Shown: positions 1 through 48,202 of the stretch, in pieces
Layout: every line of letters starts with the position of its first letter
How positions within the stretch are numbered: position 1 is the first letter of the stretch
NCBI RefSeq assembly: GCF_002694385.1
Contig: NZ_NZMB01000009.1
Location: 136,429 to 184,630 of the forward strand
Direction of reading: 5' to 3'
DNA length: 48,202 bases
From: Sneathiella sp.
GTDB taxonomy: Bacteria; Pseudomonadota; Alphaproteobacteria; Sneathiellales; Sneathiellaceae
Made by a program: the position numbers and the translations under genes
The notes under the pieces: model-generated
The model's input: only the letters and a program-made list of their open reading frames with translations
What the model was told of the DNA's origin: nothing
Databases searched by the model: none

Positions 1-100
1 CCCTCGTCTCTGGATCAATAGCATCGTCATCGACATAATTCTTTATATGACAGCATGTTAGTGTTACATTGATATGAAAAACAGCCCCGTGAGGTGCAAG

Positions 101-985
101 ATGTATTTCAAGAATATCCTCGTTCCCCTGTCCGGCGCAGCTAATGATTGCGACACGGCTGCCCTTGAAAGCGCCTTTAATCTGGCCAGCCGTTTCGGCG
201 CCCATGTCAATGCGCTGCATATCAAGATAGACCCCCGCACTGCCGCCGCCTTTGTGGGGGAGGGTATGACCTCCACCATGATCGAAAGTGTCATCGATAT
301 GGCCGAAAAAGAGGGGCAGGATCGCCGTCAGCGAGCCCATGCGACATTTGACAAGGTCACAGCCGCCCTGCAGGTGCCCCTTGTCACCAATATGGCCGAT
401 CGACCCAATGCAACCGGCGCCTCGGCCCGCTTTGTCGAAATGCAGGGCAATAGTGAGGACACCATCCACAGCTATGGGCGGCTGTTCGATCTGATCATCA
501 TCTGCAAGCAGGAAGGCGAAGAGCAGATCAGCAACTCCCTGCTGATCAACACCGCACTGCGCGAAACGGGACGGCCGGTGCTGCTGCTTGACAGCACCCA
601 GCCCCATGACATGGGCAAGCGCGTGGCGTTCGCCTGGAACGGCTCGGTAGAGGCGAGCCGCGCCCTCTCCTATTCACTGCCCTTCCTGCAAACGGCCGAG
701 AATGTCACGCTGATTTCCGCCATAGACGATCTGGATGAAGCCATCTACCCCGAAGCAGTGCAGCGCTATCTCGCCATGTATGGCGTGACGGCGGACCGCT
801 GCGAGATCAGCGGCACAAACGGCAAGTCGACGGCCGAATCAATCATTGCTGCGGCCACAAAAAGCAATGCCGATCTGCTGGTGATGGGCGCGTATACACG
901 CAGCCGCCTGCGCCGCCTGTTTTTTGGCGCGGTGACAGAGGAAATCCTGAACAACTGTCCTATTCCGGTATTTATGGCCCACTAG
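101..985 (+). CDS. Universal stress protein, UspA family (two-domain length)
   Basis: About 294 residues, the length of a tandem UspA protein. The C-terminal half is clear: a GKRVAFAWNGS strand, then LLVMGAYTRSRLRRLFFGAVT near the end, which is the usual nucleotide-binding loop and final helix of Usp proteins. The N-terminal half keeps the opening strand (FKNILVPLSG) but is more degenerate. Usp proteins are cytoplasmic stress proteins, often ATP-binding, with no fixed partner. An ATG at 74 is in frame, but the ATG at 101 has a GAGG ribosome site at 91-94 with six bases of spacing, so 101 is preferred. It stands alone upstream of hemA; the 164-base gap to hemA shows no clear terminator. The family call is firm; the specific stress role cannot be read from sequence. 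Confidence 0.9.
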   Translation: MYFKNILVPLSGAANDCDTAALESAFNLASRFGAHVNALHIKIDPRTAAAFVGEGMTSTMIESVIDMAEKEGQDRRQRAHATFDKVTAALQVPLVTNMADRPNATGASARFVEMQGNSEDTIHSYGRLFDLIIICKQEGEEQISNSLLINTALRETGRPVLLLDSTQPHDMGKRVAFAWNGSVEASRALSYSLPFLQTAENVTLISAIDDLDEAIYPEAVQRYLAMYGVTADRCEISGTNGKSTAESIIAAATKSNADLLVMGAYTRSRLRRLFFGAVTEEILNNCPIPVFMAH

Positions 986-1149
986 AACGGCGCTCTCTAT
1001 TCTGCCGGACGCCGCTTCTGCAGTGCAACCGGGACACAATCGCGGACTTCCGCCATGATTGCGACCTTTTGTCCCCTTGCCATCGGGCCGCTGAAAGCGA
1101 TATGCAGTGAACTGACGAGATTAGAATAACTAAAACCAAGAGGCCGCCG

Positions 1150-2364
1150 ATGGATTACGACAGCATATTTGAGCAGGCGATTGCCGCGCTCAGGGAAGAA
1201 AAGCGCTATCGTGTCTTCACCGAGTTGGGACGCCATGCCGGTGACTTTCCAAAGGCAACGCGCTATCTTGACTCAGGCGAAACCCAGGATATCACCATCT
1301 GGTGCTCCAACGACTATCTTGGCATGGGACAGCATCCGGATGTACTGAAAGCCATCAAGGACGCCACCGATAGCTACGGCGCCGGGGCGGGCGGCACGCG
1401 CAATATTTCCGGCAATACGCGGATGATTTGCGAGTTGGAACGCGAACTCGCCGATCTGCATGGCAAGGAAGCCGCGCTTGTTTTCACTTCCGGTTTCGTG
1501 TCCAACGATGCGACCCTCTCCACGCTTGGCAAACTGCTGCCCGGCTGTGTCATCCTGTCCGATGAACTCAACCATGCCTCTATGATCGACGGTGTGCGCC
1601 ATTCCGGCTGCGAGAAACGGATTTTCCGCCACAATGACGTGCGCGATCTGGAAGACAAGCTTAAGAGTATTGATCTGGATCGGCCGAAGGTGATTGCCTT
1701 TGAATCCGTTTATTCCATGGATGGCGATATTTCGCCCATCCGCGAGTTCTGCGATCTCGCCGAAAAGTACAATGCCATGACCTATCTCGATGAAGTCCAT
1801 GCGGTTGGCCTCTATGGCCCACGCGGCGGCGGCGTGGCAGAACGTGAAGGGCTTATGCACCGTCTCGACATTATCGAAGGCACCCTCGGCAAGGCGTTCG
1901 GTGTGGTTGGCGGTTTCATTACCGGCAAGGCGCATGTGGTCGATGCTATCCGCTCCTATGCGCCCGGCTTCATCTTCACCACGACCCTCTCCCCCGTCAT
2001 GTCCGCCGGCGCCCTCGCCAGTGTGCGGCATCTGAAAAAGAGCCAAGCGGAGCGGGAGCGGCATCAGGAACGCGCCGCAACTCTCAAAAAATTATTGACC
2101 GAGGCCGGGCTGCCCGTGCTTCCTTCCGTCACCCATATCGTGCCGCTGATGGTCTATGATGCGGAGCTTTGCAAGCAGGCGAGCGACATGCTGCTCGATG
2201 AATACGGCATTTATATCCAGCCGATCAACTACCCCACCGTGCCGCGCGGGCTGGAACGCCTTCGCATCACACCTACGCCCTTTCACAGCGATGCGATGAT
2301 GGCCGAACTGGTCGGCGCGCTGAAAGACATCTGGAGCCGGCTGGAAATTCGTCAGGCCGCCTGA
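1150..2364 (+). CDS. hemA: 5-aminolevulinate synthase
   Basis: Condenses glycine and succinyl-CoA to 5-aminolevulinate, the first step of tetrapyrrole synthesis by the C4 (Shemin) route. It is a PLP enzyme of the alpha-oxoamine synthase group, 404 residues, the usual length. Visible landmarks are the glycine-rich [12 protein letters not shown] stretch (about 77-88), [11 protein letters not shown] (138-148), [10 protein letters not shown] (214-223) with the PLP-pairing Asp214, and TLGKAFG with the Schiff-base Lys at 248. AAGAGG at 1138-1143 is a good ribosome site for the ATG at 1150. The C4 enzyme is a strong marker of Alphaproteobacteria. It is monocistronic, followed by a terminator hairpin and then convergent genes. 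Related KBL and BioF enzymes are excluded by the overall ALAS-type sequence. Confidence 0.97.
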
Positions 2365-2379
2365 CACAGCCGCTCCATC

Positions 2380-2419
2380 AAGGCGGGCTGGTTTCCTCCC
2401 TGCCAGTCCCGCCTTCCCC
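2380..2419 (+). terminator. Rho-independent-type terminator after hemA
   Basis: AAGGCGGG-CTGG (2380-2391) pairs with CCAG (2403-2406) and CCCGCCTT (2408-2415), leaving a single bulged T. The stem is followed by CCCCCTTTT. It sits 15 bases after the hemA stop in the gap between convergent genes. Confidence 0.6.
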
Positions 2420-2453
2420 CTTTTCCGGTTGCCTGCCCATTGGCGCGCCCGTT

Positions 2454-3281
2454 TCAGACGAAGAAATCCGGCAGCAAATCGGCTTCATCGACGCCCTCAT
2501 GGCGATATTTTGCGAAATCCGTCACACCGGCCTCGCGCAATACCTCATCATCAATACAGAAATTGCCGGTAAATTCCCGGGCCGTTCTGGTCAGGATCAC
2601 ATGTGCGGCATCGGCCATGATCTCCACCTTGCGGCACCGTTTGCGTATGTCCGCCCCGCCGCCAATCATATCTATGGCCGCCGTTGCAATCGCCGTCCTC
2701 GGCCAGAGAGCGTTAAAGGCGATACCGGCTTTTTTGAATTCATCCGCCATGCCGAGAACGCAGAGGCTCATACCATATTTCGCCATGCTGTAGGCCACAT
2801 GCGGAGAAAACCAGTGCGCCTCGAAATTCAGTGGCGGCGACAGGTTCAGCACATGCGGATTGTCTGACTTTTTAAGATAAGGGATGGCTTTCTGGGAACA
2901 GAGATAGGTGCCGCGCACATTGATCTGATGCATCAGATCATAACGTTTCATGGGGGTTTCCAGCGTGCCGGTCAGGCTGATAGCGGAAGCGTTGTTGACG
3001 AGAATGTCAATGCCGCCGAAGACGCGCGCCGCTTCTGCCATCGCGGCCTCTACCACCGCCTCCTCACGCACGTCAACCACAAGGGGCAGCGCCCGGCCGC
3101 CCGCGGCCTCGATTTCCGCCGCCGCGCTATGGATGGTACCGGACAATTTCTTGTGCGGTTTGTCGGTTTTGGCGGCGATGACCACATTGGCGCCGTCTGC
3201 CGCCGCCCGTTTACCGATAGCGAGGCCGATCCCGCGGCTCGCGCCCGTTATAAAAAGCGTTTTGCCTGCCAGATCCGCCAT
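2454..3281 (-). CDS. SDR family oxidoreductase, HSDL2-like
   Basis: A 275-residue classical short-chain dehydrogenase. TGASRGIG (12-19) binds NAD(P), NNAS (96-99) is the structural motif, Ser148 and Y164-x3-K168 form the active site. The insert KPHKKLSGTIHSAAAEIEAAGG is typical of the hydroxysteroid dehydrogenase-like 2 (HSDL2) group, here without the C-terminal SCP2 domain of the animal protein. The substrate is unknown; the neighbours suggest a hydroxyacyl-CoA or lipid-derived compound. It is the last gene of a three-gene minus-strand operon, 19 bases after the crotonase gene, with AGGAGA seven bases before the ATG. Confidence 0.88.
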   Translation of the reverse strand: MADLAGKTLFITGASRGIGLAIGKRAAADGANVVIAAKTDKPHKKLSGTIHSAAAEIEAAGGRALPLVVDVREEAVVEAAMAEAARVFGGIDILVNNASAISLTGTLETPMKRYDLMHQINVRGTYLCSQKAIPYLKKSDNPHVLNLSPPLNFEAHWFSPHVAYSMAKYGMSLCVLGMADEFKKAGIAFNALWPRTAIATAAIDMIGGGADIRKRCRKVEIMADAAHVILTRTAREFTGNFCIDDEVLREAGVTDFAKYRHEGVDEADLLPDFFV

Positions 3282-3300
3282 CGCTGTTCTCCTAGATCAT

Positions 3301-4098
3301 TTAATTGCCTTTATAGACGGGACGGCGCTTTTCCTTGAAGGCCGTCACGCCTTCCGCCCAGTCATTGCTGGAAGCGCAGAAGGCGAACCCTTGCGCTTCC
3401 AGTGAAAGCTGTTCTTCCAGTGAATGCTGGAGCGAATGGTTGAGAAGCTGCTTGGTGCGGCCAATGGCGACCGTCGGGCCATTGGCGAGCCGCTTGGCCA
3501 GCTTGGCCGTCTCACTCTCCAGATCATCCGTCGGCACGACAAAATTGATGAGACCAAGATCCTTCGCCGTCTCCGCATCAAAGCGGTCGCCCAGCATGGC
3601 GATTTCCATCGCTTTTTTCATGCCAACAACACGTGGAAGCATGAACGTGCCGCCCCCGTCCGGCGAGGTGCCAATGCCGATATAAGCAAGTGTCACGAAG
3701 GCATCTTCAGAAGCAATGACCATATCACAGGCCAGCAGCAGGGACAGGCCGAACCCGGCCGCGCCACCGCGCACGCTGGCGATAATCGGTTTTGGCATCC
3801 GCAGCATTGTAAGAATGGTCGGTGTCAGCGTATGAATGCGCTTTTCGAACATCTTGAGACGCTCATCCGGGCTGAGGCTGGCCATTTCGCTGAATGATTT
3901 AACGTCGCCGCCCGCCTGGAAATGTTCGCCCGCACCACGAATGATGATGCAGCGGACGTTATCATCGCGTTCATACTCTACGAGCCGGTCATAGAGCGCA
4001 CTCCGCATCTCCATTGAAAGGGCGTTGCGGGCCTCCGGCCGATTGAGGGTCAGAGTGGCAATCCCGTCCTTCACCTCCGCAAGAAGATCATTCGTCAT
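3301..4098 (-). CDS. Enoyl-CoA hydratase/isomerase family protein
   Basis: A 265-residue crotonase-fold protein. The oxyanion-hole segments are HFQAGGDVKSF (59-69) and GGAAGFG (111-117). In canonical hydratases a Glu precedes the GxxP segment; here the region reads LAYIGIGTSPDGGGT, with no Glu at that place and Asp147 in the PDGG turn. This pattern is seen in PaaG-type isomerases, so a ring or double-bond isomerase is at least as likely as a hydratase. It is the middle gene of the operon with the metallo-hydrolase and the SDR; AGGAA lies eight bases before the ATG. In the 59-base gap upstream there is a small hairpin (4133-4153) and a TATAAT-like hexamer on the minus strand (4131-4126), so a weak internal promoter is possible. 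Confidence 0.88.
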   Translation of the reverse strand: MTNDLLAEVKDGIATLTLNRPEARNALSMEMRSALYDRLVEYERDDNVRCIIIRGAGEHFQAGGDVKSFSEMASLSPDERLKMFEKRIHTLTPTILTMLRMPKPIIASVRGGAAGFGLSLLLACDMVIASEDAFVTLAYIGIGTSPDGGGTFMLPRVVGMKKAMEIAMLGDRFDAETAKDLGLINFVVPTDDLESETAKLAKRLANGPTVAIGRTKQLLNHSLQHSLEEQLSLEAQGFAFCASSNDWAEGVTAFKEKRRPVYKGN

Positions 4099-4132
4099 AT
4101 CATTGTTTCCTGTTGTATTTTATTGATTATAT

Positions 4133-4153
4133 CCGGCCTTCACTAAGGACCGG
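4133..4153 (-). other. Intercistronic hairpin between metallo-hydrolase and crotonase genes
   Basis: On the minus strand CCGG-T-CCTT, loop AGTG, AAGG-CCGG forms an eight-pair stem with one bulged T. No T-tract follows directly, so it is more likely an RNA-processing or stability element than a terminator. Confidence 0.35.
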
Positions 4154-4157
4154 AATG

Positions 4158-5216
4158 TCAGGCGACGGCGCGGTGACGCTCCCCGGTTGTCCGGAATTTC
4201 CAGACGCCATCATCTCCCATCAGACGTTCCAGCAAACCTTCGCCAATCAGATAATGACAGTGCGCCAGCCCTTCGGCAATCCCCATTCCTTTGTCTTTGT
4301 CATTCAATTCCCGTTCGAACAGGACCGGCAGCAGATCATGGGCCGATTGTGGCGAGGAACAGGCCATCAAAAGCCGGTTCAATCGGTCGTTATGATGGCT
4401 GCGGTAATAATCAAGCTGGTTATGCAGTCCGAAGAAGACATCGTTATGCGCCGGGAGAACCAGCGTATCTCTGGGGAGTTTTTCAAATATATCAATGGAA
4501 TCGATGAATTTCTTCAGCGGGTTTGCAAAAGGTTCGCTGGGATAGATGCCGATATGCGGCGTGATCCGCGGCAGCACCTGGTCACCGGAAATGAGTATTC
4601 CCTCTTCCGCTGCATATAGGCAGGCATGTTCCGGTGAATGGCCGCAACCGACAACAACCTGCCATTTGCGATTGCCGATCGACAGGATATCCCCATCCTC
4701 AAGGCGGTTAAAGCTGAGCGGAACGGGTGAGACAGCGGTTTTAAAATAATTGAAGCCCTTCTCGCGCACCCGCTTCAGCATCCCTTCGTCAAAACCGACG
4801 GAGCTGTAGTGATCCATCACGGCCTGCGGGGTTTCTTCCGCGGCTTCCAGATAAAGCATCCGGCCGAAATTCCATTCGCTGAAGGTCATGCTCAGGTGGA
4901 TATTCCACTTATGGCAGATCCAGCCTGCCTGCCCCAGATGATCGGGATGAAAATGCGTGCAGATCAGCCGTGTGATCGGTTTGCCCTTTAGATGGGTAGC
5001 AAAGATATGCCGCCACAGATCACGAATTTCTTTTGTATTGAGCCCCGTATCGACGAGCGTCCAGCCGTCTGTATCTTCGATCAGATAAAGATTTATATAA
5101 TCTAGGCCGGGAATGGGAATGGGCATACGCACCCAGAAAAGACCGTCGCGGATCTCCATCACCTCGCCGTCCCCCGGTCGGGTTTCCAGCGGGTAAGTTA
5201 TTTCATCATATATCAT
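4158..5216 (-). CDS. MBL-fold metallo-hydrolase
   Basis: A 352-residue metallo-beta-lactamase-fold hydrolase. The metal-binding motif THFHPDHLG is complete, followed by GCGHSPEH, SGDQVLPRI and PAHND, which supply the remaining histidine and aspartate ligands. A C-terminal extension of about 90 residues resembles the winged-helix-like tail of LACTB2-type proteins. Substrate unknown; in this operon a thioesterase or lactone hydrolase serving acyl-CoA catabolism is a reasonable inference. It is the first gene of the minus-strand operon. The ATG at 5216 has AGGA nine bases upstream, and a strong promoter with an overlapping palindrome lies at 5299-5271. Confidence 0.85.
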   Translation of the reverse strand: MIYDEITYPLETRPGDGEVMEIRDGLFWVRMPIPIPGLDYINLYLIEDTDGWTLVDTGLNTKEIRDLWRHIFATHLKGKPITRLICTHFHPDHLGQAGWICHKWNIHLSMTFSEWNFGRMLYLEAAEETPQAVMDHYSSVGFDEGMLKRVREKGFNYFKTAVSPVPLSFNRLEDGDILSIGNRKWQVVVGCGHSPEHACLYAAEEGILISGDQVLPRITPHIGIYPSEPFANPLKKFIDSIDIFEKLPRDTLVLPAHNDVFFGLHNQLDYYRSHHNDRLNRLLMACSSPQSAHDLLPVLFERELNDKDKGMGIAEGLAHCHYLIGEGLLERLMGDDGVWKFRTTGERHRAVA

Positions 5217-5270
5217 CTACACATGTCCTGATGGCGGCTCAGCAGTATACTCGCCGCTCTTATTACAAAC

Positions 5271-5299
5271 ATTGTATTTAACGTTGACGTTAACGTCAA
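5271..5299 (-). promoter_or_regulatory. Promoter with LiuR-like 16-bp palindromic operator
   Basis: On the minus strand TTGACG (5299-5294) and TACAAT (5276-5271) are separated by exactly 17 bases, a near-consensus housekeeping promoter. The perfect palindrome TTGACGTTAACGTCAA (5284-5299) covers the -35 box and part of the spacer. The shape resembles operators assigned to MerR-family regulators of branched-chain amino acid and fatty acid catabolism (LiuR type), recalled from family knowledge and not searched. It faces the metallo-hydrolase/crotonase/SDR operon. No regulator gene lies next to it. Confidence 0.7.
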
Positions 5300-5312
5300 A
5301 TCCTGTTGTGCC

Positions 5313-7112
5313 TTACGCGGAAAGCTGCTCTTCATCAATGGCGAACAGCATGGCAGGGCCGTCCATCACCGGGCCGAGCAAGGCCGTCGCCGTGGGCAGA
5401 ATCTGGGCCATGAAGAAGCGGGCCGTGATGATCTTTGCCTTAAGGAAATCGGTATCCTCCGCCCCCTCTTGCAGCAGTGCCCGCGCCTTCAGCGCCGAAC
5501 GGCCGAGCAGATGCGCACCCACCGTTGTCGCAAACATACGCAAGTACGGCGTCGCCCCGGCCGGAGCGGCATTCGGATCATTGGGGGCATTGCTGTAAAG
5601 CCAGTCGGTCGCGTCTTTAAGGGCACTCAGAGCCAGATTGAGCTGCACCGACATCGCTGCCATGTCATCTCCTGCCTCGCCAAGCTGTTTCACCGTCACG
5701 GCGATTTCGGCGAACATGTCGCGCACCGGCTCCCCGCCCTGCAAGGACAGTTTGCGCCCGACCAGGTCGAGGGCCTGGATGCCATTCGTCCCTTCATAGA
5801 TCGGCAGGATACGGGCATCGCGATAATATTGCCCGACGCCCGTCTCCTCGATAAAACCCATACCGCCATGCACCTGCACTGCCTGAGAGGCCATTTCCAC
5901 CCCGAGATCCGTGCACCAGGCCTTGGAGAGCGGCGTCAGCAACTCGGCCAGCCCCATCGCCTTCTCTCGGGCCTCTGCATCAGCACCGTGATGCGCCCGA
6001 TCAAGCGCCGCGCCATTGAGATAGATCAGGCAACGCATAGCCTCTACATGCGCGCGCATGGTCATCAACATGCGCCGCACATCTGCATGATGAACGATCG
6101 CCGCCATCTCGCCCTTGGCCATGCCGGGGGCCTGCCCCTGCTTGCGCTCGCGGGCATATTCCACCGCTTTCTGATAGGCGCGTTCAGCAATCGCCAGCCC
6201 CTGCACCCCGACATTAAGGCGCGCATTGTTCATCATGGTGAACATGCAGGCCATGCCTTTATTTTCCTCACCCAGCAGATAGCCGACACAATCCCCATTA
6301 TCGCCATAGGACATGACCGCCGTCGGGCTTGCATGAATGCCGATCTTTTCTTCCAGCGAGACGCACTTGAGATCGTTGCGCTTGCCGAGTGTTCCATCCT
6401 CATTGACAAGATATTTCGGCACGATGAACAGCGAGATGCCTTTCGTGCCCGCGGGAGCCCCCGGCGTACGGGCCAGCACCAGATGAATGATATTCTCGCT
6501 CATCTCATGTTCGCCATAGGTGATGAAAATCTTCTGTCCGGAAATACGCCAGCTTCCGTCCTCGGCCGGCTCCGCTTTTGAACGCAGCGCCCCGACGTCC
6601 GACCCCGCCTGACTTTCGGTCAGGTTCATTGTTGCCGACCATTCCCCGCTCACCAGTTTTTTGAGATATGTCTTCTGCTGCGCCGATGTTCCGTGCGCCA
6701 GAATGCTTTCAATCGCCCCCTGCGTCAGCAGCGGACAAAGAGAGAAGGCAAGGTTTGCCGAATTCCACATCTCGACCGTCGCAAGGGTCAGTGCCTGCGG
6801 CAAGGAACCACCATCGAAAGCCTCGGGAGCCGAAACGCCATTCCAACCGCCTTCAACAAACTGCTGATAGGCTTCCGTCCAGCCTTTCGGGGTCGTGACA
6901 ACGCCATCCGCAACGCGAGAACCTTCATTATCCCCGGGCTTGTTCAGTGGTGACAGGACATTTCCGGCAAATTTCGAGGCTTCTTCCAATATGGCATCCA
7001 CCACATCGCTTTCCACATGGGCGAATCCTTCCAGCTTCGACAGCCCGTCTATATCAGCGACGGTGTCGAGCACAAAGCGCATATCTTTGACGGGCGCACG
7101 ATATTCAGCCAT
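5313..7112 (-). CDS. Acyl-CoA dehydrogenase, long form with C-terminal extension
   Basis: A 599-residue FAD enzyme. This is the long family with an extra C-terminal acyl-CoA dehydrogenase domain (DmdC/FadE-like), not the 380-residue short form. Visible are MNLTESQAGSDVG (substrate and FAD contact), KIFITYGEH, the HGGMGFIEETGVGQYYRDARI segment and YEGTNGIQALDLVGRK, which holds the catalytic Glu. It would oxidise an acyl-CoA to the 2-enoyl-CoA and pass electrons to ETF. The gene lies just upstream of the palindrome-controlled operon on the same strand, 96 bases away, so the two units may be co-expressed. The start at 7112 is preceded by an AGGGG stretch. Chain-length specificity cannot be read. 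Confidence 0.93.
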   Translation of the reverse strand: MAEYRAPVKDMRFVLDTVADIDGLSKLEGFAHVESDVVDAILEEASKFAGNVLSPLNKPGDNEGSRVADGVVTTPKGWTEAYQQFVEGGWNGVSAPEAFDGGSLPQALTLATVEMWNSANLAFSLCPLLTQGAIESILAHGTSAQQKTYLKKLVSGEWSATMNLTESQAGSDVGALRSKAEPAEDGSWRISGQKIFITYGEHEMSENIIHLVLARTPGAPAGTKGISLFIVPKYLVNEDGTLGKRNDLKCVSLEEKIGIHASPTAVMSYGDNGDCVGYLLGEENKGMACMFTMMNNARLNVGVQGLAIAERAYQKAVEYARERKQGQAPGMAKGEMAAIVHHADVRRMLMTMRAHVEAMRCLIYLNGAALDRAHHGADAEAREKAMGLAELLTPLSKAWCTDLGVEMASQAVQVHGGMGFIEETGVGQYYRDARILPIYEGTNGIQALDLVGRKLSLQGGEPVRDMFAEIAVTVKQLGEAGDDMAAMSVQLNLALSALKDATDWLYSNAPNDPNAAPAGATPYLRMFATTVGAHLLGRSALKARALLQEGAEDTDFLKAKIITARFFMAQILPTATALLGPVMDGPAMLFAIDEEQLSA

Positions 7113-7264
7113 GGAGGATCCCCTTTCGATCTGCTAATTTCTTGCCTTTTGGTATCAGAAACCGCTAATTGTTATGGCATATTCGCGAGCGGGAAAAAAG
7201 TATTTACAGATATTCCGCAACTGCGGCCCCATATATGGTTTCCATGAAGAGTGATACGGGAACA

Positions 7265-8230
7265 ATGAGAATATTCAAGGCGGACAAGAACGGCATTCAG
7301 GCGGCGGCGGAAAAAATCCGGCAGGGCGAATTGATTGCCTTCGCGACGGAGACCGTCTATGGCCTTGGCGGCGACGCCAGCAATGACCGCGCCGTGGCCG
7401 CCATATATGAGGCCAAGGGCCGACCGAGCTTCAATCCGTTGATCATCCATGTTCCTTCCCTTGCCATCGCACGCGAATATGTGGAATTCACGCCTTTGGC
7501 CGAGCGGCTGGCGCAGAAATTCTGGCCGGGCGCCCTCACCCTCGTTCTGCCGCGCCGCAAAGGTTGCCCCGTTTCCCTGCTGGCAAGTGCGGGGCTGGAT
7601 ACCCTCGCCATTCGCGTGCCGGGCCACCGCCTCGCCCTTGAGTTCCTCACGGCGTGCGACCGACCTATCGCCGCCCCCAGCGCCAACCCGTCCGGCGGAA
7701 TCAGCCCGACCACCGTCCACCATGTGGCGAGCGGACTTGAGGGTCGGATTGCCGGTATTCTGGATGGGGGATCCTGCGCTATCGGTGTGGAAAGCACCGT
7801 TGTCGGCTTTCACGAAGGAAGTCCTGTCCTGCTGCGCCCCGGCGGTATTTCCCTTGAACTTCTGGAATCCTGTTCCGGACCCGTCCGTATCCATCAGGGG
7901 GATGGCAGCACGCCCAGTCCCGGCATGCTGCAAAGCCATTATGCGCCCAATGCTGCGGTTCGTCTTAACGCCACCAGTAAAATGCCCGGCGAGGCTTATA
8001 TTGCCTTTGGCCGTGACTATGACCAGATTGCCGATGTCAACCTGAGCCTGACCGGCGACCTGACGGAGGCCGCCTCGCTCCTTTTTTCAGCGCTGCATCT
8101 GATGGATGAAATGAATTTTTCCCGTATTGCGGTCGGCCCCATTCCCGACATCGGGCTCGGCCGGGCCATCAATGACCGCTTACGCCGCGCCGCCGCGCCG
8201 CGTGACAACCGGCAGGTGGTCAACCAATGA
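7265..8230 (+). CDS. L-threonylcarbamoyladenylate synthase (Sua5/TsaC)
   Basis: Makes threonylcarbamoyl-AMP from threonine, bicarbonate and ATP for the t6A37 modification of tRNA. The YrdC domain is plain: ATETVYGLGGDA, KGRPSFNPLIIHV (the KxRxxxxPL motif), WPGALTLVL, and SANPSGGISPTT. A C-terminal Sua5-type domain of about 100 residues follows a PSPGMLQSHYAP linker, so it is the long Sua5 form. The reading frame is open from 7169; the ATG at 7265 (MRIFKADKNGI) fits family N-termini best, with 7244 as an alternative. Its last four bases overlap the start of the next gene (ATGA at 8227-8230), so the two are translationally coupled. Confidence 0.93.
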   Translation: MRIFKADKNGIQAAAEKIRQGELIAFATETVYGLGGDASNDRAVAAIYEAKGRPSFNPLIIHVPSLAIAREYVEFTPLAERLAQKFWPGALTLVLPRRKGCPVSLLASAGLDTLAIRVPGHRLALEFLTACDRPIAAPSANPSGGISPTTVHHVASGLEGRIAGILDGGSCAIGVESTVVGFHEGSPVLLRPGGISLELLESCSGPVRIHQGDGSTPSPGMLQSHYAPNAAVRLNATSKMPGEAYIAFGRDYDQIADVNLSLTGDLTEAASLLFSALHLMDEMNFSRIAVGPIPDIGLGRAINDRLRRAAAPRDNRQVVNQ

Positions 8231-9630
8231 CGGTAATCGAAAAATTCCGCGCCATCGTCGGCGAGAAGAATGTGATTACAGAGGCAGCAGACATGCAGGC
8301 CTATGTCACGGAATGGCGCGACAAGTTCATTGGCCGCGCCCGGGCGGTGGTGCTTCCCAAATCAACGGAGGAAGTCGCCGAAATTGTCCGCATCGCGGCG
8401 GAGATGAAAACCCCACTGGTGCCGCAAGGCGGCAATACCGGCCTTGTCGGCGGCTCTATTCCTTTTATGGGCGCCGATGAGGTCATTCTCTCCACCCGCC
8501 GGATGAACAAGGTGCGGGAGGTGGACCGGCTGAACGGCACACTCACCGTCGATGCGGGCTGCATTCTGGCTGATCTGCAACAGGTGGCGGAGGAAAACGG
8601 CTTCATCTTTCCATTGCGCATCGGATCGGAAGGCAGTTGCCAGATCGGTGGTAATATCTCCACCAATGCGGGCGGCGTGCAGGTCCTTCATTACGGCAAT
8701 ACGCGCGAACAGGTTCTTGGCCTTGAGGTGGTGCTACCCGACGGGCGCATCTGGGACGGGCTCACGGGTCTGCGCAAGGACAATACTGGCTATGACCTGA
8801 AGCAGCTTTTTATCGGTGCAGAAGGCACCCTTGGCATTGTCACCGGTGCGGTGGTCAAAATGTACCCGCGTCCGAAATACCAGCAGGTGGCGCTGGCCGC
8901 CGTGCCGTCAGTCGACGCGGCGATCGAGTTTCTCGGCCTTGCGCGCGCCATGAGCGGCGATCAGGTGACAGCGATTGAACTGATCCCGCGCATCTGCGTT
9001 GATATGGTGGTCCGCCATGTCCCGAATTTCACCGACCCCATGCCCGCCCGCTATGACTGGCATGTACTCATTGAGCTGTCCTCAAGCGCAACGCCGGATC
9101 TGGCCGGATTAATGGAAAGAATCCTCGCCGCCGCCTTCGAGCAGGAAATTGTTCTGGATGCCATCGTCCCGGCAAGCGACGCACAGCAGCAAAAGCTATG
9201 GCAACTGCGCGAAGAAATTTCAGCCGCGCAAAAGCCTGAAGGCGGCAGCATCAAGCATGATATCTCCGTTCCCGTCTCCCGCTATGCCGATTTCATTCGC
9301 GAGGCGGATATCGCCGTCAGAAAGATCGTGCCGGGCTTCCGCTCCGTCGCGTTCGGGCATATTGGCGATGGCAATGTGCATTACAACCCGCTGCAACCGG
9401 TGGATATGGACAAGGAAGTTTATCTCTCCCATTGGGAGGAAGTGAGCCGCGCTGTACATGATATCGCGGTAAGGATGCGCGGCTCCATCAGTGCCGAACA
9501 TGGCATCGGCCGCCTGAAGGCGGACGATCTGGTACATTATAAACCGGCGGTGGAGATTGACCTGATGCGGCGGATCAAGAAGGCGCTCGACCCTGACGGA
9601 ATCATGAATCCGGGCAAACTGCTGAAATAA
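8227..9630 (+). CDS. FAD-binding oxidoreductase, D-2-hydroxyglutarate/D-lactate dehydrogenase type
   Basis: A 467-residue VAO/PCMH-type flavoprotein with an FAD-oxidase C domain. PQGGNTGLVGGSIP and IGSEGSCQIGGNISTNAGG are the FAD pyrophosphate-binding stretches; HIGDGNVHYN and SAEHGIGRLK near the C-terminus carry the conserved metal and active-site histidines and glutamate. The family oxidises D-2-hydroxy acids such as 2-hydroxyglutarate, lactate or glycolate. The sequence is closest in feel to D-2-hydroxyglutarate dehydrogenases, but the substrate is not settled. It overlaps the Sua5 gene by four bases, and converges with the EAL gene 16 bases downstream. Confidence 0.9.
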   Translation: MTVIEKFRAIVGEKNVITEAADMQAYVTEWRDKFIGRARAVVLPKSTEEVAEIVRIAAEMKTPLVPQGGNTGLVGGSIPFMGADEVILSTRRMNKVREVDRLNGTLTVDAGCILADLQQVAEENGFIFPLRIGSEGSCQIGGNISTNAGGVQVLHYGNTREQVLGLEVVLPDGRIWDGLTGLRKDNTGYDLKQLFIGAEGTLGIVTGAVVKMYPRPKYQQVALAAVPSVDAAIEFLGLARAMSGDQVTAIELIPRICVDMVVRHVPNFTDPMPARYDWHVLIELSSSATPDLAGLMERILAAAFEQEIVLDAIVPASDAQQQKLWQLREEISAAQKPEGGSIKHDISVPVSRYADFIREADIAVRKIVPGFRSVAFGHIGDGNVHYNPLQPVDMDKEVYLSHWEEVSRAVHDIAVRMRGSISAEHGIGRLKADDLVHYKPAVEIDLMRRIKKALDPDGIMNPGKLLK

Positions 9631-9646
9631 ACCGCCCACACATCAC

Positions 9647-11992
9647 TCAGAACAACGATTTCTGCATAAACAGCTCTGTTTTCGGTTCCGCTACAAAGGG
9701 CAGGATATCTGCGGCCGCCACGGGATGGGAAAAGAGATAGCCTTGCGCGTGATGGCAGTTTTCTTCCCTCAACATTTGCGCCTGCTGCGCTGTTTCCACC
9801 CCTTCGGCCATGACCGTCAGACCGAGGCTTTGACCGAGAGAGATAATCGTGCGGGTAATGACCGCATCATCCGCATCTACCCCGAGGCCGTCGATAAAGG
9901 TCTTGTCAATTTTAAGCGTCGAAACGGGAAGCTGGCGCAGATAGGCGAGGCTGGAATAGCCTGTCCCGAAATCATCAATGGAGAAGCTGACGCCCAGATT
10001 ACGCAAGGTGCGAAAGTTTTTCAGTGTCTGTTCCGGGTTATCCATAATGACGCTTTCCGTCACCTCCAGCTCCAAAAGATGCGCCGGACAACCGGTATCA
10101 ATCAACGTCTTGCGGATCAGATCGACGAAATCATCATTCTGGAAGATGGAAAGCGACAGATTGACGGCAATGCGGAATCCGTCCGCCCCCGCATCCAGCC
10201 ACTCCTTGCGCTGGCGACAGGCCTGGTGCAACACCCACTCACTCATCGGCGCGATCAGACCGGAGCTTTCAGCGACCGGAATGAATTCATTGGGCGCAAC
10301 GAAATTGCCCGCTTCCCGCTGCCAGCGGACCAGCGCTTCCACCCCGACAATATCACCGGTGGTCAGGCTGACCTGCGGCTGAAAATGGAGCGACAGATCA
10401 TTGCGCCGGATGCCCGTGCGCAATGCATTATTCATTTCCACCCGGGCATTGATATCGCTCGCGATCTCTTTGTTATAAAAGCAAAAATAGCTGCCGTTGT
10501 GAACCTTGAGATTGGCCAGAGCAATATTGGTGTTGCGCCATAATGCGGCGGCATTGTCCGCATCCGCCGGATAGATGGCAAGGCCGATCCGCGGGCTGAT
10601 ATGCGGCAGATTTTCCCGCCCCGCGAGGCCCTGTTCGAATAATCGGTGAATGGTTTTGGGGATCTGCTTCAAATCACGATCCCGGGCATAGGGCAGGCAA
10701 AGGCCAAAACCGTTACCTGATGTCCGGGCCAGGGCAATCGCTTTCGGGAACAGCCGGGTCAGCCGCTCGGAAACATATTGCAGCAGCGCATCGCCCGCGT
10801 CATGGCCAAGCGCGATATTCAGTTCCGGCAGATGCTCCAGCGTGAATTGCACCACGGCGAATTTACGCGCCATTGGCTTGGCCACCGTTTCGATGTGACT
10901 TTGTACGTCACTTCTGAATTTTGCACGGCTGTCGAGCCCGGTCAGGCTGTCATTGAAGGCCAGCCGCTTGATTTCCTCGAACATATCCGCATTTTCAAGG
11001 CCAAGAGTGATATTGGCGCAGATCAGCTCAATCTGGCGGGATTCAAGGAAGCTGAGCGGCGCGCGGTTCTGCAACAGGACAATTCCCTTCAGATGATCGT
11101 CGCGGCGAATGCAAAGGATGCTGAAAGTATCGGTGAAGATATTCTCCCGCGCCAGGGTAGCGCTCAAGGTCGTCTCGAACAGCTTCTCATCCACCACTTC
11201 GGCCAGCCGCTGCTTGGCGGCCGGGGCGTAAATGCCCTTGCCCGCCGTGATCGTCAGTTCCCCCGAATGCTCGTTCGGAATGGCGAACAGACAATCCTCC
11301 ACATCCTTGCAGATCACCTGAAGCTGGGTCAGAATGGTGAGGCAGAAATCCTCCACCGAGCGGACATCGTAAAGTTCGCGGGTGATGTCGAGAATGGTCT
11401 GGAGGGATTGCTTGCTGTCCTCTTCGGAAATCAGCCGCTCATAGGCTTGCAGGGCAATGGTGAGGCTGGTAAACAGTTTCGGCAGATTGATCGCGGAAAT
11501 ATCGCGATAATCGCTGACATCATATTCTAAAAACGAACGCGCATCGCCGCCTGTTTCCGTCATCTCGCCCAGCAGGACGATGCGGATGGTACGGTTACCC
11601 GCCTCCTGTCGCAGCCGCTTTACAAGCGCGAGCCCCGCCTCCGCCTTGTCCCCGGAAACATCAATGATCAAGACCGCCGTATCCGGGTTTTCCTCCAGCA
11701 TGCGGGCGGCAGACATCGCCGTATCGGCGATCATGAAAACCACGGGCACATGCCCGAAAACAAAAGTATCGAGCGAGCCGTATGGGTCGCCATTCTTCGG
11801 AATGTTGATGGATACAAGCAAGACTTTGCGTCTTGCACTGCCTTCCGCCGGGCGCTTACGCGCGGCAAGACCGAACGGTGCGCCTCCTTGTAATCCCTGT
11901 GTCATCATACTACGCATACGCTTGGCTACTGAACTCACGCCATCATGAGTCATATGGTTAACGATGGCAAACAAATTCGACAAGGATCGCAA
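9647..11992 (-). CDS. DUF3369 receiver-like protein with degenerate GGDEF and intact EAL domain
   Basis: A 781-residue probable c-di-GMP phosphodiesterase. Order of domains: a receiver-like segment (about 50-175), a DUF3369 region (about 180-350), a GGDEF domain (about 360-510) and an EAL domain (about 525-770). The GGDEF signature is replaced by SGNGFG, so cyclase activity is unlikely. The EAL domain keeps EALVRW, the NLS asparagine, TESVIMDN, DDFGTGYSS, KIDKTFI and EGVE, all the usual catalytic residues. The long frame starts with TTG at 11992, which has AAAGGG five bases upstream; the ATG at 11953 is an alternative without a visible ribosome site. The promoter region holds a perfect DnaA-type 9-mer. 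Confidence 0.88.
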   Translation of the reverse strand: MRSLSNLFAIVNHMTHDGVSSVAKRMRSMMTQGLQGGAPFGLAARKRPAEGSARRKVLLVSINIPKNGDPYGSLDTFVFGHVPVVFMIADTAMSAARMLEENPDTAVLIIDVSGDKAEAGLALVKRLRQEAGNRTIRIVLLGEMTETGGDARSFLEYDVSDYRDISAINLPKLFTSLTIALQAYERLISEEDSKQSLQTILDITRELYDVRSVEDFCLTILTQLQVICKDVEDCLFAIPNEHSGELTITAGKGIYAPAAKQRLAEVVDEKLFETTLSATLARENIFTDTFSILCIRRDDHLKGIVLLQNRAPLSFLESRQIELICANITLGLENADMFEEIKRLAFNDSLTGLDSRAKFRSDVQSHIETVAKPMARKFAVVQFTLEHLPELNIALGHDAGDALLQYVSERLTRLFPKAIALARTSGNGFGLCLPYARDRDLKQIPKTIHRLFEQGLAGRENLPHISPRIGLAIYPADADNAAALWRNTNIALANLKVHNGSYFCFYNKEIASDINARVEMNNALRTGIRRNDLSLHFQPQVSLTTGDIVGVEALVRWQREAGNFVAPNEFIPVAESSGLIAPMSEWVLHQACRQRKEWLDAGADGFRIAVNLSLSIFQNDDFVDLIRKTLIDTGCPAHLLELEVTESVIMDNPEQTLKNFRTLRNLGVSFSIDDFGTGYSSLAYLRQLPVSTLKIDKTFIDGLGVDADDAVITRTIISLGQSLGLTVMAEGVETAQQAQMLREENCHHAQGYLFSHPVAAADILPFVAEPKTELFMQKSLF

Positions 11993-12033
11993 ATAAGCCC
12001 TTTAAGCACCCAATATTTAGAAGCTTTTTTAAG

Positions 12034-12051
12034 TTATCCACAATATGTGGA
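12034..12051. promoter_or_regulatory. Perfect DnaA-box 9-mer inside an inverted repeat
   Basis: TTATCCACA at 12034-12042 is the consensus DnaA box. It overlaps the inverted repeat TCCACA-ATA-TGTGGA (12037-12051). The site lies in the 70-base gap between the dctM stop and the start of the EAL gene, both minus strand, so it is upstream of the EAL gene. A weak hairpin role after dctM is also possible. Binding is not shown. Confidence 0.4.
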
Positions 12052-12062
12052 AATGCTCCGCC

Positions 12063-13439
12063 TTATTTGATTAATATCTCCGGCCCCATAAAGGTGGTTG
12101 GGAGCCAGGTCGAGATAATCGGCACATAGGTGATAATAATCAGGAACAGGAATAAAATAGCGACCCAGGGCAGAGCCGCTTTCACCACCCGCATGACCGA
12201 CATACCGGCGATGCCGGAGGTGACAAACAGGTTCAGCCCTACCGGCGGCGTGATCATGCCAATCTCCATATTCACCACCATGATGATGCCAAGGTGAATG
12301 GGATCAATACCAAGTTCCATGGCGATGGGGAAAACGATGGGCGCAACGATAATAATCAGACCCGACGGCTCCATGAACTGCCCGCCAACCAGCAGGATGA
12401 TATTGACAACAATCAGAAACATCCACCAGTTAAAGCCGGCATCCAGCATCGCCGAAGCGATCTGCTGCGGGATCTGCTCGTCCGTCAGGACATGCTTCAG
12501 CAGCAGCGCATTGGCGATGATAAACATCAGCGTCACGGTCAGCTTGCCCGCCTCGAACAGCGTGTCGCGGGTATCCTTATGGAAGAAGACCGTGATCAGC
12601 GCCTGCGGCTTCTGCCAGATCGGGATTGGCGGCTCCCCTTCCCCACGATGCAACGGCCCCATATCGCGATAAATAAAATTAGCAATCAGGAAGGCATAGA
12701 CCGAGGCGACGGCGGCCGCCTCTGTCGGGGTAAAAACACCGCCATAGATGCCGCCGAGGATAATGACAATGAGAAACAATCCCCATCCCGCATCACGGGC
12801 GGAGGCGAACACCTCTCCCCAGCCGAGCCAGTCGCCTTTCGGCAGTCCCTTCCATTTGGCGGCGATATAAATTCCGGCCATCAGCATGAAACCGGCCAGC
12901 AGCCCCGGAAACACCCCGGCCAGAAACATCCGTCCGACCGAGACATCCGTCGCCGCTGCATAAACCACCATGACGATGGAGGGCGGAATAAGAATGCCGA
13001 GTGTCCCCGCATTACAGATGATGCCCGCCGCGAAATCCTTTTTATAGCCGACCTGCGTCATACCCGCGATGACGATGGAGCCGATGGCCACCACCGTCGC
13101 CGGGCTGGAGCCGGAGAGCGCCGCGAACATCATGCAGGCCACAACCCCGGCAATGGCGAGGCCGCCGCTCAGATGCCCGACCAGGGCAATGGAAAAGCGG
13201 ATAATCCGCCGGGCAACGCCGCCCGTCGACATAAAACTGGAGGCGAGAATAAAGAAAGGAATGGCGAGCAACGTATAATGCCCGGCCATGGCCTCATAGA
13301 TCGTTTGCGCGACGGAGGCGAGAGAGCTGTCGGACAGCACCAGCAGGAAAGCAATGGAACTGAGACCAAGCGCAATGGCGATCGGCACCCCGAGGATAAG
13401 AAGCCCGATGACAATCGCGAACAGGACAACAACTTCCAT
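12063..13439 (-). CDS. dctM: TRAP transporter large permease
   Basis: The 458-residue, about 12-helix ion-coupled translocation subunit of a tripartite (TRAP) transporter. It is hydrophobic throughout, with the DctM-type stretches SGSSPATVVAIGSIVIAGM, GTLGILIPPSIVMVVYA and MEIGMITPPVGLNLFV. A cytoplasmic or periplasmic loop rich in charged residues (about 260-290) makes it slightly longer than many DctM proteins, as in C4-dicarboxylate-type systems. It follows dctQ by four bases, with GGAG eight bases before the ATG, and is the last gene of dctP-dctQ-dctM. It sits in the inner membrane and works with DctQ and the periplasmic DctP. Confidence 0.95.
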   Translation of the reverse strand: MEVVVLFAIVIGLLILGVPIAIALGLSSIAFLLVLSDSSLASVAQTIYEAMAGHYTLLAIPFFILASSFMSTGGVARRIIRFSIALVGHLSGGLAIAGVVACMMFAALSGSSPATVVAIGSIVIAGMTQVGYKKDFAAGIICNAGTLGILIPPSIVMVVYAAATDVSVGRMFLAGVFPGLLAGFMLMAGIYIAAKWKGLPKGDWLGWGEVFASARDAGWGLFLIVIILGGIYGGVFTPTEAAAVASVYAFLIANFIYRDMGPLHRGEGEPPIPIWQKPQALITVFFHKDTRDTLFEAGKLTVTLMFIIANALLLKHVLTDEQIPQQIASAMLDAGFNWWMFLIVVNIILLVGGQFMEPSGLIIIVAPIVFPIAMELGIDPIHLGIIMVVNMEIGMITPPVGLNLFVTSGIAGMSVMRVVKAALPWVAILFLFLIIITYVPIISTWLPTTFMGPEILIK

Positions 13440-13443
13440 TTTT

Positions 13444-14121
13444 CTACTCTCCCCGCACGCGGGCGGCGGCGTCTTCTACCGCGTCCTCGGCCTCGTGGCT
13501 GGCGATCAGCATTGATTGTTTCCCTGTGTAGATGGCCAGGCCCGCCTGTATGAAGCGAAACAGCAACAGCGCCGCGCCAATCGGCATCATGACATAGGGG
13601 ACAAGACGCGGGACCTTTTCATAGCGGTCCCCATCATTGAACCAATCGGCCAAAAACTGGAACATTTCCGGAATGACCACGTCACTGGTTTCATACCATC
13701 CCTTGGCCAGGAATTTTTCTTGAAACCCGGTCGGAAACCAACGCCCGGTTGTCGCCGGAAGATTGGCGAAATTAGCCCAGAAATCCCAACCGCCCTTGAG
13801 CAGCAGAAAAGCATAGATAATACAGAAAAGCGCCGCAAGCAGGGTAATCCCCTTGCGGGCCGCCGGCGGCAGCAGGTTGACCACGGCATCCACCCCGAGA
13901 TGCGCCGTCTTCTTCACGCAATAGCTGACGCCGAACAGCACCAGCCAGGCGAACAGGATTGAGGTTACCTCTAACCCCCAGAGGATGTTTGAATTGAAAA
14001 CATAGCGCGCGACGACATTTGCGAATGTGATTAAGGTCATCAGCCCCAGGATCAGGGCAATGAAAGTCTCTTCCAGCTGATCAACGAATGAACGCCCGTT
14101 ACTTGGACGATGCCCCGACAT
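13444..14121 (-). CDS. dctQ: TRAP transporter small permease
   Basis: The four-helix small membrane subunit of the TRAP transporter, 225 residues. Helices are visible at LEETFIALILGLMTLITFA, WGLEVTSILFAWLVLFGVSY, the ITLLAALFCIIYAFLLL stretch, and VPYVMMPIGAALLLFRFI. A loop of about 60 residues between helices three and four marks the long C4-dicarboxylate-type DctQ. A GTG at 14127 is in frame, but the ATG at 14121 (MSGHRPSNG) has GGGAGGGG correctly spaced, so it is chosen. It lies between dctP and dctM. Confidence 0.92.
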   Translation of the reverse strand: MSGHRPSNGRSFVDQLEETFIALILGLMTLITFANVVARYVFNSNILWGLEVTSILFAWLVLFGVSYCVKKTAHLGVDAVVNLLPPAARKGITLLAALFCIIYAFLLLKGGWDFWANFANLPATTGRWFPTGFQEKFLAKGWYETSDVVIPEMFQFLADWFNDGDRYEKVPRLVPYVMMPIGAALLLFRFIQAGLAIYTGKQSMLIASHEAEDAVEDAAARVRGE

Positions 14122-14168
14122 GATCACCCCTCCCGGTTTCAGACACGACGGCTACATAAAATGGATGT

Positions 14169-14198
14169 CTGACGCGGGAAAAGATGATCCCGCGTCAG
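14169..14198 (-). other. Intercistronic stem-loop between dctP and dctQ
   Basis: CTGACGCGGGA (14169-14179) pairs perfectly over 11 bases with TCCCGCGTCAG (14188-14198) around an eight-base loop. It begins right after the dctP stop on the coding strand and has no strong T-tract. Such hairpins commonly protect the binding-protein mRNA 3' end, giving more DctP than permease; that role is inferred here. Confidence 0.6.
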
Positions 14199-14206
14199 AT
14201 TTTGCA

Positions 14207-15211
14207 TCAATTCGCTTCGTTAAACTTCTGTGCGGCCTCAATATTTTCTGTGCCGACATCCGCTTCGAATTTGGTCCACACCGGCTTCATGGCATCCACC
14301 CATTGCTGGCGCTGTGCCGCATCAAGCTGACGGACAACGCCGCCGGCAGCGAGGATCGCCTGCTTCGCTTCCTCATTGACCTTGGTGGATTCCGCATTCC
14401 GCTCATTGGTCACCTCATTGATGATGGTGCCGAGTTGTTCGCGGACATCATCGGGCAGACCATCCCAGAATGCGGTGGATGTCACCACCAGATAGTCGAT
14501 CACGCCATGGTTGGTTTCGGTCGTGCCATCCTGCACCTCGAAGAATTTCTGGCCATAAATATTGGACCAGGTATTTTCCTGACCATCGACAACTCCCTGT
14601 TGCAGGGCGCCGTAAACTTCGGAAAAGGCCATCTTTTGCGGGCTGGCGCCGAGCGCATCCATCTGCGCAACCAGCACATCGGAAGACTGCACGCGGAATT
14701 TCAGCCCCTTCGCGTCAGAGGGGAGCAGCAGTGGCTTGTTGGCCGAAAACTGCTTCATGCCGTTATGCCAGAATTCCAGGCCAAGAAGGCCGCGCTTGAC
14801 CATGGATTCCTTCATCTTCTGTCCGGTTTCAGACGTCTGAAAAGCATCCACCGCATCAATATTCTTGAACATGAACGGCAGATCAAAGATACGGAACTGC
14901 TTGGTGAACTGTTCAAATTTTGAGAGTGACGGGGCGGCAAGCTGCACATCACCGTTCAGCATCGCCTCCAGCACCTTGTCATCATTATAAAGGGTCGAGT
15001 TCGGATAAACCTCCATGCAGGCCTTGCCCTGCATTTCATCATTCACCCGCTGCTGCACCAGGCTCGCAGCGATTCCCTTCGGATGTTTGTCGGTATTCGT
15101 CACATGAGCAAATTTAACGACAATCTCTCCCGGATCGCATTTGGCGTATGCCATCGACCCGGACGCCAGCAGTGCGGTTGTGGCAACCGCAACCATAAAT
15201 GCCTTGCGCAT
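14207..15211 (-). CDS. dctP: TRAP transporter periplasmic substrate-binding protein, DctP family
   Basis: A 334-residue secreted binding protein. The Sec signal peptide is MRKAFMVAVATTALLASGS-MAYA with cleavage before KCDPGE. The mature part shows IVVKFAHVTNTDKHPKG, GLKFRVQSSDVL with the conserved carboxylate-binding Arg, and GVVDGQENTWSNIY, all typical of DctP for C4-dicarboxylates or similar acids. The open frame extends to a TTG at 15229, but the ATG at 15211 with GGGAGG upstream and a clean signal peptide is preferred. It is the first gene of the TRAP operon. The exact ligand is not settled. Confidence 0.93.
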   Translation of the reverse strand: MRKAFMVAVATTALLASGSMAYAKCDPGEIVVKFAHVTNTDKHPKGIAASLVQQRVNDEMQGKACMEVYPNSTLYNDDKVLEAMLNGDVQLAAPSLSKFEQFTKQFRIFDLPFMFKNIDAVDAFQTSETGQKMKESMVKRGLLGLEFWHNGMKQFSANKPLLLPSDAKGLKFRVQSSDVLVAQMDALGASPQKMAFSEVYGALQQGVVDGQENTWSNIYGQKFFEVQDGTTETNHGVIDYLVVTSTAFWDGLPDDVREQLGTIINEVTNERNAESTKVNEEAKQAILAAGGVVRQLDAAQRQQWVDAMKPVWTKFEADVGTENIEAAQKFNEAN

Positions 15212-15251
15212 GGTAATTAATCCTCCCAATCAGTTTCCTGTGATTTTTGTG

Positions 15252-15281
15252 CCTTCCGAGGCATCTTGGACGCCCGGAAGG
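15252..15281 (-). other. Inverted repeat in the dctP leader
   Basis: CCTTCCG (15252-15258) and CGGAAGG (15275-15281) form a seven-base stem with a 16-base loop, 40 bases upstream of the dctP start. An alternative pairing GAGGC/GCCTC is possible. It may be an operator or a leader hairpin; no regulator gene is adjacent. Confidence 0.25.
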
Positions 15282-15400
15282 GCCTCAAAAACTACTTTTC
15301 CACGAATTTTTTTCTTTTGCAATAGAAACTTGGGCTATGGAATTCGCCTCATTTGGCAGATATTCATCACGGATTCCGCCCTACATTCGGCGGAGTTTAC

Positions 15401-15429
15401 GTGACAGAAGACCGTGTATTTCCTACACT
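15401..15429 (+). promoter_or_regulatory. Promoter placing transcription start at the GNAT start codon
   Basis: GTGACA (15401-15406) and TACACT (15424-15429) are 17 bases apart. Six bases separate the -10 box from the ATG at 15436, so the predicted transcript begins at or next to the start codon, and no ribosome site is visible. This points to a leaderless mRNA. Confidence 0.45.
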
Positions 15430-15435
15430 TTCGTC

Positions 15436-15918
15436 ATGACAACCTTCCTCATTCGCCCTCTTGAAAATCGGGATATCGCCGCCACCGCAACGCTTTTCTT
15501 CAGAAGTGTGCGCGAGGGCGCGGCCGCCCACTACAGCGCGGCCGAGAGGGCCGCCTGGGCCCCGGCCCCGCCCGATCCGGAAAATTGGCGCAATCGTCTT
15601 ATCTCTCAACATGTTTTGGTTGCAGAAGTTGACGAAGGGCGGATCGTCGGTTTCATGAGCCGTGATAATACCGGATATCTCGATCTCGCCTTCACAGATC
15701 CGGACCGGGCAGGACAGGGCGTTGCCGCCGCTCTTTATGCCAGGCTTGAAGAATCGGCGTTAAAAGACCGCATCGCCCGGCTTTCCTGTGACGCCAGCCT
15801 CGGCCTGCGGCCCTTCCTGCTCCGCCGCGGCTGGACACTTCTTCGGGAACAGTATCCCGTCCGACAAGGGGTAACACTGCGCAATTTCCGCATGGAGAAA
15901 ATCCTGACCTCGCCATAA
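15436..15918 (+). CDS. GNAT family N-acetyltransferase
   Basis: A 160-residue acetyltransferase of the GCN5-related fold. It opens with FLIRPLENRDIAATATLF, and the acetyl-CoA-binding motif A is DPDRAGQGVAAALYARLE at about 99-116. The C-terminal part (LRRGWTLLREQYPVRQGVTLRNFRMEK) matches the final strands of the fold in small-molecule acetyltransferases of the YafP/PhnO sort. The substrate is unknown. An upstream open frame begins at 15247 but the GNAT homology starts at the ATG at 15436. No ribosome site precedes it. It is divergent from dctP and 71 bases before an acyl-CoA dehydrogenase gene. Confidence 0.82.
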   Translation: MTTFLIRPLENRDIAATATLFFRSVREGAAAHYSAAERAAWAPAPPDPENWRNRLISQHVLVAEVDEGRIVGFMSRDNTGYLDLAFTDPDRAGQGVAAALYARLEESALKDRIARLSCDASLGLRPFLLRRGWTLLREQYPVRQGVTLRNFRMEKILTSP

Positions 15919-15989
15919 AGCCGGGCTTTCACCCGGATGACTCCTTCGTTATAGTTTTATCAAAAGCAAGAATATCAACGGGAGAGATC

Positions 15990-17144
15990 ATGGAACTGCC
16001 CCTGGAAAGCGCCGAACGGGAGATGCTGGCGCGCGCTGCCGACTTTACAAAGACCGAAGTCGCCCCCAAGGCGCAAAGCTGGGAAGATGAGCGCCGCCAG
16101 CCGATTGAGGCGATACGCGCGGCCGCCCTTGCCGGATTGGCCGGGCTGGAGGTGCCGGAACATCTTGGTGGCACCGGCCACCGCTTTCGCGTCAAGGCCC
16201 GCATCGCCGAAGAGATTGCCCGGCACTGCTTCGCCTTTTCCTTCAGCTTCATCAATCATATGGGGCTTGCGGGCAAAATCGCCCGCGATGCACCCGAGAA
16301 GATTGCGAAAAGATATCTGCCGGAAATGCTGACCGGGGAAGCCATTGGCTGCACCGCACTGACCGAACCGGCCGCCGGCAGCGATTTCGCCGCCATCGCA
16401 ACCCGCGCGAAAAAGGTCGCGGGCGGCTGGCGCCTCACCGGCGAGAAAGCCTGGATCACCAATGCCGCCCATGCGGACCTGATGTTCCTTTATGCGCAGA
16501 CGGATCCCGCGGCGGGGTGGCGCGGCGTGGCGGGTTTTCTTGTCGATGCCCGTGAAGAAGGCGTCAGCCGAGTGCCGCCGTTCCAGATCATGGGTGGCCA
16601 TGCCATTGGCGCGGGTGGCTTCCGCTTCACCGATCATTTTATCCCCGATGAGCGGATGATGAGCCCACCCGGAGAGGGGTTCAAGGCCGCCATGGCCGGC
16701 GTCAATGCCGCCCGCAGCTATGTGGCGACCATGTGCTGCGGCATGACAGAGGCGGCCGTTCATACGGCTGCGCGCTACGCCAGCGAACGCGCCGCCTTCG
16801 GGGGTCATATTGCGGATTTTCAGGGTCTGCAATGGCGTCTCGCCGACGCTCAAACGGATGTGGAGGCTGCCCGCCTGCTCGCCTATCGCGCCGTTCTCGC
16901 GGTAGAAAGCGGGCAAAATGCGGAGATACCGGCGGCCTATGCCAAGAAATTCGCAACCAGCATGGCCGACACCCATCTTGCACGCTGCATGCAGATCATG
17001 GGCGCAGCAGGCTTACGCCGTGACTATAACTTCGGCCGCCAGATCGCCTGCGCCCGCATCGCGAACTATGTGGACGGCACCACGGAAATCCAGAATGAAC
17101 GCATCGCGCGCAATCTCATCAAACAGGTATCGCAACAACAATAA
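15990..17144 (+). CDS. Acyl-CoA dehydrogenase, short form
   Basis: A 384-residue FAD acyl-CoA dehydrogenase of standard length. LTEPAAGSDFAAI and WRLTGEKAWITNA are the FAD and substrate segments; AFGGHIADFQGLQWRLAD and the YVDGTTEIQNERIARNL tail are also typical. In many members the catalytic Glu lies in a YEGT motif; here the corresponding place reads YVDGTTEIQ, so the base is either shifted, as in isovaleryl or long-chain enzymes, or lost. GGGAGAG precedes the ATG. It is followed after 18 bases by the SRPBCC gene, so the two form an operon. Confidence 0.9.
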   Translation: MELPLESAEREMLARAADFTKTEVAPKAQSWEDERRQPIEAIRAAALAGLAGLEVPEHLGGTGHRFRVKARIAEEIARHCFAFSFSFINHMGLAGKIARDAPEKIAKRYLPEMLTGEAIGCTALTEPAAGSDFAAIATRAKKVAGGWRLTGEKAWITNAAHADLMFLYAQTDPAAGWRGVAGFLVDAREEGVSRVPPFQIMGGHAIGAGGFRFTDHFIPDERMMSPPGEGFKAAMAGVNAARSYVATMCCGMTEAAVHTAARYASERAAFGGHIADFQGLQWRLADAQTDVEAARLLAYRAVLAVESGQNAEIPAAYAKKFATSMADTHLARCMQIMGAAGLRRDYNFGRQIACARIANYVDGTTEIQNERIARNLIKQVSQQQ

Positions 17145-17162
17145 ACCGGAAAGGAAACCCCC

Positions 17163-17624
17163 ATGAGCCAGACATACGCCTTTGAACGCAGCCACGATAT
17201 CCTGATCACCGCGCCCGCCAGCGCTGTGCTCGATTATGTCAGCAACCCCAATAGCTGGCCGGAATGGCTTGCCTCCTCCCACGAGATCGACAGCCCCGAC
17301 CGGCCCATGCGGACGGGCGATACCTTTATCGAGAAATGGGCGACGCGCACCGGACCCGCGCAGCTTGACTGGGTCGTCCGGGAATGCGATCCGCCGCGCC
17401 TCTGGATCGGGGAGACCCATGCGAGCTTTCTCGGTCCCATCATCGTGCGCTATGACGTAACGGAGGAAGATGCCGGAACAGTCCGCTTCAAACGTACCAT
17501 GATCAATCCGGCCCGCCCCCGCCCGGCGACGGCGGAACAGATCGACCGCATGGATGCGGAAGCGGCGGAAGGGCTCGCCAATATCAAGCGCAATGTGGAG
17601 GCGCGCATCGCCAAAATGTCATAA
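17163..17624 (+). CDS. SRPBCC family protein (polyketide cyclase/START-like)
   Basis: A 153-residue single-domain START-like protein. The N-terminal strand and helix read FERSHDILITAPASAVLDYVSNPNSWPEWLASSHEID, the classical opening of the SRPBCC lipid-binding fold, and the C-terminal long helix runs from about 120. Such proteins bind hydrophobic ligands or act as cyclases and aromatase-like enzymes. No catalytic residues can be assigned. AAAGGAAA lies before the ATG. Its position directly behind an acyl-CoA dehydrogenase suggests a lipid-like or CoA-linked ligand. Confidence 0.8.
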   Translation: MSQTYAFERSHDILITAPASAVLDYVSNPNSWPEWLASSHEIDSPDRPMRTGDTFIEKWATRTGPAQLDWVVRECDPPRLWIGETHASFLGPIIVRYDVTEEDAGTVRFKRTMINPARPRPATAEQIDRMDAEAAEGLANIKRNVEARIAKMS

Positions 17625-17687
17625 AAATCCGGTTGACGCCGCCCGTCCGATCCGACCCTATCATAAACTCTTCAGCGGAACATCAGG

Positions 17688-18980
17688 ATGGAGCGGAACG
17701 CCGCCATGACACCGGAAAAGCCGACCACGCGGGAACTTTTCGCCACTTTCGGACGTATTGGCCTTCTGTCCTTTGGCGGCCCGGCGGCGCAGATCGCTCT
17801 CATGCACCGGGTGCTTGTGGATGAAAAAGGCTGGCTGGGTGAACGGCAGTTCCTGAATGCGCTCAGCTTCTGCATGCTCCTGCCGGGGCCCGAGGCGATG
17901 CAACTTGCGACCTATGCGGGCTGGCGTCTTCGCGGCTTTGTCGGCGGGTTGATAGCCGGACTTCTGTTCGTCCTGCCGGGCGCCCTTGTCATTCTCGCAC
18001 TTGCCAGCCTCTATGCCTATTTCGGATCGGTGCCGCTGATGGCGGCGCTGTTCCTCGGCATCAAGGCCGCGGTGGTTATTATCGTCTTTGATGCACTTAT
18101 GAAAGTCGCGAAACGGGCTCTGCGGTCAATCATATACTGGGTTATCGCCGCCCTTGCCTTTATAGGTATCTTTTTCCTCAGCCTCCCGTTCCCGCTGATT
18201 ATTCTCGCCGCCGCCCTGTTCGGTTTTTTCTGGCGTGGCGAGGTTCATGAAAGCGGCCCCGCGCTTTCAATGTCAAAGCCAGCCTTATGGCCCACTTTGC
18301 GCAATATCGCTCTCTGGTTGGCGGCCTGGTGGCTGCCGGTACTGGCGGTCGATCAGCTTTCCGGCACGCCCATTCTGACCGAGATCGCGCTTTTCTTCTC
18401 CAAGCTGGCGGTCGTAAGCTTCGGCGGCGCCTATGCGGGCCTCGCCTATATGGCGCAGGATGTGGTCAATCAGTTCGGCTGGCTCAACGCCGGGGAAATG
18501 ATGGATGGGCTGGGGCTTGCCGAAACGACACCCGGCCCCCTTATTCTGGTCACCGAATTTGTCGGCTTCCTTGCAGCCTATTACAAGGGCGGATTCCTCA
18601 CCGGGGTTGCCGGGGCGGCCCTTACCCTCTGGGTCACCTTCGTTCCCTGTTTTCTCTGGATTTTTGCAGGCGCCCCCTATATTGACCGGATATCGAACCA
18701 GCCGCGGCTCTCCGGCGCGCTTGCCGCCATCACGGCGGCTGTGGTGGGCGTGATCCTCAATCTTTCGCTCTGGTTCGCGCTGCATGTCTTTTTCACCGAA
18801 GTCACGAGGCGTGAAACCGGCCTATTCACGCTGTGGCAGCCAACGCTTGCTTCCCTCGATGGCCGGGTGCTCCTGCTGGCCGCCCTCAGCGCCTTCCTGC
18901 TGCTCCACCGACGCTGGCAGATCACGCCGGTTCTTATGATCGCCGCCGCAGGTGGTGTGATCCTGTCCTATATTTTTTAA
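17688..18980 (+). CDS. chrA: Chromate transporter, ChrA family (two-domain)
   Basis: A 430-residue inner-membrane protein with two repeated CHR domains. The first contains LLSFGGPAAQIALMHR and LPGPEAMQLATYAGWR; the second contains VVSFGGAYAGLAYMAQ and ETTPGPLILVTEFVGF. The repeated FGG and PGP motifs are the CHR signature. Members export chromate, sometimes linked to sulfate uptake. There is no chrB regulator nearby. An in-frame ATG at 17706 (MTPEKPTTRELF) is an equally possible start. The last four bases overlap the convergent gene. Substrate call is by family only. Confidence 0.9.
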   Translation: MERNAAMTPEKPTTRELFATFGRIGLLSFGGPAAQIALMHRVLVDEKGWLGERQFLNALSFCMLLPGPEAMQLATYAGWRLRGFVGGLIAGLLFVLPGALVILALASLYAYFGSVPLMAALFLGIKAAVVIIVFDALMKVAKRALRSIIYWVIAALAFIGIFFLSLPFPLIILAAALFGFFWRGEVHESGPALSMSKPALWPTLRNIALWLAAWWLPVLAVDQLSGTPILTEIALFFSKLAVVSFGGAYAGLAYMAQDVVNQFGWLNAGEMMDGLGLAETTPGPLILVTEFVGFLAAYYKGGFLTGVAGAALTLWVTFVPCFLWIFAGAPYIDRISNQPRLSGALAAITAAVVGVILNLSLWFALHVFFTEVTRRETGLFTLWQPTLASLDGRVLLLAALSAFLLLHRRWQITPVLMIAAAGGVILSYIF

Positions 18981-19861
18981 TCGGGCGGCGGGCTGCAAAT
19001 CCGATCATAGGAATAGCGCGCCTGAAGCGCACCGTTATAGGCGAAGATATCCATGGTCGCCTCATAGGCTTCCTGTGTGATCTCCGCATGGGGCGGCCAG
19101 CAGCCGAGTTTCTGATAGGTCGCAATGCAGCGGGTTAACGCCGCCTCGCTGATATCCGGGAAGTAGTCTTTTTCGGCGCGGGCGATGTCGGCGGCCGGGG
19201 TTTCATTAAGATATGCCCGCGTCTTGCGATAGGCGCGCATGAAGGCATGCGCCATGTCTGTTTCCAGCCAGTCTTTCCGCGCCGCCAGGCTGGAAAAACC
19301 GCATTTGCCGATCTGGCGCCCCACTTCGGCGACGATATGCCCGCCCCCCTCTTCCTCAAGCTGCTGCGGATAGGGTCCCTGCTGCTGCACATATTGCCCC
19401 TGCCCACTGCGGAAGGCCTTGTCCATCGCCGCCGCGCCGCCGACATTGATCGCCTTGATCTTATCAAAATCTATGCCGGCCTTGTGACAGGCGTATTTGA
19501 ACATGATAAGCGGCTGCCCCCCGCCGAATAGCACAACCTCCGCCCCTTCCAGCTTTTTCCAGTTGAAATCCGGGTCCGGCTCTCGCGCAGTCAGGAAAAA
19601 CCCGTCCATCTCGTTGATTTGCGCGAAATGCGTGGTCTCCAACGTCTCCCCTCGCCCGAGGGCGGCAAACCCCTGGCTCAAGGCCGACTGAACCACATGG
19701 GCGCTGCCATTCTTCAGGGCATCCATGGCCGAGACACCAACCGGCGCAACGGACCATTTGGGGTTCAGCCCCTCCGCCTCCAGAAACCCGCCCGACATGG
19801 TGGAAATCAGCGGCGAATAAAAGGCGGAAAACAGGGTGAACTGGATCTGGATATCCTGCAT
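18977..19861 (-). CDS. NMT1/SsuA-like substrate-binding-fold protein without signal peptide
   Basis: A 294-residue protein of the ABC nitrate/sulfonate/THI5-like binding fold. Typical stretches are FTLFSAFYSPLISTMSGGFLEAEGL and SAMDALKNGSAHVVQSALSQGFAALGRGE. There is no signal peptide or lipobox, and no permease or ATPase gene lies beside it, so it may work in the cytoplasm or supply an unlinked transporter. The CCCFC motif of THI5 pyrimidine synthases is absent. An in-frame ATG exists at 19882, but GAGGGAG correctly precedes the ATG at 19861. It overlaps the chrA end by four bases in convergent orientation. Confidence 0.75.
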   Translation of the reverse strand: MQDIQIQFTLFSAFYSPLISTMSGGFLEAEGLNPKWSVAPVGVSAMDALKNGSAHVVQSALSQGFAALGRGETLETTHFAQINEMDGFFLTAREPDPDFNWKKLEGAEVVLFGGGQPLIMFKYACHKAGIDFDKIKAINVGGAAAMDKAFRSGQGQYVQQQGPYPQQLEEEGGGHIVAEVGRQIGKCGFSSLAARKDWLETDMAHAFMRAYRKTRAYLNETPAADIARAEKDYFPDISEAALTRCIATYQKLGCWPPHAEITQEAYEATMDIFAYNGALQARYSYDRICSPPPD

Positions 19862-19954
19862 GATATGACGCTCCCTCGACATTTATGTTGTTCTTATGAA
19901 AGGAATATCACATCTTCCGTCGCCCATGAAGGCAACTTCGCGTGAGCAAAACCG

Positions 19955-20335
19955 TCAGTCTGCGGCAACTTCGGCGGCGTCCATCATCCCATTCTTCGCA
20001 ACCTTGTCACGGTCTTCCTCATCCCAGCGAAGCGCCACCTCATTCAGCCCCTGCAAAACGCAATGCAGCTCCTGCCCGCGCTCGGTCAGTGAATAGGACA
20101 CCGTCGGCGGCACGGTCGGCTGATAATCGCGATGCACAAGACCGCTCGCCTCCAGCTTGCGCAGCCGGTCCGTCAGCACCTTGGCGGAGATATCGGGAAT
20201 GCGCGCCGACAACTCACCGAAGCGCAGCGCCTTTTCATTGGACAGCAACCACAGAATATAAGGCGTCCATGGCCCCATGATCTGCCCCAAAATACTCTCC
20301 ATCGGGCACTGCGTCGGGTTATGTTTTGCGGTCAT
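19955..20335 (-). CDS. HxlR family transcriptional regulator
   Basis: A 126-residue winged-helix regulator. The HxlR core is visible as GPWTPYILWLLSNEKALRFGELSARIPDISAKVLTDRLRKLEASGLV, then the wing YQPTVPPTVSYSLTERG. A cysteine at position 10 (TQCPMESIL) sits where redox- and quinone-sensing members such as YodB, CatR and HypR have their sensor Cys. It is divergent from a flavodoxin-fold reductase gene, and the shared region carries two inverted repeats, so it probably controls that gene and itself. Confidence 0.9.
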   Translation of the reverse strand: MTAKHNPTQCPMESILGQIMGPWTPYILWLLSNEKALRFGELSARIPDISAKVLTDRLRKLEASGLVHRDYQPTVPPTVSYSLTERGQELHCVLQGLNEVALRWDEEDRDKVAKNGMMDAAEVAAD

Positions 20336-20360
20336 CGAAAATTTCTCCGATTTTTCTCAA

Positions 20361-20397
20361 TACTTACCAAAAGGTAACTACTTGCAAAAAGAAAGTA
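20361..20397. promoter_or_regulatory. Pair of inverted repeats, likely HxlR operators
   Basis: TACTTACC-AAAA-GGTAACTA (20361-20380) is symmetric except for one base pair. A second repeat, TACTT-N9-AAGTA, spans 20379-20397. Both fall between the divergent HxlR and reductase genes and have the TACTT/AAGTA flavour of HxlR-family sites. A candidate promoter for the reductase, TTGCAA (20382-20387) and TAACTG, overlaps the second repeat. Confidence 0.55.
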
Positions 20398-20462
20398 AAG
20401 GGCATAACTGCTGTATGTACAGAATTTATAACAGGCGCAGCGCCTTTCAAGGAGAGTACCAA

Positions 20463-21044
20463 ATGACACAGGTTGCCATCATTTATTTCAGCGGCTACGG
20501 CCACACAGTCAAACAAGCAGAGGCCGTCGCGACGGGCGCGGCAGGCGTCAATGACGTTACGGTCACCACCATCCGCATTCCCGATACCGGCGATATAAGC
20601 GATGCGGACTGGGATGCTCTCGCCGCTGCAGATGCCATTATCTACGGCAGCCCGACCTATATGGGCGGCGCGGCCTGGCAGTTCAAGAAATTCGCGGATC
20701 AGACATCAAAGCACTGGCTTGCCGGTACTTTCAAGGACAAGGTTGCGGGCGGTTTTACCAACTCGGCGACCGTTAACGGGGACAAAGGATCCACCATCAA
20801 TTACTTCTTCACCCTGTCGCAGCAGCTCGGCCAGATCTGGATCGGCACGGGGCTACTCCCGTCCAACCAGAAAGAACACGGGCCGGAGCATGTGAACTGG
20901 ACCGGCGGATTTGCGGGCGCACTCGCCATTTCACCGGCCGACGCCTCGCCAGAGGAAGCTCCGCGTAGCGGCGATCTGGAAACTGCCCGCCTGCTCGGCG
21001 AACGCATTGCTGCTTACGCCTCGCGCACGCGGTTGGCCGCCTGA
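20463..21044 (+). CDS. Flavodoxin-fold NAD(P)H:quinone-type oxidoreductase, WrbA-like
   Basis: A 193-residue flavodoxin-fold protein. The FMN phosphate loop is YFSGYGHTVKQAEAVATG near the start; DAIIYGSPTYMGGAAWQFKKFAD and GGFTNSATVNGDKGSTI are WrbA-type flavin-binding loops. WrbA proteins reduce quinones by two electrons. AAGGAG is well placed before the ATG at 20463. The divergent HxlR regulator with a candidate sensor cysteine suggests induction by quinones or electrophiles. A strong terminator follows. Confidence 0.88.
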   Translation: MTQVAIIYFSGYGHTVKQAEAVATGAAGVNDVTVTTIRIPDTGDISDADWDALAAADAIIYGSPTYMGGAAWQFKKFADQTSKHWLAGTFKDKVAGGFTNSATVNGDKGSTINYFFTLSQQLGQIWIGTGLLPSNQKEHGPEHVNWTGGFAGALAISPADASPEEAPRSGDLETARLLGERIAAYASRTRLAA

Positions 21045-21081
21045 ATATCTGCGGATTGAAAACCAGCACGCCTTCACACAA

Positions 21082-21117
21082 ACGGCCGCCCGACGAATGT
21101 CAGGCGGCCGTGATTTT
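21082..21117 (+). terminator. Rho-independent terminator after the WrbA-like gene
   Basis: ACGGCCGCC (21082-21090) pairs perfectly with GGCGGCCGT (21103-21111), followed by GATTTTT. It lies 38 bases after the stop codon of the reductase gene. Confidence 0.8.
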
Positions 21118-21177
21118 TATCTGCCGGATCGCGAGAAAGATGAGACATTCGCGCGCCCCGAAAATGGGTACAGGGGA

Positions 21178-21513
21178 TCAGATCGCCTGATCGTCTACTT
21201 TCGCGCCATCCGCTGCCCGTGCTACCGCGCCGGTCCCTTCTCTGGCGCCCGCTTCACTGGCGTAGCCCTGGCTGGACAGGATGACCTGGCCATTGGCGGC
21301 TTTCAGGTTGAAATACCACTTGCCGTTCTTGCCTTCCTTGACCTCAAAACGACTTTCATTGGGAGCATTTGTCTTGACTGACTCGATTCCGTTTTCCGCG
21401 CTTGCCTTTTGCTTGTAGCCCTCGGATGTGCCAACGGTTTCCCCGTTGCCGGCTTTCAGGCGAAAGCGGAACTCCCCTCCATTGTCCTTATATAACTCAA
21501 ACTTGCCTGCCAT
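21178..21513 (-). CDS. YegP/UPF0339 family protein (DUF1508, two repeats)
   Basis: A 111-residue protein with two copies of the DUF1508 unit: KFELYKDNGGEFRFRLKAGNGETVGTSEGY and RFEVKEGKNGKWYFNLKAANGQVILSSQGY. Each repeat forms a small beta-rich unit. Function is unknown in the family. The open frame reaches to 21582, but family homology begins with MAGKFELY at 21513 and GGAG sits seven bases before that ATG. It stands alone between convergent neighbours. Confidence 0.88.
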   Translation of the reverse strand: MAGKFELYKDNGGEFRFRLKAGNGETVGTSEGYKQKASAENGIESVKTNAPNESRFEVKEGKNGKWYFNLKAANGQVILSSQGYASEAGAREGTGAVARAADGAKVDDQAI

Positions 21514-21605
21514 ACTCCGTCTCCCATTGAAAACGTCTGTTGAAACTGCTTGGTGGCTTATTATTGGGGGGAAATCGCTCATATTGCAACTATTAGCGTC
21601 CCGGA

Positions 21606-22124
21606 TCAGTCATTTCTCCCGAAATGGCGTGCCGTTGCCGCCAGGCGGGACTTCACAATCAGAATATGAAACGGCATGATCAGAGCCAGATAAAGCCGCC
21701 CGAACCAGTTATGCCGATGCACCAGCGTGGCGAGGGAAACCTGCCCACCCGTCCCCGGCTCCCGGTAGATCGTAACCCGGAAATCAAGATGGCGATCATC
21801 CTGCCCCAGAATGATTTCCGTTTCGGAAATCGCCCGCACCTTCATGAAACCCACATGATCGCCAACGGTGAGGACGCGGCGAAAACGGTTATCCTGCGGG
21901 AAGTCCTGACTTGTCCGGATGCCGAACACCCTGACAATGCCATCCCGGATACGCATCAGCATCCGCGCCCACCCAGGCATTTCAATCAACAGATATTGCA
22001 GAATTTCGGCGAGAGGTGGATCCGGCGGCGACAGGACAACCGAATAGCAATCCAGGAAATCCCCCGGCCTATAGAGCGCGTGAAGACCGCTGTCCGAAGG
22101 AAGGTCTGTTTCTTTTACCGTCAT
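21606..22124 (-). CDS. DUF2867 family protein
   Basis: A 172-residue protein of unknown function. Recognised by the YRPGDFLDCYSV opening, the LIEMPGWARMLMRIRDGIVRVFGI stretch and the LYLALIMPFHILIVKSRLAATAR tail typical of DUF2867. It is often predicted as a membrane-proximal, START-like protein; no catalytic residues are evident. The frame extends to a TTG at 22139, but the ATG at 22124 is a better start. It is 33 bases downstream of the MAPEG gene on the same strand and may be co-transcribed with it. Confidence 0.75.
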   Translation of the reverse strand: MTVKETDLPSDSGLHALYRPGDFLDCYSVVLSPPDPPLAEILQYLLIEMPGWARMLMRIRDGIVRVFGIRTSQDFPQDNRFRRVLTVGDHVGFMKVRAISETEIILGQDDRHLDFRVTIYREPGTGGQVSLATLVHRHNWFGRLYLALIMPFHILIVKSRLAATARHFGRND

Positions 22125-22157
22125 GCAGGCTGCTCTCAAAAAACGCGTGTCCGGACT

Positions 22158-22634
22158 TTAGCCGAAAGTATGCCCGATGGCTACAAACAGGACATGAACT
22201 GCCATGTAAAGGACAATCACGCTACCGATGGTATAAAAGGTTGCACGCACTTCATGGTTTCGCTTCGTGGCATAGGCAATTGTGTGCAGGAGCCGGGCAA
22301 GGACAAAGCCGTAGAATAAAATCTGTGCCCAGAGAAGATCGGGACTGGCAGCAACGAACAACAGCCCCGCAATGAGAAAGGCCGGAATATTCTCAAGGTC
22401 GTTGCGATGCATCCGGCGCGATCGATCGACATAGTCATTGATATCCAGCTGTTCCGGTCGCGGGTTCTTGTTAAACGGCCCCACTTGCAGGTCTTCCGGG
22501 CTGACGAGGCCGGCTGAGCTTTTCATCATCCGGTAAACCGTCATCCAGCCTTGCCCCATGATTTTCAGGAGCATGAGCGCGGCGGCAATGGCATAGGCCG
22601 CAAAAACCGGATTTTCCAGATTGAAACTGTTCAT
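22158..22634 (-). CDS. MAPEG family membrane protein
   Basis: A 158-residue four-helix membrane protein of the MAPEG family (membrane-associated proteins in eicosanoid and glutathione metabolism). The family landmark RSRRMHRNDLENIPAF at about 85-100 matches the glutathione-binding region of microsomal GST-1 and PGES-1. Helices are visible near 10-30, 100-120, 122-140 and 140-158. It may conjugate glutathione to lipophilic electrophiles. GGGGGGAG precedes the ATG at 22634. It is divergent from the monooxygenase gene. Confidence 0.85.
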   Translation of the reverse strand: MNSFNLENPVFAAYAIAAALMLLKIMGQGWMTVYRMMKSSAGLVSPEDLQVGPFNKNPRPEQLDINDYVDRSRRMHRNDLENIPAFLIAGLLFVAASPDLLWAQILFYGFVLARLLHTIAYATKRNHEVRATFYTIGSVIVLYMAVHVLFVAIGHTFG

Positions 22635-22723
22635 GAACTCCCCCCGGAAGATTAAGATGATCGGCAATCATCCCACACAAGGGAACGCCTGCGCAATTGA
22701 CTATTGCAGAGCGGGTAGAGATT

Positions 22724-22744
22724 GTTATTCTATTCCCCAATAAC
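22724..22744. promoter_or_regulatory. Inverted repeat between MAPEG and monooxygenase genes
   Basis: GTTATT-N9-AATAAC lies in the divergent promoter region, 33 bases before the monooxygenase start. A weak promoter (TTGCAG, 16 bases, TATTCT) overlaps it. It may be an operator; no regulator gene is adjacent. Confidence 0.3.
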
Positions 22745-22776
22745 GACAACGCCAAAGGCGATTGGGAGGACAGACC

Positions 22777-24279
22777 ATGGATATAGCGGTCGACAGCAAT
22801 CAGGAGAGTGTAAATGCAATCCGGTATTTCGACGTACTGATCATTGGCGCCGGAATATCCGGCATCGACGCGGCCTATCACCTGCAAAAAAATTGCCCCG
22901 GCAAGAGCTTCACCCTGCTGGAAACGCAAGAGACGTTCGGCGGCACCTGGGCGACCCATAAATATCCGGGAATCCGCTCCGACAGCGATTTGTTCACGTT
23001 CGGCTTCAAATGGAAACCGTGGAAGGACGCGCCCATCGCAACGGCGGACAAAATCCTGCGCTATCTGAACGAAGCGCTTGACGAGAATGACCTGCGGCAG
23101 CACATCCGCTTTTCATGCACCGTCATCTCGGCAAGCTGGTCGAGCGACGAAGCGCGCTGGACGCTCGAAGTGGCAAATGGTGAAACCGGGGAGATCGAGC
23201 AGTATGGCTGCCACTTCCTTTGGATGTGTCAGGGCTACTATCGCCATAGCGAGGGGTATATGCCCGACTATCCGGGACGGGAGAATTTTAAAGGCCCGGT
23301 CATCCATCCGCAGAACTGGCCGGAGGATCTTGACTATTCCGGCAAGGAAGTGGTGGTTATCGGCTCCGGCGCGACGGCGGCAACATTGATCCCCGCCATG
23401 GCCGGAACGGCGGGACATATCACCATGCTGCAACGCTCCCCCACCTATTTCTTTGCCAAGCCGAACCGCGATGAACTGGCCGATACGCTCCGCGCCCTTG
23501 ATGTGCCCGACGAATGGGTGCATGAAATCGCCCGGCGCAAGATATTATATGATCAGAAGGAAATCACCCGCCGCTCATTCGAGGAGCCGGAGGCCCTGCG
23601 CGCCGAACTGCTGCAGGCGGCGCAGAATTATCTCGGCGACAGCCTGCCTATTGATCCGCATTTCACGCCTTCCTACCGGCCGTGGCGGCAACGGCTCGCT
23701 TTCGTGCCGGATGGCGATCTTTTCCGCGCTATCCGCAGAGGGGAAGCCTCTGTCGTGACAGACCAGATTGACCAGTTTACGGAGACGGGCATTCTGCTTA
23801 AATCAGGCAAGGAGCTGGCAGCGGATATCATCATTTCGGCGACCGGATTCAATATCAGCGTCCTCGGCGACATCACCTTCACAATTGATGGTAAGGCGCT
23901 CGATTTCCATGACTGCTGGTCACACCGGGCCGTCATGTTCTCGGGCGTGCCCAACATGGCCTGGGTGTTCGGCTATTTGCGGACAAGCTGGACGATGCGG
24001 TCCGACATGGTGGCGGAATTTGTCTGCCGCCTGCTGCGCCATATGACGGAAAAGGGAGTACGCAGCGTCGTGCCGACACTGCGGGAGGAAGACCGGGACA
24101 TGCCCGAGTTACCCTTCGTCGATCCGGAGAATTTCAACGCCGGATATCTCACGCGAGCGCTGCATCTGCTGCCCAAGCAGGGCGACCGCGATCCGTGGGT
24201 CCATACGCAGAATTACTATGTGGACCGGGAGACTCTGGCCCAGGCCGATCTGGAAGACGGGACGCTGATCTACAGCTAG
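22777..24279 (+). CDS. Flavin-containing monooxygenase, EthA-like Baeyer-Villiger type
   Basis: A 500-residue class B flavoprotein monooxygenase. FAD motif GAGISG is at 24-29, then GGTWATHKYPGIRSDSD. The Baeyer-Villiger fingerprint F-x-G-x3-H-x3-W-P is present as FKGPVIHPQNWP, followed by the NADPH motif VVVIGSGATAATL. The sequence runs closely parallel to mycobacterial EthA (LFTFGFKWKPW, MLQRSPTYF, WRQRLAFVPDGDLFRAIR). It would insert oxygen into ketones or oxidise sulfur compounds, using NADPH. The frame opens at a TTG (22762), but the ATG at 22777 with GGGAGGA upstream is the natural start. It is divergent from a MAPEG gene. Confidence 0.92.
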   Translation: MDIAVDSNQESVNAIRYFDVLIIGAGISGIDAAYHLQKNCPGKSFTLLETQETFGGTWATHKYPGIRSDSDLFTFGFKWKPWKDAPIATADKILRYLNEALDENDLRQHIRFSCTVISASWSSDEARWTLEVANGETGEIEQYGCHFLWMCQGYYRHSEGYMPDYPGRENFKGPVIHPQNWPEDLDYSGKEVVVIGSGATAATLIPAMAGTAGHITMLQRSPTYFFAKPNRDELADTLRALDVPDEWVHEIARRKILYDQKEITRRSFEEPEALRAELLQAAQNYLGDSLPIDPHFTPSYRPWRQRLAFVPDGDLFRAIRRGEASVVTDQIDQFTETGILLKSGKELAADIIISATGFNISVLGDITFTIDGKALDFHDCWSHRAVMFSGVPNMAWVFGYLRTSWTMRSDMVAEFVCRLLRHMTEKGVRSVVPTLREEDRDMPELPFVDPENFNAGYLTRALHLLPKQGDRDPWVHTQNYYVDRETLAQADLEDGTLIYS

Positions 24280-24315
24280 CGACCATCCCCCGCACTGATC
24301 TTTGGCGGACCATCC

Positions 24316-24361
24316 TTGCCGCGACTGTCACAAAACTGTAATATAAAATGTATATACATTT
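24316..24361 (+). promoter_or_regulatory. Promoter with perfect 16-bp palindrome, likely operator
   Basis: TTGCCG (24316-24321) and TAATAT (24339-24344) are 17 bases apart. The perfect palindrome AAATGTATATACATTT (24346-24361) falls on the predicted transcription start. It precedes the ribbon-helix-helix type gene by under 50 bases, which fits autorepression by that protein. Confidence 0.55.
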
Positions 24362-24408
24362 GATATGCATTCCTTATAGTCAGGATGATGCAACGGAGCA
24401 GCAAGGCG

Positions 24409-24594
24409 ATGGCGGCAGAGAAGAAGCAGAAGAAGAAAGAGCGGAAAGACAGCCAGTTGATTATTCGCATAAAAGGCAAGGAACGGGACCGTTTCGTCAA
24501 ATTATGTGACGAGCTGGACACCAGCGCCGCCCGCGAGATCCGGCGGTTCATCCGTGATTTTCTGCAACAGCATGCCCCTCAGGAAAAAGTCTAG
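24409..24594 (+). CDS. Small ribbon-helix-helix-like protein
   Basis: A 61-residue basic protein. After a very Lys-rich start (MAAEKKQKKKERKD) comes a strand QLIIRI, a helix KERDRFVKLCDELDTS and a second helix AAREIRRFIRDFLQQH, the order and spacing of Arc/CopG-type ribbon-helix-helix DNA-binding proteins. In-frame ATGs exist at 24385 and 24388; 24409 is chosen for GGAG/AAGG upstream. A perfect palindrome lies just before the gene. It is not a recognised toxin-antitoxin antidote, as no toxin gene follows. Its neighbours are two more Lys-rich small proteins. The RHH assignment is by pattern only. Confidence 0.6.
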   Translation: MAAEKKQKKKERKDSQLIIRIKGKERDRFVKLCDELDTSAAREIRRFIRDFLQQHAPQEKV

Positions 24595-24636
24595 CTGCCC
24601 GGCATATTCCATCAACTGAACGAATGAGGACATATC

Positions 24637-24756
24637 ATGGCCAAAAAAACGAAAATCAAGGAACTGAAGAAGGAAGTGAAGCTCCGTAAGGGGAAAGTCG
24701 CCCAGCAGGAGCAGAAGCTGAAAAAAGCGAAAAAGGCGCTCAAAAAAGCGGCCTGA
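24637..24756 (+). CDS. 39-residue Lys/Ala-rich peptide
   Basis: A short open frame starting MAKKTKIKELKKEVKLRKG and ending KKALKKAA. GAGGA sits six bases before the ATG, and a strong terminator follows the stop by 15 bases, so it looks like a genuine gene. About 40 per cent of residues are Lys, with regularly placed Leu, Val and Ala that would make an amphipathic helix or short coiled coil. It lies 42 bases after the ribbon-helix-helix type gene. The family is not recognised; nucleic-acid binding is plausible from composition only. Confidence 0.6.
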   Translation: MAKKTKIKELKKEVKLRKGKVAQQEQKLKKAKKALKKAA

Positions 24757-24770
24757 GCGTCTCAATGGAC

Positions 24771-24797
24771 AAGGCTGGCCAAGCGCCAGCCTTTTTT
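24771..24797 (+). terminator. Rho-independent terminator after the 39-residue gene
   Basis: AAGGCTGG (24771-24778), loop CCAAGCG, CCAGCCTT (24786-24793), then a run of T to 24797. A textbook intrinsic terminator, 26 bases before the next start codon. Confidence 0.85.
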
Positions 24798-24822
24798 ACC
24801 CCGGTTCAAGGACATCATACAC

Positions 24823-25308
24823 ATGCTGACGATATATGACGTAAAGGGGATTGGTCCGACAACGGGCACAGGCCTCACCGATAAAGGCATCACCACTGCC
24901 GAGCAGCTTGCCAATTCCGACGTTGCCGACCTTCTCGCCGTTCCCGGCATTGGGGAGGCTCGCGCCGCTCTCCTGATCGCCGCGGCGAAGGACGCCCTTA
25001 CCCCCGCGCCGGCCTCTCCGGTTGCGGCCACATCGAAGGCGGTTCCCGCCGCGATCCCGGCTTCCGAGACAGACGCCGAAACGGCGACGGCAAAAATGCC
25101 GGAAAAAATGCCAAAGGCCAAAAGGGCTGACAAAGCCGGCAAGGTGAAAGCCACTAAAAAGACGAAGGAGGGCAAACCGTCCAAAAAGAAGGAAAAGGCG
25201 AAAACCGCGAAAAAAGCCGAGAAGAAAGCGGCCAAGAAGGACAGCAAGAAAACGGCCAAAAAAGACGCAAAATCAAAGAAAAAGAGCAAATCGGGCAAGA
25301 AGAAATAA
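24823..25308 (+). CDS. Helix-hairpin-helix protein with histone H1-like Lys/Ala tail
   Basis: A 161-residue protein in two parts. Residues 1-60 hold tandem helix-hairpin-helix units (YDVKGIGPTTGTGL and LLAVPGIGEARAALLI), which bind DNA non-specifically. An Ala/Pro linker follows, and from about 95 to the end the chain is dominated by Lys and Ala (KKAEKKAAKKD and similar), like histone H1 C-termini and bacterial H1-like nucleoid proteins. It probably binds or compacts DNA. AAGGA lies upstream of the ATG, rather far at 11 bases. It is the third of three consecutive basic genes, but separated from the second by a terminator. Confidence 0.75.
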   Translation: MLTIYDVKGIGPTTGTGLTDKGITTAEQLANSDVADLLAVPGIGEARAALLIAAAKDALTPAPASPVAATSKAVPAAIPASETDAETATAKMPEKMPKAKRADKAGKVKATKKTKEGKPSKKKEKAKTAKKAEKKAAKKDSKKTAKKDAKSKKKSKSGKKK

Positions 25309-25401
25309 ACGACTTGCCCTCGGATGCGCCTGCGGATGAGCAGTGTTTTCGCGGCTCACATGCGAATATGACGGCAGTGATAACCTCTGCTGGCCCGGTC
25401 C

Positions 25402-26031
25402 CTAACCGCCGAGACGGGTGGTCAGGATCTTGAACCCGGCGAAGGCAAACACGACGGCGAACACCCCTTCGAACCAGCGGCGCAGGCGGGTATAGCCTGC
25501 GATCATCGGCGCGCTGGAAAAAATCAGCGCATAGCCGTGAAAGACGAGGGCGCTTTGCAGGCCGACAGCAGCGATAATAATCACCATGGAGGAAGCCGCC
25601 GCATCCACCGGCACCCCGACCGAGAAGAGAGAACCGAAAAACAGGATCGCCTTCGGGTTGGTCAGATGCAGCGCGAGGCCACGCTGATAGGCGGCGCGAT
25701 AGCTGGTGACTGTCAGGCGGCTCTGCACCATCGGCGCTTTTGAGAGGGCTGTGCGTGCCGACTTGACAGCAAGATAGAGCAGATAGCCCGCGCCTGCATA
25801 CCGGATCACCTCAAACGCCCAAGCATTGGCCAGCATGATCGCGCCAAGGCCGAAGGCGGCCGCAGCGGACCAGAACAGCGATCCTGTCAGCACCCCCGCC
25901 GCCAGCGCAAGGCCGTGCCCCCGCCCGGCATTCATCGACGTGCCCGCAATGGCAAGAGTCGCCGGACCGGGACTTGCCGAGGCGACAAACGCCGCCAGCA
26001 GGATCAGGGGGAGATGCAATTCACTTATCAT
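25402..26031 (-). CDS. LysE/RhtB family amino-acid exporter
   Basis: A 209-residue, six-helix membrane protein. The N-terminal family motif ASPGPATLAIAGTSMNAGRGHGLALAAGVLTG is clear, and GYLLYLAVKSARTAL follows. Members export amino acids such as homoserine, threonine or lysine. A GTG at 26037 is in frame, but GGAAAG is correctly placed for the ATG at 26031. It is 34 bases downstream of nothing on its strand and is read towards the HhH gene. The substrate is unknown. Confidence 0.88.
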   Translation of the reverse strand: MISELHLPLILLAAFVASASPGPATLAIAGTSMNAGRGHGLALAAGVLTGSLFWSAAAAFGLGAIMLANAWAFEVIRYAGAGYLLYLAVKSARTALSKAPMVQSRLTVTSYRAAYQRGLALHLTNPKAILFFGSLFSVGVPVDAAASSMVIIIAAVGLQSALVFHGYALIFSSAPMIAGYTRLRRWFEGVFAVVFAFAGFKILTTRLGG

Positions 26032-26065
26032 GGTCACGCTTTCCGGATAACGGGCCCCGCCGGGC

Positions 26066-26848
26066 CTAGATTTTCGGCTTGGCCGCGCCTGACTTTTTGG
26101 CCAGATCTTCGCGCGCTTTGCGGGAGAGCTCTTCCATCCAGCTCATGACGTTGATTTCATTCTTGGCCGCTGCTGCCACGTCAAGAACGCCGCCCGAGGC
26201 CTTGACCACCGGATCCCCTTCCAGCCGGTATTCCAGGACAATGGCGCAATCTTCGATGCTTTCCGCCCCAGGCAGCTTCATACTGCCGTCGTCATTGCGA
26301 ATTTCCTTCACAATACTTCTCTGAAGGGTGACATCCACTTTAACTCGCGGACCGGGCTGGAGAGGGGCAGGCTTGCAATTGACCTTGTCCTCCCCGAGAT
26401 ACCATTGGACGAACATGAAATTCGACTTGGGGTCTGTCGCCATCAACGATGGATCGCCATATTTATCAGTCAGCGCTTCCAGATAAACCGCGCGGTCGAT
26501 CGGCGCATCCTTGATCCGCTGTATTCGCTCCGCGGCCAGCACCTTGGGTTCATCCGGCGGTGCCGCAAAGGTGACGATAAACTGGTCCACCCGATGCGGC
26601 GCAGTCGTGATCATACGGACATAATCCTCCGTACGCAGCTTCTTCACCCCGTCAGTATAATTCATGTAATACTGGGTGTAGTTGAGTTTCAGTTCGGAAT
26701 TATAGTCTGCAATAGCCTCTTCCGCCTCTTCGACCGACATGCCGAGAGCGACCCCGGCGACATCAATTTCATCGGCATGTGCGGCAAAAGACGGCATCAT
26801 GAACAGGGACGCCAGCAGGGCATTTCGAAAAAAAGAGTTCTTTTTCAC
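26066..26848 (-). CDS. Secreted protein of unknown function, paralogue of 27030-27773
   Basis: A 260-residue protein beginning with GTG (26848), with AGAGG five bases upstream. The signal peptide runs to about AAHA before DEIDVAG. The mature start VAGVALGMSVEEAEEAI resembles the first strand and helix of SmpA/OmlA-type small periplasmic folds. Two cysteines, in DKVNC and EDCAIVLEYRL, are shared in context with the next gene and could form a disulfide. The C-terminus is charged. The family is not recognised. It lies on the same strand as its paralogue, with a 181-base gap. Confidence 0.7.
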   Translation of the reverse strand: MKKNSFFRNALLASLFMMPSFAAHADEIDVAGVALGMSVEEAEEAIADYNSELKLNYTQYYMNYTDGVKKLRTEDYVRMITTAPHRVDQFIVTFAAPPDEPKVLAAERIQRIKDAPIDRAVYLEALTDKYGDPSLMATDPKSNFMFVQWYLGEDKVNCKPAPLQPGPRVKVDVTLQRSIVKEIRNDDGSMKLPGAESIEDCAIVLEYRLEGDPVVKASGGVLDVAAAAKNEINVMSWMEELSRKAREDLAKKSGAAKPKI

Positions 26849-27029
26849 GGGAACCTCTTCGGTTTTCTAATGATTATTATAACCTAGGCAATTGAATTCT
26901 TTCATTATCCTGTACAGAATTTGAACGATAGGCAATAAAAAAAACCTGCGCTTCACAACAGTTTAATCTTAAAAACCATGCCGCCGCACCGCCCCGGCGC
27001 CTGTTCCGGATCTCCATGAGATCGGCAGA

Positions 27030-27773
27030 CTATTGTTGCCCCCCTTCTCTCAACGCCAGTTCATCCCGCGCCACGGCGGCCGCATCGGCAAGCCGGACCT
27101 CGACCTTGTTAAGCGGATCCTGAAACAGCCGGTATTCAAGCACGATACCGCAATCATCCAGAGAGGCCGCCGCGTTATTGATCATTTTCCCTTCCGGCGT
27201 CCGGATCGTCCCGAGGAAAGGCTGCATGACAATGCCGCTGATATGATAGGGAACGGTATTCTTGTTCTCGCTGTATTTGAGGCAGTTCACCTTGCCTTCC
27301 TCCAGCACCCAGTAGAGGTAAAGAATGTGATTTTTCATCCCCATTCTTTCATAATCCGGCTTTCCATGCCGGGCGACCAGCGTTTCAAAATACTGGCCGC
27401 GCGGGGGCCGGTTCGTGCCGATATTCTCCACCCGCTGGATATAAGTCGCCTGTTCGCCGGTGGCCGAAAAATTGACGGTCACCACGCCCTTTTGCGATCG
27501 GCCGATCAACGTGCTGACCCTGTTTCCATCAATTTGCCCCTTGCTGTTCCAATGACGGAACATCTGGCCATAGAGGATCGATTGACTGAGCGGCGTTTTC
27601 TGAATGGCGACTTTATGGTCAGCCGATGCAAAGGTCGCCTCCACCTCCGCAACCGCCATGCCAAGCTTGACCCCGTCAATTGATGGAGCATCGGCACGCG
27701 CCTTCGGGGTGATTACCGGCAGGAAAGACACTGCGATCAGCAGCAGAAACATCAGGCTCCGACGAAATGTCAT
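27030..27773 (-). CDS. Secreted protein of unknown function, paralogue of 26066-26848
   Basis: A 247-residue protein with signal peptide MTFRRSLMFLLLIAVSFLPV, cleaved before about ADAPS. The mature start IDGVKLGMAVAEVEATF and the pair GKVNC and DDCGIVLEYRLFQDP line up with the neighbouring gene, so the two are diverged duplicates. Overall similarity is low outside these blocks. An in-frame TTG at 27785 lies too near GGAGG; the ATG at 27773 is chosen although its spacing from that site is long (13 bases). Function unknown; periplasmic location inferred. Confidence 0.68.
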   Translation of the reverse strand: MTFRRSLMFLLLIAVSFLPVITPKARADAPSIDGVKLGMAVAEVEATFASADHKVAIQKTPLSQSILYGQMFRHWNSKGQIDGNRVSTLIGRSQKGVVTVNFSATGEQATYIQRVENIGTNRPPRGQYFETLVARHGKPDYERMGMKNHILYLYWVLEEGKVNCLKYSENKNTVPYHISGIVMQPFLGTIRTPEGKMINNAAASLDDCGIVLEYRLFQDPLNKVEVRLADAAAVARDELALREGGQQ

Positions 27774-27874
27774 GACGGGCTTCAAACCTCCATTTTATTT
27801 TTCACAGTTTTTTCAATAGACTGCTATCCTAACGGCAATGGATGACGGCATCAATTACAGACGGAATAAATGAC

Positions 27875-28462
27875 ATGGCATTGATGAATTCATTTCCCGC
27901 GCCCCCTCCATCCTGCCGTTTTACCGATATATTCCGGAAAAGGCGTGCAGCCATCGCCCAGGGCAGACACCGACTGCATCGATTGGTAAGGATGGTCCCG
28001 GCTTTACTGCTGATGTTGCCATTCCTCATCCCCCGCGTTCAGGCAGCGGATGGCATTGACTGGAAAGAGGGCGCGCTTGCCCATCTTGCCCCCTACATCG
28101 GCACCTATGAATATGACACCGTGCTGGATGATGCGACGGTGCAAACCGCCCTTCGTGATCTGCTTGGCGAAAAACTGCCCGTCTTCCGGCGTAATCTTTC
28201 TGTCTCCGGCCCCATCGATTTTTCCAGCGGCAACCTTGTTCTTTCCGGCCTTGCGCCGCATCAGGGCGGCGCGGAGGAAGCCATGATCCTGATCAAGATT
28301 TATGACGGCACGGTGCGCGCAGGCCTGCTGCATCAATCGAAGATGACGCTATATGCCCGCGATCCGCAATATGCCTATATCCCAAAAATTCTGCGGGACT
28401 TTCTTGCGCCCCGGATCCCTCGCGCTTCCCTGCCGCCGCAGGTGGAATGGATCCGCGAGTGA
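27875..28462 (+). CDS. Secreted or membrane-anchored protein of unknown function
   Basis: About 195 residues. An arginine-rich N-terminus is followed by the hydrophobic stretch MVPALLLMLPFLIP and a possible cleavage site VQA-ADG. The mature part (GALAHLAPYIGTYEYDTVLDD...) is about 140 residues with a compact alpha/beta look. Starts at 27842, 27875 and 27992 are all in frame; the first gives an unusually long tail before the signal, and the last gives a clean short signal peptide but has no spaced ribosome site. It is divergent from the two paralogous secreted genes. No family recognised. Confidence 0.6.
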   Translation: MALMNSFPAPPPSCRFTDIFRKRRAAIAQGRHRLHRLVRMVPALLLMLPFLIPRVQAADGIDWKEGALAHLAPYIGTYEYDTVLDDATVQTALRDLLGEKLPVFRRNLSVSGPIDFSSGNLVLSGLAPHQGGAEEAMILIKIYDGTVRAGLLHQSKMTLYARDPQYAYIPKILRDFLAPRIPRASLPPQVEWIRE

Positions 28463-28563
28463 CGCAGCATGCAATCGCGGCATGCGGGGGCGGCGCATCA
28501 TGTCGCTTGCCTCGACCCCTGCTTTTTCTGCACGGCATACCCGTTGTTTTTGCACGATAATTT

Positions 28564-28595
28564 GAGTTGACCACAACTCGCGCCCGGCCTAGCCT
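28564..28595 (+). promoter_or_regulatory. Promoter with overlapping inverted repeat before the MFS pump
   Basis: GAGTTG-ACCA-CAACTC (28564-28579) is a perfect six-base inverted repeat. It overlaps TTGACC (28567-28572), which is 17 bases from TAGCCT (28590-28595). The arrangement suits repression of the drug pump gene, which starts 120 bases downstream. No regulator gene is adjacent. Confidence 0.4.
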
Positions 28596-28714
28596 GTCCG
28601 TCAACGAACAATCATAATCCGCTTGAGGGGAGGTCAGCCGATCCGGAGTCAGAGCGGGCGGGTTTTCTCGTCGTCTCATGGCCGCCCCCTCTTCAGTCGA
28701 CAGGGAATTGCCTC

Positions 28715-29902
28715 ATGCCCTTTGCCGCAACCACTCCGCCGCGCCTCTCGACCCTTGTCCTGCTGACGGCGCTGTCCGTCCTGTCGCTGAATATGTTCCT
28801 GCCCTCCCTCGCCAATATGGCGGTGGATTTCGAGGCCGACTATGCCCTGCTGACCTTCGCCATCGCCGGTTATCTCGGCGTGACGGCCGTGCTGATGCTC
28901 ATCCTCGGGCCACTTTCGGACCGCTACGGACGGCGGCCGGTCATGCTGGTCAGCCTCGCCCTTTTCACCGTCGCCTCCCTTGTCTGTACATTGACGGGCA
29001 ATATCTGGGTATTCCTCGCCTTTCGCGTTCTGCAAGGGGCGGTCATTGCAGGCTGGGGGCTGTCTCTCACGATCACGCGCGACATTTCGGGGCCGGAAGA
29101 GGCGGCAAAACGTATCAGCTTCATCACCATGGCCATGTCGGTTGCGCCAATGCTGGGGCCTGTTCTGGGCGGCGGACTGGACGAGATGTTCGGCTGGCGG
29201 TCAAGCTTTCTGACTTTCACGATCCTCGGACTGCTGGCCTTCCTGCTCTGCTGGGTCGATATGGGAGAAACGAACCGCCAGAAAAGCACGAGCTTCGCCA
29301 GCCAGTTCCGGAATTATCCCGACCTTCTCAAAAACGGCCGTTACTGGGATTACGCCATCAGCATCGCCTTTGCGGCGGGCTGCTTCTATATCTTTCTTGC
29401 TGGCGTGCCGCTCGTCGCCGTTTCGATGCTCGGCCTGTCGCCCGCAACCCTCGGTTTCTATATGGGGCTGATCACCCTCGGCTTTACGGTTGGCACATTC
29501 TTCTCCGGGCGATTCAGCCAGCGGATTTCCCTCAATAACCTGATCCTGATCGGCCGGGTTACCGCCATGGCGGGGCTGCTGATCGGGCTACTTTTCATGC
29601 TCTCGGGCGTGGTCAATGTCTACACATTGTTTGCGCCGGTGATGATTGTCGGGCTCGGCAATGGCCTGTCGATCCCGAGCTGTAACGCCGGGGCGCTCTC
29701 CGTCCGGCCGGATCTGGCGGGCTCGGCGCTCGGCCTTGTCGGCGCAATGAATGTCGGCTTCGGCGCGTTCATGACCTCCTTCACAGGAACGATACTGGAC
29801 AACGATCATGGCGCCCTCACCCTGATCCTGCTGATGAGCGCGGCAACCTTCATTTCCCTCCTCGCCGCGCTGCATCTCAAATGGCTCGACCGGCGAAAGT
29901 AA
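28715..29902 (+). CDS. MFS transporter, Bcr/CflA drug-resistance type
   Basis: A 395-residue, 12-helix major facilitator of the Bcr/CflA (DHA1) subfamily. The loop 2-3 signature GPLSDRYGRRPVML is complete, and the motif-C-like stretch SVAPMLGPVLGG in helix five marks proton-coupled exporters. The opening LLTALSVLSLNMFLPSLANMAVDF is typical of the family. It probably exports a drug or metabolite. AGGGAA lies upstream of the ATG. It stands alone before the cyclase-hydrolase gene. Confidence 0.92.
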   Translation: MPFAATTPPRLSTLVLLTALSVLSLNMFLPSLANMAVDFEADYALLTFAIAGYLGVTAVLMLILGPLSDRYGRRPVMLVSLALFTVASLVCTLTGNIWVFLAFRVLQGAVIAGWGLSLTITRDISGPEEAAKRISFITMAMSVAPMLGPVLGGGLDEMFGWRSSFLTFTILGLLAFLLCWVDMGETNRQKSTSFASQFRNYPDLLKNGRYWDYAISIAFAAGCFYIFLAGVPLVAVSMLGLSPATLGFYMGLITLGFTVGTFFSGRFSQRISLNNLILIGRVTAMAGLLIGLLFMLSGVVNVYTLFAPVMIVGLGNGLSIPSCNAGALSVRPDLAGSALGLVGAMNVGFGAFMTSFTGTILDNDHGALTLILLMSAATFISLLAALHLKWLDRRK

Positions 29903-29996
29903 GCAGAATGATCGGGACGGCTCTATGCAGGCGCGCATGAACATGATATTTTCATGATATTATGCTTGAACTGGCCATATAAAATAGATTGAACCA

Positions 29997-31391
29997 ATGT
30001 CCAAGCAAAGGCTTGCCACCATTCTTTCACTGGATGTTGTAGGGTTCAGCCGCATGATGCAGACTGGTTCTTCCCGTCTGCTGACGGCCTTGAATATACT
30101 TTATCGCAAAATTATCTCCCCTGCGGTTGCCGCTCATAATGGGCGCGTTGTCAAACTTCTGGGCGATGGCGCGCTGATCGAATTTGCTTCGGCGTCCAAA
30201 GCCCTCGATTGCGCCGTCACCATCCAGAAAATGATGCGCGCGGCCGACCTTCCCTACATCTATCCTGAGACAATCCGGTTGCGTGCCGGTATTCATGCGG
30301 GCGATGTCCTTGTCGAGGGAGAGGACCTCTTTGGCGATGCCGTCAATATCGCCGCGCGGATACAGAGTGCGGCGCCGCCAGGCGGCATCCTGATCTCGCA
30401 ACTCGTCCGGGATCTTATCGGCAACCAGACAGACATCCGCCTGCGTCGCGAAGGCAGCCACAGCTTCAAGGGCATTGATCAACCGATTGAGGTGCTGTCA
30501 GTCGATTTTACTGACCCTGGCACGGTCGCACAGCGCCGCCACCTTTCAGAGACTCAGGAAATCAAGTTCTGCACCACCAAAGACAAGGTCCGTCTCGCCT
30601 GGACAACAAATGGTGCTGGCCCGCCCATCGTAAAGGCGCCTAACTGGATCAGCCATCTGCATCTCGACTGGCGCAGCCCCGGTTTTGCGCCGATGACCAC
30701 ATCGATTGCGGATAAATACAGCCTCGTCCGCTTCGATTCACGCGGCAACGGCCTCTCGGACTGGGACGTGGCGGAAATCTCCATTGACCGCTTCGTCGAT
30801 GATCTGGAAGCCGTTTTTGATGCCGCCGGGATAACCCGCGCGCCCATCCTCTCCTTCTCGCAAGGGGCCGCCATCGCCGCCGCCTTCGCCGCCCGCCAGC
30901 CGGAACGGGTCTCCGCCATCGTGATGATCGGCAGTTACGCCAAGGGCCGGGCGAAACGCGGCAATGCGCATGACACCAAGCTCGCTGAAGCCTTTCGCGC
31001 GATGATGCGGGCGGGCTGGGACGATGACTATCCCTCGCTTCGCGATCTGATTGCGCAGACCATCGTTCCCGGCGCGAGTGAGGAAGACCGCCGCCGCTTT
31101 GCCGAGGATATGCACGAGATGATCTCGCCGGAAAATCTCGGGCGCTACCGCGAAGTCCTTGATAACATGGATGTTATGGAGCTGCTCGGCGAGGTGCGTG
31201 CGCCCTGTCTTGTTGCCCACTGTCGCAATGACAGGATGCAGCCGCTAAAGGAGGGCCAACGCCTCGCCGCCGCCCTGCCCAACGCGCGCTTTATCGCCTA
31301 TGACAGCTCGAACCACCTGGTTCCCGAAAACGACCCCGTCTGGCCCCTCTTGGAGCGCGATGTGCATCATTTCCTCAAGGAATTCACCTGA
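29997..31391 (+). CDS. Class III adenylate/guanylate cyclase domain fused to alpha/beta hydrolase
   Basis: A 464-residue two-domain protein. Residues 1-170 form a class III cyclase: metal-binding Asp13 (LDVVGFS) and Asp57 (LLGDG), Lys53 and Asp114 at the places that set base choice, and N117 and R121 (NIAARI) for the transition state, so activity is likely. Residues 185-464 form an alpha/beta hydrolase: nucleophile Ser288 in SFSQG (the usual first Gly is Ser), RGNGLSDW, Asp in CRNDRMQP and His in SSNHLVPE. There is no signal peptide. No ribosome site precedes the ATG, and a TATAAA at 29978 suggests a very short leader. Fused cyclase-hydrolases are known but their function is not settled. Confidence 0.85.
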   Translation: MSKQRLATILSLDVVGFSRMMQTGSSRLLTALNILYRKIISPAVAAHNGRVVKLLGDGALIEFASASKALDCAVTIQKMMRAADLPYIYPETIRLRAGIHAGDVLVEGEDLFGDAVNIAARIQSAAPPGGILISQLVRDLIGNQTDIRLRREGSHSFKGIDQPIEVLSVDFTDPGTVAQRRHLSETQEIKFCTTKDKVRLAWTTNGAGPPIVKAPNWISHLHLDWRSPGFAPMTTSIADKYSLVRFDSRGNGLSDWDVAEISIDRFVDDLEAVFDAAGITRAPILSFSQGAAIAAAFAARQPERVSAIVMIGSYAKGRAKRGNAHDTKLAEAFRAMMRAGWDDDYPSLRDLIAQTIVPGASEEDRRRFAEDMHEMISPENLGRYREVLDNMDVMELLGEVRAPCLVAHCRNDRMQPLKEGQRLAAALPNARFIAYDSSNHLVPENDPVWPLLERDVHHFLKEFT

Positions 31392-31439
31392 GCAGAACTT
31401 CGCGCCTACAGAACATCCTCTGACGGACCGGCACACGGG

Positions 31440-32219
31440 CTATTCATCTGAAAGCATACGATCATTCTGCATTTCACGAGAATTTATTTCACGTCGAATA
31501 TCCGTTAAATCCGCTTCCAATTTATACATCATCCGCAGAATTTGTTCCTGCTGTCTCTCCGTTTTATTTTCCCGGATGAATTTTGACGCGATCATCGCGC
31601 TGAGCGTCGCAAAAAAGCCAATCCCGTTTGTCATGAGTAAAATCGCAATGAAACGGCCTTCGGCCGTGACCGGATAGTAATCCCCATAGCCCACCGTCGT
31701 TATGGTGACAAAGGCCCACCAGAGAGCGTCCATCGGTTCCTTTATATTGGAGTCGGCAACCCCGCGCTCAAGATGCAATACACTGATGGCCCCAAATATC
31801 AATACCATCATTGAAACCAGCACAACGGAATTGAAAGTAGTTTCGACCTTGTTTTCCTTGAGCGTTGAATAGAGGATTCTCCCGGAGGTAAAAACACGCA
31901 ATACCCTGAGAACCCTGACCACCCGGACTAGTCGGCCGTATCTCAACACATCAAATACGGGTATGCTGCTGATCAGGTCGATCCAGCCCCATTTCATGAA
32001 AGCAAGCTTATTCTCCGCATCAAACAGTCTTTTGAAAAAGTCGTAAAGAAAAACAAAGCAGATGATAAAATCTGCGGTCATCAATATCTCCACTGTGCCT
32101 GCATCCAGCGATAAAAAACTTTCCGCCAGCAATGACCCCACTGAAAAGAGAGACAGAACCAAAATCAGAAGTTGAAAGACATTAATCTTTTCGGCTGAAA
32201 AATGCGCATTTCCCGGCAT
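31440..32219 (-). CDS. Voltage-gated-type potassium channel
   Basis: A 259-residue six-helix channel subunit. Helix S4 is recognisable from evenly spaced arginines (RYGRLVRVVRVLRVLRVF), and the pore loop has the K+ filter TTVGYGD followed by a pore helix S6. The C-terminal 40 residues look like a coiled coil (ERQQEQILRMMYKLEADLTDIRREI), probably for tetramer assembly. A GTG at 32231 is in frame, but GGAGAGG fits the ATG at 32219. It converges with the cyclase gene 48 bases away. Confidence 0.92.
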   Translation of the reverse strand: MPGNAHFSAEKINVFQLLILVLSLFSVGSLLAESFLSLDAGTVEILMTADFIICFVFLYDFFKRLFDAENKLAFMKWGWIDLISSIPVFDVLRYGRLVRVVRVLRVLRVFTSGRILYSTLKENKVETTFNSVVLVSMMVLIFGAISVLHLERGVADSNIKEPMDALWWAFVTITTVGYGDYYPVTAEGRFIAILLMTNGIGFFATLSAMIASKFIRENKTERQQEQILRMMYKLEADLTDIRREINSREMQNDRMLSDE

Positions 32220-32306
32220 GGCCCTCTCCACATTTTCACGTATTGCGTGAAGTGGATTTTAAGAGCGCCGGTTAATTTCGCAAGATATTAGCGCGATCTT
32301 TCTTTA

Positions 32307-32397
32307 TCGAGCCAGGGAAGCGGGTTTTTCTCGATATGGTGGATTTCGTCGAGGCCGAGCTGCACCAGGCGGCGGTCGGCGATATAGCGCATATAGG
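32307..32397 (-). pseudogene. Fragment of nrdB (internal C-terminal part)
   Basis: A 91-bp stretch identical to 33236-33326 inside nrdB except at four positions (two silent, two giving Ile to Met and Tyr to His). It encodes YMRYIADRRLVQLGLDEI and HIEKNPLPWLD in the same frame, then runs into KERSR and a stop. It is in the same orientation as nrdB and lies just downstream of the comB-like gene, 929 bases from the matching segment. The rest of nrdB is missing on both sides, so it is a remnant, not a gene. Confidence 0.85.
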
Positions 32398-32426
32398 TCT
32401 GGCGTTCTTTGCTGACGGATGGTCTT

Positions 32427-33122
32427 TTACGACATCGGTTCGGCGACGGCCACCCAGGCCCCTTCCTGTTCATTGACACGGACGGCAAAGGGAATGCGGT
32501 TGATATCCAGGCAGCAATCAACATCGGCCGCACTCATCCGGCGGCCATCGGTGTGCCGGCTCATTGTTCTGATGGCATGGGCGACCGCCGCCGCATCGGG
32601 CGTCAGGCCGAACAGCAGGCTGCGAAGATATAGGGCACAAATTTCATCTTCATCCGTCCGGAATCTGTCCAAATCGCCCATGGCAACCAGCGTGACGGGA
32701 CGATCCGCTGCGCGCCTCACGGCCTCCGCCGTCGCCGCTGCGGTCACAAGGGATGCGGCATAAATTCTTTTTGCCGATTTTGCAGCGAGTATGCCGCGGG
32801 TGCCGTTGGAGGTGGTCTGGATCAGGGTGTCGCCATCAAACCGCCGGTTCAGGATATCAACGGGAGAGTTGCCAAAATCAAACCCTTCGGGGCGTACACC
32901 TCCCCTCTCGCCAAGGCAATAGCGTCCGACATTTTGCCGCCGCAGATCCATGGCCATTTCCAGACTATCCGCCATGATGATCCGGCTTGCGCCGTTGGCG
33001 AGCGCAATGGCTGCCGTCGTAAAGGCGCGAAAGACATCAATGATGACAACAGTCCCTGTCGCCTCACAGGCGGCGGTGGAAAAAGAGCCGAGCGAGACCT
33101 CCTTCGGGGTCAAAGGCAACAT
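32427..33122 (-). CDS. ComB-like 2-phosphosulfolactate phosphatase family protein
   Basis: A 231-residue protein of the ComB family. The opening block TVVIIDVFRAFTTAAIALANGASRI, then LGERGGVRPEGFDFGNSPVDIL and QTTSNGTRGILAAKSA, are the family signatures. ComB in methanogens dephosphorylates 2-phosphosulfolactate for coenzyme M; bacterial homologues lack that pathway and their substrate is unknown. An upstream frame begins at 33200, but homology and AAAGG point to the ATG at 33122, ten bases after the nrdB stop. It is therefore the third gene of nrdA-nrdB-comB. Confidence 0.85.
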   Translation of the reverse strand: MLPLTPKEVSLGSFSTAACEATGTVVIIDVFRAFTTAAIALANGASRIIMADSLEMAMDLRRQNVGRYCLGERGGVRPEGFDFGNSPVDILNRRFDGDTLIQTTSNGTRGILAAKSAKRIYAASLVTAAATAEAVRRAADRPVTLVAMGDLDRFRTDEDEICALYLRSLLFGLTPDAAAVAHAIRTMSRHTDGRRMSAADVDCCLDINRIPFAVRVNEQEGAWVAVAEPMS

Positions 33123-33132
33123 ACGCGCCTTT

Positions 33133-34092
33133 TCACGCAAACGCGTCTTCCCATGTCCCCTTTGTTGCGGCTTTGGAGTATTCCGTGGCGCGGTTCTCAA
33201 AGAAGTTCACATGCTCCACCGCGTTCAGGATGGCGTCGAGCCAGGGGAGCGGGTTTTTCTCGATATGGTAGATTTCATCGAGGCCGAGCTGCACCAGGCG
33301 GCGGTCGGCGATATAGCGGATATAGGCCTTGATCTCCTCCGCCGTCAGCCCCTCGATATGTCCCGCGCTGAAGGCGAGGTCGATAAAGGCGTCCTCATGG
33401 ATGACGATTTCGCGGCAAGTCGTATAGAGCTCCTCGCAGAATTCCGCCGTCCAGATCTCCGGATTTTCAGAAACGAAGGTCTTGAACAGCTTGATGATGG
33501 AGTTGCAATGCAGGCTCTCATCGCGGACGGACCAGGTGACGATCTGCCCCATCCCCTTCATCTTGCCGGTGCGCGGGAAGTTCAGCAGGATGGCGAAGCT
33601 CGCGAAGAGCTGTAGCCCCTCGGTAAACGCACCAAAAACGGCGAGGGTCTTCGCCACCTCCGATTTGTTGTCGACATTGAACTGCTGCATATAGTCGTAT
33701 TTGTCCTTCATCTCCTTGTAATGGAGGAAGGCGGAATATTCCGTCTCGGGCATGCCGATGGTGTCCAGCAGATGCGAATAGGCGGCGATATGCACCGTTT
33801 CCATATTGGAGAAGGCGGCGAGCATCATCTGCACCTCGGTCGGCTTGAACACGCGGCTGTAATGGCGCATGTAGCAGTTGTTCACCTCGATATCCGACTG
33901 GGTGAAGAAACGGAAAATCTGCGTCAGCAGATGCCGCTCGGATTCGGAGAGATTGTTATGCCAGTCCTTCACATCATCGGCGAGCGGTACTTCTTCGGGC
34001 AGCCAGTGAATCTGCTGCTGCATCAGCCAGGCATCATAACACCAGGGGTAGGAGAAGGGTTTATAGACGGGCTTGGCATCGAGCAGAGACAT
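33133..34092 (-). CDS. nrdB: Ribonucleoside-diphosphate reductase subunit beta (class I)
   Basis: A 319-residue radical-harbouring subunit that supplies the tyrosyl radical to NrdA. Metal ligands are Asp67, Glu98 and His101 (METVH), a Glu in the FTEGLQLF stretch, and the Glu and His of RDESLHCN; the radical Tyr is Tyr105, seven residues after Glu98 exactly as in E. coli (Glu115/Tyr122). The C-terminus (KAATKGTWEDAFA) is the flexible docking tail. It follows nrdA by 102 bases that hold two hairpins. It has no ATP-cone. A 91-bp part of its coding region recurs downstream as a fragment. Confidence 0.97.
   Translation of the reverse strand: MSLLDAKPVYKPFSYPWCYDAWLMQQQIHWLPEEVPLADDVKDWHNNLSESERHLLTQIFRFFTQSDIEVNNCYMRHYSRVFKPTEVQMMLAAFSNMETVHIAAYSHLLDTIGMPETEYSAFLHYKEMKDKYDYMQQFNVDNKSEVAKTLAVFGAFTEGLQLFASFAILLNFPRTGKMKGMGQIVTWSVRDESLHCNSIIKLFKTFVSENPEIWTAEFCEELYTTCREIVIHEDAFIDLAFSAGHIEGLTAEEIKAYIRYIADRRLVQLGLDEIYHIEKNPLPWLDAILNAVEHVNFFENRATEYSKAATKGTWEDAFA
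33236..33326 (-). repeat. Direct repeat partner of the nrdB fragment
   Basis: This segment of the intact nrdB matches 32307-32397 at 87 of 91 positions by direct comparison, in the same orientation. The repeats bracket the nrdB 3' end and the comB-like gene. Confidence 0.9.
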
Positions 34093-34149
34093 GGTGGCAA
34101 CGGCTTCCTGACAGAATGTCGAAATTAATTAACTCTATGAAAATAAACG

Positions 34150-34211
34150 CATCCGCGCAGCAATACGTGCGGATGACAGGCAAACGCCTGGCCCTTACTG
34201 GCAGGCCAGGC
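34150..34211 (-). other. Hairpins at the nrdA-nrdB junction
   Basis: GCCTGGCC (34186-34193) pairs with GGCCAGGC (34204-34211) across the nrdA stop codon. Further on, CATCCGC (34150-34156) pairs with GCGGATG (34169-34175), followed on the minus strand by CGTTTATTTTC. They could act as a partial terminator or stability element between the two subunits. Confidence 0.4.
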
Positions 34212-36072
34212 ATTCCTCGTAATCAACGCTCTCCCCCGCGATCTCGACTGCTTTGGCCACAGTCGGGGCGAGGCTTGCGGCGAGTTCGCGCAACTCCTTC
34301 GGCAGATCGTCCTTGGTCGCCACCACTTCCGCGCGCTGCATGGATTTGGAGCGGCAGTAATACAGGCTCTTCACGCCCTGCTTCCAGGCCATCATATGAA
34401 TCTGGTGCAGATCGCGCTTATGCACATCGGCGGGCAGGAAGATATTCACCGACTGCGACTGGTCAATCATCGGCGTGCGATCAGCGGCGAGCTCGATAAT
34501 CCAGCGCTGATCCAGCTCGAACGCGGTCTTGAACACGTCCTTCTCGTGATCATCGAGGAAATCGAGATGCTGCACCGAACCTTCCTTGACGGTGATGGAA
34601 CTCCAGATTTCTTCCGTATCCTTGCCCTTCTCGGCGAGCAGCCGCTTCAAATGCGGATTGCGCACATTGAAGCTGCCCGAGAGCGTCTTGTGGGTATAGC
34701 TGTTGGCGGCGGCGGGCTCGATCCCCGGGCTGGCTCCACCGCAGATGATGGAGATGGAAGCCGTCGGCGCAATCGCCGTTTTGTTGGAAAATCGCTCCTG
34801 GAAACCATAGTCGGCGGCATCGGGGCAGGCCCCGCGCAATTCCGCCAGGGATTTGGAGGCCGCATTCACGCCCTTCTGGATATGGGTGAAGATTTTGCGG
34901 TTCCAGACTTTCGCCATGACCGATTCCAGCGGCACGCGCTTCGCCTGCAAAAAGGAATGAAAACCCATCACGCCAAGACCGACGCTGCGTTCACGCATCG
35001 CGGCATATTTCGCCCGCGCCATCTCGTCCGGTGCGCGGTCGATAAAGTCCTGCAAGACGTTATCGAGGAACAGCATCACATCCTCGATAAAGCCGTCCTG
35101 CCCTTCCCACTCGTCATATTTTTCCAAATTGAGCGAAGACAGGCAGCAAACCGCCGTCCGCTCCTTGCCAAGATGGTCGGTACCGGTCGGCAGGGTGATC
35201 TCGGCGCAGAGGTTGGAGGTTTTCACTTCCAGCCCGGCAAGCTTGTGATGCTCCGGCACCAGCGCGTTCACCCGGTCATTGAAGATGATATATGGCTCCC
35301 CCGTCTCGACCCGCGCCGTCAGGATGCGAATCCACAAGCTGCGGGCATTGATGGTGCGAACAACGGCATGGTCATGCGGGCTGGTCAGTGCCCAGTCGCC
35401 ATTTTCCTCGACCGCGCGCATGAAAGCGTCCGAGATCAGAACGCCATGATGCAGGTTCGGCGTCTTGCGGTTGGGGTCGCCCCCGGTCGGGCGGCGAATC
35501 TCGATGAATTCCTCGATCTCCGGATGGGAGATGGGCAGATACACGGCCGCCGAGCCACGGCGTAAGCTCCCCTGGCTGATGGCAAGCGTCAGGCTGTCCA
35601 TGACGCGGATGAAGGGTACCACGCCGGAGGTCTTGCCAACCGCGCCGACGCCCTCCCCGATGGAGCGGAGATTGCCCCAATAGCTGCCGATGCCGCCGCC
35701 CTTGGCGGCCAGCCAGACATTTTCCGTCCACAGATCGACAATACCCTTCAGGCTGTCATTCGATTCGTTCAGGAAGCAGGAAATTGGCAAACCGCGGGTC
35801 GAGCCGCCATTGCTCAGCACCGGCGTCGCCGGCATGAACCACAGCTTGCTGATATATTCATAAATCCGCTGCGCATGGGAATCGCCTTCGCCATAGGCGC
35901 TCGCCACCCGGCCGAAAAGGTCCTGAAAACTCTCTCCCGGCAGAAGGTAACGGTCCTTCAGGACGGCCATGCCGAACTCGGTCAGATATTTGTCCCGGCT
36001 ATGGTCGATCTGAACCCGTGAACCCCCTTTGACCTGAACAAATTCGGTCAACATATCGACCCTATCCAGCAT
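34195..36072 (-). CDS. nrdA: Ribonucleoside-diphosphate reductase subunit alpha, without ATP-cone
   Basis: A 625-residue catalytic subunit of class I ribonucleotide reductase. The active-site cysteines are visible in LPISCFLNES, NLCAEI (the thiyl radical site) and TAVCCLSSLNL, and the C-terminal redox pair is EECLACQ. E. coli NrdA is about 760 residues; the missing part is the N-terminal ATP-cone, since this protein begins almost directly with the ten-stranded barrel domain (MLDRVDMLTEFVQVKG). Overall activity control by dATP through a cone is therefore absent. The TTG at 36090 is in frame, but AAGGGG fits the ATG at 36072. The upstream region has tandem NrdR-type boxes. Confidence 0.96.
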   Translation of the reverse strand: MLDRVDMLTEFVQVKGGSRVQIDHSRDKYLTEFGMAVLKDRYLLPGESFQDLFGRVASAYGEGDSHAQRIYEYISKLWFMPATPVLSNGGSTRGLPISCFLNESNDSLKGIVDLWTENVWLAAKGGGIGSYWGNLRSIGEGVGAVGKTSGVVPFIRVMDSLTLAISQGSLRRGSAAVYLPISHPEIEEFIEIRRPTGGDPNRKTPNLHHGVLISDAFMRAVEENGDWALTSPHDHAVVRTINARSLWIRILTARVETGEPYIIFNDRVNALVPEHHKLAGLEVKTSNLCAEITLPTGTDHLGKERTAVCCLSSLNLEKYDEWEGQDGFIEDVMLFLDNVLQDFIDRAPDEMARAKYAAMRERSVGLGVMGFHSFLQAKRVPLESVMAKVWNRKIFTHIQKGVNAASKSLAELRGACPDAADYGFQERFSNKTAIAPTASISIICGGASPGIEPAAANSYTHKTLSGSFNVRNPHLKRLLAEKGKDTEEIWSSITVKEGSVQHLDFLDDHEKDVFKTAFELDQRWIIELAADRTPMIDQSQSVNIFLPADVHKRDLHQIHMMAWKQGVKSLYYCRSKSMQRAEVVATKDDLPKELRELAASLAPTVAKAVEIAGESVDYEECLACQ

Positions 36073-36236
36073 GACTTTCCCCTTCTCCAAATCTTACAAA
36101 ACTCTCAATACCGGCCAGAGCCGGAAATTGCAATATACACTCGCCTGACGCCATTTAACCGCAAATCCAATTCCCGGCATGCTGGTTGTCCCTCCCGGTC
36201 CGGATAAAGATGTACGGTTGGTGAGCATCGCCAAAA

Positions 36237-36283
36237 AGACGATATTTGCTGCGTAACGCGCATCAAGCCACTACATATTGTAT
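36237..36283 (-). promoter_or_regulatory. Tandem NrdR-type boxes upstream of nrdA
   Basis: On the minus strand, ATACAATATGTAGTGG (36283-36268) matches the NrdR-box consensus ACACWATATWTWGTGT at 13 of 16 positions. A weaker copy, GCAGCAAATATCGTCT (36252-36237), matches at 10 of 16. They are exactly 31 bases apart start to start, three helical turns, which is the known tandem spacing. TTGACG (36303-36298) and TACAAT overlap the first box as a possible promoter with a short 15-base spacer. Confidence 0.65.
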
Positions 36284-36562
36284 AATACGTGCTGCGACGT
36301 CAACAGCTTGTGGAAAACTTTTTTATAAAAATACTGCTTGACGAACTGTGCCGGAGTGACTCCCCGAAATCCGCCGCAAAAATACCACGCGGCGGGGCGA
36401 ATCTCTCCGTCAATGGGGCGGGCCCGGGGCAGACAAAAAGGCGTCGCCACAGGCCTGAACGGGCGGTGGTTTGGCTGCCCCTTCCCCGGCATCCGCGCCA
36501 GGCCCATTATGGTTAAGGATCGGGGCTTCTGTTGTGACGGTCAAGCCGAAATATGCCCGGCC
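36284..36562. other. Intergenic region upstream of nrdA with one DnaA-like box
   Basis: No gene is seen. On the minus strand TTTTCCACA (36317-36309) fits the relaxed DnaA consensus TTWTNCACA, 26 bases from the nearer NrdR-type box; DnaA is known to bind upstream of nrdAB in E. coli. The rest is GC-rich with no clear hairpin or open frame. Open frames in both strands here have no homology I recognise. Confidence 0.4.
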
Positions 36563-36564
36563 AT

Positions 36565-36597
36565 AAAAAAACAGGCGCCGAAAAAAATTCCGGCGCC
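36565..36597 (-). terminator. Rho-independent terminator after the YdcH gene
   Basis: On the minus strand GGCGCCG (36597-36591) pairs with CGGCGCC (36580-36574), followed by TGTTTTTTT. It is 48 bases after the stop codon of the small DUF465 gene. Confidence 0.8.
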
Positions 36598-36644
36598 CTT
36601 TCGTATCTTATGTCAACTTTTCAAGATCCGCTTGCAAGCTATCG

Positions 36645-36830
36645 TCAATGCGTCACTTTTTCCTCTCGCGATAGCATTGATATCTTTTCCTTGATCCTGA
36701 GTTTCTGCCGTTTAAGCTCGCTGATATGAACATGGTCTGCGGAGGGGCTGGAAAGTTCCGTCTGGATTTCTTCTTCAATCCGGTGGTGCTTCTCGGTCAG
36801 CTGTGCAACATGTTCTGCTGTGCTCATCAT
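36645..36830 (-). CDS. YdcH family protein (DUF465)
   Basis: A 61-residue, wholly helical small protein. The pattern LTEKHHRIEEEI and ISELKRQKLRIKEKISML is the DUF465 signature, a two-helix hairpin ending in a basic KxxKLxxKD-like stretch. Function is unknown; Alphaproteobacteria often carry several copies. GAGGAG precedes two consecutive ATGs (36830 and 36827), either of which may be used. A terminator follows. A second member lies at 38372-38581. Confidence 0.88.
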   Translation of the reverse strand: MMSTAEHVAQLTEKHHRIEEEIQTELSSPSADHVHISELKRQKLRIKEKISMLSREEKVTH

Positions 36831-36942
36831 GTATCTCCTCTGCTAGAAACGACAGGGCGTCGGTGCGCCGACGCTGGACAATAGCTATATTACAGAATTA
36901 TGAACTCCCTGACCATGAATCAATGCGCAAGGCAGGATTATT

Positions 36943-37539
36943 TTGACTGAAACGCCAAAACATTCGCATCGGCAACGGCTCGTCATCGGCATCAGCGGCG
37001 CTTCCGGCGCGTGGATCGGCATCCGCCTGCTGGAGGCCTGCCGCGCCCTCGATGTGGAGACCCATCTGGTGATCAGCAAGGCGGGTGAAATTACCATCGC
37101 GCAGGAAACTTCCTATAGTGTCTCCGATGTGAAAGCCCTGGCCAGCCAGGCCCACAAGTCGGTGGATATCGGCGCGGCCATCGCCTCCGGCTCCTTCCCA
37201 ACCATGGGCATGATTGTCGCCCCCTGCTCCATCCGCTCGATGTCGGAAATCGCGACGGGGGTGACATCCAGCCTGCTCACCCGCGCCGCAGATGTCACGT
37301 TAAAGGAACGCCGCAAGCTCATACTGGCCGTGCGGGAAACGCCCTTTCACACAGGCCATCTACGCAGCATGACGGCACTGTCCGAGATGGGCGCAATCAT
37401 CGCGCCGCCGGTGCCCGCCTTCTATACGCAGCCGGAAACTGTCGCGGATATCATCAACCAGTTCAGCGGCCACCTGCTTTCCCTCATGGGGATCGGCAAC
37501 AGCCTTGCCGAGGAATGGAACGGCCTAAAAAAGCGGTAA
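36943..37539 (+). CDS. ubiX: Flavin prenyltransferase UbiX
   Basis: A 198-residue enzyme that links dimethylallyl phosphate to FMN, making the prenyl-FMN cofactor used by UbiD-type decarboxylases. GISGASGAWIGIRLLEACRA is the FMN phosphate loop; GSFPTMGMIVAPCSIRSMSEIATGVTSSLLTRAADVTLKERRKLI and RETPFHTGHLRSM are the family core. It starts with TTG at 36943: AGGA is five bases upstream, and an upstream ATG at 36922 is out of frame and closed by a stop. It converges with the TIGR02444 gene one base beyond its stop codon. No ubiD gene is in the window. Confidence 0.95.
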   Translation: MTETPKHSHRQRLVIGISGASGAWIGIRLLEACRALDVETHLVISKAGEITIAQETSYSVSDVKALASQAHKSVDIGAAIASGSFPTMGMIVAPCSIRSMSEIATGVTSSLLTRAADVTLKERRKLILAVRETPFHTGHLRSMTALSEMGAIIAPPVPAFYTQPETVADIINQFSGHLLSLMGIGNSLAEEWNGLKKR

Positions 37540-37540
37540 C

Positions 37541-38098
37541 TCAGGAAGGCGGCGCCTCCGCTTCCCATCCCGGAAAGGCGGCGTCCAGCAGGATGGCCAG
37601 ATCCGCCGCGTCGGCCGCCTCCGCCTTCAGCCCCGCCGCACGGAAATAATCCTCGAGATTCGCAGCGGCGTCTTTAGCGCGATCCTCCAGGCTGCCCCCG
37701 CCGCCGCCCGGACGCGTCATCATCCGATCCAGCATGATAATCTGCATATGTTCGGCGAACAGCTCGCTGTCGGAGACACCGCGGCGCAGCTCGGCGGCAA
37801 GGCGGCCGTCCACCGGCATGGCCGGCGTTTTTAGATTGCGGCGCGCATGGCGCAGCGGCTCCACCACCTGCGACTGCCAATAAGCGCCCGCCTCCTGCGC
37901 CGCCGCCAGGTCCGCCGCCGACAGACGCTGCCGCCCGCTGGCCGCGATCCAGAGACAGTACAGCAGCATATTCACATCCGCGCCGCGCCGGTCCTGCAGG
38001 CGCAGGCAGGCCGCGGCCACCGTCTCCTGACTGTAAAGAATAACCGCATAATCCCACAGCTCGCTCGGCGGGAAGACAGCGGATGACAATGTCGGCAA
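37541..38098 (-). CDS. TIGR02444 family protein (DUF2390)
   Basis: A 185-residue cytoplasmic protein of unknown function. The family signature is plain: ELWDYAVILYSQETVAAACLRLQDRRGADVNMLLYCLWIAASG. The rest is helical, with an Ala-rich C-terminus. The frame extends upstream to a GTG at 38149, but AAGGAG (38111-38106) is seven bases before a TTG at 38098, which also matches where family members begin, so TTG is chosen. It ends two bases from the ubiX stop, in convergent orientation. Confidence 0.85.
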   Translation of the reverse strand: MPTLSSAVFPPSELWDYAVILYSQETVAAACLRLQDRRGADVNMLLYCLWIAASGRQRLSAADLAAAQEAGAYWQSQVVEPLRHARRNLKTPAMPVDGRLAAELRRGVSDSELFAEHMQIIMLDRMMTRPGGGGGSLEDRAKDAAANLEDYFRAAGLKAEAADAADLAILLDAAFPGWEAEAPPS

Positions 38099-38371
38099 AT
38101 GCGTGCTCCTTGTGTTGATGATCCCCGCCGCAGCGCCGGGGTTCCCCACGATAGCGGCCGGACGGTAGGGAAATCAACGCCGCTCTGTCCCGGCATCCGA
38201 AAAACCATCGGTAACGGTCTGACAAAACCGAGGGCGGACAAGCCCTTGGGGCGGATCGTCCTAGGCTTGCACGACAAATGATGCTATGATCTATGCGTCC
38301 CATCCGTTTCGCAAGGCCGGGCGGCGGGGCGTTCATTTCATCGCAGAACCGTTGTTGGAGTGCCCCCCGGA

Positions 38372-38581
38372 ATGGCGGAAATAGACGAGCAGGAAATGCT
38401 CCGCGTGAGGCTGGAAGAACTCAAGACCGAACATGGCGACTTGGACCGCGCAATTGCGGCGCTGGTCGAGACCGGGAATTACAGCTCGCTGCAACTGCAA
38501 CGGTTGAAAAAGCGCAAGCTGATTCTGAAAGATCAGATTCACGCCATGAATAATCTGCTGCTGCCCGACATTATTGCCTGA
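38372..38581 (+). CDS. YdcH family protein (DUF465), second copy
   Basis: A 69-residue helical protein starting MAEIDEQEML. LRVRLEELKTEHGDLDRAIAAL and LQLQRLKKRKLILKDQI are the two helices of the DUF465 hairpin, ending with the conserved KRKLxLKDQI pattern. GGAG at 38357-38360 lies 11 bases upstream. A GTG at 38360 is in frame but overlaps that ribosome site. The 272 bases between it and the divergent TIGR02444 gene show no gene or clear promoter. It converges with the diguanylate cyclase gene. Confidence 0.88.
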   Translation: MAEIDEQEMLRVRLEELKTEHGDLDRAIAALVETGNYSSLQLQRLKKRKLILKDQIHAMNNLLLPDIIA

Positions 38582-38680
38582 GACAGTCCCGGACGGGAAC
38601 GGCGGGATGGATGCCGGACGCGTATGCCTGCGCGCCCGGTGCCTGCGCGCCCGTCATATCGCGCCCCGCCCTCAGTCTTC

Positions 38681-39412
38681 CTAAGCCCCGGGACGGCTTT
38701 CGCCGTTTTTATGGCGATACATGGCGTCATCCGCGAGGGAGAGGGTTTCCTCCGGCTGCAAGCCCGCATGAATGGACACAACGCCCGAGGACATGCGGCT
38801 GCTGATCTCCCGCCCTTTCCAGACAATCGGATTGTCGGTGAACTGGCGGCGCAGTCGATCCAGCAGATGATGCGCATCCTCGGGCCGGGTGCGGGTCAGG
38901 ATCAAGCCGAATTCATCGCCGCCGAGCCGCCCGATGATATCCGTCTCGCGCACGCTGTCTTTCAGCCGTTTCACCACCTCGCCAAGCACATGATCGCCCG
39001 CCTCATGGCCGAGATCGTCATTGATGGCCTTGAACTGGTCCAGGTCAAGATAGACGAGGCTGGCCTCCGTGCCGTAGCGCCGGGCCGACGCCTGAACGCG
39101 CGTCAGTTCCCGCACGAAGGCGCGACGGTTATAGACCGGCAACAGGGAATCCAGATCGGCAAGCTGCTCCGCCAGCTCAAGTCGGCGGGACAGATCACTG
39201 ACCGTATGGCGCAATTCCTCCGCCTCCGACATCAGCAGGGAAATGGCGGCCTGCACCCGGGGGGTGAATTCCGCATCCGGGATGCCCATAATGCTGGTTG
39301 CATCCCCGGCGGCGGGCGTGGTGAAAGGGCCCGCCTTCTGCCCGTCTTTGAGACGCCCCGACCCGGTCGAGGTTTTGGCGGGGACATTTCCGCCCGCCGA
39401 TCCGATTTTCAT
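38681..39412 (-). CDS. Diguanylate cyclase (GGDEF domain)
   Basis: A 243-residue cytoplasmic protein with a C-terminal GGDEF domain from about residue 85. The active site GRLGGDEFGLIL is intact, and the inhibitory I-site RETD stands five residues before it, so product inhibition is expected. A coiled-coil-like helix (AEELRHTVSDLSRRLELAEQLA) precedes the domain and probably dimerises it. The N-terminal 50 residues are low in structure. It makes c-di-GMP from two GTP. It is divergent from purE. Confidence 0.93.
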   Translation of the reverse strand: MKIGSAGGNVPAKTSTGSGRLKDGQKAGPFTTPAAGDATSIMGIPDAEFTPRVQAAISLLMSEAEELRHTVSDLSRRLELAEQLADLDSLLPVYNRRAFVRELTRVQASARRYGTEASLVYLDLDQFKAINDDLGHEAGDHVLGEVVKRLKDSVRETDIIGRLGGDEFGLILTRTRPEDAHHLLDRLRRQFTDNPIVWKGREISSRMSSGVVSIHAGLQPEETLSLADDAMYRHKNGESRPGA

Positions 39413-39539
39413 GCTATCATCCCACCCCTGAAATCTTTTGCCCCTCTGACGGAGTGTAGCGGAAAAAAGGCGTCAATTCAAAACCTTCCGCTACCTGCCG
39501 CAAAATTCGGGACCCAGGGTCGCGGAGCGCAGCCTTCCC

Positions 39540-39567
39540 TTGCGTCTTTGAAAAGCTTGCCTATAAT
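39540..39567 (+). promoter_or_regulatory. Probable purE promoter
   Basis: TTGCGT (39540-39545) and a perfect TATAAT (39562-39567) are 16 bases apart, 41 bases before the purE start. No purine riboswitch-like structure is evident in the short leader. Confidence 0.55.
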
Positions 39568-39608
39568 CGCCAGCTTCTCGATCAACGGGCAGACAGGGAA
39601 AATCAACT

Positions 39609-40097
39609 ATGACCGATCGCGACGCGCAAGTCGGAATTATCATGGGCAGCCAGTCCGACTGGGAGACCATGAAAAATGCCGCCGAAACGCTGGAGGCGCT
39701 GGGGGTTTCGTTCGAGGTGAAAATCGTCTCTGCGCATCGCACGCCGGACCGGCTGTATGAATATGCCACCCATGCGGCGGCGCGCGGCCTCAAGGTGATC
39801 ATCGCGGGCGCGGGCGGCGCGGCGCATCTGCCCGGCATGGCCGCCGCCCTGACGCCGCTGCCCGTGCTCGGCGTGCCCGTTGAAAGCAAGGCCCTCAAAG
39901 GCATGGACAGCCTGCTCTCCATCGTGCAGATGCCGGGCGGCGTGCCCGTTGGCACGCTGGCCATCGGCAAGGCGGGCGCCATCAATGCGGCGCTGCTGGC
40001 GGCGCAGATCCTGGCGCTTGCAGATGCTGACATCGCCGCCGCCATCAATGACTGGCGCGGAAAACAGACCGACGCTGTTGCCGAACAACCTGTTTAA
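39609..40097 (+). CDS. purE: N5-carboxyaminoimidazole ribonucleotide mutase PurE
   Basis: A 162-residue class I PurE that converts N5-CAIR to CAIR in purine synthesis. [10 protein letters not shown] near the start, [13 protein letters not shown], and [26 protein letters not shown] are the conserved active-site blocks; the Ser, Asp and His of these motifs bind the nucleotide and CO2 group. It is followed 31 bases later by purK, its usual partner. AGGGAAAA lies upstream of the ATG. Confidence 0.97.
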
Positions 40098-40128
40098 CCA
40101 TAACATTTCATCTGACAGAGGGGCATTC

Positions 40129-41217
40129 ATGACGACCATCGCACCGGGCGGAACCATCGGCATTCTGGGCGACGGGCAGCTTGGCCGCATGATGGCCATC
40201 GCCGCCGCCGAAATGGGATATTTCGTGCATGTTTTCGGCCCCGATGAGATGAGCCCGGCCGCCCAGGTCAGCCACCGTGCCACTATCGCCTCCTATGGCG
40301 ACAAGGGCGCGCTTGAGGCCTTTGCGAAATCCGTCGATGTGGTGACGCTGGAGTTTGAGAATATCCCGACCGACACGCTGGATTATCTGGCGCGGCATGT
40401 GCCAGTCCGGCCGCATGCGAAGCTGCTGGAAATCACCCAGGACCGGCTGCTGGAAAAAACGTTCGTCAACAAGCTCGGCATCAGTACGGCCCCCTTCACC
40501 AATGTCCAGTCCATCGGCGATCTGGTCAAGGCCGTCTCCCAGATCCGGACGCCCGCCATCCTCAAAACCCGCCGTCTCGGCTATGATGGCAAGGGGCAGG
40601 TGAAAATTACCGGCGCCAGCGATCTCGATGCGGTGTGGGCGGAAATGAAGGATGCCCCGTCCATTCTCGAGGGCTTCGTCAATTTCCGCCTGGAAATCTC
40701 CGTCATTGTCGCGCGCAGCGTGACCGGGGAGATTGCCGCCTACTGCCCGGTCGAGAACCGCCATAAAAACCATATTCTCGATGTCACGCTGGCCCCTGCC
40801 GATATCCCGCCGCATCTGGCGGACCGGGCGGTGGAGATTGCCGGAAAGATCGCCGCCAAGCTTGATCTTGTCGGCCTCATCGCGGTGGAGATGTTTGTCA
40901 CCAGGGACAATCAGATCCTTGTCAACGAGCTGGCGCCGCGGCCGCATAATTCCGGCCACTGGACCATTGAGGGATGCGCCAGCAGCCAGTTCCGGCAGAT
41001 CATCCGCGCAGTCTGCGGCCTGCCCCTCGGCGATCCGGCGCGCCATTCAAATGCGATGATGCGCAATCTGATTGGCGATCAGATTGACGGCTGGGAAAAA
41101 CTTCTCGCCGATCCGGCCAATAGCCTGCATCTTTATGGCAAGCGGGAGGCGCGGCCGGGCCGCAAGATGGGCCATGTCACGAAGCTTTTCCCGCTGAAAG
41201 AAAAGCCGAAGGCCTGA
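40129..41217 (+). CDS. purK: 5-(carboxyamino)imidazole ribonucleotide synthase PurK
   Basis: A 362-residue ATP-grasp enzyme that makes N5-CAIR from AIR, bicarbonate and ATP, feeding PurE. The N-terminal GILGDGQLGRMMAIAA, then KTRRLGYDGKGQ, EGFVNFRLEISVIVAR, and NELAPRPHNSGHWTIEGC are standard PurK motifs. A longer frame begins at 39880 inside purE, but AGAGGGG and homology fix the ATG at 40129. It is convergent with the halohydrin dehalogenase-like gene, with an imperfect GC-rich hairpin in the 41-base gap. Confidence 0.97.
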   Translation: MTTIAPGGTIGILGDGQLGRMMAIAAAEMGYFVHVFGPDEMSPAAQVSHRATIASYGDKGALEAFAKSVDVVTLEFENIPTDTLDYLARHVPVRPHAKLLEITQDRLLEKTFVNKLGISTAPFTNVQSIGDLVKAVSQIRTPAILKTRRLGYDGKGQVKITGASDLDAVWAEMKDAPSILEGFVNFRLEISVIVARSVTGEIAAYCPVENRHKNHILDVTLAPADIPPHLADRAVEIAGKIAAKLDLVGLIAVEMFVTRDNQILVNELAPRPHNSGHWTIEGCASSQFRQIIRAVCGLPLGDPARHSNAMMRNLIGDQIDGWEKLLADPANSLHLYGKREARPGRKMGHVTKLFPLKEKPKA

Positions 41218-41258
41218 CGCCCAGACCGCCCGGCGCGCGGGCTGTTCCCGCGCCGGTC

Positions 41259-41993
41259 TCACGTTGCCCAACCACCCGCGAGATACAGTTCCTGCCCCGT
41301 GATGAAGTTCGACTTGTCGGAGACAAGGAACAGGAGATATTCCCCCGCCTCTTCCTGTGTGCCAAGACGGCCCAAGGGGATTTGCGATGTGATCTTTTTA
41401 AAGGCTTCCTTGTTGGCCAGCAGCTCATCGGGAAAATACATCGGGCTTTCGATGAAGTTCGGCGCGAGCGCATTGACCTGAATATTGAACCGGCCGAGCT
41501 CCTTCGCCAGGCTGCGGGCCAGCGCATTGGTGCCGCCGCGCGCCGCCACATACATGGAATAGTTGGGAATGCCGTTCTTCGGCGCGGCGGAGGAGATAAA
41601 CAGGATTTTCCCCCGCCCCGCCTTTTTCATATGGCGGCTGGCCTCGCTCGCGAAGTGAAAGCCGCGCACCATCAGGGCCTCCAGCGTGCGGCGGAACTCC
41701 GCCACCTCCGCCTCATCGATGGCCGCCTTGATCGCCGGATAGGCATCATTGTTCACCAGCACATCTATCCGCCCCGTCTCGGCGATGATTTTATCAACGA
41801 TTGTGGTCGGGTCCTGTTCTTCCAGCGCGCGGACGCCAGGGATTTCGGCCTCGATCTTCGCGCGCGCCTCGGCATCGGTGAATTCCGCATCCTGCGCATA
41901 AACGATAGCCCCCGCCCCGGTCAGGACACGGCAGCCCGTCTCCCCCAGAAAATGCAGCGTGTCGGTAATCAGGATGATTTTGTCCTTGAGCAT
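41259..41993 (-). CDS. Probable halohydrin dehalogenase (SDR-related)
   Basis: A 244-residue protein of the SDR fold with the two diagnostic halohydrin dehalogenase motifs. In place of the Gly-rich NAD(P) motif it has T10-x4-F15-x-G17, and the catalytic set is S135-x12-Y148-x3-R152, with Arg where SDR oxidoreductases have Lys. These align with Ser132, Tyr145 and Arg149 of HheC. The halide-site loop APNFIESPMYFP matches HheC's GPNYLHSEDSPYFYP in layout, and the AGGWAT C-terminus equals that recalled for HheB. Such enzymes turn vicinal halohydrins into epoxides, releasing halide without a cofactor. The gene lies 94 bases downstream of a SulP transporter on the same strand. A plain enoyl-reductase-like SDR is the alternative; the motifs argue against it. 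Confidence 0.85.
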   Translation of the reverse strand: MLKDKIILITDTLHFLGETGCRVLTGAGAIVYAQDAEFTDAEARAKIEAEIPGVRALEEQDPTTIVDKIIAETGRIDVLVNNDAYPAIKAAIDEAEVAEFRRTLEALMVRGFHFASEASRHMKKAGRGKILFISSAAPKNGIPNYSMYVAARGGTNALARSLAKELGRFNIQVNALAPNFIESPMYFPDELLANKEAFKKITSQIPLGRLGTQEEAGEYLLFLVSDKSNFITGQELYLAGGWAT

Positions 41994-42087
41994 TCTTCTG
42001 CCCCGTTGTTTTTATGGTTACAGCAGGCTTCAGAATACGGGCCGCCCCGCCAAAGGCAAGGGCTATGTGCGTGGACGCCTCTCGCCT

Positions 42088-43695
42088 CTAATGTCCGCCG
42101 CCCAGAATCCCCGTCCGGATCGAATAATCCACGGCGACGCCATACTGCGGATCATCATCGGAATCCACGATCAACTGCCCGGCGCGATTGAGCAGCCGGT
42201 GGCAGTCCCGCGACAGATGGCGCAGCTGCACATGCTTGCCCGCCGCATTGTATTTCGACGCCAGCACCTCAATCGCCTGCAAGGCCGAATGATCAACTAC
42301 CCGGCTGTTCATGAAATCGACAATGACAAGATCGGGATCACCCTTGAAATCGAACAGCTCCGAGAAGCCTTCGGTGGAGCCGAAAAACAACGGCCCCTCG
42401 ATCTTGTAGATTTTTGCGCCGTCTTCGCGTATCTCCGTATGGGCATGGATGCGCCGGGCATTGTTCCACGCATAGACCAGCGCCGAGATGATCACACCGA
42501 CCACCACGGCCGCGGCCAGATCGACGAAAACGGTCACCGCCGTCACCAGAATGATCACCAGCGTGTCGGCCAGCGGAATGATCCGCATGATGCGCAGGCT
42601 CTGCCAGGCGAAGGTGCCGATCACCACCATGAACATCACCCCGACCAGCGCGGCCAGCGGAATCTGTTCAATCAGCGGCGAGGCAAACAGGATAAAGACG
42701 AGCAGGAACAAGGCCGCGGAAATACCGGATAGCCGCGTCCGCCCGCCCGATTTCATATTGATCATCGACTGGCCGATCATGGCGCAGCCGCCCATGCCAC
42801 CGAAAAATCCGGTCACCGTGTTGGCCATCCCCTGCGCCACGCATTCCTGCGACGCGCCGCCACTCTGTTCGGTGATCTCGCCGACCAGATTGAGGGTGAG
42901 AAGGCTTTCGATCAGACCGATAGCGGCGAGGATCAGCGCGAACGGGAAGATGATGGTCAGCGTTTCAAGATTGATCGGCACCATGGGGATGTGGAAATCC
43001 GGCAGGCCGCCCTTGATCGAGGCAAGATCGCCGACGCGCGGCGCGTCAATACCGAACACAATCACGATCGCGGCGACAATGGCAATGCCCGCCAGCGGTG
43101 CCGGAATGGCCTTTGTCAGCTTCGGCATGCCCCAGATGATCGCCATGGTCGCCACAACCAGCCCCAGCATGAGGGCCAGCGGCAGCCCGCTTAGCCAAAC
43201 CTGCGCCCCGTCCGGCCCGGCCACCTTGAACTGCGTGAGCTGCGCCATGAAGATGACGATGGCGAGGCCGTTGACAAAGCCCAGCATTACCGGATGCGGC
43301 ACCAGACGGATAAATTTCCCAAGACGAAAAACCCCGGCGAGGATCTGCAATATGCCCATCAGAACCACGGTCGCGAACAGATACTCGACCCCATGCAGCG
43401 CCACCAGAGAAACCATGACCACGGCGAGCGCACCGGTGGCGCCGGAAATCATGCCCGGCCGCCCGCCGATCAGCGCCGTCACCAGCCCGACGATAAAGGC
43501 CGCATACAGCCCGACCAGCGGATGCACGCCCGCCACAAAAGCGAAGGCGACGGCCTCCGGCACCAGGGCGAGGGCGACCGTCAGGCCGGAGAGTAACTCC
43601 GTTTTGATACGACCGGGCGTAAAGCGGACCGGGTCCGCGTTGCGGCTTCCGGCGGACAACAGGCCGGTGACAGCGGCAAGCGTTGGCTTGAGCAT
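42088..43695 (-). CDS. SulP family anion transporter with STAS domain
   Basis: A 535-residue SLC26/SulP protein with about 12-14 transmembrane segments and a cytoplasmic STAS domain (about 430-520). GLTVALALVPEAVAFAFVAGVHPLVGLYAAF is the SulP signature in helix one, and GGMGGCAMIGQSMINMKSGGRTRLSG is the conserved mid-protein motif. The STAS domain has VVDHSALQAIE at the usual phosphorylatable Ser. Substrates in the family are sulfate, bicarbonate or other anions; this one is undetermined. It is upstream of the halohydrin dehalogenase gene on the same strand. AGGAA precedes the ATG. Confidence 0.92.
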   Translation of the reverse strand: MLKPTLAAVTGLLSAGSRNADPVRFTPGRIKTELLSGLTVALALVPEAVAFAFVAGVHPLVGLYAAFIVGLVTALIGGRPGMISGATGALAVVMVSLVALHGVEYLFATVVLMGILQILAGVFRLGKFIRLVPHPVMLGFVNGLAIVIFMAQLTQFKVAGPDGAQVWLSGLPLALMLGLVVATMAIIWGMPKLTKAIPAPLAGIAIVAAIVIVFGIDAPRVGDLASIKGGLPDFHIPMVPINLETLTIIFPFALILAAIGLIESLLTLNLVGEITEQSGGASQECVAQGMANTVTGFFGGMGGCAMIGQSMINMKSGGRTRLSGISAALFLLVFILFASPLIEQIPLAALVGVMFMVVIGTFAWQSLRIMRIIPLADTLVIILVTAVTVFVDLAAAVVVGVIISALVYAWNNARRIHAHTEIREDGAKIYKIEGPLFFGSTEGFSELFDFKGDPDLVIVDFMNSRVVDHSALQAIEVLASKYNAAGKHVQLRHLSRDCHRLLNRAGQLIVDSDDDPQYGVAVDYSIRTGILGGGH

Positions 43696-43828
43696 AGGGT
43701 CAATATTCCTGTTATGGGAATGTTCAATTTTGCGCCGACCATAGAATAAGGCATCCGCTTTGAAAAGGCTTTATTGCAGTGCAGCAAAATATGGGCGCAG
43801 GAAACCGGGAAGCCACTGACGGAGCCGC

Positions 43829-45637
43829 TTACTTCCGGCGGCACCAGAACTGGTACATGCCGCGGAACAACGCCGGATTTTCTGCTTCGATCTTTTCCCA
43901 GTTGCGTAAATTGCGCCCGCCGGGGTCTTCCGGGTGCCGCGCGCGGTAGGCCTCCCTCACCCGGTTTTCCGTAAACTCGAACCCCAGAAACTCAAGATCG
44001 AGCATCTCTATCGCCGCCGCAAGGCGCGGGATATCGAAGCGCTGTTCGGAAGCGTTGAACACCAGGTCGCGGCAGCCACTTAACGAATAGAAATCCAGCT
44101 CCCGCGTGACGCCTTTCGCCGGATGATCCTCCGGCAGCGCCAGCAGCTCAAGCCGCAACTGCCGGATGTCGTCCAGCGTCAAATCCGCCGGATCGCGGCC
44201 AAGCCACGCACGCGCCGCCACCACATCCTGCCGCGCGCGTTCACTGTAAAGGGCGATTTTCATCACCCCGTTCGGCGCCAGATGGGACAGAAGGCCTTTC
44301 CACGCCGCCTCCGGATCGGCCATATGATGCAGCACGCCGCAAGCCTCGATCAGATCGAACGGACCGAAGGTTTCCGGCAACGCCACCAGATCGGCCTCGG
44401 CAAAATAAACACTCTCAATATCCAGCCGTTCCGCCTGCCGCGCCCCATAGGCGAGCGATGCCCGCGAGATATCAATGGCCGTCACCTCCGCCCCCGGAAA
44501 GCGCCGCGCCGTGCGGAGCGCATGCCGTCCGGTGCCCGCCCCCGCCACCAGCAGTTTCGGCTGCGCGGGAAAGGGCGAAACAGAAACGTTGGGAAACAGG
44601 CGTTTCAACAGGGCTTCCAGCGTTGTCTCCCCGCCGCTTCTGAGGCCCCGCCAGCGCGGATAGGGGCTTTCCTCATACTGCGCCTGCATGCGTTTTGACA
44701 CCTGGTCATCACTTTTCGAAAGACAGGGCAGCGCCGCCCTGATCTCTGCCTCGCGCTGCTTTTCCGAGCCCATGCGGGTAAACAGCAAATGACACCAGGG
44801 AAGCCGCGCCAGCCGCTCCGCCTCCACCGTCAGCAGATGGCTGGCAACCTCGGGGTCCAGCGGGGCATAGAGCGCCGCCGCGAGGCCGCTTTCAAGATCG
44901 GTTACCCCGGGCGGCGCCCCTTCGGCGCGCGGCAATGCATATTCAATCCGCTCCAGCTGCAGCGCGATCAGGGCGATCACCTCCTCCGGCGCGTGGGCAT
45001 CCCCGGTCAGAACCGCCGCCCGCGCATCCATCAGCAACTCGCCGATGTCCGGGGATGGCAGCACCAGCAGGGCGAAGGCCGCGGCAATCACCGGCTCGTT
45101 AAACGCGCCCCACAGAATGGACAGGGCATCGCCGCCCGACGCCATTTTACGCACCCCGGCCTGACGGGAAATACGCGCCAGCAGGGCGAGGATAAATCGG
45201 TCGCTCTCCACCTCGTCGGAATTGAGGCAGCGCAGCATCGCCTCATCCCCTGGCGGGCCAAGCAGGGCGCTGCCCGTTTGCTCCAGAAGATCGGCCAGCG
45301 CCTGTAATGCCGCGGGCGCATTGTCGAGAAGAGCGGCATATTTCAGGCCGGCGCGCACCGCCGCCTGATATTTCTCCCGCTCACACAGAAACCGGGCATA
45401 GCCGAGCCAGGCCAGCGGATAATCCGGATCCGCCGCCAGCGCCGCGCGAAAGGATTTTTCCGCGCCTTGCGCCTTTCCCTCCGCCTTCAGCAGCAGCGCC
45501 AGATTATAATGCGCCGGGGCCAGTTGATTGTTTTCCTTTAATATTTTGCGGTAGAGCGCCGCCGCCCCCACCGTGTCTCCGCGCCGCTGCAACGCCGTCG
45601 CTTCGGCCATTTCTTTTCTGATTTTTTCCTGCACCAT
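43829..45637 (-). CDS. TPR protein fused to class I SAM-dependent methyltransferase
   Basis: A 602-residue cytoplasmic protein. Residues 1-120 hold three or so TPR repeats (AALYRKILKENNQLAPAHYNLALLLKAEGK). A long middle region follows, and from about 365 a class I methyltransferase: motif I LLVAGAGTGRHALRTA, then EVTAIDIS and FDLIEACGVLHHM. The C-terminal part (QFWCRRK) is a helical cap. The methyl acceptor is unknown; TPR-methyltransferases often act on proteins or glycans. The frame extends to 45718, but the TPR fold and a plausible ribosome site place the start at ATG 45637. Confidence 0.85.
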   Translation of the reverse strand: MVQEKIRKEMAEATALQRRGDTVGAAALYRKILKENNQLAPAHYNLALLLKAEGKAQGAEKSFRAALAADPDYPLAWLGYARFLCEREKYQAAVRAGLKYAALLDNAPAALQALADLLEQTGSALLGPPGDEAMLRCLNSDEVESDRFILALLARISRQAGVRKMASGGDALSILWGAFNEPVIAAAFALLVLPSPDIGELLMDARAAVLTGDAHAPEEVIALIALQLERIEYALPRAEGAPPGVTDLESGLAAALYAPLDPEVASHLLTVEAERLARLPWCHLLFTRMGSEKQREAEIRAALPCLSKSDDQVSKRMQAQYEESPYPRWRGLRSGGETTLEALLKRLFPNVSVSPFPAQPKLLVAGAGTGRHALRTARRFPGAEVTAIDISRASLAYGARQAERLDIESVYFAEADLVALPETFGPFDLIEACGVLHHMADPEAAWKGLLSHLAPNGVMKIALYSERARQDVVAARAWLGRDPADLTLDDIRQLRLELLALPEDHPAKGVTRELDFYSLSGCRDLVFNASEQRFDIPRLAAAIEMLDLEFLGFEFTENRVREAYRARHPEDPGGRNLRNWEKIEAENPALFRGMYQFWCRRK

Positions 45638-45845
45638 TCCGGTCCCGGCTCTCCACGCTACTCCCTGACGGGCCAGCTTAAGCGAAAAGGCCGCCCGCGA
45701 CCAGCCGCCAGAACACAATGATTTGCCTATTTTTTAATCCTGAATGCGGCATTGCACCACTAGTTGCGTATTTTTTGTGCATTGCAACATTGTCTTTTTC
45801 CGCGATTTTCGCCTAAGTATCTGAATTATTACAGTTTTATTAATC

Positions 45846-45861
45846 TGGCACAGCTCTTGCT
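45846..45861 (+). promoter_or_regulatory. Sigma-54 promoter before the TorF-like porin
   Basis: TGGCACAGCTCTTGCT matches the -24/-12 consensus TGGCACG-N4-TTGCW except for one base (A for G), with exactly ten bases between the GG and GC. It lies 41 bases before the porin start. Upstream, ATTGCACCA (45751) and ATTGCAACA (45781) recur 30 bases apart, and TGCACC is an NtrC half-site, so an enhancer is possible. Confidence 0.75.
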
Positions 45862-45902
45862 TTTTTCAGGGGGACATAGACCTTGAGTACAGGAATTGAC
45901 CC

Positions 45903-46631
45903 ATGAAAATAACAAAGTTTGTGACTGCCTCCCTGATCGCCTTCGGAACCGTCGCCGCCGCCCAGGCCGAACCACTGGTGGAGGAAAGCGCCATACCCGG
46001 TGAATTTTCCGCCAACATCGGGTTCGTCACGGATTACACCTTTCGCGGTATCTCCCAGACCAACAATGAAGCCGCCATTCAGGGCGGGATTGACTACAGC
46101 TACGACTTCGGCCCGGTGGCGCTGCATGCGGGCGTCTGGGGCTCCAATGTGAAATTCACCGATGCCACGGTGGAAATCGACTATACCGTGGGCCTTGGCG
46201 GGTCCATCGACAAGTTCAACTGGGATCTGTCGGCCATCTATTACACCTATCCCGGCGCGTCCAGCAGCCTGAATTACGATTTCTTCGAAATTGCGCCCTC
46301 TATCGGCTATGACTTCGATATCCTGGCGGTTGGCGCCGGTGTCAACTATTCACCCGAATATTTCGGTGACAGCGGTGACGCCCTTTACAGCTACGCCACG
46401 CTCGATATTCCGCTCGGCCCCTATTTCAGCCTAAGCAGCCATATCGGCTATCAGACCATTGATGACAACGCCGCCTGGGGCACCGACGACTACACCGATT
46501 GGGGCATCGGCATTTCCACCAACATCGCCGGGTTCGACCTGACGGCAAGCTGGACGGATACCGACCTGCCGAAATCCCAGTGCGATGAACTCTGCGGTAT
46601 TTTCGCCGTCGGGATTTCCCGCTCCTTCTGA
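45903..46631 (+). CDS. TorF family putative porin (TIGR02001)
   Basis: A 242-residue outer-membrane beta-barrel protein. The signal peptide ends AAAQA-EPLVEE; the mature part alternates hydrophobic and polar residues (VTDYTFRGISQTNNEAAIQGGIDYSYDFG) and ends with SRSF, the terminal Phe recognised by the BAM assembly machinery. The first FRGISQ motif is the family's mark. AGGAA precedes the ATG. The sigma-54 promoter suggests expression under nitrogen limitation or another RpoN-linked signal, and in many Alphaproteobacteria such porins sit beside ammonium-transport genes. Here the next gene is a BCCT transporter. Confidence 0.88.
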   Translation: MKITKFVTASLIAFGTVAAAQAEPLVEESAIPGEFSANIGFVTDYTFRGISQTNNEAAIQGGIDYSYDFGPVALHAGVWGSNVKFTDATVEIDYTVGLGGSIDKFNWDLSAIYYTYPGASSSLNYDFFEIAPSIGYDFDILAVGAGVNYSPEYFGDSGDALYSYATLDIPLGPYFSLSSHIGYQTIDDNAAWGTDDYTDWGIGISTNIAGFDLTASWTDTDLPKSQCDELCGIFAVGISRSF

Positions 46632-46685
46632 TCCTATTCCCGCTGGGCCATGATCCGGTCTCCCCTTTCATGGTCCAATTTCCTT

Positions 46686-46724
46686 GACCGTCCGGCGTTC
46701 CTACTCCCGCTGGACGGTCTTTTT
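46686..46724 (+). terminator. Rho-independent terminator after the TorF-like gene
   Basis: GACCGTCC-GGCG pairs with CGCT-GGACGGTC, twelve base pairs including one G-U, enclosing ten bases (46686-46719). A run of T follows at 46720-46724. It separates the porin from the BCCT transporter. Confidence 0.85.
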
Positions 46725-46725
46725 A

Positions 46726-47038
46726 CCGGCCCCACCTGCCCCTGAATTTCCGGTTTGACGATCCGGGCTCACGATCCGGCCCTGACATTCTGACGCCGTA
46801 ATTCCCCCTCCCCTGATCTAACCGCCGTGCCCTGCTGTCTGTTACCGCCGCTTTATCTGCCGCGTGACAGCAATTCATTCCCCCTCTCCACCCCTGCCAT
46901 AAGAGGGGCATTTCCCGCCGTCCTCCGGCGCCGTCATTCGCGCCCAAAATAGGGTTAAAATACGGCAAAATCACGCCGCGCCGCCTCTGTCCGCAGGGCG
47001 CATAAAACTGCGGCTTCACGCCTTATTTGGGGGGTCGA
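46726..47038. other. Intergenic region before the BCCT promoter
   Basis: No gene is seen. The region is C-rich on the plus strand and has a short repeated ACGATCCGG (46755 and 46768). An open frame on the minus strand (46723-47019) has no ribosome site or recognised homology and is taken as chance. Confidence 0.4.
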
Positions 47039-47068
47039 TTGGACTTGTAAGGCAAAATCTGCTATAAA
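47039..47068 (+). promoter_or_regulatory. Promoter of the BCCT transporter gene
   Basis: TTGGAC (47039-47044) and TATAAA (47063-47068) are 18 bases apart. The predicted transcript would have a leader of almost 90 bases containing a hairpin. Confidence 0.6.
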
Positions 47069-47100
47069 TTCAGATACTTGATCATTTGTATACGGAAATT

Positions 47101-47137
47101 CCCGATGGAATTTGCGCAGATTTGCTGTGCCATCGGG
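47101..47137 (+). other. Leader hairpin before the BCCT transporter gene
   Basis: CCCGATGG (47101-47108) pairs with CCATCGGG (47130-47137), and inside it GCGCAG (47114-47119) can pair with CTGTGC (47125-47130) with a G-U. No T-tract follows, and it ends 25 bases before the start codon. It could be an RNA switch-like element, or a protein site; no known riboswitch class is recognised. Confidence 0.45.
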
Positions 47138-47162
47138 GCGATTGATACGAGGGGAATAACAT

Positions 47163-48202
47163 ATGAGTGAAGACCTATACGAAACAGATTATGAGGTGGG
47201 GCAAAGCAACCTCCAGAAATGGGGGATGGACATCCATCACCCGGTATTCTGGGTTTCCTCCGGTCTGGTTATCCTGTTTGTCGCGGGCGTTCTGTTTGCG
47301 CCAGAAGCGGCAAAAGGTGTGTTTGACGGCGCGAAATGGTGGTCGATCAACACCTTTGACTGGCTGTTCATGGCGGGGGCGAATATTTTTGTGCTGTTCT
47401 GTCTGGCGCTGATCGTACTGCCGGTCGGACGTATTCGCCTCGGCGGCGAGGATGCGAAGCCGGATTTTTCCATGATGTCCTGGTTTGCCATGCTGTTCGC
47501 GGCGGGAATGGGCATCGGCCTGATGTTCTGGGCGGTGGCGGAGCCGACGGCCTATTACACCGGCTGGTTCGAGACGCCGCTCGGCGTGACCGCCAACACG
47601 CCGGAGGCGGCCAATCTCGCCATGAGCGCGACCATGTTCCACTGGGGGATGCACCCCTGGGCGATTTATGCGGTTGTGGCCCTGTCGCTGGCGTTCTTTT
47701 CCTATAACAAGGGATTGCCGCTGACCATCCGCTCGGCCTTCTATCCGCTGATCCAGGATCGCTGCTGGGGTCCGATCGGCCATGTGATCGACACCGTTGC
47801 CGTGCTGGCGACGCTGTTCGGCCTTGCCACCTCGCTCGGTTTCGGGGCGCAGCAGGCCGCCGCCGGTCTCGCCTATCTGTTCGATTTCGAGGCGGGCATC
47901 AACACCCAGATCGCGGTGATTGTCGTGGTCACGGCGATTGCGCTGTTTTCGGTGCTGCGTGGCCTTGACGGCGGCGTCAAGATCCTCTCCAACGTCAATA
48001 TGGGCATTGCCGCCCTGCTGCTGCTGTTCGTGCTGGTCGTCGGCCCGACAGCGGTCATCTTCGCGACCATGGGTTCGACGCTGATCGGCTATCTCGGCGA
48101 GATTGTCTCCTACAGCAGCTGGGTCGGCCGCGAGGATGAGGCCTGGATGCATGGCTGGACGGTGTTTTACTGGGCCTGGTGGATTTCCTGGTCAGCGGCA
48201 AT
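47163..48202 (+). CDS. BCCT family betaine/choline/carnitine transporter, partial (3' end outside)
   Basis: The first 346 codons of a BCCT transporter; the frame is open to the window end. MDIHHPVFWVSSGLVILFV starts helix one, GMGIGLMFWAVAEPTAYY is the family motif in helix three, and HGWTVFYWAWWISWS is the start of the Trp-rich BCCT box in helix eight. It takes up glycine betaine, choline or related trimethylammonium compounds with Na+ or H+, often as osmoprotection. GAGGGG is well placed before the ATG. The promoter and a leader hairpin are upstream. Confidence 0.93.
   Translation, partial: MSEDLYETDYEVGQSNLQKWGMDIHHPVFWVSSGLVILFVAGVLFAPEAAKGVFDGAKWWSINTFDWLFMAGANIFVLFCLALIVLPVGRIRLGGEDAKPDFSMMSWFAMLFAAGMGIGLMFWAVAEPTAYYTGWFETPLGVTANTPEAANLAMSATMFHWGMHPWAIYAVVALSLAFFSYNKGLPLTIRSAFYPLIQDRCWGPIGHVIDTVAVLATLFGLATSLGFGAQQAAAGLAYLFDFEAGINTQIAVIVVVTAIALFSVLRGLDGGVKILSNVNMGIAALLLLFVLVVGPTAVIFATMGSTLIGYLGEIVSYSSWVGREDEAWMHGWTVFYWAWWISWSAA

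Follow-up and report, generated by a model that had tools for sequence, protein, structure and literature searches.

A conserved, very probably autoregulated operon of small basic proteins in Sneathiella that may bind polyphosphate or DNA

A short locus in a Sneathiella genome encodes, behind a conserved operator, a ribbon-helix-helix (RHH)-like protein, a strongly basic protein of 39 residues (p39) and an HhH protein with a histone H1-like tail. We propose, with a probability of roughly one half, that the locus is an operon that represses itself and supplies small basic proteins able to bind polyphosphate (polyP) and/or DNA, in the manner of AlgP of P. aeruginosa. Comparison between genomes establishes the gene order, the conservation of the operator, coding selection on p39 and the gene neighbourhood, and the genes found beside some relatives suggest a role connected with phosphate or polyP.

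Results

Layout of the locus

The window, by which we mean the whole stretch of 48,202 nucleotides that was analysed, is part of a 3.6-Mb genome (G000). The original prediction, made from the letters alone, described three small basic genes in a row, a palindrome in front of them and a hairpin after the second gene; all these elements were found in the sequence (Table 1), and the feature that was noticed is real and conserved. The palindrome had been placed over the transcription start; instead it overlaps the predicted -35 of the first of two equal, weak promoter-like matches returned by a promoter scan. A TATACT/TATAGT element recurs at the promoter position in most Sneathiella loci, as read by eye. 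The mechanical open reading frame of the RHH gene begins at 24385, but the start given in the table is likelier because two related loci (L007 and L008) begin at the equivalent codon and offer no ATG further upstream in the same frame.

Table 1. Coordinates of the predicted features of the locus within the window.
Feature	Position	Strand	Remarks
Operator core, perfect palindrome AAATGTATATACATTT	24346–24361		Conserved part TGTATATACA at 24349–24358, nearly invariant GTATATAC
Second, weaker operator half-site TGATATGC	24361–24368		11 bp downstream; family consensus GnATnTnC at +12 to +19
Weak sigma-70-like promoter match, TATACA-16 nt-TATAGT	24353–24380	+	9/12 match; overlaps operator
RHH protein, 61 aa	24409–24594	+	Lys-rich N-terminal arm, then ribbon-helix-helix-like core
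p39, 39 aa	24637–24756	+	41% Lys, net charge +14, predicted single helix, heptad coiled-coil pattern
Intrinsic-terminator-like hairpin AAGGCTGGC-CAAGC-GCCAGCCTT with T-run	24771–24797	+	Folding and comparison among Sneathiella loci
HhH (HHH_5) protein, 161 aa	24823–25308	+	101-residue Lys/Ala-rich histone H1-like tail

A tandem operator accompanies the RHH gene

A palindrome of this kind is by itself unsurprising, as the window holds four perfect palindromes of at least 16 bp against about 1.4 expected from 30 Markov windows, and what argues for a functional site is its conservation. The core TGTATATACA lies upstream of the RHH gene in all nine Sneathiella loci and in G046, a genome of another family. 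An exact copy is found within 350 bp upstream of the gene in 62 of the 80 best relatives, and when up to one mismatch is allowed within 260 nt, the core precedes 79 of 85 RHH loci (66 exact), a set made up of the 80 best relatives, four plasmid loci and one prophage-like locus. In G254, G113 and G115 the site is ~1.1 kb upstream, before the gene for an HExxH protein that precedes RHH.

Comparison of 52 non-redundant upstream regions, with pairwise differences at 24 or more of 80 bases, showed that GTATATAC is nearly invariant, that a second block, G.AT.T.C, is clear at +12 to +19 (0.5–0.95 bits at +12, +14, +15, +17 and +19) and that a fainter third block lies upstream of GTATATAC. The palindrome of the original prediction does not stand alone and is part of a tandem array with an 11-bp period. 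RHH dimers on successive helical turns would need an 11-bp repeat. Four or more of the five block letters, scored on the better strand, are present at 43 of 52 RHH sites versus 2 of 52 other TGTATATACA sites, a contrast that is somewhat inflated because the block consensus was defined on the RHH sites themselves. A conserved, symmetric and tandem operator at the gene's own promoter, kept upstream of RHH relatives, is what marks an autoregulated RHH operon, and at this comparative level the autoregulation foreseen in the original prediction is borne out: RHH very probably regulates its own operon.

Counted over the whole genome, each of 21 RHH carriers has 1–9 exact TGTATATACA sites, against 0–2 for a reversed-pattern control. 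We clustered the ORFs flanking the non-RHH sites in 17 genomes; the largest clusters, which were given names by eye, comprise hut-type genes and pairs of the MarR/MATE-like kind, and several further clusters span only two or three genomes. A small regulon around TGTATATACA may therefore exist. A search of the literature for this string returned, among the matches listed, no title or abstract start that concerned this operator.

Several other sites were noted along the way. The window's own genome has two copies of TGTATATACA, and the second (L030:1501–1510) lies between genes for a MarR-like regulator and a MATE-like transporter, both assigned by eye; in G003 and G008, too, a site is found close to a member of this transporter family (L145 and L154). 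Longer TTGTATATACAA palindromes are found near hut-type and other genes (L142, L144, L147, L149, L152, L153, L155 and L160–L163), and these are perhaps a HutC-like operator that shares its core with the RHH operator. In G046 and G069, sites resembling TTGTATATACAGT(A/C)TTGACC are located upstream of homologous genes (L158 and L166). The longest palindrome of the window is a perfect 20-bp TGATCTGATGCATCAGATCA at 2921–2940.

The RHH protein is only weakly assigned to a family

The window protein scores 18.2 bits against Pfam RHH_9 (PF19839), below the cut-off of 23.4, and the same model matches 22 of 25 RHH members at E up to 0.1, with a best value of 1.2e-4. PHROG searches matched an Arc-like repressor (E 0.015) and PHROG 19878, of unknown function (E 7.8e-7). 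In the AF2 monomer, helices at residues 23–35 and 39–55 follow a QLIIRI stretch, no strand is formed and the pLDDT is 72.6; neither a Foldseek search with this model nor a profile search returned a significant PDB match. The assignment to the RHH fold is therefore weak. Just a few residues extend past the predicted fold, with no evident toxin-binding tail. Two distant RHH-like paralogues are present in the same genome (L002 and L003, 39% and 34% identity); TGTATATACA is found in neither locus, and one of the two adjoins an ORF that looks, by eye, like an integrase.

p39 is a conserved coding gene with a predicted coiled-coil pattern

The substitution pattern among eight sequences (pS 0.62, pN 0.066, dN/dS about 0.05) indicates that p39 evolves as a coding gene; the small frame, like the palindrome, is conserved in relatives. 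The suggestion that the 39-residue product belongs to no known family agrees with our library searches: 28 sequences gave no confident Pfam or NCBIfam family (best stray E-values 9e-4 and 2.4e-3, respectively) and p39 has no match in PADLOC, while the gene itself is conserved well beyond the genus. The predicted structure is one helix with a pLDDT of 92. Across the 28 sequences, heptad a positions 7, 14, 21, 28 and 35 are aliphatic or Ala in 93–100% and d positions 10, 31 and 38 in 89–100%, and the remaining d layers are conserved and polar (Arg17 and Gln/His24). On this modelling p39 is probably a basic coiled coil that forms a coiled-coil oligomer.

With a profile built from the genus (matches at E up to 1e-3), 32 of the 80 best relatives have p39 on the same strand as RHH and no more than ~0.4 kb behind it, or 33 when L056 is added by reading; in L066 p39 is 2.5 kb away. 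The other 47 RHH loci have no nearby p39, and ~30 of them are loci of Ruegeria and other roseobacters, where RHH sits amid ordinary chromosomal genes. Genome samples gave p39 in 4 of 385 alphaproteobacteria, including the own genome and one same-genus relative, and in 5 of 274 gammaproteobacteria, of which 8 carry RHH; three of the five gammaproteobacterial p39 genes are beside RHH and two (G104 and G215) are in genomes without it.

A terminator-like hairpin separates the conserved pair from the HhH gene

The hairpin that had been proposed after the second gene is present as a terminator-like structure. The region folds at z -2.6, and a simple terminator scanner reported no hairpin here. A hairpin of the AAGGCYGGC/GCCRGCCTT type with a run of 4–6 T lies in the gap between p39 and HhH in eight of nine Sneathiella loci; in the ninth (L011) the stem is present and the T-run absent. 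In the window, the HhH gene starts 25 bases past the T-run. Its product is a confident HhH protein by Pfam HHH_5 (E 3.5e-14, 53.5 bits against a cut-off of 27), and Lys and Ala make up 35% and 22% of its last 101 residues. Domain models detected no CHAD domain in either p39 or the HhH protein.

Outside Sneathiella, the HhH gene was found in just two other loci among the 80 best relatives. By this comparison the conserved unit is RHH plus p39, and the HhH gene is a local addition.

The unit is accessory and mobile

We surveyed 60 genomes, the own genome included, among them 23 others of the same genus. RHH was found in the own genome, in 8 of the 23, in G046 and weakly in G039 (the last two from other families), and p39 and the HhH domain in the own genome and the same eight; the weaker p39 rows of this survey fall within longer reading frames and are apparently chance matches. 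The order operator-RHH-p39-HhH is kept in all nine Sneathiella carriers, and G046 has the operator and RHH only. Because 15 of the 23 same-genus genomes (some incomplete) lack all three genes, the locus is accessory in Sneathiella.

A pattern-based scan with the RHH alignment across 84,980 species genomes returned 152 relatives, and we retained the 80 that scored best. These come from Sneathiella, Ruegeria and other roseobacters, Kiloniellaceae, Marinobacterium, Neptuniibacter, Alteromonadaceae and one Desulfobacteraceae metagenome-assembled genome, among others. RHH also matched 15 plasmid records, four of which we examined. Both RHH and p39 are present on two Acinetobacter plasmids, one of which carries BrnTA and a MobQ relaxase, and on a Salinivibrio megaplasmid, p39 having been added by reading in these three loci (L192–L194); a Vibrio megaplasmid (L195) has RHH, and p39 was not found within 350 nt of it. 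In the PLSDB gene table, which is incomplete, p39 is missing from the entries of both Acinetobacter plasmids, and the Salinivibrio plasmid has it within a longer hypothetical CDS.

Two prophage-like IMG/VR contigs also have operator, RHH and p39 together, flanked by tail genes on one side and lysis genes on the other (L261:3958–4310 and L262:3958–4310). PHROG matches back this setting in L261, where the next gene is PHROG 21016, of unknown function. A phage origin was considered and set aside: 50,697 phage records contained no match to the p39 consensus or to RHH, a result to be read knowing that the BLAST low-complexity filter may hide a Lys-rich query. Since two IMG/VR contigs carry the pair and the phage records do not, the module is mobile but is no common phage gene.

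Phosphate and polyphosphate genes near some relatives

Clustering of the ORFs that flank RHH loci revealed no constant partner. Phosphate or polyP genes are near 10 of 91 loci, three of which (L198, L202 and L203) represent one arrangement, and 81 have no such neighbour; some loci were judged on BLAST alone and others also by reading the flanking ORFs. Domain models confirmed PPK2 in L059, L068, L249 and L251, PPX and CHAD in L251 (CHAD PF05235, E 1.4e-19), PhoU in L198, PstS in L058, PstA and PstB in L195 and an Mn-pyrophosphatase in L060. Neighbours identified by BLAST only are a pyrophosphatase-like protein in L064 (35%), PstB and PhoU in L203 and pst genes in L253 and L254. L202, where the contig ends within the PhoU gene, was for that reason added to the count, and two rows were dropped: a PstB-like match in L194, annotated as a glycine-betaine ATPase, and a 33% ABC match in control L209.

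In four lineages, no more than 4 kb separates ppk2 from p39. In G122 a contiguous stretch has a diverging ppx, then RHH-p39-ppk2-CHAD; in G104 a lone p39 without RHH precedes a ppk2 of the same orientation by ~1.06 kb; and in L059 a convergent ppk2 directly follows RHH-p39-HhH. In four Sneathiella genomes (G021, G015, G003 and G017) a convergent ppk2 is 6–11 kb downstream, a single arrangement shared by descent. In G008 and G019 the ppk2 gene is located on a different contig, and PPK2 was not found in G000, the window's own genome, which has PPK1, nor in G001 or the incomplete G010. The scan of the window's proteins revealed no polyP or phosphate-uptake gene, and the genomic association with polyP enzymes concerns a minority of lineages. 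Nearly all genomes with p39 have a PPK (PPK1 in 33 of 38, PPK2 in 29, at least one in 37, the exception being G010, which is 65% complete), and PPKs are common anyway: of 14 well-known genomes taken as controls, 7 have PPK1 and 8 have PPK2.

The same query proteins found nothing in 40 control windows of 20 kb (800 kb from 11 related genomes) save one generic ABC ATPase, and CHAD was confined to its one locus, with no further CHAD gene in the 91 loci or the controls. Fisher tests (10 of 91 loci vs 0 of 100 8-kb equivalents, p 5e-4; 8 of 55 lineages, p 2e-4) and a PPK2 estimate of 4 of about 26 lineages vs 0.07 expected are guides and not proofs, with lineages counted by hand, controls from only 11 genomes and a post hoc category. 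The 10-of-91 contrast is only suggestive, because the case loci themselves supplied the query proteins and the category had been noticed before it was counted.

Some loci with phosphate genes encode a further conserved protein. A ~312-aa protein with a zincin-like HE(I/M)VHWLGH motif is found at L253:6523–7458, L252:891–1832 and L254:6598–7560, with an TGTATATACA operator before its gene, the RHH gene after it and phoU/pst genes beside; searches of Pfam, NCBIfam and PADLOC with the L253 copy found nothing.

Discussion

We envisage that RHH would occupy the tandem operator, which consists of GTATATAC and, a helical turn further, the weaker copy and which covers the -35 and the spacer, and that the bound protein would repress its own gene and p39. 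The p39 protein, as a short, strongly basic helix and probably a coiled-coil oligomer, would bind a polyanion. In Sneathiella, transcription may pass an attenuating terminator into the HhH gene, with the hairpin limiting read-through. Both p39 and the HhH protein would most likely bind polyP and/or tether it to DNA, as AlgP may do. In this scheme we infer the binding, the repression, the oligomer and polyP as the ligand. The polyP part is weakened because plasmid and prophage-like cargo needs no polyP role.

According to the excerpted text of the AlgP study, AlgP is an H1-like basic protein located at polyP granules and needed for their even spacing, its authors speculate that it tethers granules to the chromosome, and few polyP-binding proteins have been validated in bacteria (PMC9239181). 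AlgP is Lys/Ala-rich and in this parallels the HhH protein tail and possibly p39; however, as far as that text describes it, AlgP has 352 aa, KPAA repeats and a helical N-terminal domain, whereas the HhH protein has HHH_5 and p39 is 39 aa long, and the likeness drawn here is one of composition. We take AlgP as the model to work from for the HhH protein, and possibly for p39 as well. CHAD-domain proteins are helical polyP binders (PMC6537752). A CHAD gene belongs to the G122 cluster, but p39 itself does not match CHAD and is predicted to be a single short helix.

The main competitor is a small nucleoid-protein locus, in which DNA would be coated or bridged by p39 and the HhH protein, under RHH autoregulation and with no particular link to polyP. 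DNA is the default polyanion, all three proteins are Lys-rich, the HhH domain and H1-like tail suit such a role, autoregulation fits equally, and no polyP gene was seen near the window locus. A purely nucleoid role leaves the ppk2, ppx, CHAD, pst/phoU and pyrophosphatase neighbours of several lineages unexplained, however, and the HhH protein is missing from nearly all other loci. The three-gene nucleoid locus of the original prediction is thus a live but less probable reading, and its three-gene extent gives way to the RHH-p39 unit. A different regulator at the palindrome, for example a HutC or MarR protein in place of RHH, could be argued from the TGTATATACA cores that some genomes have in front of hut-type genes and beside a MarR/MATE-like pair, and from the hut-type TTGTATATACAA flanks common to 5 of the 80 RHH loci. 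The site nonetheless travels with RHH onto plasmids and prophage-like contigs, it is the sole exact copy in G060, G064 and G067, and the 11-bp repeat is nearly absent at other TGTATATACA sites, so that we regard this as very improbable.

Toxin-antitoxin-like or other selfish cargo, with RHH as antitoxin or repressor and p39 as a small cationic toxin, would suit the plasmids, the position between tail and lysis genes and the patchy distribution of p39. The layout also resembles type II operons with an RHH antitoxin, in which an autoregulator comes first and a small gene second and which have a comparable operator. In contrast to these, the module has no evident antitoxin tail, no toxin family in Pfam or NCBIfam was matched, and each gene also occurs alone, which is odd for a toxin found without RHH in two of five gammaproteobacterial genomes; we consider this reading unlikely. 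The Arc/MetJ/CopG-type repressors are another likeness, being small basic proteins that bind tandem subsites about one turn apart and regulate themselves; the window protein differs in its weak match to RHH_9 only, its conserved Lys-rich N-terminal arm and its partner p39.

Within the preferred explanation, an autorepressed operon for polyP- and/or DNA-binding proteins, a more specific version is a polyP-responsive switch. Here polyP would titrate the Lys-rich arm of RHH, free the tandem operator and induce p39, a minimal coiled-coil polyP binder that would nucleate, coat or space granules, while the HhH/H1-like protein would tie them to the nucleoid. We offer this as a speculation with a low chance of being right. 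At the level of titles and abstracts or abstract starts, we found no paper that pairs a transcription regulator with a polyP-binding protein of such a kind, none that joins an RHH protein to polyP, polyphosphate kinase or phoU in such a role, and none on a bacterial HhH protein with a lysine-rich H1-like tail. If the polyP reading is true, the locus offers a new family of 32–47-aa basic proteins and, for studies of how polyP granules are controlled in cells, a portable two-gene module with its operator. Should polyP play no part, the locus would still be a conserved small-protein operon, apparently autoregulated, of a kind that annotation can miss.

Downstream of the locus, the window also encodes two adjacent exported-looking proteins on the minus strand (26066–26848 and 27030–27785), which have no confident Pfam family, are 260 and 251 aa long and appear by eye to be related to each other.
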